Positions 1 through 37,612 of a DNA stretch of 37,612 nt are shown piece by piece. The DNA comes from Betaproteobacteria bacterium (lineage in GTDB: Bacteria > Pseudomonadota > Gammaproteobacteria > Burkholderiales > Burkholderiaceae_C), in contig RFTR01000002.1 in assembly GCA_009923345.1 (NCBI GenBank), forward strand, positions 1 to 37,612, written 5' to 3'. The position numbers were made by a program, and so were the translations under genes. A model generated the notes under the pieces. That model was not told the DNA's origin, ran no database searches, and saw nothing but the letters and a program-made list of their open reading frames with translations. Positions within the stretch are counted from its first letter, which is position 1. Each line of letters starts with the position of its first letter.

Positions 1-356
1 ATGGTAAACATAGAGGTGGTTTGGGCGCTGTTTATGAAATCGAACTTCTGGAAAAAAGTGCCGAAGTGTTTATTTTTGGAGAACGAGGAAAAGCTTCTCC
101 AAAAGGTATAGCCGGTGGAAATAACGCCTTACCTAATGTTTTTTCATACCAACATGAAGGTAAATGGAATAAACCGCCAATGGCCTCAAAGATGCTGGGC
201 ATTCAACTCCAGAAAGGGGAGAGAGTTCGGCTTGAAACGCCTGGAGGTGGTGGTTGGGGTCGTTCTATTGATAGAGATCTTGAATCCCGAGCAAGAGATG
301 AAGCTTTAGGTTATGTCACTAAATCCAAAGTTTCTTCAGAGAGAGTTAAACCATGA
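1..356 (+). CDS. hyuB: Hydantoinase B / oxoprolinase beta-type subunit, C-terminal part (5' end outside window)
   Basis: The open frame runs in from the left edge; its first whole codon is at base 3 and the TTG at 21 in the ORF track is internal. Visible near the left edge is GKHRGGLGAVYE, which fits the C-terminal Gly-rich region of HyuB/HpyB-type subunits, followed by a GGGGWG motif (families usually have GGGGYG or GGGGWG) and a charged tail. HyuB pairs with HyuA in ATP-dependent opening or carboxylation reactions on hydantoins, 5-oxoproline or ketones. Its stop overlaps the start of hyuA (ATGA), which implies translational coupling. Only about 117 residues are visible, so the substrate class cannot be judged. 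The family assignment is strengthened by the adjacent hyuA. Confidence 0.85.
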   Translation, partial: GKHRGGLGAVYEIELLEKSAEVFIFGERGKASPKGIAGGNNALPNVFSYQHEGKWNKPPMASKMLGIQLQKGERVRLETPGGGGWGRSIDRDLESRARDEALGYVTKSKVSSERVKP

Positions 357-2428
357 GCCCTCTCAAAAACGCATCTGCTCACCTTGTCTTAGGGGTTGAT
401 GTCGGTGGAACATTCACCGACTTGTTTGTTTTAGATGAGCGAGACGGATCTGCGCACATTATCAAAGTCCCCTCTACCCGAGGCGAAGAGGCCAAAGGCT
501 TTATGCATGGTGTAGCGCGCGTCAGTGGTAACCAGTCTGGAGGTGCTGCCTCTTCTCTCGCGACCATCGTGCACGGCACGACTGTGGGAACCAACGCTTT
601 GCTTGAGCGAAAGGTGGCGCGAACAGGCATCATCACAACCCGCGGTTTTCGAGACGTATTGGAAATGCGCCGACGAGATCGGCCCCAAACTTGGGGTTTG
701 CGCGGCAGTTTCGAACCTGTTGTTCCTCGTGATCTACGTTTAGAAGTAGATGAGCGCGTATTGGCCGATGGAAGTTTGCATACCGCTTTAGACCTTGCGC
801 AAGTGCGCATGCAAGCACAAGTTTTATTGGATGCAGGGTGCGAGGCAATATGTATTTTCTTTATCAATGCGTATGCCAATCCAATCAATGAGCAACAAGC
901 AGTAGAAGTGATCCGGGGAATGTGGCCCAACTCCTATGTAACGGCTGCTATTGAAGTATTACCTGAAATCCGTGAATTCGAACGGTGCTCTACCGCCACC
1001 TTGAATGCAGCACTACAACCTGTAGTGGGTAGTTATTTGGCTAAGTTAGAAGACGATTTGCGTAAAGAGGGTTTTTCTGGTGAATTACTGATTGTCCAAA
1101 GCAATGGTGGCGTCATGTCACGAGAAACCGCGTGCGATGTGCCTGTGCGTACTGCGTTATCAGGACCAGCAGCTGGGGTGATTGCCTGTGCTGCAGTAGC
1201 CCGTGCCTCTGGTTATCTCAATGTCATCACTGGAGATATGGGAGGTACCTCATTTGATGTTTCGTTGGTGGCTGCTGGTGAGGCTGCATTAGCAGCCCAA
1301 ACTTCTATAGAGTTTGGCCTAGTTGTGCGTTCACCCATGATTCAGATTGAGACCATCGGCGCAGGTGGTGGATCTATCGCCAGTGTCGATGCCAGTGGTA
1401 TGTTGCAAGTAGGACCAGAGTCAGCAGGAAGTAACCCTGGTCCTGTTTGCTACGCAAGAGGCAATTCGCGTCCTACGGTGACTGACGCCAATGTTGTACT
1501 TGGTCGAATTGCAGCCGATCGACCATTGGGTGGGGGGTTACTCAAAGCATTGGATGCAAAGTCAGCAGCAAAAGCTATCCAAGACCTTATTGCAAAACCT
1601 TTGGGATTGGATACCTTAGCAGCAGCAGAGGCCATTCTGACAGTCGCCAATGCAAAGATGGCAGGAGCCATTAGGGTTGTATCTATTGAGCGTGGACATG
1701 ATCCTCGTCAGTTTGCCTACATGCCCTTTGGTGGAGGTGGTGCCTTGCATGTGTGCGCCATGATGCGCGAGGTTGGCGTAACTACAGGAATCGTGCCACG
1801 TTACCCAGGCGTGACGTCTGCCCTGGGATGTGTGATGGCAGATATGCGACATGATGCAGTGCAAACAATCAATCAATCGCTGGCAGATTTGGATGTAATA
1901 CATCTCCTATCTCTATTGACTCGACTAGCGGAGGCTTGTCAAAAACGCCTTGACTCTGCAGGCGTAAGATTTGAAAGCATTCAAGAAGTTGTGGCGCTGG
2001 ACATGCTTTACATGGGACAAACGCATACTTTGCAAGTCACATTAGATACGCAGGAAATTACGCGTCAGACTATTCAATCCGCGTTTGAAAAAACCTATCT
2101 TGCATCGTTTGGTCGAATACTCAACGGCATAGCAATCCGAGTAATGAACCTGCGTTATGCGCGCATTGGCGTAAGACCTAAGTTCGATTTGACGATATTG
2201 GCGCCTAACGGTGTGGGAAGTTCTAGATCCCTTGGTACCCAACAGGTATTTCACGCAGGCAAGTGGTGGGACTCACAGCGTTATGCCCGACTCGACCTGC
2301 CCGTTGGAGCCGAGATCAGGGGACCAGCTATCTTGGAACAATCTGATACCACTGTTTGGTTGGAGCCTAGTTTTATTGCGCGCGTGGATTCGTTGGGTAA
2401 TTTATTGGTGGAGAGGACTGCAGAATGA
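353..2428 (+). CDS. hyuA: Hydantoinase A / 5-oxoprolinase / acetone carboxylase-family subunit
   Basis: This is a full-length 691-aa protein, normal for the family. It opens with LVLGVDVGGTFTDLF, the N-terminal phosphate-binding segment of the actin-like ATPase fold used by HyuA and 5-oxoprolinase. Further family blocks follow in order: HGTTVGTNALLER, FERCSTATLNA, SNGGVMS, SGPAAGV, GDMGGTSFDVSL, IGAGGGSIA, GSNPGPVCYARG and TVTDANVVLGR. In the family the protein activates an amide or carbonyl by ATP phosphorylation so that a ring is opened or CO2 added, acting with HyuB in the cytoplasm. The start overlaps the hyuB stop and the stop overlaps the next gene's start. The exact substrate (hydantoin, oxoproline, N-methylhydantoin or ketone) cannot be read from sequence. 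Confidence 0.93.
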   Translation: MSPLKNASAHLVLGVDVGGTFTDLFVLDERDGSAHIIKVPSTRGEEAKGFMHGVARVSGNQSGGAASSLATIVHGTTVGTNALLERKVARTGIITTRGFRDVLEMRRRDRPQTWGLRGSFEPVVPRDLRLEVDERVLADGSLHTALDLAQVRMQAQVLLDAGCEAICIFFINAYANPINEQQAVEVIRGMWPNSYVTAAIEVLPEIREFERCSTATLNAALQPVVGSYLAKLEDDLRKEGFSGELLIVQSNGGVMSRETACDVPVRTALSGPAAGVIACAAVARASGYLNVITGDMGGTSFDVSLVAAGEAALAAQTSIEFGLVVRSPMIQIETIGAGGGSIASVDASGMLQVGPESAGSNPGPVCYARGNSRPTVTDANVVLGRIAADRPLGGGLLKALDAKSAAKAIQDLIAKPLGLDTLAAAEAILTVANAKMAGAIRVVSIERGHDPRQFAYMPFGGGGALHVCAMMREVGVTTGIVPRYPGVTSALGCVMADMRHDAVQTINQSLADLDVIHLLSLLTRLAEACQKRLDSAGVRFESIQEVVALDMLYMGQTHTLQVTLDTQEITRQTIQSAFEKTYLASFGRILNGIAIRVMNLRYARIGVRPKFDLTILAPNGVGSSRSLGTQQVFHAGKWWDSQRYARLDLPVGAEIRGPAILEQSDTTVWLEPSFIARVDSLGNLLVERTAE

Positions 2429-2916
2429 GCCAAAAATTGCAGGGCCGCATCGCATTGATCATTGTGGATTTACAAAATGACTTTTTATCTGCAAGTCTTT
2501 TTACCTTATGGCCAGATGCCGAAGGACAGCCCATGATTTCTCCACACCTATTGGAGCGTCGCCCCTTTTTACAAAAAGGTGATTTCGCCCCTGGTAGTTG
2601 GGGACAGGCCAATGTTGACGTTCTTACGCCGTTGGTAGATGTAACTGTTTCTAAGGTAGCTTACTCAGCTTTCTTCAATACACAACTTGACTGGATACTG
2701 CGTAGAGCAGGAATCAATACAGTAGTGGTATGCGGAATCGTTACTAACGGTGGGGTGGCTAGTACTGTGCGCGATGCCCATATGCGGGACTATCAGACCG
2801 TAGTGCTTAGCGATGGATGTGCTACTTTTACAGAAACTGCACACCAAGCTGCATTGACAGACATGTCTTCAGTTGCACAAGTGATGACGTGTAATCAATT
2901 TTTAGCAATGCTATGA
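2425..2916 (+). CDS. Short isochorismatase-superfamily protein lacking the usual catalytic cysteine
   Basis: The 163-aa product has the superfamily's first strand with Asp15 (IIVDLQNDF), the Lys77 block (VSKVAYSAFF) and the nucleophile region VCGIVTNGGVAST. In cysteine-hydrolase members the last block is normally TNxCV; here the Cys is Gly110. The segment between DLQNDF and the region before KVAYSAFF is also short: the helix and second strand usually found after the first Asp appear to be missing, and the protein is shorter than the common 180-230 aa. Family members hydrolyse N-carbamoyl compounds, nicotinamide or similar amides, or (EntB/PhzD type) isochorismate. Start and stop overlap neighbours (ATGA on both sides), so it is inside the operon. 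It may be a decayed gene, a collapsed assembly, or a non-Cys enzyme; no reaction is claimed. Confidence 0.8.
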   Translation: MSQKLQGRIALIIVDLQNDFLSASLFTLWPDAEGQPMISPHLLERRPFLQKGDFAPGSWGQANVDVLTPLVDVTVSKVAYSAFFNTQLDWILRRAGINTVVVCGIVTNGGVASTVRDAHMRDYQTVVLSDGCATFTETAHQAALTDMSSVAQVMTCNQFLAML

Positions 2917-4310
2917 ACGCGCGTGTGCAACGCATACGAAGCTTCGATGCACCAGTACACACTTCTGTGGCTATCGTGGGCGCAGGTGCTTGTGGATTGA
3001 CTGCCGCTTTGACCCTCACGCAATTAGGGATAGAGTGCGTTGTTTTGGAGCGTGATGCCATGCCCGCGGGGTCAACAGCGCTATCGTCTGGATTTATTCC
3101 GGCTGCAGGCACTAGCGCACAACGTTCACAAGGCATTGAAGATTCTGCAGACTTATTTGCCCAAGACATCCAAAGTAAAGCAAAGGGCAATGCCTCTGTA
3201 GTCCTAGTGAAGGCCTATGCCGAAGCTATCGGCCCAGCGCTTGATGCTTTATCTCTTCATCACGGTATACCTTGGCAAGTACTGGATACCTTTTTATATC
3301 CAGGCCACAGCGTACATCGTATGCATGCTGTGCCAGAAAAAACCGGTACTGGCTTGATGATGCGTTTGCAAAACGCTGCCCAGTCTGCTGGTGTAGTTGT
3401 TTTGACAGAGGCTAGAGTGACTGATCTCTATGTTGACGACTCTGATATGGTCCTTGGGCTCGGATTTATGCGTCCAGACGGGCAAATAGAGAAACTGAGT
3501 TGTGCAAAAGTCATTTTTGCGTGCAATGGATTTGGAGGCGATGCCGATCTCGTGAAAGACTATTTGCCTGAAATGCGAGCTGCGATTTATGCAGGCCATA
3601 ACGGTAACGATGGCAGTGCTATCAAATGGGGACGACAACTTCGCGCGCAATTAGCTGATCTCGGTGGATACCAAGGGCACGGTTCTTGGGCTATTCCGCA
3701 AGGCGCCTTGATATCTTGGGCGTTGATGATGGAAGGTGCGGTACAAATTAACGGATCGGGGGAGCGCTTTCACGATGAAACACAAGGCTACTCTGAGGCG
3801 GCAGTGCATGTCTTGGCGCAACCAAATGGCATAGCTTGGAATATTTTCGATGACCCGCTATTAAAGTTTGCGCAAGACTTTCCAGACTTTGCAGATGCGC
3901 AAGCTGCTGGGGCTATTCACAGCTTTAAAAATATTGAGGCGCTAGCTAACTTTATTGGATGTGATACCAATAAATTAGTCAATACGCTTAGCCTAGTGCG
4001 CGAAGGTGTAGACATGCAAACAGGGCGATTTTTTAAACGCAGTCTTTCATTACCACTCCATGCCATTCGTGTAACTGGCGCACTATTTCATACGCAAGGT
4101 GGACTTGATATCAATGCACACTGCCAAGCGCTCCGTTCAGATGGAAGCGTTTTTCCTAATCTATTGGCAGCTGGTGGTGCAGCCCGTGGAGTTTCTGGAA
4201 ACGCTGTTTGGGGATATTTGTCTGGTAATGGATTGCTAAGTGCAATCGCTGGAGGGTATATAGCTGCACACACGGCTAAGGAAGAATTAGGAGGTTCAAT
4301 ATGCCATTAA
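2913..4310 (+). CDS. FAD-dependent dehydrogenase of the fumarate reductase / 3-ketosteroid dehydrogenase type
   Basis: The 465-aa protein begins with a Rossmann FAD site, VAIVGAGACGLTAALTL, with an acidic residue at the end of the second strand (VVLERDAMPAG). STALSSGFIPAAG follows, as in the flavoprotein subunit of fumarate reductase/succinate dehydrogenase and 3-oxosteroid dehydrogenases. Near the C-terminus, GGLDIN and LLAAGGAARGVSG...GNGLLSAIAGG close the FAD-binding domain. Such enzymes introduce or reduce a C=C bond next to a carbonyl or carboxylate (fumarate, urocanate, tricarballylate, ketosteroids). There is no signal peptide, so it is probably cytoplasmic. It overlaps both neighbours by a few bases, which ties it to the hyu operon. 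The position before a lyase gene suggests it oxidises or reduces an intermediate acid; that is inference. Confidence 0.88.
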   Translation: MNARVQRIRSFDAPVHTSVAIVGAGACGLTAALTLTQLGIECVVLERDAMPAGSTALSSGFIPAAGTSAQRSQGIEDSADLFAQDIQSKAKGNASVVLVKAYAEAIGPALDALSLHHGIPWQVLDTFLYPGHSVHRMHAVPEKTGTGLMMRLQNAAQSAGVVVLTEARVTDLYVDDSDMVLGLGFMRPDGQIEKLSCAKVIFACNGFGGDADLVKDYLPEMRAAIYAGHNGNDGSAIKWGRQLRAQLADLGGYQGHGSWAIPQGALISWALMMEGAVQINGSGERFHDETQGYSEAAVHVLAQPNGIAWNIFDDPLLKFAQDFPDFADAQAAGAIHSFKNIEALANFIGCDTNKLVNTLSLVREGVDMQTGRFFKRSLSLPLHAIRVTGALFHTQGGLDINAHCQALRSDGSVFPNLLAAGGAARGVSGNAVWGYLSGNGLLSAIAGGYIAAHTAKEELGGSICH

Positions 4311-5155
4311 AAAAACGATTAGAACAATCGGATGTATTGTTGGCACCTGGCGTGTATGACGCATTGAGTGCGTTGATGGCCGAACAGGCTGGTTTTGAAG
4401 CGCTCTATTTATCGGGTGCTTCTATTGCTTACACGTTACTTGGAAGATCTGACGTTGGTTTGACGACTATCAGCGAAGTTGCTAACACATTGGCACACAT
4501 TACAGACCGCGTAAACATTCCAGTGATTGTCGATGCAGACACCGGTTTTGGTAATGCATTAAACACACAACGTACTGTTCGTGATCTTGAGCGGTCTGGT
4601 GCAAGCATGATTCAAATAGAAGACCAAACCTTTCCTAAACGATGCGGGCATTTAGACGGCAAAGCTGTTGTTCCATTGAAAGAGATGGAGGGTAAATTGC
4701 GCGCTGCTTTAGATGCTAGGCACTCATCCGATACGTTGGTCTTGGCTCGAACGGATGCCTTGGCAATTGAAGGGTTTGAGGCTACGCTAGAGCGTGCAGA
4801 GCAATATTTAGAGTGTGGTGTGGATGCGTTGTTTATTGAAGCGGTGCGTACTCCAGATCAAATGGATATCGCTTGTAAGCGATTTGCATCTCGCATCCCA
4901 CTGCTTGCCAATATGGTGGAGGGTGGCAAAACACCTGTACAAAGCGCGCAAGAATTGGGTGGGCGTGGATACAAAATTGTTATTTTTCCAGGCGGTACAG
5001 CACGCGCGGTGGCACATACATTACAGGGCTACTACGCCAGCTTGCACGCGCACCAAACAACCCTTCCATGGCAAAGTCAAATGCTTGACTTTAATGATTT
5101 GAATGTGGTTATCGGAACGCCTGCCCTACTTGCGCAAGGCAAGCAATACGAATAA
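4301..5155 (+). CDS. Isocitrate lyase / PEP mutase superfamily C-C lyase (methylisocitrate lyase-like)
   Basis: The 284-aa protein has the superfamily TIM-barrel signatures: APGVYDALSA, LSGASIAYTLLG, the Mg-binding VDADTGFGNA (Asp78 and Asp80), QIEDQTFPKRCGH with the catalytic Cys115, and LARTDA. The KRCGH loop is the mark of lyases such as PrpB, 2,3-dimethylmalate lyase and isocitrate lyases; PEP mutases and oxaloacetate hydrolases lack this Cys. The reaction expected is reversible cleavage of a 2-hydroxy-tricarboxylate or dicarboxylate to a 2-oxo acid plus a carboxylate. A strong AGGAGG lies 6 nt before the ATG although the gene overlaps the previous stop by 10 bases. PrpC and PrpD partners of the methylcitrate cycle are not adjacent, so prpB itself is not assumed. 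Confidence 0.88.
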   Translation: MPLKKRLEQSDVLLAPGVYDALSALMAEQAGFEALYLSGASIAYTLLGRSDVGLTTISEVANTLAHITDRVNIPVIVDADTGFGNALNTQRTVRDLERSGASMIQIEDQTFPKRCGHLDGKAVVPLKEMEGKLRAALDARHSSDTLVLARTDALAIEGFEATLERAEQYLECGVDALFIEAVRTPDQMDIACKRFASRIPLLANMVEGGKTPVQSAQELGGRGYKIVIFPGGTARAVAHTLQGYYASLHAHQTTLPWQSQMLDFNDLNVVIGTPALLAQGKQYE

Positions 5156-5273
5156 CAACCAAAGGCAAATCAACTTCAGCCGCCTTGGCAGCACTAGTCA
5201 GGTTGGAGCAAAGCAAAACTGTCACAAAAGCAGCAACGATGAAATCGTAAGAGCGGTGTTTTCCCCTTCGCAT
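5109..5273 (-). CDS. Possible 54-aa ORF or gene remnant with a signal-peptide-like N-terminus
   Basis: This frame is below the ORF-track length cut-off. On the minus strand an ATG preceded by GAGAGG about 6 nt upstream opens a 54-codon frame. It has a basic start (MRRGKHR), a hydrophobic run FIVAAFVTVLLC and an AKAA segment that resembles a signal peptidase I site, followed by EVDLPLVV. The frame then enters the antisense of the lyase gene's 3' end and stops. It looks like the beginning of an exported protein (for example a solute-binding protein) whose remainder has been lost, but it could be a chance frame. No homologue is recognised. Confidence 0.3.
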   Translation of the reverse strand: MRRGKHRSYDFIVAAFVTVLLCSNLTSAAKAAEVDLPLVVIRIACLAQVGQAFR

Positions 5274-5299
5274 AAAAGCCTCTCTTTTTGAATTTCTAT

Positions 5300-6094
5300 T
5301 TAAAGCAGAGTTTTAGTTGCGTCAAAAACCAATTTACACGACACGATAAACAAGCCAATTTGAATCAGTCGAAAAAATAAAACGTCAGCGATTTTCTTGG
5401 TGAGATAGGCGCCTGCAATAGCACCCAAGACTGAAAACGGTATTAGATAAGCTGCGGCAAGAAGGTCTTCGTAGGTGTAAGGTCTGAGGTTTTGGTAGGG
5501 AATAACTTTGGCGAAATTGATGATTGCAAAAAGTATGGTTGCCGTGCCCGCAAATTGCGCTTTAGGCAGTTTTTGTGGCAACACATATATTTGAAAAGGC
5601 GGTCCGCCCGCATGCGAGATAAAACTCGTAAAGCCTGAGAGCGCACCCCAAAAAATTCCTTTTTTGAGCGATGCCTCTTGTGGTGGCGTGTCAGAGGTCT
5701 TGCGCAACCACATATTGAGGCAAAACCCAATACCAATGAATCCAATAGCGAACTTGATGGCAATATCGGATGTGACTGAGGCTGTTAACCAACCAATGAA
5801 TACGCCTATTAAAGATGCAGGAATCAGAATTTTTAAATTACGCGCGCTATAGTTTTTACGATAAAGCCAAACGCCAAAAATATCAGAAATAACGTAGATG
5901 GGGAGTAGTAAAACTGCAGCCCGCACAGGCGACATAGCCAATGACAAGATGGGCACAGACAGCATGCCTATGGTGGGCAGCCCGCCTTTTGACAGGCCAA
6001 TCAACAAAGCGCCTAAGGCTGACAGGATAAAAAGGTGATCAAGTTCTAACAAAATGGTATGCCGTTTCGTAAATAATACTGGATTAAATAACAC
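5300..6094 (-). CDS. TauE/SafE-family membrane permease
   Basis: The 264-aa product is very hydrophobic with roughly seven or eight membrane segments and two related halves, as in the TauE/SafE (DUF81) family. Visible family traits are GLSKGGLPTIGMLSVPIL near the N-terminus and GFTSFISHAGGPPFQIYVLP in the middle. Members are inner-membrane exporters or importers of sulfite, sulfoacetate, taurine-derived or other organic anions; the substrate here is unknown. The track's start is a GTG at 6094, only 12 bases from the divergent fur start, so that region should also hold promoters. A start at a TTG or Leu codon around residue 15-16 (LLELDHLF...) may be the real one. The gene converges on the hyu operon. 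Confidence 0.88.
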   Translation of the reverse strand: MLFNPVLFTKRHTILLELDHLFILSALGALLIGLSKGGLPTIGMLSVPILSLAMSPVRAAVLLLPIYVISDIFGVWLYRKNYSARNLKILIPASLIGVFIGWLTASVTSDIAIKFAIGFIGIGFCLNMWLRKTSDTPPQEASLKKGIFWGALSGFTSFISHAGGPPFQIYVLPQKLPKAQFAGTATILFAIINFAKVIPYQNLRPYTYEDLLAAAYLIPFSVLGAIAGAYLTKKIADVLFFRLIQIGLFIVSCKLVFDATKTLL

Positions 6095-6106
6095 GAGGTT
6101 GTCAGC

Positions 6107-6541
6107 ATGGACACTGAAGCGAATGCAGCGCTTTTGAAGGAAAAGGGGTTAAAAATCACTAACCCACGCTTAGCCGTGTTGGAGATTTTTCAAAATAGTA
6201 AAGCCCGCCATTTGAGCGCAGAAGATGTGTACAAAGAAGCTTTGTCCAAAGATGGTGATTTGGGCTTGGCAACGGTTTACCGTGTGTTGACCCAGCTCTC
6301 CGAAGTGGGTTTACTGGCCGCCACCAATTTTGAAACAGGTAAAACCACATTTGAATTGAACGAAGGCGGACACCACGACCATTTGGTGTGTTTAAGTTGT
6401 GGATCAGTGATTGAGTTCAATGATGAAGAAATTGAAAATCGCCAAGAACTCATTGCCAAGCAGCATGGTTTTCGTTTAATCAACCACTCGATGGCTTTGT
6501 ATGGCGTGTGCCCGAAGCCGGCATGTAGAGACCTGACCTAA
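6107..6541 (+). CDS. fur: Ferric uptake regulator (Fur family)
   Basis: The 144-aa protein carries the winged-helix DNA-recognition block [14 protein letters not shown] and the metal-binding C-terminal domain [16 protein letters not shown]. Cys95/Cys98 and Cys135/Cys140 (CPKPAC) form two CxxC/CxxxxC pairs that can hold structural zinc. HHDHLVC with the following ELIAKQHGF is closest to true Fur rather than Zur or PerR, so control of iron uptake genes is the likely role. A GAGG lies 9 nt before the ATG. It is divergent from the TauE/SafE gene and its stop overlaps the convergent otnI stop by 4 bases. A genome may carry more than one Fur paralogue, so the symbol is given with some reserve. Confidence 0.88.
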
Positions 6542-7374
6542 GCGGCTTTTGCCAACCATCCTAGCCCCGCGCTCGTTCCCCCCGGCTGCCCACCCAACTT
6601 AGGCTTGTACTCACAACCCACCCAACCTTGCCAGTTGCAGGCCTTGGACACATCGTCGATCACATCAAATAAATAGGGGTAGTTCATCTCGCCAATATCG
6701 GGCTCATGTCGCTCGGGCACACCAGCAATTTGAAAATGACCTACGCTTCCAGTGGGAAGGTATTTACGAATTTTCATGGCGACATCACCTTCGACGATTT
6801 GGCAGTGGTACAGGTCCATTTGCACTTTGAGGTTGGGTGCGCCGACTTCTTCAATGATGCTGTGCGCCTGGTCTTGGCGGTTCAAATAAAAGCCTGGTAT
6901 GTCGCGTGTGTTGATGGGCTCAATCAATACATCCAAGCCTTGCTTGGCGGAGAGTGCAGCAGCCCACTTTAGGTTGTTGATGTAGGTTGCGTGGTTGCTG
7001 GCGTGGGTTTGCCCCGCACCCAGCAAGCCCGCCATCACATGGATACGGGGGCAGTGCAGGGCATCTGCATATCGCAGTGCCATTTCAACGCCTTGCTGAA
7101 ATTCTTTTTCTCTGCCAGGAATACTGGCAGTTCCACGTGTGTTGGTGTTCCAAGCTTGGTCGATGCTGGCAGGGTCTATGCCACCGGGAGGCGCATTGAA
7201 CAAAACTTGTTGCAAATTATTGGCCTTGAGCCGTGCAGTCAATTCTTCTGGCGTGTAGGCATAAGGGAACAAGAACTCTATAGCTTTAAACCCATCTTTC
7301 GCCGCCGCTTCAAAGCGGTCTAAAAATGGCAACTCCGGATACATCATCGTGAGATTGGCGGCAAATTGGGGCAT
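6538..7374 (-). CDS. otnI: 2-oxo-tetronate isomerase (hydroxypyruvate isomerase-like)
   Basis: The 278-aa TIM-barrel protein begins [21 protein letters not shown] and continues [13 protein letters not shown], then [15 protein letters not shown] (metal-binding Glu), [10 protein letters not shown] and [15 protein letters not shown] with CEYKP near the end. These are hallmarks of the Hyi/OtnI group of AP-endonuclease-like isomerases. OtnI interconverts 2-oxo- and 3-oxo-tetronates in the L-threonate / D-erythronate pathways. Its position after otnC and otnK favours OtnI over a glyoxylate-cycle hydroxypyruvate isomerase. It is the last gene of the minus-strand operon and its stop overlaps the fur stop, leaving no room for a conventional terminator outside coding DNA. 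Confidence 0.9.
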
Positions 7375-7441
7375 GTAGTTTCCTAAAGATTAAATTCAGA
7401 ATTGGGTGTGGATTAAGCTGCTCAGTGAGCGGGTGTGACGG

Positions 7442-8164
7442 CTACCACTTGGCACCAAAAGTTTCGCGCAACTCCTGGATTTGCTTAGGAGTAAGCGGTG
7501 TGATAGGGCCTGTTGCCATATGCACCAACTTGGCGGTCTCTTCAAGCTCTTCCAAAACAGCCATGGCCGTTGCTGGCGAGTGGTGCCAGACATTAGGACC
7601 AAGACGCGACAACATGACAGCGCGAACGGGAGTGCCTTTCTCGCCATATTGGGTAATGGTTTGTGCCACTGCTTCTGCGGCTTCGACAGCACCAGGACGG
7701 TGATAGTCGATCACAGGTACATGGCCGACTTTCATCACGAAGTAGGGGGTGACAGCGGGTAACAACTCTTGTGGTGTGGCAAAGCTGCTGCGTGTTTCAG
7801 TTTGAAAGTTATGAGCCATTGTCAATCCCACGCAGTGCGTGCTGTGCGTGTGAATCACACAACGCGTCTGCGCATCAAATGTTGCAGCAGCTTCGTAGAT
7901 ACGCTTGTGCAAGGCGATCGTTTTGCTAGGCTTATCGCCGCTTACATGGTTTCCTTGGGCGTCTAGGAGAGACAACTTGGCTGGTTCTAAAAAGCCCAAA
8001 CACGCATCAGTCGGCGTGATTAAAAAACCATTGCCTAAACGCACGCTGATATTGCCGGCCGTGGCATGTACATAACCACGATCGAACAAGCTTTTGCCAA
8101 CGCGACAAATTTCTTCGCGCGCCTTTATCTCGCTAAGTGAGGTTGAGGTAGTCAATGCGGTCAT
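7442..8164 (-). CDS. otnC: 3-oxo-tetronate 4-phosphate decarboxylase (class II aldolase/adducin family)
   Basis: The 240-aa protein has the class II aldolase fold marks: YVHATAGNISVRL, FLITPTDACLG, and the Zn-binding HTHSTHCVGL with a further His in VIDYHRPG. OtnC decarboxylates and rearranges 3-oxo-tetronate 4-phosphate to dihydroxyacetone phosphate. Its start overlaps the otnK stop by 4 bases on the minus strand, and otnI follows after 67 bases, so the three form one transcript. The nearest alternatives, L-fuculose-1-phosphate aldolase or L-ribulose-phosphate epimerase, share the fold but not this gene set. Confidence 0.92.
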   Translation of the reverse strand: MTALTTSTSLSEIKAREEICRVGKSLFDRGYVHATAGNISVRLGNGFLITPTDACLGFLEPAKLSLLDAQGNHVSGDKPSKTIALHKRIYEAAATFDAQTRCVIHTHSTHCVGLTMAHNFQTETRSSFATPQELLPAVTPYFVMKVGHVPVIDYHRPGAVEAAEAVAQTITQYGEKGTPVRAVMLSRLGPNVWHHSPATAMAVLEELEETAKLVHMATGPITPLTPKQIQELRETFGAKW

Positions 8165-9438
8165 GGCTGTTGCAACAAAAAGGTAAAGGCTTTGCTGAAG
8201 AAATCATCGGTACCAAAGTTACCAGACTTCAAAGTGATATGCACGCCACCCATAGGTGTGTGCGCATGGCACCAAGGCACACCAGGATCAATTTGTGGAC
8301 CGATTTGCAGTTGCTCAATCGCAAGAGCTTGTACACATGCGCCAGATGTTTCACCACCAGCTATGACCAATTGGTGAACACCTTGTTGAACCAATCCACG
8401 TGCAATGGCAGCCAAGGCTTGTTCCACTTGGTAGCCAGCAACTTCTACGCCCAATTGCGATTGCACGGCTTGCACCGACTCAGGGGTGGCGGTGGAATAC
8501 ACCAGCACAGGGCTAGACACTAAATGTCCTTGTGCCCAAGCAAGTACTTCTTGAACTAAGTCTTCCCAACTACCTTTTAAATGCAAAGGGTCTATCAAAA
8601 AAGTAGGACGACCAGTCGCTTTGAAATGCGCAACCTGTCTATTGGTGGCTTGCGAACAACTGCCTGAAACAACCGCTTGCAGACCAGAAGCTTTTGGCAA
8701 TACGCTGGCTTGCAGTGTGGGCGAGAGACCAAAGTTTTGTGGAAGACCAATTGCCACACCAGAACCCGCAGTCACCAGAGGCATGCCTTTGAGTGCAGGG
8801 CCTAAACGCATCAGGTCGTCATTCGAGACCGCATCGACGACCGCAATATGTACACCTTGTTTTTGGAGATTTGCAATTTCTTGCTGAATGGCCTCAGCGC
8901 CTTGTGCAATAGTTTTGTGGCTGAGCAATCCCACCTTGCTCTTGCATTGGGCTTGCATCACACGTACCAAGTTGGCGTCGGTCATGGGTGTGAGCGGATG
9001 GTGTTGCATCCCAGATTCATTCAGCAACACGTCACCCACAAACAAATAACCTTTGAAAACGGTGCGTCCGTTGTCAGGGAATGCAGGGGTCGCAATGGTG
9101 AAGTCGGTTTGAAGCGCTTGCATCAGCGCTTCAGTGACAGGCCCAATATTGCCTTGCGCCGTGCTGTCGAATGTAGAGCAGTATTTGAAATAAATCTGTT
9201 GCGCGCCTTGGCCTTGCAACCACTGCAAAGCTTGCAGCGATTGGTCGATAGCGTCTTGTGGCGCAATGGTGCGCGATTTCAATGCAACAACTACGGCGTC
9301 TACTTCAGCCGATAGGGGGGCATTAGGAACACCAATCGTTTGGACCACGCGCATACCCGCGCGAACCAAGTTGTTGGCTAAATCGGTAGCGCCTGTGAAG
9401 TCGTCGGCAATGCAGCCTAATAAAAGAGGTTTGGACAT
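8161..9438 (-). CDS. otnK: 3-oxo-tetronate kinase (DUF1537 family)
   Basis: The 425-aa protein starts LLGCIADDFTGATDLANNLV, the N-terminal motif of four-carbon acid sugar kinases. It continues YFKYCSTFDSTAQGNIGPV, DGNRxVFKGYLFV-like (here FPDNGRTVFKGYLFV), AVVSGSCSQATNRQ and a C-terminal nucleotide-binding GGETSGA. OtnK phosphorylates 3-oxo-tetronate at O-4 for the following decarboxylase. Its start codon abuts the ltnD stop with no spacer, and its own stop overlaps otnC. Length is normal for the family and no catalytic block is missing. Confidence 0.93.
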   Translation of the reverse strand: MSKPLLLGCIADDFTGATDLANNLVRAGMRVVQTIGVPNAPLSAEVDAVVVALKSRTIAPQDAIDQSLQALQWLQGQGAQQIYFKYCSTFDSTAQGNIGPVTEALMQALQTDFTIATPAFPDNGRTVFKGYLFVGDVLLNESGMQHHPLTPMTDANLVRVMQAQCKSKVGLLSHKTIAQGAEAIQQEIANLQKQGVHIAVVDAVSNDDLMRLGPALKGMPLVTAGSGVAIGLPQNFGLSPTLQASVLPKASGLQAVVSGSCSQATNRQVAHFKATGRPTFLIDPLHLKGSWEDLVQEVLAWAQGHLVSSPVLVYSTATPESVQAVQSQLGVEVAGYQVEQALAAIARGLVQQGVHQLVIAGGETSGACVQALAIEQLQIGPQIDPGVPWCHAHTPMGGVHITLKSGNFGTDDFFSKAFTFLLQQP

Positions 9439-10356
9439 TTATTTTTTCGCTTTAGGCAAATCGACACCAGGAAATATTTTGATTACAGCGCTGTCGTCTT
9501 CTTTGGCAAAACCAGCAGTCGAAGCTTGCATAAACATTTGGTGCGCGGTGCTAGAAAGTGGAAGCGGAAATTTACTAGCGCGCGCCATGTCCAGCACAAG
9601 CCCTAAATCTTTCACAAAAATATCGACAGCAGATAGAGGCGTGTAGTCTGCAGCCAGCACATGGGCCATGCGGTTTTCAAACATCCAACTGTTGCCAGCG
9701 CTGTGGGTGATGACGTCGTACAAAGCGTCTGGATTGACGCCTTCGCGCAAACCGAGCGCCATGGCTTCAGCGGCAGCCGCAATGTGCACGCCCGCTAACA
9801 ATTGGTTGATGATTTTGACTTTGCTACCCGCCCCTGCATGGTCACCCAATTTGTAGACCTTGCCCGCCATCGAATTCAACATAGCTTCGCATTTGGCATA
9901 GGCAGCCGGTTTGGCGGCGGTCATCATGGTCATCTCGCCACTGGCGGCTTTGGCTGCACCGCCAGATATGGGGGCATCAACATATAAAAGCCCTAGTTTT
10001 TCTAACCGAGTCTCTAGCGCCACCGACCAATTAGGGTCGACGGTGGAGCACATCACAAACACACTACCCGCGCGCATAGCGGCGGCGCACCCTGTGCCGT
10101 CGCCATGGGGGCCAAACAACACGGCTTCGGTTTGCGCTGCGTTAACAACGACGCTCACCACCACGTCGCATGCTGCGCCGAGTTCAGCGACGCTTTTGCA
10201 GGCGTGGCCGCCATCTTTGACAAATTTTTCGGCAACTTCTTGGCGTACATCGAAGACATGTATGTCGTAGCCTGCGCGTCGCAGCGAAGCAGCCATGCCT
10301 GAGCCCATGGCGCCTAGTCCGATGAGGCCGACTTTGGTAGCAGCAGTGGTAGTCAT
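9439..10356 (-). CDS. ltnD: L-threonate dehydrogenase (beta-hydroxyacid dehydrogenase family)
   Basis: The 305-aa protein has the N-terminal NAD(P) site KVGLIGLGAMGSGMA (residues 8-22). The substrate-binding block DAPISGGAAKAASGEMTMM follows, and then GAGSKVKIINQLLAG, whose Lys is the catalytic residue in beta-hydroxyacid dehydrogenases. LtnD oxidises L-threonate to 2-oxo-tetronate with NAD+. Immediate linkage to otnK, otnC and otnI is the diagnostic context and favours LtnD over tartronate semialdehyde reductase or 3-hydroxyisobutyrate dehydrogenase, which have the same fold. Confidence 0.9.
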   Translation of the reverse strand: MTTTAATKVGLIGLGAMGSGMAASLRRAGYDIHVFDVRQEVAEKFVKDGGHACKSVAELGAACDVVVSVVVNAAQTEAVLFGPHGDGTGCAAAMRAGSVFVMCSTVDPNWSVALETRLEKLGLLYVDAPISGGAAKAASGEMTMMTAAKPAAYAKCEAMLNSMAGKVYKLGDHAGAGSKVKIINQLLAGVHIAAAAEAMALGLREGVNPDALYDVITHSAGNSWMFENRMAHVLAADYTPLSAVDIFVKDLGLVLDMARASKFPLPLSSTAHQMFMQASTAGFAKEDDSAVIKIFPGVDLPKAKK

Positions 10357-10392
10357 TAAATTAGTCTTTACTTTTGTGAGTAGGGTGAAAAG

Positions 10393-11763
10393 CTAAGCGT
10401 GGGTGAGTGCAGTCAGCGCATGCACGTCAGTTGCCTGTCCTAAGTTCCAACACGCTTTAAGTAGCGCGTTGGTTTTGTCAGCGCCAATCACAGCGTCACT
10501 CATGCCATGGAATTTGGCTTCCAACGCGGCATCGGTCATGGGGCGTTGCACTGAGCCGATGGCGTGTTCGATAAACACATGGATCTTGCGACCATCTTTC
10601 AAAAACGCAGTGACGTCAGCGCTTTCTTCACGGATGCTGTTGTCCACCGTGGCTTGCACTTTGCGGCGCAGGGTCACCACGTCTTCGCGCGTGACGATGT
10701 GGTCGTCAAATTCTTCTTCCGCCGCACGGCCGAAGATCAAACCAGCCGCGCACCCGTGGTAGACGCTGAACTTGCCTTGCAAACCATCTGCAGGTTCTTT
10801 TTTACCAGTGAGTTCGAGCACCAGAGAATGCACACGCAATTCAATGCGTTCCACGTCTTCGGCCTTGACACCTTGCTCGCGCAACTGCACACATGCGTCG
10901 ATGCTGGGGTGGATCACGATGCCACACGCAAATGGCTTGTAGGTATTGAAGCTGATTTCAAAGCGCTTGCCGAGTTCGCCGGTGACTTCGTTCCAGTTGG
11001 ATTTGGTGGAGACCACTTGCGCCCAACCGCGGGGCGCTTCGAGCGCTTTGCCGCTAGAGGTGAATCCATGTTTGGCCATCAGCGCAGACATCAAACCCGC
11101 ACGCGCTGCACCGCCAGGATGGAAAGGCTTGGTCATAGTGCCAAACTGCTCGCGCAAACCAATCGGTTGCGATGCAGCGATGCCCAAAGCCATGGCAGTT
11201 TGTTGGGTGTTGAGTTTGAGCAAACGCGCACACGCTGCTGCAGAACCCAGCATGCCTGTGGTGCCGGTGATATGCCAGCCGCGGTCGTAATGCTCTGGGT
11301 AGACGGTGTTGCCCATGCGGCAAGCGACGTCGATGCCTAGTACCAATGCGTCGATCACTTCGCGACCTGATGAACCAATGTGTTCCGCCAACGGCAACAA
11401 AGCTGAAGCAACTGGACCCGCAGGATGGATGATGGTTTTGAGATGGGTGTCGTCAAAGTCAAAGGTGTGTGAGGTGATACCGTTGATCAAGGCGGCGCTG
11501 GCCATGTCGACGCGATCTTTACGTCCGGCGATGCTGGCTTGCGGTGCGGGTTGCAACATATTGACTGCTGCCAAAGCAGCGCGTGCAGCAGCATGGTCGC
11601 TAGCGCCAATTGCGCACCCTAACCAGTTTAAAAAAGTGCGATGCGCTTCGTGGTCAACAGCATCTGACCATCCTTTCGATGGATGCGTAGCGACGAACTC
11701 GGCCAAGATTTGCGTGACTGCGGGAGCGTTGTGGTCTGCGACGACGGTGGTGTTGGTGGCCAT
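10393..11763 (-). CDS. MmgE/PrpD family protein
   Basis: The 456-aa protein has typical MmgE/PrpD blocks: FLNWLGCAIGAS, ALINGITSHTFDFDDTH, HPAGPVASALLPLAE, GIDVACRMG, WHITGTTGMLGSAAACARLL and GMSDAVIGADK. Characterised relatives are 2-methylcitrate dehydratase (PrpD), cis-aconitate decarboxylase and iminodisuccinate epimerase, so a dehydratase, decarboxylase or epimerase on a polycarboxylic or hydroxy acid is expected. It sits between the Bug gene and ltnD on the same strand, with a 36-base gap to ltnD, so it is probably co-transcribed. It is not part of the canonical LtnD-OtnK-OtnC-OtnI route; it may handle an additional substrate such as an epimeric acid. That role is inference. Confidence 0.87.
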   Translation of the reverse strand: MATNTTVVADHNAPAVTQILAEFVATHPSKGWSDAVDHEAHRTFLNWLGCAIGASDHAAARAALAAVNMLQPAPQASIAGRKDRVDMASAALINGITSHTFDFDDTHLKTIIHPAGPVASALLPLAEHIGSSGREVIDALVLGIDVACRMGNTVYPEHYDRGWHITGTTGMLGSAAACARLLKLNTQQTAMALGIAASQPIGLREQFGTMTKPFHPGGAARAGLMSALMAKHGFTSSGKALEAPRGWAQVVSTKSNWNEVTGELGKRFEISFNTYKPFACGIVIHPSIDACVQLREQGVKAEDVERIELRVHSLVLELTGKKEPADGLQGKFSVYHGCAAGLIFGRAAEEEFDDHIVTREDVVTLRRKVQATVDNSIREESADVTAFLKDGRKIHVFIEHAIGSVQRPMTDAALEAKFHGMSDAVIGADKTNALLKACWNLGQATDVHALTALTHA

Positions 11764-11871
11764 GTGAAGAGAAAGTGAGGTTGTAAATAAAGTTAAAAGA
11801 AAAGGAAATGGAATCTGGAGAAAAAGGCGATGGACAAACTAACGGTACAAGTCTTAAACATACAAGGTGAT

Positions 11872-12843
11872 TTAAGAATCTAGCATGATGCCCCGCTCTT
11901 TGGCCAAAGCCGTCCAGCGTGCAATATCGGCTTTCATGTATGCACCAAAGGCTTCGGGGGTCATGGGTAGTAAGTCAACCGCCTCAGCTGAGAGCTTTTC
12001 TTTGAAGTCTGGTTGGGATAAAACTTTGCCAAGCGCTTCGTTGATTTGTTTGACGATGTGGGAAGGCATGCTGGCAGGACCCACGATGCCGTACCACTGT
12101 TGTGCGTCAAAACCTTTGAGGCCAGCTTCTTCAAGGGTGGGGACGTCTTTGAGTTGAGAGTGGCGGTGGGTGCCTGTCACAGCTAAGGCGCGAATCCGAC
12201 CGCCACGAATATGGGGCAAGGCAGCCGCCAACCCGGGGAACATTGCTTGGGTTTGACCGGCTATCAAATCGGTAGTGGCTGGGGCAATTCCGCGGTAGGG
12301 AATGTGCACCATGAATGCACCAGTTTGGAGTTTGAAAAGTTCAGCGGTCAGGTGGGTGAGAGAACCAGCACCCGCAGAGCCATAAGACACCTTGCCAGGA
12401 TTTTTGCGAACAAAATCAAGAAAGCTTTTGACATCTTGAATCGGCATGGCGGCATTGACGCACAACACATTGGGTGTAGTGCCAATCATGCCGATGGGCG
12501 TGAAGTCTTTGATCGCGTCGTAGGGCAACTTGCGCGTTGCTGGTGACGTGCCATGGGTGGCTACGTAGCCTTGCATCAAGGTGTAACCGTCTGCCGCAGC
12601 GCGGGCTGTGGTTTGTGAGGCAATGACACCACCGCCACCGCCAATGTTGTCGACCACGATGGTTTGTCCAAGCACCCGTCCTAAGCGTTCACAGACAGTA
12701 CGACCCACCATATCGGACCCACCGCCTGCCGAGACCGGAACGATGTAGCGTATGGTTTTGCTGGGGTAAGCAGTTTGCGCCACAGATAAATTTGCCAAGC
12801 TCCAAGCCATAGGAGCGGCTAGGAGCAGGGATCGACGTTTCAT
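11872..12843 (-). CDS. Bug-family (tripartite tricarboxylate transporter) solute-binding protein
   Basis: The 323-aa protein has a signal peptide (MKRRSLLLAAPMAWSLANLS, cleavage near SVAQ-TAY). It then has the Bug signature YPSKTIRYIVPVSAGGGSDMVGR, followed by VVDNIGGGGGVIA, YGSAGAGS and PYRGIAPATTDLIAGQ. Such periplasmic proteins bind carboxylates and feed TctAB-type permeases, or act as orphan sensors. No TctA or TctB gene is in the window. It is the first gene of the minus-strand operon, so its ligand is plausibly a C4 sugar acid or the MmgE/PrpD substrate. An AGGA-containing Shine-Dalgarno precedes its ATG. The 108 bases between it and the MmgE/PrpD gene hold no clear structure. Confidence 0.92.
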   Translation of the reverse strand: MKRRSLLLAAPMAWSLANLSVAQTAYPSKTIRYIVPVSAGGGSDMVGRTVCERLGRVLGQTIVVDNIGGGGGVIASQTTARAAADGYTLMQGYVATHGTSPATRKLPYDAIKDFTPIGMIGTTPNVLCVNAAMPIQDVKSFLDFVRKNPGKVSYGSAGAGSLTHLTAELFKLQTGAFMVHIPYRGIAPATTDLIAGQTQAMFPGLAAALPHIRGGRIRALAVTGTHRHSQLKDVPTLEEAGLKGFDAQQWYGIVGPASMPSHIVKQINEALGKVLSQPDFKEKLSAEAVDLLPMTPEAFGAYMKADIARWTALAKERGIMLDS

Positions 12844-12916
12844 TGGGAAAAATCCTTCAGGAGTGAGACCCGCTATGCGGCTTTGTACAGGGAAATTCGC
12901 CTGCGTGAAAACCGCA

Positions 12917-12929
12917 TGTCAGCCTGACA
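12917..12929. promoter_or_regulatory. Candidate operator palindrome between divergent Bug and livJ promoters
   Basis: TGTCAG-C-CTGACA is a perfect inverted repeat with 6-bp arms, in the 152-base divergent intergenic region, just before a possible -10 (TAAAGT) for the plus-strand operon. Position and symmetry suit a regulator site. No regulator gene is adjacent, so the cognate protein is unknown, and a palindrome of this size can arise by chance. Confidence 0.3.
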
Positions 12930-12995
12930 GTTTAAAGTACAGCCCTTTGCATTCCGCCTAAAAGCAACCCCTTTTCTTTCCCCTTGGAGACTCCC

Positions 12996-14165
12996 TTGAC
13001 TAATAAACGCGCATTAATCGTTTCCGCTTTGGTATCTGCCGTCCTGTGCACAACTGGCGTTGCCATAGCCCAAGACAAGTTCAAAATTGGTTTGATCTTG
13101 CCCATGACCGGTCCCTTTGCCTCCACAGGCAAGCAAATTGAAGCCGCAGCGCGTCTTTATATGGCCCAAAACGGCGAGACTGTCGGCGGCAAAAAAGTGG
13201 AACTGATCGTCAAGGACGACACCAGTGCACCTGACGTGACTAAGCGCATCGCGCAAGAGTTGGTCGTCAATGACAAAGTCAATGTGTTGGCTGGTTTTGG
13301 TTTGACGCCCTTGGCTTTGGCCACTGCGCCTATCGCCACCCAAAGCAAAACACCACTGGTTGTGATGGCAGCTGCCACATCGAGCATCACCGAGGCTTCG
13401 CCTTTCATCATCCGCACCAGTTTTACCTTGCCACAAGCCTCTGTCAGTATGGCGGACTGGGCGCCTAATAATGGCATCAAAAAGGTAGTCACCTTGGTGT
13501 CAGACTACGGCCCAGGTATTGACGCAGAAAAATATTTCAAAGACCGCTTCTTGTTCAATGGTGGCCAAGTGGTTGATACCTTGCGTGTGCCCATGCGCAA
13601 TCCAGACTTTGCACCTTTCCTACAAAAAGTGCGTGACCTCAAGCCCGACGCGATGTTTGTATTTGTTCCTTCCGGTGCAGGTGCGGCGCTTATGAAACAG
13701 TATGCAGAGCGCGGCATGGACAAAGCCGGTATCAAATTGATCGGCACGGGTGACATCACGGATGACGATATCTTGAACGGCATGGGCGAAGTGGCGGTGG
13801 GCGTGGTGACCTCGCACCACTATTCCACTTCGCACAACTCAGCGGTCAACAAGAAGTTTGTAGCCGCTTTTGAGAAAGCCAACGCAGGCTTGCGCCCCAA
13901 CTTTATGGCGGTAGGCGGTTACGACGGCATGCGTGTGATTTATGAAGCAGCCAAGGCTACCAAAGGCGGTAGCGGTGAAGAATTGCTGGCGGCTATGAAA
14001 GGGCAGATTTTTGAAAGCCCACGCGGACCCATGTTTATCGACGCGCAAACCCGTGATGTGGTGCACAACATCTACATCCGCAAGGTGGAAAAAGTCAACG
14101 GCCAACTCTATAACCAAGAGTTTGAAACCCTCAAAGACGTCAAAGACCCTGGCAAGAAAAAATAA
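12996..14165 (+). CDS. livJ: Branched-chain amino acid-type ABC transporter substrate-binding protein
   Basis: A TTG at 12996 is preferred over the track's TTG at 12984 because a GGAG lies 7 nt before it; this gives a 389-aa precursor. The signal peptide is MTNKRALIVSALVSAVLC...GVAIA, cleaved before QDKFKIG. The mature protein shows IGLILPMTGPFASTGKQIE, LIVKDDTSAPDVTKRIAQELV and MPMRN-like periplasmic binding protein type I features. LivJ-type proteins bind amino acids, but in Burkholderiales many bind aromatic acids or amides. Here the linked VanA-type oxygenase suggests an aromatic or methoxylated ligand. It is the first gene of the importer operon and livH follows after 6 bases. Confidence 0.92.
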   Translation: MTNKRALIVSALVSAVLCTTGVAIAQDKFKIGLILPMTGPFASTGKQIEAAARLYMAQNGETVGGKKVELIVKDDTSAPDVTKRIAQELVVNDKVNVLAGFGLTPLALATAPIATQSKTPLVVMAAATSSITEASPFIIRTSFTLPQASVSMADWAPNNGIKKVVTLVSDYGPGIDAEKYFKDRFLFNGGQVVDTLRVPMRNPDFAPFLQKVRDLKPDAMFVFVPSGAGAALMKQYAERGMDKAGIKLIGTGDITDDDILNGMGEVAVGVVTSHHYSTSHNSAVNKKFVAAFEKANAGLRPNFMAVGGYDGMRVIYEAAKATKGGSGEELLAAMKGQIFESPRGPMFIDAQTRDVVHNIYIRKVEKVNGQLYNQEFETLKDVKDPGKKK

Positions 14166-14171
14166 GACCCT

Positions 14172-15044
14172 GTGACGATTCTGTTTGACGGCATTGCCTA
14201 TGGCATGCTGCTGTTCATTCTGGCCGTAGGCCTGTCGGTGACCATGGGGTTGATGAACTTCATCAACCTCGCTCATGGCGCTTTTGCTATGGTGGGGGGC
14301 TACCTCACTGTCGTGCTGATGCAGCGGTTTGACGTGCCTTTTTTGGTTTGTTTGCCGATTGCATTTGCAGGCACCGCGCTACTAGGTGCTTTTTTAGAGC
14401 GCACTTTGTACCGCCCTATGTACCGCAAGCCGCATTTGGACCAGGTGCTGTTTTCGATCGGGCTAGCATTTATGGCAGTGGCCTCAGTCGATTACTTTGT
14501 CGGTTCGCAGCAGCAAATCATGCAACTTCCTGAGTGGCTGAAAGGCCGTACCGAGTTGGGTGCTGGCACGCCTTGGGAATTGGGTATGGGGCACTACCGT
14601 TTGTTCATCATCGCGGTGTGTGCGGCACTGACGGTTGGCTTGCAATATGTCTTGTCGGCCACCCGTTTTGGCAGCCGCTTGCGTGCGAGTGTGGACGACC
14701 CGCGCGTCGCAGCAGGCATGGGTATTAACGTGAATGTGGTGTTTGCCATGACCTTTGCTGTGGGCTCGGGCCTTGCGGGCTTGGGTGGCGCTTTGGGTGC
14801 TGAGGTGCTGGGGCTGGACCCCACTTTCCCACTCAAATTTATGGTGTATTTTTTGATCGTCGTGGCGGTGGGCGGCACTTCTTCTATCACTGGTCCTTTG
14901 CTGGCGGCTTTGCTTTTGGGAGTGGCCGATGTGGCGGGTAAATATTACGTACCGAAGTTGGGTGCTTTCATCGTTTACACCTTGATGCTGGCGATTCTGA
15001 TGTGGCGTCCGCAAGGCTTGTTTGTGCGGCAAGGAGGGAAGTGA
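14172..15044 (+). CDS. livH: Branched-chain amino acid-type ABC permease LivH
   Basis: The 290-aa membrane protein opens ILFDGIAYGMLLFILAVGLSVTMGLMNFINLAHGAFAMVGGY, the standard LivH start with the NLAHG motif. It has about eight hydrophobic segments and a cytoplasmic loop carrying the coupling sequence GSRLRASVDDPRVAAGMGINV, typical of ABC permeases of this class. The start codon is GTG, 6 bases after livJ. The product pairs with LivM in the inner membrane. An AAGGAGGG inside its last codons serves the next gene. Confidence 0.94.
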   Translation: MTILFDGIAYGMLLFILAVGLSVTMGLMNFINLAHGAFAMVGGYLTVVLMQRFDVPFLVCLPIAFAGTALLGAFLERTLYRPMYRKPHLDQVLFSIGLAFMAVASVDYFVGSQQQIMQLPEWLKGRTELGAGTPWELGMGHYRLFIIAVCAALTVGLQYVLSATRFGSRLRASVDDPRVAAGMGINVNVVFAMTFAVGSGLAGLGGALGAEVLGLDPTFPLKFMVYFLIVVAVGGTSSITGPLLAALLLGVADVAGKYYVPKLGAFIVYTLMLAILMWRPQGLFVRQGGK

Positions 15045-15045
15045 T

Positions 15046-15989
15046 TTGGCGAACTTGCAAATGCCTCTCTTGAAGAAATCTGCCGTGCAATGGTGGGAGC
15101 CAGTTTTATGGCTCTTGGCTTTTTCAGCGCCTTGGGCTTTCCCTCACCATGCTTTGATCATCAACGAGATTGCCATCGTGGCGCTGTTTGCGGTGTCGTT
15201 GGATTTGGTCTTGGGTTATGGCGGCATCGTGTCATTGGGACATGCTTCGTTTCTGGGCTTCGGGGCCTACACAGCGGCGTTGTTCGCCAAGTGGATACAT
15301 CCTGATCCATTGTTAGGTTTGGTAGTCGGAACAGCGGCGGCTTGTGTTTTGGGTGCGCTCTGTTCGGCGACGATTTTGCGAGGTAGTGATCTGACGCGCT
15401 TGATGGTCACCTTGGGTATGGCACTCATCTTGTTTGAGTTGGCCAATAAGTTCGACGGATTGACCGGTGGCTCTGACGGACTGCAAGGTGTGGTCATGGG
15501 CCCGGTGCTTGGACGCTTTGAATTTGACTTGATGGGCCAAGTGGCAGCGAGTTATTCATTGGCTATTTTGTTGGCGATCTTTTTCTTCATTCACCTTTTG
15601 GTGCCACATTGATGGCAGTGCGCGACAACCGTTTGCGCGCGATGGCTATTGGTGTGCCCGTTTCTGCGCGCTTGGCGGTGGTTTACACAATTGCCGCAGG
15701 TATTGCTGGTGCTGCTGGTGCGTTGATGGCGCAAACCACGGGATTTGCTTCGCTAGATGTATTCGCTTTGGAGCGTTCAGCCGACGTGATGTTGATGCTG
15801 GTGATAGGCGGCGTCGGCTGGTTATATGGGGGCGTGGTCGGAGCTGTGGTGTTTAAGTTGATGCACGACGTGATTTCAAACATCACCCCGCAATACTGGA
15901 CCTTTTGGATGGGCTTGTTTTTGGTGGTCTTGGTGATGGTCGGGCGCGAGCGCTTGTTCAAGCCTTGGACGTGGATGGGGCGCTCATGA
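15046..15989 (+). pseudogene. livM: ABC permease LivM, split by a frameshift
   Basis: The start is the TTG at 15046, 7 nt after AAGGAGGG and 1 base after the livH stop. Frame 1 gives ISLGHASFLGFGAY-type LivM sequence (GIVSLGHASFLGFGAYTAAL) up to ...IFFFIHLLVPH, then stops at 15612. The second frame continues HSPFGATLMAVRDNRLRAMAIG, the conserved coupling loop, and runs to 15989 with the normal LivM end. The two frames together make an otherwise complete protein of about 315-320 residues. Family spacing suggests about five residues are missing at the junction near 15588-15605. Either the gene is inactivated, or the sequence is wrong here. An intact livH, livG and livF around it argue for a recent event or an assembly error. 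Confidence 0.85.
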
Positions 15990-16753
15990 ATTCCAGCACA
16001 GTCGTTCTGCAAACCCACGGACTGGTCAAACGCTTTGGCGGTATCACCGCGACCGACCATGTGAACCTGTCAATCACCCAAGGCGCCCGCCACGCATTGA
16101 TTGGTCCTAATGGCGCTGGAAAGACTACGCTGATCAACCTCATCACAGGCGTGTTGCCCCAAAGCGAAGGACGCATTACCTTAGAAGGTGCGGACATCAC
16201 CGACCTAGCACCCCACCAGCGGGTGAGCCGAGGTTTGGTGCGTACGTTCCAAATCAACCAACTTTTTAGTGGCATGACGCCGCTGGAGACATTGGTGATG
16301 GTGGTCTCGCAACACCGTGGCTTGGGATCGCGTTGGTGGCAAGCGCTGGGACAAGACAAAGCGGTGGTCGAGCGTTGCGGTCAGCTGTTGGAGCAATTCC
16401 GCTTGACCGATGTGATGCACCAACGCACCGAGCAAATGCCCTACGGCAAGCGCCGCTTGTTAGAAATGGCGATCGCCTTGGCGTGCGAACCGCGCGTATT
16501 GCTGTTGGACGAGCCTGTGGCTGGTGTGCCAGCGGGCGAGCGCGAAGAGCTTTTACATACTGTTTCTGCTTTGCCTGTAGACGTGTCGGTCGTGCTGATT
16601 GAGCACGATATGGATTTGGTGTTTGAATTTGCCAAGCGCATCACGGTTCTCGTGAACGGTGCAGTGTTGACCGAAGGCACGCCTGCAGAAATTGCCCAAG
16701 ACCCCCAAGTCAAGGCTGTCTATTTAGGACACGGGGAGGGCGCGCATGTCTGA
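15986..16753 (+). CDS. livG: ABC transporter ATP-binding protein LivG
   Basis: The ATG at 15986 overlaps the livM stop and gives a 255-aa protein; the longer track start at 15905 runs back into livM. Walker A is GPNGAGKTT (residues 40-48), the Q-loop is in RTFQINQLF, the signature is the LivG-type variant MPYGKRRLLEMAIAL, and Walker B is LLLDEPVAGV followed by a switch His in IEHDMD. With LivF it forms the heterodimeric ATPase of the importer. Its stop overlaps the livF start by 8 bases. Confidence 0.93.
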   Translation: MNSSTVVLQTHGLVKRFGGITATDHVNLSITQGARHALIGPNGAGKTTLINLITGVLPQSEGRITLEGADITDLAPHQRVSRGLVRTFQINQLFSGMTPLETLVMVVSQHRGLGSRWWQALGQDKAVVERCGQLLEQFRLTDVMHQRTEQMPYGKRRLLEMAIALACEPRVLLLDEPVAGVPAGEREELLHTVSALPVDVSVVLIEHDMDLVFEFAKRITVLVNGAVLTEGTPAEIAQDPQVKAVYLGHGEGAHV

Positions 16754-17477
16754 GTTATTGCGTGTCGAACATCTGAGCGCGGGCTATGACGAAGCGGTGG
16801 TTTTGAACGACATCAGCCTTACCTTGGCAGAGGGCGAAACGTTGGCGCTTCTCGGGCGTAACGGCACAGGCAAAACCACCTTGATGGACACGCTAGTTGG
16901 CGCGACACGCCAACATGGCGGACAGATATTTTTGGCGGGCAAACCTTTGCACACGCTGGCGTCTTTTCTGCGCGCCGAAGCCGGCATTGGCTGGGTGCCG
17001 CAAGAGCGTTGTATTTTTAAATCGCTCACCGTGCATGAAAACCTAACCGCGGTTGCGCAGGCTGTGCGCGCTGACAGAGGTGCACATGCTTCTTGGACGC
17101 CTGAGCGGGTCTACGATCTCTTTCCTCGCTTGGCTGAACGCAAAACCAATTTGGGCACGCAGCTATCTGGCGGCGAACAGCAAATGTTGGCAGTGGGACG
17201 CGCCTTGGTTTTGAACCCGCGTTTACTGCTGTTGGATGAGCCACTCGAAGGTTTGGCGCCCATCATCGTGCAAGAACTCTTACGTGCGATTGCGCGTATC
17301 ACTCGCGAAGAGGGTTTATCGGCCATCATCGTGGAACAGCATCCGCAAGCGATTTTGGCGATCAGCCACCAAGCGGTGGTGTTGGACCAGGGACGGGTGG
17401 TGCACCAGGGTTCAGCAGAGACTTTGGCGTCGAAACCAGAGTTGCTTGACCAGTTGCTTGGAGTAGCAAGAACTTAA
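16746..17477 (+). CDS. livF: ABC transporter ATP-binding protein LivF
   Basis: The 243-aa protein has Walker A GRNGTGKTT (residues 37-45), Q-loop GWVPQERCIF, ABC signature LSGGEQQMLAVGRAL, Walker B LLLLDEPLEGL and the switch His in VEQHPQ. This is the usual LivF layout, shorter than LivG. It overlaps livG and is followed within about 16 bases by the Rieske oxygenase gene, so importer and oxygenase are probably on one transcript. This physical link is the main clue that the importer carries the oxygenase substrate. Confidence 0.93.
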   Translation: MSELLRVEHLSAGYDEAVVLNDISLTLAEGETLALLGRNGTGKTTLMDTLVGATRQHGGQIFLAGKPLHTLASFLRAEAGIGWVPQERCIFKSLTVHENLTAVAQAVRADRGAHASWTPERVYDLFPRLAERKTNLGTQLSGGEQQMLAVGRALVLNPRLLLLDEPLEGLAPIIVQELLRAIARITREEGLSAIIVEQHPQAILAISHQAVVLDQGRVVHQGSAETLASKPELLDQLLGVART

Positions 17478-17493
17478 TTTATTGGGGGCTGCA

Positions 17494-18537
17494 ATGTTTT
17501 TAAAAAATGCTTGGTACGTGGCGTGCATGCCAGACGACTTCCAAGACAAACCTCTGGGGCGCAAGATTTGTGGCGAGAGCATGGTGTTTTATCGAGGCGC
17601 GCAAGGACAAGCGGTTGCCTTGGAGGACTTTTGTCCGCACCGTGGCGCCCCGCTTTCGCTTGGGTTTGTGAAAGACGGTAATTTGGTCTGTGGCTACCAC
17701 GGACTCGAGATGGGATGCGAGGGTAAAACCATCGCTATGCCCGGCCAGCGCGTGCGGGGCTTTCCGGCGATTCGCAGTTTTCCTGTGGTCGAGCGCTACG
17801 GTTTTGTTTGGGTGTGGCCAGGACAGGCCAACAAAGCGAGTGAAGACCTGATTCCTAAGTTTGAGTTCTTCGACAACCCTGCTTGGGCTTATGGCGGTGG
17901 TCTTTATCACATCGCCTGTGATTACCGCCTCATGGTCGACAACTTAATGGACCTGACGCACGAAACCTATGTGCACGCCAGCACGATTGGGCAAAAGGAA
18001 ATCGACGAAGTGCCTTGCGTCACCAAGACGGATGGTGACCATGTCACCACCAGCCGTTTTATGGAAAACATCACCGCGCCGCCTTTTTGGAAGATGGCTT
18101 TGCGTGGCAATAAGTTAGCCGATGACGTGCCCGTTGACCGTTGGCAGATATGCCATTTCACGCCGCCCAGCCACGTCATGATTGAGGTGGGCGTAGCGCA
18201 TGCGGGCCATGGTGGTTATCACGCGCCCGACCACGTCAAGGCTTACAGCGTAGTGGTCGACTTCATTACCCCCGAGACCGAGACCTCGATTTGGTATTTT
18301 TGGGGCATGGCGCGCAAATTCCAACCGCAAGATACGAACTTGACCGCGTCTATCAGAGAAGGGCAGGGCAAGATATTTTCTGAGGACTTGCAAATGCTCG
18401 AGTTGCAACAAAAGAACTTGCTGGCGCATCCTGCGCGCGAGCTGCTCAAACTCAATATCGATGCCGGCGGCGTGCAGTCGCGTCGGGTGATCGACCGATT
18501 GCTGGCGCAGGAAATGGCGCAAGAGATCGTCCAATAA
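17494..18537 (+). CDS. vanA: VanA-type Rieske non-heme iron oxygenase (vanillate O-demethylase oxygenase component)
   Basis: The start at 17494 (MFLKNAWYVAC) matches VanA N-termini and has a G-rich Shine-Dalgarno; the track start at 17482 adds four residues. The 347-aa protein has the Rieske [2Fe-2S] site Cys47-x-His49 (CPHRGAP) and Cys66-x2-His69 (CGYHG). The mononuclear iron site is in NLMDLTHETYVHAS, with His156 and His161. It resembles VanA over its whole length, including DYRLMVDNLMDL, RWQICHF and the end NIDAGGVQSR. VanA removes the methyl group of vanillate as formaldehyde, giving protocatechuate; relatives act on syringate, veratrate or dicamba. It needs electrons from a ferredoxin/reductase; the next gene supplies only the ferredoxin part. 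Confidence 0.92.
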   Translation: MFLKNAWYVACMPDDFQDKPLGRKICGESMVFYRGAQGQAVALEDFCPHRGAPLSLGFVKDGNLVCGYHGLEMGCEGKTIAMPGQRVRGFPAIRSFPVVERYGFVWVWPGQANKASEDLIPKFEFFDNPAWAYGGGLYHIACDYRLMVDNLMDLTHETYVHASTIGQKEIDEVPCVTKTDGDHVTTSRFMENITAPPFWKMALRGNKLADDVPVDRWQICHFTPPSHVMIEVGVAHAGHGGYHAPDHVKAYSVVVDFITPETETSIWYFWGMARKFQPQDTNLTASIREGQGKIFSEDLQMLELQQKNLLAHPARELLKLNIDAGGVQSRRVIDRLLAQEMAQEIVQ

Positions 18538-18589
18538 GTGGCTCTAAAAATGGCACTGACGCAGATATTCATCAACGAGGAGGCAGCCC

Positions 18590-18865
18590 ATGGCTGACAC
18601 AGCATTCACCGTCAAACTGGCGACTACGGGTCAAGAAATACTGGTGGCTGCCCATCAAACGGTATTGGACGCTTTGCATGGCGCAGGGCTCAATGTTCCG
18701 ATTTCATGCGGTCAAGGGATTTGTGGCACATGTTTGACGCGGGTCGTGGATGGGACTCCTGACCATCGCGACATGTACCTCACCCCTGAAGAGCAAGACG
18801 CAAATGACCAATTTACGCCTTGCTGCTCGCGCGCGAAGTCGGACATATTGGTTCTAGATTTGTAA
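18590..18865 (+). CDS. Stand-alone [2Fe-2S] ferredoxin equivalent to the VanB C-terminal domain
   Basis: The 91-aa product is a plant-type ferredoxin with Cys40, Cys45 and Cys48 (CGQGICGTC) and a fourth ligand at Cys78 or Cys79. The block LTRVVDGTPDHRDMYLTPEE and the ending VLDL are characteristic of the C-terminal ferredoxin domain of VanB, the reductase partner of VanA. In VanB, FMN- and NAD-binding domains precede it; here they are absent. It has its own strong GAGGAGG 7 nt before the ATG, so it looks like a real separate gene rather than a random fragment. It probably passes electrons to the oxygenase, with the reductase encoded elsewhere. The 52 bases before it contain no reductase remnant that I can recognise. 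Confidence 0.88.
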   Translation: MADTAFTVKLATTGQEILVAAHQTVLDALHGAGLNVPISCGQGICGTCLTRVVDGTPDHRDMYLTPEEQDANDQFTPCCSRAKSDILVLDL

Positions 18866-18992
18866 AAAAGTTGGGGGCTCGAGGGTTAGGAAGCACCTTC
18901 AGAAATTCATCTAAGTCTTTGCTTTGCATAGATTTTTTTTTACATTTAAACAACAAAAAAATCAACAATCAGGCATTTTTGGCACTTTGTTT

Positions 18993-19000
18993 GCTAAAAT
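18993..19000 (+). promoter_or_regulatory. Possible extended -10 promoter for the bactofilin operon
   Basis: After a markedly AT-rich stretch (T9 and A7 runs, 18921-18961) there is TGCTAAAAT, an extended -10 type element (TGn + TAAAAT), only about 20 bases before the bactofilin ATG. No convincing -35 is visible, and the leader would be very short (about 12 nt), so this is tentative. The rest of the 153-base gap holds nothing else that I recognise. Confidence 0.35.
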
Positions 19001-19018
19001 TTTGAGCAAGGAGTCCAT

Positions 19019-19390
19019 ATGTCTAACCAATCAGAATCACTCGAAAGCGTCGTCATTGGCGACGGCGTTGTCGTCAAAGGCACTTTCACCGTCCCATCCA
19101 AAGCCATCATCAATGGCGTGATCGAAGGTGACTTGACCGCAGAAGAAGTACTGATTGGCCCAACCGGTCGCATCACCGGTCGCGTCTCTGCCAAGGTGAT
19201 TGACGTGCGTGGACAGTTGCACAACACCATCATCAGCGAAAAGAGTTTGATCGTGCGCGCCACTGGCAAGATTGCCGGCAAGGTGCAGTACGCTGAAATC
19301 GAAATCGAAAAGGGTGGCGAAATCGAAGGTACGCTCAGCCAAAGCGCTGATGGTCCTGCGATCCAAGTCGGCACCACACCTGCGGCCTAA
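19019..19390 (+). CDS. bacA: Bactofilin (first copy)
   Basis: The 123-aa protein is almost entirely a bactofilin (DUF583) domain: repeated short beta-turn units such as IINGVIEGDLTAEEVLIGPTG and GRVSAKVIDVRG, as in the right-handed beta-helix of BacA. The short N- and C-terminal tails are uncharged or Pro/Ala ends. Bactofilins polymerise without nucleotide into membrane-associated filaments that localise cell-wall enzymes and shape stalks, curvature or poles. AAGGAG precedes the ATG. It is the first gene of a four-gene module with an M23 peptidase 14 bases downstream, the association known from other bactofilin loci. It is the shorter of the two bactofilins here and lacks the long N-terminal tail of the second. 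Confidence 0.9.
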   Translation: MSNQSESLESVVIGDGVVVKGTFTVPSKAIINGVIEGDLTAEEVLIGPTGRITGRVSAKVIDVRGQLHNTIISEKSLIVRATGKIAGKVQYAEIEIEKGGEIEGTLSQSADGPAIQVGTTPAA

Positions 19391-19404
19391 GTTACCAGCG
19401 GGTC

Positions 19405-20448
19405 ATGCGGTTTAACCGAATCCTCAAAAGCATTCCATTGGTGCCAGGTTTGGTCGTCAAGGGATGGACGCGCCAGTATGAAGACGCGCGCATCATCTTG
19501 GAACAAAACGGCGACCTGCACTATCTCAATATCAGTGCGCGCGTCCAAAGTTTTCTAGTCCGTGGCGGTATTCTGGCTACTGGGGTGATGTTGATATCTA
19601 TCGGTATTTTGCTCGTCACTAGCATTGGTTTGATGGTGAGCCGTTCCAAGCTGGAGCGCTCGCACGAAGAGGTGTACCGTGCTTTGCTCAGCAGTGTGTC
19701 AGACAACGACAACCCAGAGCGGTTGAGCATGTCAGAAGAGCAAATGGTGTCTTTGGCCCAAACCATTCGTGATCGCGATATGAGCATTCGCCGTTTCGTC
19801 GATACGTCTATGGTGGCTGTGGCGCAAGAGAACGTGACGATGAAGTCGCAACTCGAATCTTCTGGCCTGACCGAAAAAATCGTCAAGATCATTCAGCAAA
19901 ACTCTGCCAACGGGGGCTACGCCTTGGAAGACGACGTCAAGGACAACCCTTTGCTGCGCGGCAAAGTCGCGGAAGAACTCTCCAGCAACCGCGCCATGCG
20001 CGAGGTGATGTATTCCTTGCCAAGTTCTATGCCTGTGCCCAATTACAGCGTCTCCTCTGACTTTGGTATCCGACGTCATCCTATTTCTGGTCAAACGCAT
20101 TTCCACACGGGTGTTGATTTGCTGAGCCAAACAGGCGAAGAAAAGGTGCATCCAGTCAAGCCTGGAGTCGTTGTTTTAGCGGAGTACCAGCCACAGCTTG
20201 GAAATACCGTCGTTGTGCGTCATACCAACGGAGTTGAATCCTTGTATGGGCATATGGCTAACTTGCAAGTCAAGCTCGGCGACAAAGTGACACTTGAGTC
20301 AGTGTTGGGCAATATTGGCAACACAGGTTCTTCTTCTACTGGAAAACATTTACATTTAGAGATTTTGATTGGCGGTTATCCTGTCAATCCCCAGAAAGTT
20401 ATTCGGACGGCACAATATGTTCAACAAATCCAAAACCAACAACGTTAA
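19405..20448 (+). CDS. Membrane-anchored M23 (LytM-type) peptidase
   Basis: The 347-aa protein has an N-terminal cytoplasmic segment, one membrane helix near residues 52-75 (GILATGVMLISIGILLVTSIG), a predicted coiled-coil stretch to about residue 170, and a C-terminal M23 domain. Zinc ligands are visible in HTGVDL (His and Asp) and in GKHLHLEI (HxH), with SLYGHM between, so the peptidase looks catalytically complete. It probably cuts peptidoglycan cross-links in the periplasm at a site set by the bactofilins. Its 3' end overlaps the start of the second bactofilin. M23 plus bactofilin pairs are known (LmdC/BacA); here the pair is enlarged. Confidence 0.9.
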   Translation: MRFNRILKSIPLVPGLVVKGWTRQYEDARIILEQNGDLHYLNISARVQSFLVRGGILATGVMLISIGILLVTSIGLMVSRSKLERSHEEVYRALLSSVSDNDNPERLSMSEEQMVSLAQTIRDRDMSIRRFVDTSMVAVAQENVTMKSQLESSGLTEKIVKIIQQNSANGGYALEDDVKDNPLLRGKVAEELSSNRAMREVMYSLPSSMPVPNYSVSSDFGIRRHPISGQTHFHTGVDLLSQTGEEKVHPVKPGVVVLAEYQPQLGNTVVVRHTNGVESLYGHMANLQVKLGDKVTLESVLGNIGNTGSSSTGKHLHLEILIGGYPVNPQKVIRTAQYVQQIQNQQR

Positions 20449-20896
20449 TCCGCCGACGGATGTACCTGTCACAAATCCTGTTGAGGACGAAGAAATGGCG
20501 TCAGAAGCCCCTGAAAATACTGCTCCTACACCGAGTCCTGCCCCTGCTGCTAGAGGCAGCATGATGGACATGATCACCACCACCGCAAACAAGCCCTCTA
20601 TCCTGAGCGAAGGCTTCTCGTTCCGCGGTGAGATCGCTGCCAAAGGTGCGATCCATGTGGAAGGCGCACTCAATGGCCAAATTCAAGTAGACGAACTCAC
20701 CATTGGCGCACGCGGCCAAGTGGAAGGTGTTGTTACTTGCAGCAGCTTGCATATCAAAGGCAAGTTCTCTGGAACAGCTACCTGTAACGAGTTGATCGTC
20801 ACATCCTCTGCGTCAGTCGATGGCCATGTGGTCTATCAAACTTTGTCAGTCCAAAAAGGCGCATCTATCAAAGGCGAACTCTTGTTGGTCAAGTAA
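20417..20896 (+). CDS. Bactofilin (second copy, with disordered N-terminal tail)
   Basis: The ATG at 20417 (MFNKSKTNN) is preferred to the track's 20369, which runs deeper into the peptidase gene; it still overlaps that gene by 32 bases. The 159-aa product has a roughly 60-residue acidic, Pro-rich tail (PVEDEEMASEAPEN..., SPAPAARG). A bactofilin domain follows: GFSFRGEIAAKGAIHVEGALNGQIQ, IGARGQVEGVV, LHIKGKFSGTATC and ASIKGELLL. The domain differs clearly from the first copy, so it is not a recent duplication. The tail could bind membrane or partner proteins. Its stop directly precedes the ATG of the RodZ-like gene. Confidence 0.88.
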   Translation: MFNKSKTNNVNPPTDVPVTNPVEDEEMASEAPENTAPTPSPAPAARGSMMDMITTTANKPSILSEGFSFRGEIAAKGAIHVEGALNGQIQVDELTIGARGQVEGVVTCSSLHIKGKFSGTATCNELIVTSSASVDGHVVYQTLSVQKGASIKGELLLVK

Positions 20897-21817
20897 ATGG
20901 ATAACCACATCCCACAAATCAACGGCGCGCTTTTGCGTATGCGTCGCGAAGAATTGGGATGGGCCCTGTCAGATCTAGCCACTCGTGCTTGTTTGTCTAA
21001 CAAACAGGTCAAACAAATCGAAGAGGGCGGTACCAGCTCCTTTTACAGTGAAAACGTTAAAGTCACTGCCGCCAAAAAAGTAGGTGGCATATTGGGCTTG
21101 TCCGAACAATCTGTGTTTGTGGTCCAAGAGCCAGAAGTTATGGTTGACGAGGTTGCAAGCCAAGAGGTTGTGACAAGCCATACTAGCGAGAATGCGCACG
21201 CTGACCCCTCTGCTAGTGGCAAAGCGCATACTGAATTAACCGCTTCCACTGGCCAAGATATCCATGACAGCAATGCGAGCCCAAAAGACATCGCTTCTCC
21301 TGCTTTCAAACCCTATCTCAAAGCGCCATCAATTGAAACTTCAGTGATTCAAAAATCAACGAATTCAGCATTGGACAGCGAAGACAAGTCCAAGTCTAAA
21401 AATTCTTTGTGGTTCATCATTGCTTTATTTGTTGCTGCCTTGGGGTTGGCTGCTGTCATGCAAAAACCTGCACCAACTCCTCCGGTTGAACCACCGCCCC
21501 CAATCCAAGTGTTACCCCCTGAGCAACCTGAACCTGCAGCTTCGGCTCCTAGTGCTACTGCCTCAGGTGCTTTACCAGCTGCTCCATCGGCTACGCCCGC
21601 CCCTGCGACTTCAACCGCCCCTTTGACAACATCGACTCCATCGAGTGTCCCAACTAGCGCGCCCGTAAATGTGGTGCCTGCTGCCCGTCCTGCAGTTGTA
21701 ACAACGCCTGCACCGGCTCCTTCAGCTTCGCAGGCACCAGTTAGTTCAGTAGCGCCTCCTGTGCCAGCCGCAACCCAAACTTCTCCAGCTGCACCTTCTG
21801 CTAGCAAGCCTCAGTAG
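20897..21817 (+). CDS. RodZ-like HTH / transmembrane / Pro-Ala-rich protein
   Basis: The 306-aa protein has an Xre-like helix-turn-helix region at residues 8-75 (GALLRMRREELGWALSDLATRACLS, KQIEEG, then a RodZ-like FYSENVKVTAAKKVGGILGL). An acidic linker follows, then a membrane helix at about 171-189 (LWFIIALFVAALGLAAVM) and a tail of some 115 residues made almost only of Pro, Ala, Ser, Thr and Val. This is the RodZ domain order, where the HTH binds MreB rather than DNA, but the periplasmic beta domain of RodZ is replaced by a low-complexity tail. It begins directly after the second bactofilin stop (TAA ATG). I infer a membrane adaptor that links the bactofilin filament to cell-wall machinery; DNA binding is a less likely alternative. 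Confidence 0.75.
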   Translation: MDNHIPQINGALLRMRREELGWALSDLATRACLSNKQVKQIEEGGTSSFYSENVKVTAAKKVGGILGLSEQSVFVVQEPEVMVDEVASQEVVTSHTSENAHADPSASGKAHTELTASTGQDIHDSNASPKDIASPAFKPYLKAPSIETSVIQKSTNSALDSEDKSKSKNSLWFIIALFVAALGLAAVMQKPAPTPPVEPPPPIQVLPPEQPEPAASAPSATASGALPAAPSATPAPATSTAPLTTSTPSSVPTSAPVNVVPAARPAVVTTPAPAPSASQAPVSSVAPPVPAATQTSPAAPSASKPQ

Positions 21818-21878
21818 GCTTGCAAAGCGTTCCTCCCTGAACGAGGGTGCCAAATCAATAATTATTAAATGCGTTTTT

Positions 21879-22973
21879 TCAAACACCGCCGCGAGATATT
21901 GCCTCGCTTCGGCTAATGGCTAGCGCATCCGCATCAGGCGCACCCAAAGACCAACCTGCAAGATGCATAGTTGCAATCGCGTGCATCGCCTCAATCCAAT
22001 CAGGGTTGTCGTTCAAGCACGGGATGTAGTGGAACTGCTTGCCACCCGCGTGCATAAATGCTTCTTGCGCCTCCTGCGCAATCTCTTCCAAAGTTTCCAA
22101 GCAGTCGCTGGTAAAGCCCGGGCAGATCAGATCTACTTTTTTCACGCCTTGCTCTGCCAACGCAACCAAGGTGGGCTCGGTATAGGGCTCCAGCCATTTC
22201 GCCTTGCCAAAGCGCGATTGAAAAGTCACGATGTATTGCGATTTGTTGAGACCCAAGGCCTCGCCAAGTAATCGCGCTGTTTTGTAGCACTCGCAGTGGT
22301 AAGGGTCACCCAAATGCAGTGTGCGCTCAGGCACTCCATGAAAACTCATGACCAAGCGTTCGCCTTGGCCGTGCTCTGCCCAATGCGTACGCACCTGCTT
22401 TGCCAAAGATGCGATGTAAGCGATGTGGTCGTGGTAGTGGTTGATAAACCGGAACTCGGGCAACAAGCGGGTGCGCTGGCCCCATGTATAGACCGCATCG
22501 AACACGCTGGCCGTAGTGGTACCTGAGTATTGCGGATAAGCCGGCATCACCAAGACACGGGTAAAGCCTTCGGCTTTCAGGGCGTCGAGTTGCGACGCCA
22601 TGGATGGATTGCCGTAACGCATGGCATAGCGCACACGTACCTGTTCATTGCGTTGGGCAAATGCAGCGTCTAAGGCTTGCGCTTGGCGCTCGGTCCAGAC
22701 CTTGAGTGGCGAGCCTTCAGCTGTCCAAATACTGGCGTATTTCAAAGCCGACTTGGCAGGACGGATGCGCAAAATAATGCCGTGCAAGATCAACATCCAC
22801 ACCAAACGGGGGATTTCGACCACGCGGTGGTCGCTTAAAAACTCGCCCAAATAGCGGCGTAAAGCGCTCGCAGTGGGGGCATCAGGCGTGCCGAGGTTGC
22901 AAAACAATACTGCGGTGCGCGGGGTTTGGCCGTGGCTAAAAGGCGGCTCTTGGGCGAAGGGAGGTTGAAGCAT
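21879..22973 (-). CDS. hemH: Ferrochelatase
   Basis: The 364-aa protein begins, after a short tail, with TAVLFCNLGTPDAPTASALRRYL and has VVEIPR, the conserved RYGNPS block, MPAYPQYS, MSFHGVPERT (catalytic His), and GFTSDCLETLEEI (conserved Glu) followed by CLND. It inserts Fe2+ into protoporphyrin IX, the last step of haem synthesis, at the inner membrane surface. Length and N-terminus match betaproteobacterial HemH. Its ATG shares two bases with the divergent HAD gene's ATG (CATG), so the promoter of each lies inside the other's coding sequence or one start is further in. It converges with the RodZ-like gene across 61 bases without a clear terminator. Confidence 0.96.
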   Translation of the reverse strand: MLQPPFAQEPPFSHGQTPRTAVLFCNLGTPDAPTASALRRYLGEFLSDHRVVEIPRLVWMLILHGIILRIRPAKSALKYASIWTAEGSPLKVWTERQAQALDAAFAQRNEQVRVRYAMRYGNPSMASQLDALKAEGFTRVLVMPAYPQYSGTTTASVFDAVYTWGQRTRLLPEFRFINHYHDHIAYIASLAKQVRTHWAEHGQGERLVMSFHGVPERTLHLGDPYHCECYKTARLLGEALGLNKSQYIVTFQSRFGKAKWLEPYTEPTLVALAEQGVKKVDLICPGFTSDCLETLEEIAQEAQEAFMHAGGKQFHYIPCLNDNPDWIEAMHAIATMHLAGWSLGAPDADALAISRSEAISRGGV

Positions 22974-23688
22974 GCGTTATTCTCGCCTAGACATGCATGC
23001 ACTTTCACACATCCAAGCGATTACCTTAGACCTAGACGACACACTGTGGCCCGTCGCGCCCACCATTGCAGGCGCCGAGCAAGATTTGCTCCGTTGGTTG
23101 CTGACAAACGCACCCAAAACGGCAGAACTGACCCAGCAATCCGAAGTCAAACAAGCCATTCGACAAAGGGTGGTCGCAAAACACACGACCAAAGCCCATG
23201 ACTTGGGCTTTCTGCGCTGCGAGGTGATTCGTGAAACCATGCGCCAAGCGGGCGACGATCCGCAATTGGCTGATAAGGCTTATGAAGTCTTCAATGCCGC
23301 AAGACAACGCGTCACGCTCTACGACGGGGTGGCAGAGGCCTTGGCCCGCCTAGCTGCCAAATACCGACTGGTTGCTATTTCCAACGGCACGGCAGACGTG
23401 TTTGTTACGCCTGCGGCGCCCTACTTTGATGCCGCATTCAAAGCCCATGAAGCAGGCGTTGCGAAACCAGATCCAAAGATTTACCAACTCGCCACTTCGC
23501 ATTTGGCGATAAACCCGAATCAAATCCTGCACGTGGGTGACGACGCCCATGCCGATGCGTGGGGTGCGCGCGAAGCGGGTTTGCACGCGGTGTGGATCAA
23601 CCCCCAGGGCCATCCGTGGACGCACGACTCGCCACAACCGTGGACAGTGCGCCACTTAACCGAGGTGGCGGACCAGTTGCAGGCCTGA
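22972..23688 (+). CDS. HAD-superfamily hydrolase (phosphatase)
   Basis: The 238-aa protein has all four HAD motifs: ITLDLDDTLWP (nucleophile and acid Asp), VAISNGT (motif II), GVAKPDPKIY (motif III Lys) and LHVGDDAHADAWGAREAGL (motif IV). A helical cap lies between motifs I and II, as in small-molecule phosphatases such as YigB/YjjG-type. The substrate is not predictable from sequence; YigB relatives dephosphorylate flavin precursors. The ATG at 22972 has GGGAGG 7 nt upstream, though the ATG at 22993 (MHALSHIQ) gives the more usual N-terminus. Its 3' end overlaps the convergent hpnE by 33 bases. Confidence 0.9.
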   Translation: MRYSRLDMHALSHIQAITLDLDDTLWPVAPTIAGAEQDLLRWLLTNAPKTAELTQQSEVKQAIRQRVVAKHTTKAHDLGFLRCEVIRETMRQAGDDPQLADKAYEVFNAARQRVTLYDGVAEALARLAAKYRLVAISNGTADVFVTPAAPYFDAAFKAHEAGVAKPDPKIYQLATSHLAINPNQILHVGDDAHADAWGAREAGLHAVWINPQGHPWTHDSPQPWTVRHLTEVADQLQA

Positions 23689-25143
23689 TCGAACAGCGCC
23701 TTCTAAGGTTGCAGGGTAGGGGCCTCGCACGTAGTCGCCGCAGGCAAAAATATGTGGTGTGACAAACATATCTGGTTTGACGCCGGCTTGGTTGGGCCCT
23801 TCAAAGGTATTGGGTAAACACGCAAACGTTGCACGTTTTTCAACTACGGTTTGAACAACGCTGAGCTGTTTCAAGCCAAGTTGCTCGGCTACTTGTTGTT
23901 GCACAAGCGCTGAGATTTGTTCGCGCTCGTCCTCAGACGCGCTGACCACCGCCGCGAGTAAACCGGGTTGTTGGCAGAGGATGCCTCGGTCGAACACAAA
24001 TTGCGCTGGAGCGTTTGGATGCATCTTCAGGGCGACCATTGGCCTATTCAAACCAATAAACCCAGCATCGTGACATTGCAAATAGACCGTGGCAATAGCG
24101 GTATGCGAAAGCGCTTGGGCCTGGGCTGACCAAGCGGGCGCGACCCTCTGCGTTAAGCGGGCTGCCTCCCAAGCGGGACAAGCTATGACCAAAACCCTTT
24201 CAGTAGTTGCTTCTGTTGTAGTAATTTTCTTGTCAAGTTCATCTCTGTCTTGGCTAATGCTTGTTTGTAAAAATTTTGTCGTTGGACCGCCATGAGATTC
24301 GTCAAGCCATTGCGCCAAATCTTCTTGGGTAAACCGTGTTCCTAAATGCACCTGCGCACCTCTCCGGCGCAACCATTCCAGGCAAGCATGCGGAAACAGC
24401 TCCCCCAAATCGGTTTTGGGTATCAGCAAATCAGAAGAGCCCACCCCACTCAACATCGCGTCATGCAAGACCCGCAAAAAGACTGCCGCACTGGCGCTCT
24501 GCAAAGGCATATTGAGGGCGGACAGACAGAGCGGCTCTATCAGTCCTTGCACTACGTTTGGTGTGAGTTGTGAAGCTTCACACAGTTGGTGGACTGACCA
24601 CGTGGCATCGCAAGTGAAACCGGCCACTCGCCAACGCCAGCCAGCCTGCATCAAGCGCCATTTGTCGTCGGTGCTCCAGCCTTTTGCAAAAGTAACTCCG
24701 ACCAATAGTTTCCAAGACGCACTCAGAGTCCCCAACAAAGAATTCGGCAAAGAGGGAGTTAAATCAGATGCAGATAAATAAGTGGGCAAAGAAGATGGGA
24801 AAGAAGAGGTCGGAAAATTATTGGCATGACCGCCTAACAAGCCATTCGGTAACTTAAATCCCAAGCCATCCGCAGTTCGCAAATCTAAAGGTAATCGCAG
24901 CAACACCTCATTCGGATTCACGCCGACAGTGCGCATCAAATCAAGGGTGTCTCGGTAAGCCCCCAGCAAAATATGCTGCCCGTTATCGAGTGGAACGCCT
25001 GCAAAAGTTTGATCCAAACTACGTGCGCGTCCACCGGCCTCGTGTGCGGCTTCAAACAACTCCACTTGCCAGCCTGCTTGCGTAGCTGCAACTGCACAGG
25101 CTAAGCCCGACCATCCTGCGCCGATGATGCTTAACTTTTTCAC
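23656..25143 (-). CDS. hpnE: Hydroxysqualene dehydroxylase (squalene-associated FAD-dependent desaturase)
   Basis: The 495-aa flavoprotein starts LSIIGAGWSGLACAVAATQAGW and has the second dinucleotide block FEAAHEAGGRARS, then LDNGQHILLGAY, PLCLSALN and the C-terminal FACGDYVRGPYPATLEGAVRSG. These are hallmarks of HpnE, which reduces hydroxysqualene to squalene with FAD. It lies 6 bases after the hpnD stop side in the same operon. The protein is longer than most HpnE proteins because of two low-complexity inserts: a Ser/Pro/Leu-rich run at about residues 108-140 and a Thr/Asp/Glu/Lys-rich run at about 305-330. The conserved blocks flank the inserts undisturbed. Confidence 0.93.
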   Translation of the reverse strand: MKKLSIIGAGWSGLACAVAATQAGWQVELFEAAHEAGGRARSLDQTFAGVPLDNGQHILLGAYRDTLDLMRTVGVNPNEVLLRLPLDLRTADGLGFKLPNGLLGGHANNFPTSSFPSSLPTYLSASDLTPSLPNSLLGTLSASWKLLVGVTFAKGWSTDDKWRLMQAGWRWRVAGFTCDATWSVHQLCEASQLTPNVVQGLIEPLCLSALNMPLQSASAAVFLRVLHDAMLSGVGSSDLLIPKTDLGELFPHACLEWLRRRGAQVHLGTRFTQEDLAQWLDESHGGPTTKFLQTSISQDRDELDKKITTTEATTERVLVIACPAWEAARLTQRVAPAWSAQAQALSHTAIATVYLQCHDAGFIGLNRPMVALKMHPNAPAQFVFDRGILCQQPGLLAAVVSASEDEREQISALVQQQVAEQLGLKQLSVVQTVVEKRATFACLPNTFEGPNQAGVKPDMFVTPHIFACGDYVRGPYPATLEGAVRSGLQLVRHLG

Positions 25144-25149
25144 AGAGGC

Positions 25150-25989
25150 TTAAAAACGCCCAAGCGCCTGCATCTTCCACGCAAGCCATAGTTTGCGTAA
25201 GGGAGTGAGTGCCACACGTTGTTGCAACACCGGGAATTGTTTGGCTTCAATCTCACGCAGCAAGGTGCGGTAAATGCTAGACATCATCAGTCCCGGCTTT
25301 TGGGCTTTGAATTCGTAGGCAGGTAACAAATCCAAAGCTTGTTCATACAGGCCATGGGCGCGTTCTGCCTGGAACTGCATCAAAGCGACAAAGCGCTCCG
25401 ACGGAATACGGTTGAGCACTTCATGCGCTTTGACATCGAACTGCTGCAACTCGGAAACCGGCAGGTAAATACGTCCGCGCAAAGCATCTTCGCCCACATC
25501 ACGGATGATGTTCGTTAACTGAAACGCTTGGCCCAGCGTATGGGCATAGGCGGTAGTTGCTGAGTCTGTCTGCCCAAAAATCTTGGCTGATACCTCGCCC
25601 ACCACGCCCGCCACCAAATGGCAATAGCGCGACAGGGCGGGGTAGTCGAGGTAGCGGGTTTGGCTCAAGTCCATCTCGCAACCTTCGATCACAGATTGCA
25701 AGCTGTGTTCTTCAATCGCAAACTCCGCGCACAGGGGCTGCAAGGCTTGCATCACAGGATGCGTTGGCTTGCCCGCAAAAGACTGGTGCACTTCGTTTCG
25801 CCACCAAGCCAGTTTGGTTTGAGCGACGCCTGGGTCTGTCACTTCATCGACCACATCGTCGACTTCGCGGCAGAACGCATAAAACGCAGTGATCGCACTT
25901 CGGCGTTGTGGCGGCAAAAACAAGAATGCGTAATAAAAGCTACTGCCCGACGAGGCGGCTTTTTGTTGAACGTATTCTTGGGGCGTCAT
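25150..25989 (-). CDS. hpnD: Presqualene diphosphate synthase
   Basis: I choose the ATG at 25989 (MTPQEYVQQKAASSGSSFYYAF), which matches family N-termini and gives 279 aa; the track start at 26046 adds an unlikely leader. Trans-isoprenyl diphosphate synthase motifs are present: FCREVDDVVDEV (first Asp-rich motif), GCEMDLSQTRY, and QLTNIIRDVGEDALRGRIYLP (second Asp-rich motif). HpnD condenses two farnesyl diphosphates to presqualene diphosphate. It lies between hpnC and hpnE, the order needed for squalene synthesis. The upstream 30-bp tandem repeat lies between it and hpnC. Confidence 0.93.
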   Translation of the reverse strand: MTPQEYVQQKAASSGSSFYYAFLFLPPQRRSAITAFYAFCREVDDVVDEVTDPGVAQTKLAWWRNEVHQSFAGKPTHPVMQALQPLCAEFAIEEHSLQSVIEGCEMDLSQTRYLDYPALSRYCHLVAGVVGEVSAKIFGQTDSATTAYAHTLGQAFQLTNIIRDVGEDALRGRIYLPVSELQQFDVKAHEVLNRIPSERFVALMQFQAERAHGLYEQALDLLPAYEFKAQKPGLMMSSIYRTLLREIEAKQFPVLQQRVALTPLRKLWLAWKMQALGRF

Positions 25990-26056
25990 GTGATGGGAAT
26001 TATCAATGCTTGGATTGGTTCGCTGATAGCAACTGCGTAAACCCAAAATTCGACAT

Positions 26057-26116
26057 ACAAGGTGAAACCACTACGTCCACAAACTTACAAGGTGAAGCCA
26101 TTACATCCACAAACAC
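26057..26116. repeat. Two tandem copies of a 30-bp direct repeat at the hpnC-hpnD junction
   Basis: Units at 26057-26086 and 26087-26116 start with ACAAGGTGAARCCAYTAC and differ at only a few positions (three internal transitions plus the last two bases). The second unit covers the hpnC stop codon and last codons; the first is the decayed copy in the spacer. It looks like a local tandem duplication of the hpnC 3' end. No function is apparent. Confidence 0.75.
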
Positions 26117-26967
26117 TTCCAAGCAATGCCAGCCATGTCCCATTTTGTGATAACGGGTCTTGGAAGTTTTAAGGAGGCATCATTAGCGTTGACGTGCCAT
26201 GCATCAGTCTGCTGCGAAGTTTGGGCTTTCTTTGAGAGTAGAGCCATTTCTGCAGCGTACAAAGCATCTACCTTGCCCAAAACACACAGCCCGCCTTGCA
26301 CCATCGCACGCAATTCCCAACCTGCACGCCCAGGCACACGGTGTACCAGCGGCGCGCCTTGTGCCATCAAGGCCCGCGCAAACTGCAATTCGGCACCCAA
26401 ACTGCTGTCTTGCGGCAAGTAATCCCGCCCCCATTCCAAATCGCGGGTGCGGTCTTGCCAAAAGTTAATCAGTTGCAGGGCGCTGCAAATCGCGTCGCTT
26501 TGCGCCAAGCTTTGCGCATCGCTCACCCCATACAAATGCAACATCAACCGACCCACGGGGTTGGCAGAACGACGGCAGTAGTCCATTAGCGCATCGCGGT
26601 CGCGGTATCTGTGCCCGACGCTGGTGTAAGACACGTCTTGTTCAAAAGCCGACAACAGATCGCGCAGGGGTTGCGCGGGCAAATCAAACATCCGCACAGC
26701 AGACTGCAAATTGGCAAACACCTGAACCCAGCGTGTGTCCTTCGGAGCTTGCCCGTTCAAACACAGGTCGAGCTCTGCTCGGTATTGGTGTAAGTCTTCC
26801 AGACGCTGCTCGGTGGTCGCGTCTCCTTCGTCGGCCAAATCGTCAGCAGTCCGCGCAAAGTGGTAAATAGCCACCACGGCAGGTCGCAGGCGAGCAGGGC
26901 ACAGCCACGAGGCGACAGGAAAGTTTTCGTAATGGTCGATGGAAGCTTGTTCTATGGCGGCTGGCAT
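26101..26967 (-). CDS. hpnC: Hydroxysqualene synthase
   Basis: The ATG at 26967 (MPAAIEQASIDHYENFPVASWL) is preferred over the track start at 27018, because HpnC proteins begin near the HYENFPVAS block; this gives 288 aa. Family motifs are FARTADDLADEGD (first Asp-rich motif), FEQDVSYT, YCRRSANPVGRLMLHLYG and ALQLINFWQDRTRDLEWGRDYLP (second motif). HpnC converts presqualene diphosphate to hydroxysqualene. It is the first gene of hpnC-hpnD-hpnE, transcribed divergently from the RND operon. No squalene-hopene cyclase is in the window, so whether hopanoids or only squalene or carotenoid-like products are made cannot be seen. Confidence 0.92.
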   Translation of the reverse strand: MPAAIEQASIDHYENFPVASWLCPARLRPAVVAIYHFARTADDLADEGDATTEQRLEDLHQYRAELDLCLNGQAPKDTRWVQVFANLQSAVRMFDLPAQPLRDLLSAFEQDVSYTSVGHRYRDRDALMDYCRRSANPVGRLMLHLYGVSDAQSLAQSDAICSALQLINFWQDRTRDLEWGRDYLPQDSSLGAELQFARALMAQGAPLVHRVPGRAGWELRAMVQGGLCVLGKVDALYAAEMALLSKKAQTSQQTDAWHVNANDASLKLPRPVITKWDMAGIAWKCLWM

Positions 26968-27029
26968 ATGGCTGGCATTGTCGCTTTTTGCCAGTAGCGC
27001 GAGCAGGGAAAACACCAATAAGCTATATT

Positions 27030-27043
27030 ACTGACCAGTCAGT
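27030..27043. promoter_or_regulatory. Inverted repeat resembling a TetR-family operator upstream of the RND operon
   Basis: ACTGAC-CA-GTCAGT is a perfect palindrome with 6-bp arms in the 96-base region between the divergent hpnC and RND starts. TetR/AcrR regulators of RND pumps commonly use sites of the GACxGTC type. The surrounding AT-rich sequence (CTATATTA, CATTATTAATTA) could hold promoters on both strands. No tetR gene is adjacent, so the regulator must be elsewhere if the site is real. Confidence 0.5.
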
Positions 27044-27063
27044 CATTATTAATTAGGTTCCCC

Positions 27064-28155
27064 ATGTCGCACTTCCCTAAGCCAAACGGCCTAGCTGTTG
27101 TTCTATTTTTGAGCGTGGCATTCTTAGCTGCCTGTGGCAAGCCAGAAACCGCTGAGGCGCCTGTGCGATCTGTCAAGGTGTTGACCGTGGGGCAGTCCGA
27201 CATGGCAATGGAATTTGAGTTCTCAGGCGAGGTCCGCGCCCGCATCGAAACCGCCTTGGGCTTTCGCGTCAATGGCAAGTTGCTACACCGCCCCGCAGAA
27301 ATCGGTCAACGCGTCAAAGCAGGCCAATTGCTGGCCGAGTTGGACCCTATGGACTACCGTTTGGCTGCCGTCGCATCGACCGCACAACTCGCCTCCGCCC
27401 AAACCAACCGCGATTTAGCCGCCGCCGACCTCAAACGCTACCAAGGCTTGTTTGACCAAGGCTTCATTAGCTCTGCTGAATTAGAGCGTCGCGATTCGAT
27501 CTACAAAGCCGCGCAGGCCCAGTGGCAACAAGCTCAGGCCCAAAACGCAGTGCAGGGCAACCAGTCGTCTTACACCCGTTTGATGGCAGACGCTGCTGGC
27601 GTGGTCACTTCGGTCGATGCTAGCGTCGGGCAAGTGGTGTCTGCTGGCCAGCCCGTGGTGCGCTTAGCCATCGACGGCCCGCGTGATGTCTGGTTCTCGG
27701 TACCCGAGGACAAGTTGAAATACTTCGCCACCGGAGACCCCCTGCAAGTGCGCTTGTGGAACGACGACTCGGTGCTTAACGCGAAAGTGCGCGATGTCTC
27801 CGCCAGCGCAGACCCTGTGACCCGCACTTTTTTAGTCAAAGCGGCTTTGGCCGACGGAGCCAAAGGGGTTTTGGGCGCCACGGTGAATGTCAGCTTGCCG
27901 CGCGGCAAATTAGCCACTTCGAAAATTGTCAAACTGCCCAGCAGTGCATTGCGATTTGAAGGCGGTAAAACCCAAGTCTGGTTACTAGACAGCGCCAATA
28001 TGACCGTGCAGCCGCGCATCATCGACGTGACCACGGCCGACGGTAATGACGCTGTAGTCAATAGCGGTTTAAACAACGGAGACCAAGTCGTTGTCTCTGG
28101 CGTGCATGTGTTGACGCCTGGACAAAAAGTGTCTGTGTTCGCAGCGCCGAAGTGA
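27064..28155 (+). CDS. RND efflux system periplasmic adaptor (membrane fusion lipoprotein)
   Basis: The 363-aa protein has a lipoprotein signal peptide with lipobox LAAC (Cys24). It then has the standard adaptor order: beta-barrel/lipoyl half-motif (TALGFRVNGKLLHRPAEIGQRVKAGQLLAELDP), an alpha-hairpin (about residues 105-165), the second lipoyl half (VVTSVDASVGQVVSAGQPVVRLA), and a C-terminal membrane-proximal part. It bridges the inner-membrane pump encoded just downstream to an outer-membrane channel. No outer-membrane factor gene is present here, so it probably borrows a TolC-like protein. The stop is 8 bases before the pump's ATG. Confidence 0.92.
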   Translation: MSHFPKPNGLAVVLFLSVAFLAACGKPETAEAPVRSVKVLTVGQSDMAMEFEFSGEVRARIETALGFRVNGKLLHRPAEIGQRVKAGQLLAELDPMDYRLAAVASTAQLASAQTNRDLAAADLKRYQGLFDQGFISSAELERRDSIYKAAQAQWQQAQAQNAVQGNQSSYTRLMADAAGVVTSVDASVGQVVSAGQPVVRLAIDGPRDVWFSVPEDKLKYFATGDPLQVRLWNDDSVLNAKVRDVSASADPVTRTFLVKAALADGAKGVLGATVNVSLPRGKLATSKIVKLPSSALRFEGGKTQVWLLDSANMTVQPRIIDVTTADGNDAVVNSGLNNGDQVVVSGVHVLTPGQKVSVFAAPK

Positions 28156-28162
28156 GGCGACG

Positions 28163-31100
28163 ATGAAAGACTTCAACCTCTCCAAATGGGCGATTGAACA
28201 TCCCGCCTTAACGCGTTATTTGATGGTCGTGCTGATGGTCTTGGGCGTCGCCGCCTATTTCCAGCTCGGCCAAGATGAAGACCCACCATTCACCTTCCGC
28301 GCGATGGTCGTGCGTACCTACTGGCCTGGCGCCACGGCGCAGCAAGTGGCCGAGCAAGTCACCGACAAAATCGAGCGCACGCTGCAAGAGGTACCTTTCT
28401 CAGACAAGATCCGCAGCTACTCCAAGCCAGGCGAATCGCTCATCATTTTTCAGATCAAAGACTATTCCAAACCGGCGGACGTACCCAATGTTTGGTACAC
28501 GGTGCGCAAAAAAATCGGCGATATCCGCTACACCTTGCCGCAGGGCGTACAAGGGCCTTTTTTCAACGATGAATTTGGCGATGTCTTTGGCGTTATCTAT
28601 GCGCTAGATGCGCCCGGTTTTTCGCCCGCTGAAGTCAAACGTTTTGCAGATGACGTGCGACAACAACTTTTGCGCGTTCCCTATGTGGCCAAAGTCGAGC
28701 AGTTTGGTGTGCAAGACGAAAAAATCTTCGTTGAAATTCCACAGAAAAGGCTTGCCCAATTGGGCCTAGACCTCAAAGCTGTATTGTTACAACTCGGTCA
28801 AGAAAACGCGGTGGAAAACGCAGGCACCATGCAGTCGCCTGTCGATGTATTTCAAATTCGTATCGGCGGCCGGTTTGATACTGAAGCCGAACTCAAAGCC
28901 ATGCCGATCCGCGGCAGTTCGGGACAGCAACTCAAGTTGGGCGACATTGCCAATGTCACCCGTGGCTATGTCGATCCACCGACGGTCAAAGTACACCACC
29001 AAGGAAAAGAAGTCATTGGCCTCGGTGTGTCGATGGCCAAGGGTGGTGACATCATCCAACTGGGCAAAGCGCTGCAAACCGCTACTGCGCGCATTGAAAA
29101 ATCCTTGCCTGCAGGCGTGTCCTTGGTACAGGTGCAAGACCAACCCAAAGCGGTCTCGCGATCAGTGGGTGAATTTGTCCGCGTGTTGATCGAAGCGGTG
29201 CTCATTGTGTTGGTGGTCAGCTTTGTTGCACTCGGGCTTCACAAAGGCGGGCGTTACGGCTGGTATGTGGATGTGCGCCCTGGTCTCGTGGTCGCGATCA
29301 CCATCCCATTGGTGTTGGCGATGACGTTTTTGGCGATGGATTACTGGGGCATAGGCTTACACAAAATCTCCTTGGGCTCGCTCATCATTGCGCTAGGTTT
29401 GTTGGTGGACGACGCCATCATTGCTGTAGAGATGATGGTGCGCAAAATAGAAGAGGGCTACGACCGCGTTCGTGCTGCCACCTTCGCTTATGAAGTCACC
29501 GCGATGCCCATGCTCACGGGCACCTTGATCACCGCCGCTGGCTTTTTGCCGATTGGCATGGCCAAGTCCACTGTGGGCGAGTACACCTACGCTATTTTTG
29601 CGGTGACCGTTATTGCTTTGCTGCTCAGTTGGTGGGTGTCGGTGTATTTCGTCCCCTACTTGGGAACGCTGTTGTTGCGTGACAAACCTGCCCACACCCG
29701 CGATGGTGAGTTGGAACTTTTTAACAGCCCGTTTTATGTGCAATTTCGTAAAGCAGTGACGTGGTGCGTGGAATATCGCTGGAAGGCGATTGGCATCACG
29801 GTGCTCTTGTTTGTCTTGGGCTTGTTGGGTATGGGCAAAGTGCAGCAGCAGTTTTTCCCAGACTCCAGCCGCCCTGAAATCTTGGTCGATTTGTGGTTTC
29901 CTGAAGGCACGTCTTTCAAGGCGAACGAAAGTATCACCCAAGCGGTGGAGCAACGTTTGCTGAAAGAAGAGGGCGTGCAAACCGTCAGCACTTGGATTGG
30001 TTCTGGCGTGCCGCGTTTCTATTTGCCCTTAGACCAAGTGTTTCCGCAAACCAATGTCTCGCAACTCATCGTCGTGCCAGCCGATTTAAAACGACGCGAA
30101 TCCTTGCGTCTCGCATTGCCCGCCATGCTGGCGCAAGAGTTTCCAGAAGCGCGCGCCCGCGTCAAACTCTTGCCCAATGGCCCGCCCGTGCCATACCCTG
30201 TGCAGTTCCGTGTCATGGGACCTGACCCAGCCATGCTGCGTGCCCATGCCGATGAAGTCAAAGCCGCCATGCGCGCTAGCCCGTCGACCCGTGGCACCAA
30301 CGACAACTGGAATGAAAACGTCAAAGTCATCCGCTTGGATGTCGACCAAGCTAAAGCCCGTGAATTGGGCGTTACCAGCCAGTCGATTGCACAAACGATT
30401 CGCACCTTGTTGGTGGGCTCTACTGTGGAGCAATTCCGTGAAGATAACAAACTCATCGACATTGTGTTGCGCCAACCCATCTCGGAGCGCGATGCGATAA
30501 CCGACTTGACCAACGCTTACTTGCCGACTGGCACAGGTCGCATGGTTCCTGCCACGCAAATCATCAAACCCGTGTTCACGTGGGAGCCCGGCGTGATGTG
30601 GCGTGAAGGCCGTGAATACGCCATCACCGTGCAGTGCGACATCATCGAAGGCTTGCAGGGTGCTACGGTCACCCAAGAGCTCTTGCCCCAACTCAAAGCC
30701 TTAGAAGCCAAATGGGCGACCTCGGATAGCGCTATGTATCGCATCGAAGTCGCTGGCGCGGTGGAAGAAAGCTCTAAAGGCTCGAGCTCTATCTCTGCCG
30801 GCCTACCGGTCATGTTGTTCATCACCTTCACTTTATTGATGCTGCAGTTACAAAGCTTTAGCCGTGCCGTGTTGGTTTTCATCACGGGTCCTTTGGGTAT
30901 TGCGGGCGTTGCTGGCGCTTTGTTGGTGCTTGACAGACCCTTTGGCTTCGTGGCTTTACTGGGGGTAATCGCCTTGATGGGCATGATCCAGCGGAATTCC
31001 GTCATTTTGATCGACCAAATTGAGCAAGACCGCGCCAACGGCGTGCCGGCTTGGGAGGCGATCGTCGAATCGGCCGTGCGCCGTTTGCGCCCCATCGTGC

Positions 31101-31279
31101 TGACCGCGGCGGCGGCTGTGCTTGCCATGATCCCGCTGACCCGCAGCGTCTTCTGGGGCCCGATGGCAGTTGCCATCATGGGCGGCCTTGTCGTGGCAAC
31201 GGTTTTGACCTTGCTCGCCTTGCCGGCTATGTATGCGGCATGGTTTCGGGTCGAAAAGCCGTCTAAAATCGCAGGTTGA
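28163..31279 (+). CDS. RND efflux pump permease
   Basis: The 1038-aa protein has the AcrB layout: an N-terminal helix (YLMVVLMVLGVAAYFQLGQDEDPPFTFRAMVV), a large periplasmic domain, a helix bundle with GLLVDDAIIAVEMMVRKIEEG (proton-relay Asp pair), the middle GTLITAAGFLPIGMA block, a second periplasmic loop, and a C-terminal bundle ending RPIVLTAAAAVLAMIPLTRS. GAGG precedes the ATG. Sequence features place it in the HAE1-like RND exporters rather than in heavy-metal (CusA) or SecDF types. Substrates are unknown. It is the last gene of the operon and is followed by a good terminator. Confidence 0.95.
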   Translation: MKDFNLSKWAIEHPALTRYLMVVLMVLGVAAYFQLGQDEDPPFTFRAMVVRTYWPGATAQQVAEQVTDKIERTLQEVPFSDKIRSYSKPGESLIIFQIKDYSKPADVPNVWYTVRKKIGDIRYTLPQGVQGPFFNDEFGDVFGVIYALDAPGFSPAEVKRFADDVRQQLLRVPYVAKVEQFGVQDEKIFVEIPQKRLAQLGLDLKAVLLQLGQENAVENAGTMQSPVDVFQIRIGGRFDTEAELKAMPIRGSSGQQLKLGDIANVTRGYVDPPTVKVHHQGKEVIGLGVSMAKGGDIIQLGKALQTATARIEKSLPAGVSLVQVQDQPKAVSRSVGEFVRVLIEAVLIVLVVSFVALGLHKGGRYGWYVDVRPGLVVAITIPLVLAMTFLAMDYWGIGLHKISLGSLIIALGLLVDDAIIAVEMMVRKIEEGYDRVRAATFAYEVTAMPMLTGTLITAAGFLPIGMAKSTVGEYTYAIFAVTVIALLLSWWVSVYFVPYLGTLLLRDKPAHTRDGELELFNSPFYVQFRKAVTWCVEYRWKAIGITVLLFVLGLLGMGKVQQQFFPDSSRPEILVDLWFPEGTSFKANESITQAVEQRLLKEEGVQTVSTWIGSGVPRFYLPLDQVFPQTNVSQLIVVPADLKRRESLRLALPAMLAQEFPEARARVKLLPNGPPVPYPVQFRVMGPDPAMLRAHADEVKAAMRASPSTRGTNDNWNENVKVIRLDVDQAKARELGVTSQSIAQTIRTLLVGSTVEQFREDNKLIDIVLRQPISERDAITDLTNAYLPTGTGRMVPATQIIKPVFTWEPGVMWREGREYAITVQCDIIEGLQGATVTQELLPQLKALEAKWATSDSAMYRIEVAGAVEESSKGSSSISAGLPVMLFITFTLLMLQLQSFSRAVLVFITGPLGIAGVAGALLVLDRPFGFVALLGVIALMGMIQRNSVILIDQIEQDRANGVPAWEAIVESAVRRLRPIVLTAAAAVLAMIPLTRSVFWGPMAVAIMGGLVVATVLTLLALPAMYAAWFRVEKPSKIAG

Positions 31280-31288
31280 CCGATTTCA

Positions 31289-31327
31289 AACGGGCAGCCT
31301 CACCATGGGCCGCCCGTTATTGTTTTT
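31289..31327 (+). terminator. Rho-independent terminator after the RND operon
   Basis: AACGGGC...GCCCGTT forms a 7-bp stem extended after one A-C mismatch by GCC/GGC, with an 8-base loop, followed by ATTGTTTTT. It lies 10 bases after the pump's stop codon and separates the RND operon from tRNA-Leu. Confidence 0.85.
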
Positions 31328-31336
31328 AAGAAAAAT

Positions 31337-31423
31337 GCGCGGGTGGCGAAATTGGTAGACGCACCAGGTTTAGGTCCTGACGGTAGAAATACTGTGCGGG
31401 TTCGAGTCCCGCCCCGCGCACCA
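31337..31423 (+). tRNA. tRNA-Leu (anticodon UAG)
   Basis: An 87-nt class II tRNA with acceptor stem GCGCGGG/CCCGCGC, D-loop GAAATTGGTAGAC, anticodon loop TTTAGGT (anticodon TAG), a variable arm ACGGTAGAAATACTG, and T-loop GGTTCGAGTCC. The CCA end is encoded. It reads codons CUN, mainly CUA and CUG. It lies upstream of tig, and its promoter is not clear in the short spacer after the terminator. Confidence 0.97.
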
Positions 31424-31435
31424 CATGTATTCCCT

Positions 31436-31465
31436 AGCAGCCAGCTCACTCGAAGCTAGGCTGCT
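31436..31465 (+). other. Hairpin in the leader between tRNA-Leu and tig
   Basis: AGCAGCC (31436-31442) pairs with GGCTGCT (31459-31465), with an inner AGCT/AGCT pairing and a single bulged A, giving a stem of about 11 bp around a 7-base loop. There is no U-tract after it, so it is not a standard terminator. It sits 26 bases before the tig start and could be a tRNA 3'-processing or leader element. Its role is unknown. Confidence 0.5.
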
Positions 31466-31491
31466 GACAATGCCAATTCAGGAGAAAAAAG

Positions 31492-32802
31492 ATGGCCGTG
31501 ACCGTAGAAACTTTAGACAAACTGGAACGCAAGATCACCTTGACGTTGCCCGTCGATGTCATTGCCAAAGAAGTGGACTCACGCTTGAAGCGCCTGTCCC
31601 GCCAAGTCAAGGTGGACGGTTTCCGTCCCGGCAAAGTGCCGATGAACATCATTGGTCAGCGCTATGGCTACCAAGTTCAGTACGAAGTGATGAACGACAA
31701 AGTGGGCGAGGTGTTCACTGCCGCCGCTAACGAAGCCAATTTGCGAGTTGCGGGCCAACCCCGTATCAGCGAAAAAGAAGGCGCGCCTGAAGGCGAAATG
31801 GCTTTCGACGCTATCTTTGAAGTCTTCCCCGAAGTCAAAATGCCCGATTTGTCGACCTTAGAGATCGACAAAATCTCGTCCGAAGTGACTGAAGCCGCCA
31901 TCGACAAAACTGTCGACATCTTGCGCAAGCAACGCCGTACCTTCGCCCAACGCAGCGCTGAAACCCCTGCCGAAGAAGGCGACCGCGTCACCATCGACTT
32001 CGAAGGCAAGATAGATGGCGAGCCATTCCAAGGCGGCAAGGCAGAAGCCTTCCAGTTCTTGATCGGCGAAGGCCAAATGCTCAAAGAATTTGAAGAAGCC
32101 GTGCTTGGCATGAAGTTCGGCGAAAGCAAAACCTTCCCTTTGAACTTCCCAGAGGACTACCACGGCAAAGATGTGGCCGGCAAACAAGCTGACTTTTTAG
32201 TCACCTTGAAAAAACTCGAAGCCGCCCATTTGCCTGAAGTTACAGACGAATTGGCCAAATCATTGGGCGTCTCCGAGGCTACTGTCGAAGGACTGCGCAA
32301 AGATATCAAAGCCAATTTGGAGCGCGAAGTGAAATCGCGTTTGATGGGTCGCAACAAGCAAGCCGCTTTGCAAGCCTTGGTCGACAAAGCCGAGTTGGAC
32401 TTGCCCAAGTCGAGCGTGCAGTCTGAAGTCGACCGCATGGTCGAAGGCGCCCGTGCTGACCTGAAAGCCCGTGGCATCAAAGACGCTGACAAAGCCCCCA
32501 TTCCTGACGACGTGTTCCGCCCACAAGCTGAAAAGCGCGTGCGCATGGGCTTGGTAGTCGCCGACTTAGTGCGTGCACAAAACCTGCAAGCCACGCCAGA
32601 AAAAATCAAAGCCCACATTGAAGAACTCGCGTCTAGCTACGAAAAGCCAGCCGAAGTCGTGCGTTGGTACTACAGCGATATGAGCCGTTTGGGCGAAGTC
32701 GAAGCCATGGTCATCGAAAACAATGTGACCGAATACATCATGTCGCATGCCAAAGTGAATGAAAAAACCATTTCTTTTGACGAACTGATGGGCCAACAGT
32801 GA
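31492..32802 (+). CDS. tig: Trigger factor (ribosome-associated chaperone, peptidyl-prolyl isomerase)
   Basis: The 436-aa protein has the ribosome-binding tail signature [10 protein letters not shown] near residue 45. An FKBP-type isomerase domain lies at about 160-240 ([40 protein letters not shown]), with a long helical C-terminal domain. CAGGAG precedes the ATG. It binds the exit tunnel of ribosomes and shields nascent chains. It is followed by clpP, clpX and lon, the usual order in many Proteobacteria. Its last base pairs overlap a GTG of the clpP frame, but the real clpP start is downstream. Confidence 0.97.
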
Positions 32803-32822
32803 AATACACCTTAGGAAACCAC

Positions 32823-33431
32823 ATGAGCGCTTCAGAAACTCAAGCCTTGGGCATGGTGCCCATGGTGATCGAACAGTCAGGTCGCGGTGAGCGGTCTTAC
32901 GATATTTACTCGCGCTTGCTCAAAGAGCGCGTCATTTTCTTGGTTGGTCCTGTGAACGACCAAACTGCCAATTTGGTGGTGGCGCAGTTGTTGTTCTTGG
33001 AAAGCGAAAACCCAGACAAAGACATTTCGCTCTACATCAACTCACCCGGCGGCTCGGTGAGCGCGGGCATGTCGATTTACGACACGATGAACTTCATCAA
33101 GCCCCACGTTTCCACCTTGTGCATCGGCATGGCGGCCAGCATGGGCGCGTTTTTGTTGGCGGCTGGTGAGAAGGGCAAGCGTTTCTCCTTGCCCAATTCC
33201 AAGGTCATGATCCACCAGCCTTTGGGCGGTACCCAAGGCCAGGCGACTGAGATCGAAATCCACGCCCGTGAAATCCTCAAAACCCGTGAGCAACTCAACC
33301 GCATCTTGGCGGAACGCACAGGCCAGCCTTTGGAAAAAATCGAACGTGATACCGAGCGCGATTACTACCTGAGCGCCACCGAATCACAGGAATACGGCTT
33401 GATCGACAAAGTGATCGACAAGCGCGGTTAA
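32823..33431 (+). CDS. clpP: ATP-dependent Clp protease proteolytic subunit
   Basis: I choose the ATG at 32823 ([10 protein letters not shown]) because TTAGGAAA lies before it; the track's GTG at 32799 overlaps the tig stop and adds eight residues. The 202-aa protein has SerCys-type serine peptidase motifs: [33 protein letters not shown] with catalytic Ser106, and MIHQPLGG with His131; the Asp lies near residue 180. ClpP forms a double seven-membered ring and degrades substrates unfolded by ClpX, which is encoded 29 bases downstream. The first residues after processing ([11 protein letters not shown]) match the family. Confidence 0.96.
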
Positions 33432-33460
33432 CATAGCCGCAACTTTGGCGAATTAATTAC

Positions 33461-34726
33461 ATGGCTGACAAAAAAGGCAATTCCGGCGAAAAAACACTCT
33501 ACTGCTCCTTTTGCGGCAAGAGCCAGCACGAGGTCAAAAAGCTTATCGCTGGGCCTTCGGTCTTTATTTGTGACGAATGTATCGACCTGTGTAACGACAT
33601 CATTCGCGATGAGTTACCTGCCTTAGAAGACGCCACCAAAGACCGCAACGAACTCCCCACGCCGTCTGAAATCAAATCGAATCTAGACAACTACGTCATT
33701 GGACAAGAGCCCGCTAAGCGCGCTTTGTCGGTGGCGGTCTACAACCACTACAAGCGCCTCAAGCACAAAGAGGGTGCCAAGAAAGACGATGTCGAGCTCT
33801 CTAAAAGCAACATCTTGTTGATAGGCCCCACAGGTTCAGGCAAAACATTGTTGGCCCAAACCATGGCCCGCATGCTCAATGTGCCGTTCGTGATGGCCGA
33901 CGCCACCACCTTGACCGAAGCCGGTTATGTAGGCGAAGACGTTGAAAATATCATCCAAAAACTGCTGCAAAGCTGCGATTACGACGTGGAACGCGCCCAA
34001 CGCGGCATTGTCTACATCGACGAAATCGACAAAATCTCCCGCAAGTCTGACAACCCCTCGATCACCCGCGACGTTTCGGGCGAGGGCGTACAACAAGCTT
34101 TGCTCAAGTTGATCGAAGGCACGATGGCCAGCATCCCCCCGCAAGGCGGACGCAAACATCCCAACCAAGATTTCTTGCAGGTCGACACCACCAATATCTT
34201 GTTCATCTGTGGCGGTGCTTTTGCCGGCTTAGAAAAAGTCATTGAGAGCCGAACCGAGGCCTCAGGTATTGGCTTTGGCGCAACCGTTAGAAGCAAAGAA
34301 AACCGCAGCTTGACGGATGTGTTTGGCGCTGTAGAGCCACAAGACATCATTAAGTTTGGACTGATCCCCGAGTTAGTCGGCCGTATGCCCGTCGTGGCGA
34401 CATTAGCCGAATTGACCGAAGACACCCTGGTGCAAATCTTGACCGAGCCTAAAAATGCGCTCATCAAGCAATACGGCAAGCTCTTAGCCATGGAAGGTGC
34501 TGAGCTCGAAGTGCGCCCTGATGCCCTGCGCGCCATCGCCAAAAAGGCCTTGGCTCGGAAAACTGGTGCTCGCGGACTGCGATCCATCCTTGAACAATCG
34601 CTAATTGACACCATGTTTGAATTACCGAATTCAAGTAATGTTGAAAAAGTGGTGGTCGAAGAAGCGACCATCGACGAGAACAAACCCCCCTTGTTGGTTT
34701 ACCGAGAGGCCGCCAAAAAGGCATAA
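33461..34726 (+). CDS. clpX: ATP-dependent Clp protease ATP-binding subunit ClpX
   Basis: The 421-aa protein has an N-terminal zinc-binding domain with Cys15, Cys18, Cys37 and Cys40 ([23 protein letters not shown]). The AAA+ module carries Walker A GPTGSGKT (residues 122-129), Walker [12 protein letters not shown], sensor and pore segments (GYVGEDVE), and the ClpP-binding IGFGA loop. It recognises tagged substrates and feeds ClpP. All features are intact. It is followed after 11 bases by a GGGGACAG hairpin that may end or attenuate transcription before lon. Confidence 0.97.
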
Positions 34727-34737
34727 CGCAAAAACAT

Positions 34738-34767
34738 GGGGACAGCGCCGGCGGCCTGTCCCCTTTT
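34738..34767 (+). terminator. Hairpin with short U-tract between clpX and lon
   Basis: GGGGACAG and CTGTCCCC form a perfect 8-bp stem around a GC-rich 10-base loop, followed by TTTT. This fits an intrinsic terminator or attenuator between clpX and lon. The GGGGACAG...CTGTCCCC form also resembles short palindromic elements that are dispersed in some proteobacterial genomes, so a repeat origin is possible. The lon Shine-Dalgarno (AGGAAGG) follows directly. Confidence 0.65.
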
Positions 34768-34785
34768 CACAGGAAGGCTGACCAA

Positions 34786-37148
34786 ATGTCTGGACAACCC
34801 CCGTTGCCCCCCACTCTTATTGAACTACCGCTATTGCCGTTGCGCGACGTCGTCGTGTTTCCGCACATGGTCATCCCGCTATTTGTCGGACGTCCTAAGA
34901 GCATCAAAGCGCTTGAAACAGCTATGGCCGCTGAGCGTCGCATCATGCTCGTTGCGCAAAAAGCAGCAGCTAAAGACGAGCCTGAAGTCACCGACATGTT
35001 CCAAGTCGGTTGCGTATCCACTATTTTGCAAATGTTGAAGTTGCCAGACGGCACAGTGAAAGTATTGGTAGAAGGTCAGCAACGCGCAAAAGTCGACGGT
35101 ATTGAGGACGGAGAAGCCCACTTCACAGCGCATGTCACTCCTATCGAAGTGGCGCCCACAGAAACGGGTAGTGAAGTAGAAGCCCTGCGCCGGGCGGTGA
35201 TGCAGCAGTTTGACCAATACGTCAAACTTAACAAAAAAATACCACCAGAAATTCTCACGTCTATAGCGAGTATCGACGACGCAGGCCGATTAGCTGACAC
35301 CATCGCTGCGCACTTGCCTTTGAAGTTAGAAAACAAACAACTCGTACTCGATTTATCTTCGGTAAAAGAGCGTTTAGAAAATCTCTACGAACAACTAGAG
35401 CGTGAAGTCGATATTTTGAATGTCGACAAGAAAATCCGTGGCCGCGTCAAGCGCCAAATGGAAAAAAACCAACGCGATTTTTATTTGAATGAGCAAGTTA
35501 AAGCCATTCAAAAAGAACTTGGTGAAGGCGAAGAGGGCGCCGACATCGAAGAGATCGAGAAAAAAATCAAAGCGGCCCGCATGCCGCAAGAAGCGCGCAA
35601 AAAAGCAGATTCTGAGTTGAAAAAACTCAAACTCATGTCACCCATGTCAGCCGAAGCCACGGTGGTGCGCAATTACATTGACGTGTTGGTGGGATTGCCA
35701 TGGGCCAAGAAAACCAAAATCAAACACGATTTGGGTAATGCAGAAAACGTGCTCAATGAAGACCACTATGGCTTGGACAAAGTCAAAGACCGCATTCTTG
35801 AATATTTAGCAGTGCAACAACGTGTCGATAAAGTCAAAGCACCTATTTTGTGTTTGGTCGGCCCTCCTGGTGTCGGTTGGCCTTAGGCGGTATGCGTGAC
35901 GAAGCCGAAATTCGTGGTCATCGCCGCACTTACATTGGCGCAATGCCGGGCAAAGTATTACAAAGCCTGACCAAAGTCGGCACGCGTAATCCTTTGTTCT
36001 TGTTAGATGAAATCGACAAACTTGGCACAGATTTCCGCGGCGATCCATCGAGCGCACTGCTCGAGGTGTTAGACCCCGAACAAAACAACAAATTTGGTGA
36101 CCACTACGTGGAAGTCGACTACGACTTGAGCGACGTGATGTTTGTCGCGACATCGAATTCGATGAATATTCCTCCTGCATTGTTAGACCGGATGGAAGTC
36201 ATTCGTTTGTCGGGTTACACCGAAGACGAAAAAACCCATATCGCCATGAAATATCTGTTCCCCAAACAGATGAAAAACAATGGCGTGAAAGAACAAGAAC
36301 TCAAAGTAGAAGAGAGCGCCGTGCGCGACATCGTGCGCTACTACACCCGTGAGGCTGGTGTGCGTTCTTTAGAGCGCGAGTTGTCCAAGATTTGCCGCAA
36401 AGTTGTTAAAGCGTTGTTGCTCAAACAAATGCAACCGCAAGTGGTAGTGACTGCGGACAACTTGAATGATTTCTTGGGCGTGCGCAAATATTCGTATGGC
36501 CGAGCCGAAGCACAAAACCAAGTCGGACAAGTGGTCGGCTTGGCGTGGACAGAAGTTGGTGGCGATTTGCTCACCATCGAAGCCGCCATCATGATTGGTA
36601 AAGGCACGATCACGCGCACGGGTTCATTGGGCGACGTGATGAAAGAATCTGTTGAAGCTGCCCGTACTGTGGTGCGTAGCCGCGCACGCGTCTTAGGCAT
36701 TACCGAAGACTTGTTAGAAAAGCGCGACATACACATTCACGTGCCCGATGGTGCAACGCCTAAAGACGGCCCCAGTGCTGGCGCTGCCATGACTACGGCG
36801 TTGGTATCTGCACTTACTGGTATTCCTGTGCGTGCCGATGTGGCGATGACAGGCGAGATTACCTTGCGTGGTGAAGTGACCGCGATTGGTGGCTTGAAAG
36901 AAAAATTATTGGCGGCATTGCGTGGCGGTATCAAAACCGTTTTGATCCCTGAAGAAAACGTCAAAGACTTGCAAGAAATTCCTGACAACGTGAAGAGCGG
37001 TTTGGAAATCGTGCCCGTCAAGTGGATAGATAAGGTGCTCGAAATCGCGCTTGAGCGCGTGCCCACAGCTTTGCCAGACGACATCGCGGTGGTGCCAACG
37101 CCCCCAGCGACGGAAGGCGACTTGAAGGCGCAAGCCATCAAGCACTAA
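34786..37148 (+). pseudogene. lon: ATP-dependent protease Lon, disrupted by an internal deletion and frameshift
   Basis: The N-terminal part (34786-35886) has the Lon substrate-binding domain (LPLLPLRDVVVFPHMVIPLFVGR) and reaches CLVGPPGVG. It should then read KTSLGQ..., but instead gives WP and a stop at 35884. The second frame resumes at [27 protein letters not shown] and continues through Walker [11 protein letters not shown], the sensor region and the protease domain with Ser in KDGPSAGAA and Lys in GGLKEK, to a normal end at 37148. By comparison with the family about 17 residues (KTSLGQ...FV) are missing, equal to a deletion of about 55 bp at 35872-35877. The Walker A Lys-Thr is lost, so even a frameshift-suppressed product should lack ATPase activity. 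Everything else is well conserved, so decay is recent or the sequence is in error. Confidence 0.88.
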
Positions 37149-37161
37149 AACGAAAAAATTC

Positions 37162-37170
37162 TGCTATACT
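37162..37170 (+). promoter_or_regulatory. Extended -10 promoter for tRNA-Gly
   Basis: TGCTATACT (extended TGn plus TATACT) lies 11 bases before the tRNA-Gly 5' end and 13 bases after the lon stop. A start of transcription near 37177 would fit. No good -35 box is visible, as is common for extended -10 promoters. Confidence 0.6.
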
Positions 37171-37181
37171 TTTAAGCTTAC

Positions 37182-37257
37182 GCGGGAATAGCTCAGTTGG
37201 TAGAGCGCAACCTTGCCAAGGTTGAGGTCGCGAGTTCGAGCCTCGTTTCCCGCTCCA
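37182..37257 (+). tRNA. tRNA-Gly (anticodon GCC)
   Basis: A 76-nt tRNA with acceptor stem GCGGGAA/TTCCCGC, D-arm TAGCTCAGTTGGTAGAGCG, anticodon stem-loop CCTTGCCAAGG (anticodon GCC), T-arm GAGTTCGAGCCTC and encoded CCA. It reads GGC and GGU. Confidence 0.97.
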
Positions 37258-37269
37258 GATAAGAAACAA

Positions 37270-37292
37270 GGGAAGCTCCAGCTTCCCTTTTT
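37270..37292 (+). terminator. Terminator-like hairpin between tRNA-Gly and tRNA-Cys
   Basis: GGGAAGCT-CC-AGCTTCCC is a perfect 8-bp inverted repeat followed by TTTTT. It has the form of an intrinsic terminator, though the loop is very tight unless the inner pairs stay open. It lies 12 bases after tRNA-Gly and 13 bases before tRNA-Cys. Confidence 0.75.
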
Positions 37293-37305
37293 CGTCAAAG
37301 CATAC

Positions 37306-37379
37306 GGCTCGATAGCAAAGCGGTTATGCACCGGATTGCAAATCCGTGTAGGTCGGTTCGACTCCGGCTCGAGCCTCCA
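37306..37379 (+). tRNA. tRNA-Cys (anticodon GCA)
   Basis: A 74-nt tRNA with acceptor stem GGCTCGA/TCGAGCC, D-arm TAGCAAAGCGGTTATGC, anticodon stem-loop GGATTGCAAATCC (anticodon GCA), T-arm CGGTTCGACTCCG and encoded CCA. It reads UGC and UGU. No separate promoter fits in the 13 bases before it. Confidence 0.97.
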
Positions 37380-37385
37380 GTTTTT

Positions 37386-37404
37386 GATTGATTTAAATTC
37401 AATC
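37386..37404. repeat. AT-rich palindrome upstream of the DUF433 gene
   Basis: GATTGATTTAAATTCAATC is an imperfect palindrome (6-bp arms, nearly continuous centre) just after tRNA-Cys and 19 bases before the DUF433 ATG. It could be an autoregulatory operator of an antitoxin gene, or a weak tRNA terminator element. Evidence is positional only. Confidence 0.35.
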
Positions 37405-37422
37405 TGTCATTAACATTGAGAC

Positions 37423-37612
37423 ATGATTGACTGGACCTCCTGCCCTGCTGTAGAAATCAACCCTGAGCTTGTGAGTGGCGCTTGGGTGTTTCGCGGCACC
37501 CGTGTACCAGTTGTTGCTTTATTTGAAAACCTAGAAGACGGTATAACTATTAACGAGTTTGTTGAATTATTTCCTGGCGTTGCTTTAGTTCATGCTCGCA
37601 GCGTTTTAGAGC
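37423..37612 (+). CDS. DUF433 domain protein (antitoxin-like), 3' end outside window
   Basis: The frame opens at ATG 37423 and is still open at the right edge, so it is absent from the ORF track. The visible 63 residues read MIDWTSCPAVEINPELVSGAWVFRGTRVPV and then ALFENLEDGITINEFVELFPGV. This is the DUF433 pattern (NPxxxxGxxxFxGTRVPV...L.DG.....F...FP.V). DUF433 proteins are small HTH-like proteins, often encoded before a DUF5615 PIN-like nuclease in toxin-antitoxin pairs. The partner would lie beyond the window. No clear Shine-Dalgarno is seen. The family call is firm; the antitoxin role is inferred from known pairings. Confidence 0.85.
   Translation, partial: MIDWTSCPAVEINPELVSGAWVFRGTRVPVVALFENLEDGITINEFVELFPGVALVHARSVLE

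Follow-up and report, generated by a model that had tools for sequence, protein, structure and literature searches.

We describe a four-gene locus of a Limnohabitans-like freshwater bacterium that is probably a single operon and, in our preferred reading, encodes an extended form of the bactofilin-LmdC cell-shape module. The bactofilin-M23 module is itself known; what looks new is its extension by a second bactofilin and by a gene for a RodZ-like protein with a helix-turn-helix (HTH) domain and a transmembrane (TM) helix. Curved and stalked bacteria owe their form to bactofilins and the M23 partners of these proteins, and to our knowledge few clients or anchors of bactofilins have been described. 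The window—the whole 37.6 kb stretch of DNA analysed here, contig C2 of a 2.04 Mb genome in 337 contigs that is 84% complete—carries the four genes intact at 19019-21817 on the + strand, co-directional and tightly packed.

Gene Set and Architecture of the Locus

A first-pass annotation had proposed an envelope module of four nearly overlapping genes at this span and strand. All four open reading frames are there, with two Pfam Bactofilin matches and one Peptidase_M23 match, and the packing is as close as was claimed: the gaps are 14 nt between bac1 and the M23 gene, -32 nt between the M23 gene and bac2, and 0 nt between bac2 and the HTH gene (Table 1). For bac2, the ATG at 20417 (MFNKSK...) is preferred over the TTG at 20369, which gives the 32-nt overlap with the M23 gene; in relatives the bac2 start likewise precedes the M23 stop, by 23-32 nt, and the overlap is retained in nearly all loci. 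Across the relatives' loci the HTH gene is spaced from its unit by at most about 50 nt. A convergent ferrochelatase gene, identified from its translation, comes after the four genes. Upstream of bac1, an alignment of 32 loci reveals a phylogenetic footprint, and this region is probably the sole promoter of the operon; no sigma-70 consensus was called in it, and a promoter and terminator scan yielded nothing above chance.

Table 1. Features of the four-gene locus, in positions of the window.
Feature	Position	Strand	Basis
Upstream region with phylogenetic footprint (CTAAGT..TTGC, TAAACAACA, TTTGTTTGCTAAAATT, then AAGGAG Shine-Dalgarno); candidate promoter	18900..19018	+	Alignment, 32 loci
bac1, bactofilin without membrane-targeting N-terminus (MSNQSESLE...), 123 aa	19019..19390	+	Pfam PF04519, 4.7e-20
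LmdC-like bitopic M23 peptidase, 347 aa	19405..20448	+	PF01551, 4.7e-24
Predicted cytoplasmic beta-hairpin codons of M23, residues 28-43	19486..19533	+	AlphaFold2
LytM/M23 catalytic domain, residues 214-332	20044..20400	+	Pfam, AlphaFold2
bac2, bactofilin: N-terminal MFNKSK, variable linker, conserved core, 159 aa	20417..20896	+	Pfam Bactofilin, 3.6e-22
HTH1, RodZ-like membrane-anchored HTH protein, 306 aa	20897..21817	+	
RodZ/Xre-type HTH domain of HTH1, residues 10-73	20924..21115	+	AlphaFold2 (pLDDT >90 over most); Foldseek
Predicted single TM helix of HTH1, residues 169-188	21401..21460	+	AlphaFold2
Predicted periplasmic disordered Pro/Ala/Ser/Thr tail of HTH1	21461..21814	+	No RodZ_C

The M23 Peptidase

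The peptidase is supported as an enzyme of the LmdC kind on every feature that sequence or structure prediction can address, since a single N-terminal TM helix with a C-terminal M23 domain, a hairpin and an overlapping bactofilin gene are all present. The metal and catalytic residues are seen directly: an alignment of 21 homologues shows no variation at H234, D238, H283, H315 or H317. The cytoplasmic beta-hairpin ahead of the TM helix is predicted, as is the helix itself; AlphaFold2 models hairpin strands at residues 28-34 and 37-43 (pLDDT about 75-84), a long TM/coiled-coil helix and the LytM domain. The same 21 homologues keep W21, D27, R29, I31, E33 and Q34 invariant in the N-terminal region, and the hairpin sequence RIILEQNGDLHYLNIS resembles RLYLRSETGTRYMRLTP of alphaproteobacterial M23-bactofilin pairs. 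The LmdC hairpin of Rhodospirillum rubrum forms a critical part of the site at which bactofilin binds, and the corresponding N-terminal region of Hyphomonas neptunium LmdC directly binds BacA (PMC10945521). The wall hydrolase of the first-pass annotation is supported, as a putative bactofilin-recruited enzyme of the LmdC type.

The Two Bactofilins

Both bactofilins score far above the curated PF04519 cut-off of 27.9 bits, at 72.1 and 78.9 bits. Bac2 begins with an MF..K-type membrane-targeting start (MFNKSKTN), found as MF in 50 of 51 bac2 homologues and comparable to MFSKQAKS, the membrane-targeting peptide of Caulobacter crescentus BacA (PMC12448750); Bac1 (MSNQ) has no such start. The earlier proposal of one membrane-binding and one soluble bactofilin is supported in that one has a membrane-targeting N-terminus and the other has none, and the natural reading of the N-termini is that the two would co-assemble as a soluble-plus-membrane pair. 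Other parts of that description need amending. The "tailed membrane-binding filament" does carry a membrane peptide, but the peptide lies at the N-terminus with the variable linker after it; and the two bactofilins, which it called divergent, have cores of the same kind.

The Fourth Protein and Its Relatives

HTH1 was described as a RodZ-like HTH/TM protein with a Pro-Ala tail, and the description fits: AlphaFold2 predicts a confident HTH domain, one TM helix and disorder over the remainder, and the tail is 75% P/A/S/T. Tail length varies from 3 to 156 aa across relatives, and in one relative (L078/L210) a clear TM helix is not seen in the 210-aa open reading frame. Pfam matches to HTH_31, HTH_25 and HTH_3 fall under the curated cut-offs; HTH_25 reaches 21.1 bits against a cut-off of 24.6, a six-frame search gives 24.6, right at the cut-off, and a relative scores 31.7. 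In Foldseek, the lowest rmsd among the matches listed is to Thermotoga maritima RodZ (2wus_S, 1.5 A), with Staphylococcus aureus YmfM/RodZ (3fym), SinR, 434 and similar DNA-binding domains also matched. A profile search of PDB sequences matched DNA-binding HTH proteins and did not return RodZ.

Related HTH proteins recur beside other bactofilins. In the same genome, a related HTH/TM protein (HTH2) directly adjoins another bactofilin on contig C25, and a separate two-gene M23-bactofilin pair lies on C283. One genus clade joins these genes in the order HTH2, M23b, bac3, bac1, M23a, bac2, HTH1, preceded on the opposite strand by minD, minC and a further bactofilin; two relatives have HTH2, then a bactofilin, then a FixJ-type response regulator; and G634, a genome from a different family, has an HTH/TM protein ahead of a bactofilin and two additional bactofilins close by. 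Weak RodZ_C matches occur in Ramlibacter-like HTH proteins and in several HTH2 proteins. The family is not specific to bactofilins, because relatives also occur without TM helix or bactofilin, beside response regulators, AraC-like proteins and flagellar genes; we therefore rejected a strict bactofilin linkage. These occurrences are compatible with DNA binding and count against our preferred reading of the locus. We also considered the Clostridium Cap0037/Cap0036 pair of an HTH protein and a bactofilin-like protein (PMC5050335), and rejected it as a parallel since its HTH protein is of a different kind.

HTH1 could instead be a transcription factor tethered to the membrane, sensing the envelope and controlling the operon in the manner of other one-component TM regulators. 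The matches to DNA-binding Xre/434/SinR domains point this way, as do the recognition-helix positions K/R36, Q37 and Q40, kept in 59 of 59 proteins, the family members without a TM helix that adjoin response regulators or AraC-like proteins, and the conserved non-coding elements upstream of bac1. However, those elements form no obvious inverted repeat, the HTH1 gene closes the operon and no promoter of its own was found, and other family members are found together with bactofilins and have RodZ_C-like domains, a trait of structural RodZ proteins. We consider such a regulator unlikely.

The first-pass annotation took HTH1 for a transmembrane link to MreB-type machinery, that is, a RodZ-type adaptor through which MreB and the elongasome would be coupled to the scaffold of bactofilins and peptidase. 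Its RodZ-like architecture and fold and the MreB encoded in the genome favour such a role, as does the H. neptunium bactofilin that confines RodZ-marked elongasomes (PMC10945521). The contact residues argue otherwise. When positions are mapped by an alignment through HTH_25, ungapped by Pfam coordinates, onto the E. coli RodZ sequence, V54 and A58 of HTH1 fall at F60 and Y64. Both of these aromatic residues are critical for MreB binding in E. coli RodZ (PMC4047632). The equivalent positions hold V/I and A/V/S/T in 59 of 59 proteins and are never aromatic, although F49, Y50, Q37, Q40 and K55 are invariant in the same set. A separate canonical RodZ, encoded next to ispG on C236, keeps a phenylalanine (Phe67) at the F60 position but carries Leu where E. 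coli RodZ has Y64; the ispG neighbour belongs to this copy, and HTH1 does not sit at the rodZ-orthologous position. A Pfam search found no RodZ_C in HTH1, which is weak evidence, since the canonical RodZ of the genome has no RodZ_C match either. With the contact aromatics and RodZ_C absent and a canonical RodZ elsewhere in the genome, the MreB link is not supported; we dropped contacts of the RodZ type as the lead model and regard an adaptor of this kind as quite improbable. HTH1 is RodZ-like in its predicted build, yet on present sequence criteria it is not classed as RodZ, because the MreB-contact aromatics are missing.

We prefer to see HTH1 as part of the bactofilin module. A broader proposal, which we offer tentatively and at somewhat less than even confidence, is that a RodZ-like membrane HTH lineage has switched from MreB to bactofilins and makes up a family of freshwater Burkholderiales dedicated to anchoring bactofilins; one Limnohabitans clade would have brought it together with two M23 peptidases and as many as four bactofilins in a morphogenesis island beside minCD.

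Conservation, Distribution and History

Of 84 genus genomes, 70 have the M23 gene; among the 40 good ones (completeness at least 90%, contamination at most 5%) the figure is 36. We drew 60 neighbourhoods from M23-carrying genus genomes; three interrupted by contig ends were left out, and the full bac1-M23-bac2-HTH order is found in 57 of the 57 evaluable ones. As a conserved unit (57/57), the proposed self-contained scaffold of bactofilins and peptidase, with one transmembrane member added, has good support. Few genomes beyond the genus have the full-length M23 gene: it occurs in 6 of 301 sampled family genomes, and four of the six belong to the Limnohabitans-like genus, G000 included.

A scan of GTDB genomes found the same four genes on three Ramlibacter-like contigs (L095, L098 and L099). 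In contrast, Polaromonas-, Rubrivivax- and Malikia-like loci hold only bac1-M23-bac2, with no HTH gene in any of the 12. The suggested survey of gene order therefore finds the fourth gene linked throughout the genus and in Ramlibacter-like genomes; unlinking of this gene in relatives, named beforehand as grounds for giving up the module, is not seen within the genus, but the gene is absent from the more distant genera with the three-gene core. In an M23 tree, in which two loci ending at contig ends stayed unlabelled, 36 four-gene loci are separated from 12 three-gene loci by a branch with 90/96 support. Because those more distant genera have the core alone, the simplest history is that the HTH gene was added to an older bac1-M23-bac2 core, probably in one event.

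Purifying selection acts on bac1, M23, bac2 and the HTH domain. Against three relatives, pN is 0.06-0.07 and pS 0.66-0.77 for bac1, 0.11-0.14 and 0.68-0.77 for M23, 0.13-0.14 and 0.65-0.78 for bac2, and 0.24-0.27 and 0.63-0.84 for the HTH domain of HTH1; by the same measure the HTH1 linker is nearly unconstrained. HTH1 is by far the fastest-evolving product of the four, with identities of 64% in the HTH domain, 18% in the linker and 38% in the tail, against 89-97% in the M23 domain and the bactofilin cores (97% for the bac1 core over 26 genus members). The selection on bac1, M23, bac2 and the HTH domain, together with the order kept in every evaluable genus locus, argues that the arrangement is not due to chance. 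That Bac1, M23 and Bac2 function alone, with HTH1 a genus-specific passenger of unrelated function, is very unlikely: the three genes persist in other genera that have no HTH1 beside them, and HTH1 evolves fastest, but the genus-wide linkage, the close spacing, the purifying selection on the HTH domain and the related HTH proteins that turn up next to further bactofilins speak against it.

Proposed Mechanism and Known Systems

From the gene set, order, conservation, domain features and linkage distribution observed at these loci we infer the interactions, the partner of HTH1 and the effect on cell shape as follows. A bactofilin filament or sheet would recruit the bitopic M23 endopeptidase through the beta-hairpin of its cytoplasmic N-terminus; so recruited, by analogy with LmdC, the peptidase would cut wall crosslinks locally. 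HTH1 may provide the bactofilin scaffold with a second transmembrane anchor or with a regulator; its HTH domain would lie in the cytoplasm and its spacer-like tail in the periplasm. The likely output would be local control of wall remodelling, and through it of cell curvature or width. The fast evolution of HTH1, the L078/L210 protein and an ovoid carrier of the module, strain B9-3, count against this extended-module reading.

Among the closest known systems is bacA-lmdC of H. neptunium and R. rubrum (PMC10945521). There too the M23 gene overlaps a bactofilin gene, and LmdC is a bitopic peptidase with a cytoplasmic beta-hairpin, TM helix, coiled coil and LytM domain; the bactofilin recruits the enzyme, as may be the case here. 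Unlike bacA-lmdC, which has one linked bactofilin, the Limnohabitans-like locus has a second bactofilin before the peptidase gene and an HTH/TM gene at its end. The BacA-PbpC pair of C. crescentus offers a bactofilin with an MFSKQAKS-type membrane peptide and a bitopic wall enzyme whose cytoplasmic tail mediates its recruitment, to which the M23 peptidase may be likened, although PbpC is a synthase and not an M23 hydrolase (PMC12448750). RodZ (HTH_25, TM helix and RodZ_C) resembles HTH1 in the fold of the N-terminal HTH, the single TM helix and a C-terminal part outside the cytoplasm; it differs in its MreB-contact aromatics and its RodZ_C, which the HTH1 proteins of the genus lack, and HTH1 is linked to bactofilins rather than to ispG and coexists with a canonical RodZ.

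A further comparison is with Helicobacter pylori, where CcmA-Csd1-Csd2 with Csd5/Csd7 likewise combines a bactofilin, an M23 enzyme and transmembrane partners, with a joint role in curvature (PMC9507126). Csd5 and Csd7 are not known to be HTH proteins; the bactofilin of that system is single and its genes are arranged differently.

Cell Shape and Significance

Cell shape among Limnohabitans isolates runs from cocci to large solenoid cells. The seven LimA strains are without exception solenoid, whereas LimE includes both an ovoid strain (B9-3) and solenoid ones (PMC3591437). Shape does not track the presence of the module exactly, since B9-3, a cultured strain carrying it, is ovoid and not curved (PMC3591437). 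We drew no firm correlation between shape and module, as all LimA strains are solenoid but B9-3 is ovoid and several isolates are unscored; a link to curvature is plausible. We found no literature joining bactofilins with Limnohabitans or with Polynucleobacter.

A whole genus of abundant freshwater plankton keeps a two-bactofilin module together with an extra RodZ-like membrane protein. The genus has many curved (solenoid) morphotypes, and shape may affect grazing. The locus is present in the cultured isolates Jir61, B9-3 and JirII-31; what the fourth protein does and how the two bactofilins share their work can therefore be tested directly.

Disrupted genes and a doubtful label

Two genes of the window are interrupted. 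The livM-like permease gene changes frame, so that its C-terminal half runs on in another one. In lon, the frame stops directly 3' of the GPPGVG codons and reading picks up again in a different one from ALGGMRDE onward; some of the ATP-binding region seems to be missing at the break—lon is either a pseudogene here or the victim of an assembly error in a fragmented genome. Labelling is at issue in one of the compared loci, L103 (CALPRQ020000005.1): this contig is titled Chitinophaga pinensis and carries a bac1-M23-bac2 locus almost identical to that of Malikia (L105); it is probably a mislabelled betaproteobacterial MAG.

Coordinates of the features discussed (window, or within each compared locus)
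Feature	Sequence	Position	Remark
livM-like permease gene	window	15022-15990	frame change ~15590-15612
lon break	window	35820-35960	
Morphogenesis island	L083	1-8750	
HTH protein, bactofilin, response regulator	L150	3213-5259	
HTH protein, bactofilin, response regulator	L152	3407-5449	
Small HTH protein	L148	7025-7489	
Small HTH protein	L149	5449-5886	
M23b-like protein	L192	3260-3628	122 aa

Bactofilin and HTH genes in other loci

A single clade (L083, and likewise L080-L082, L084, L085, and L093) has a morphogenesis island of the order HTH2-M23b-bac3-bac1-M23a-bac2-HTH1. Upstream of HTH2, on the opposite strand, lies minD-minC, as does a further bactofilin in those loci that extend far enough.

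Elsewhere, a RodZ-like HTH protein, a bactofilin, and a FixJ-type response regulator made up of a receiver and a LuxR HTH are encoded consecutively in L150 and L152, whereas L151 keeps the HTH protein and the regulator and is missing the bactofilin. L148 and L149 encode small HTH proteins (145-154 aa) whose TM helix lies at the C-terminus; their genes adjoin flagellar genes that appear, by sequence, to be fliN/fliM-like, and a bactofilin sits between the two in L149 (small HTH gene and fliN).

In a genome of another family (L192), the M23b-like protein is an N-terminal membrane anchor alone, without the peptidase domain; this remnant adjoins bactofilins plus an HTH/TM-bactofilin pair. Genomes of ~1.3 Mb in family f26 carry related HTH proteins, as many as four per genome (L196, L199, L203-L206, and L209)—some of these adjoin AraC-like proteins.
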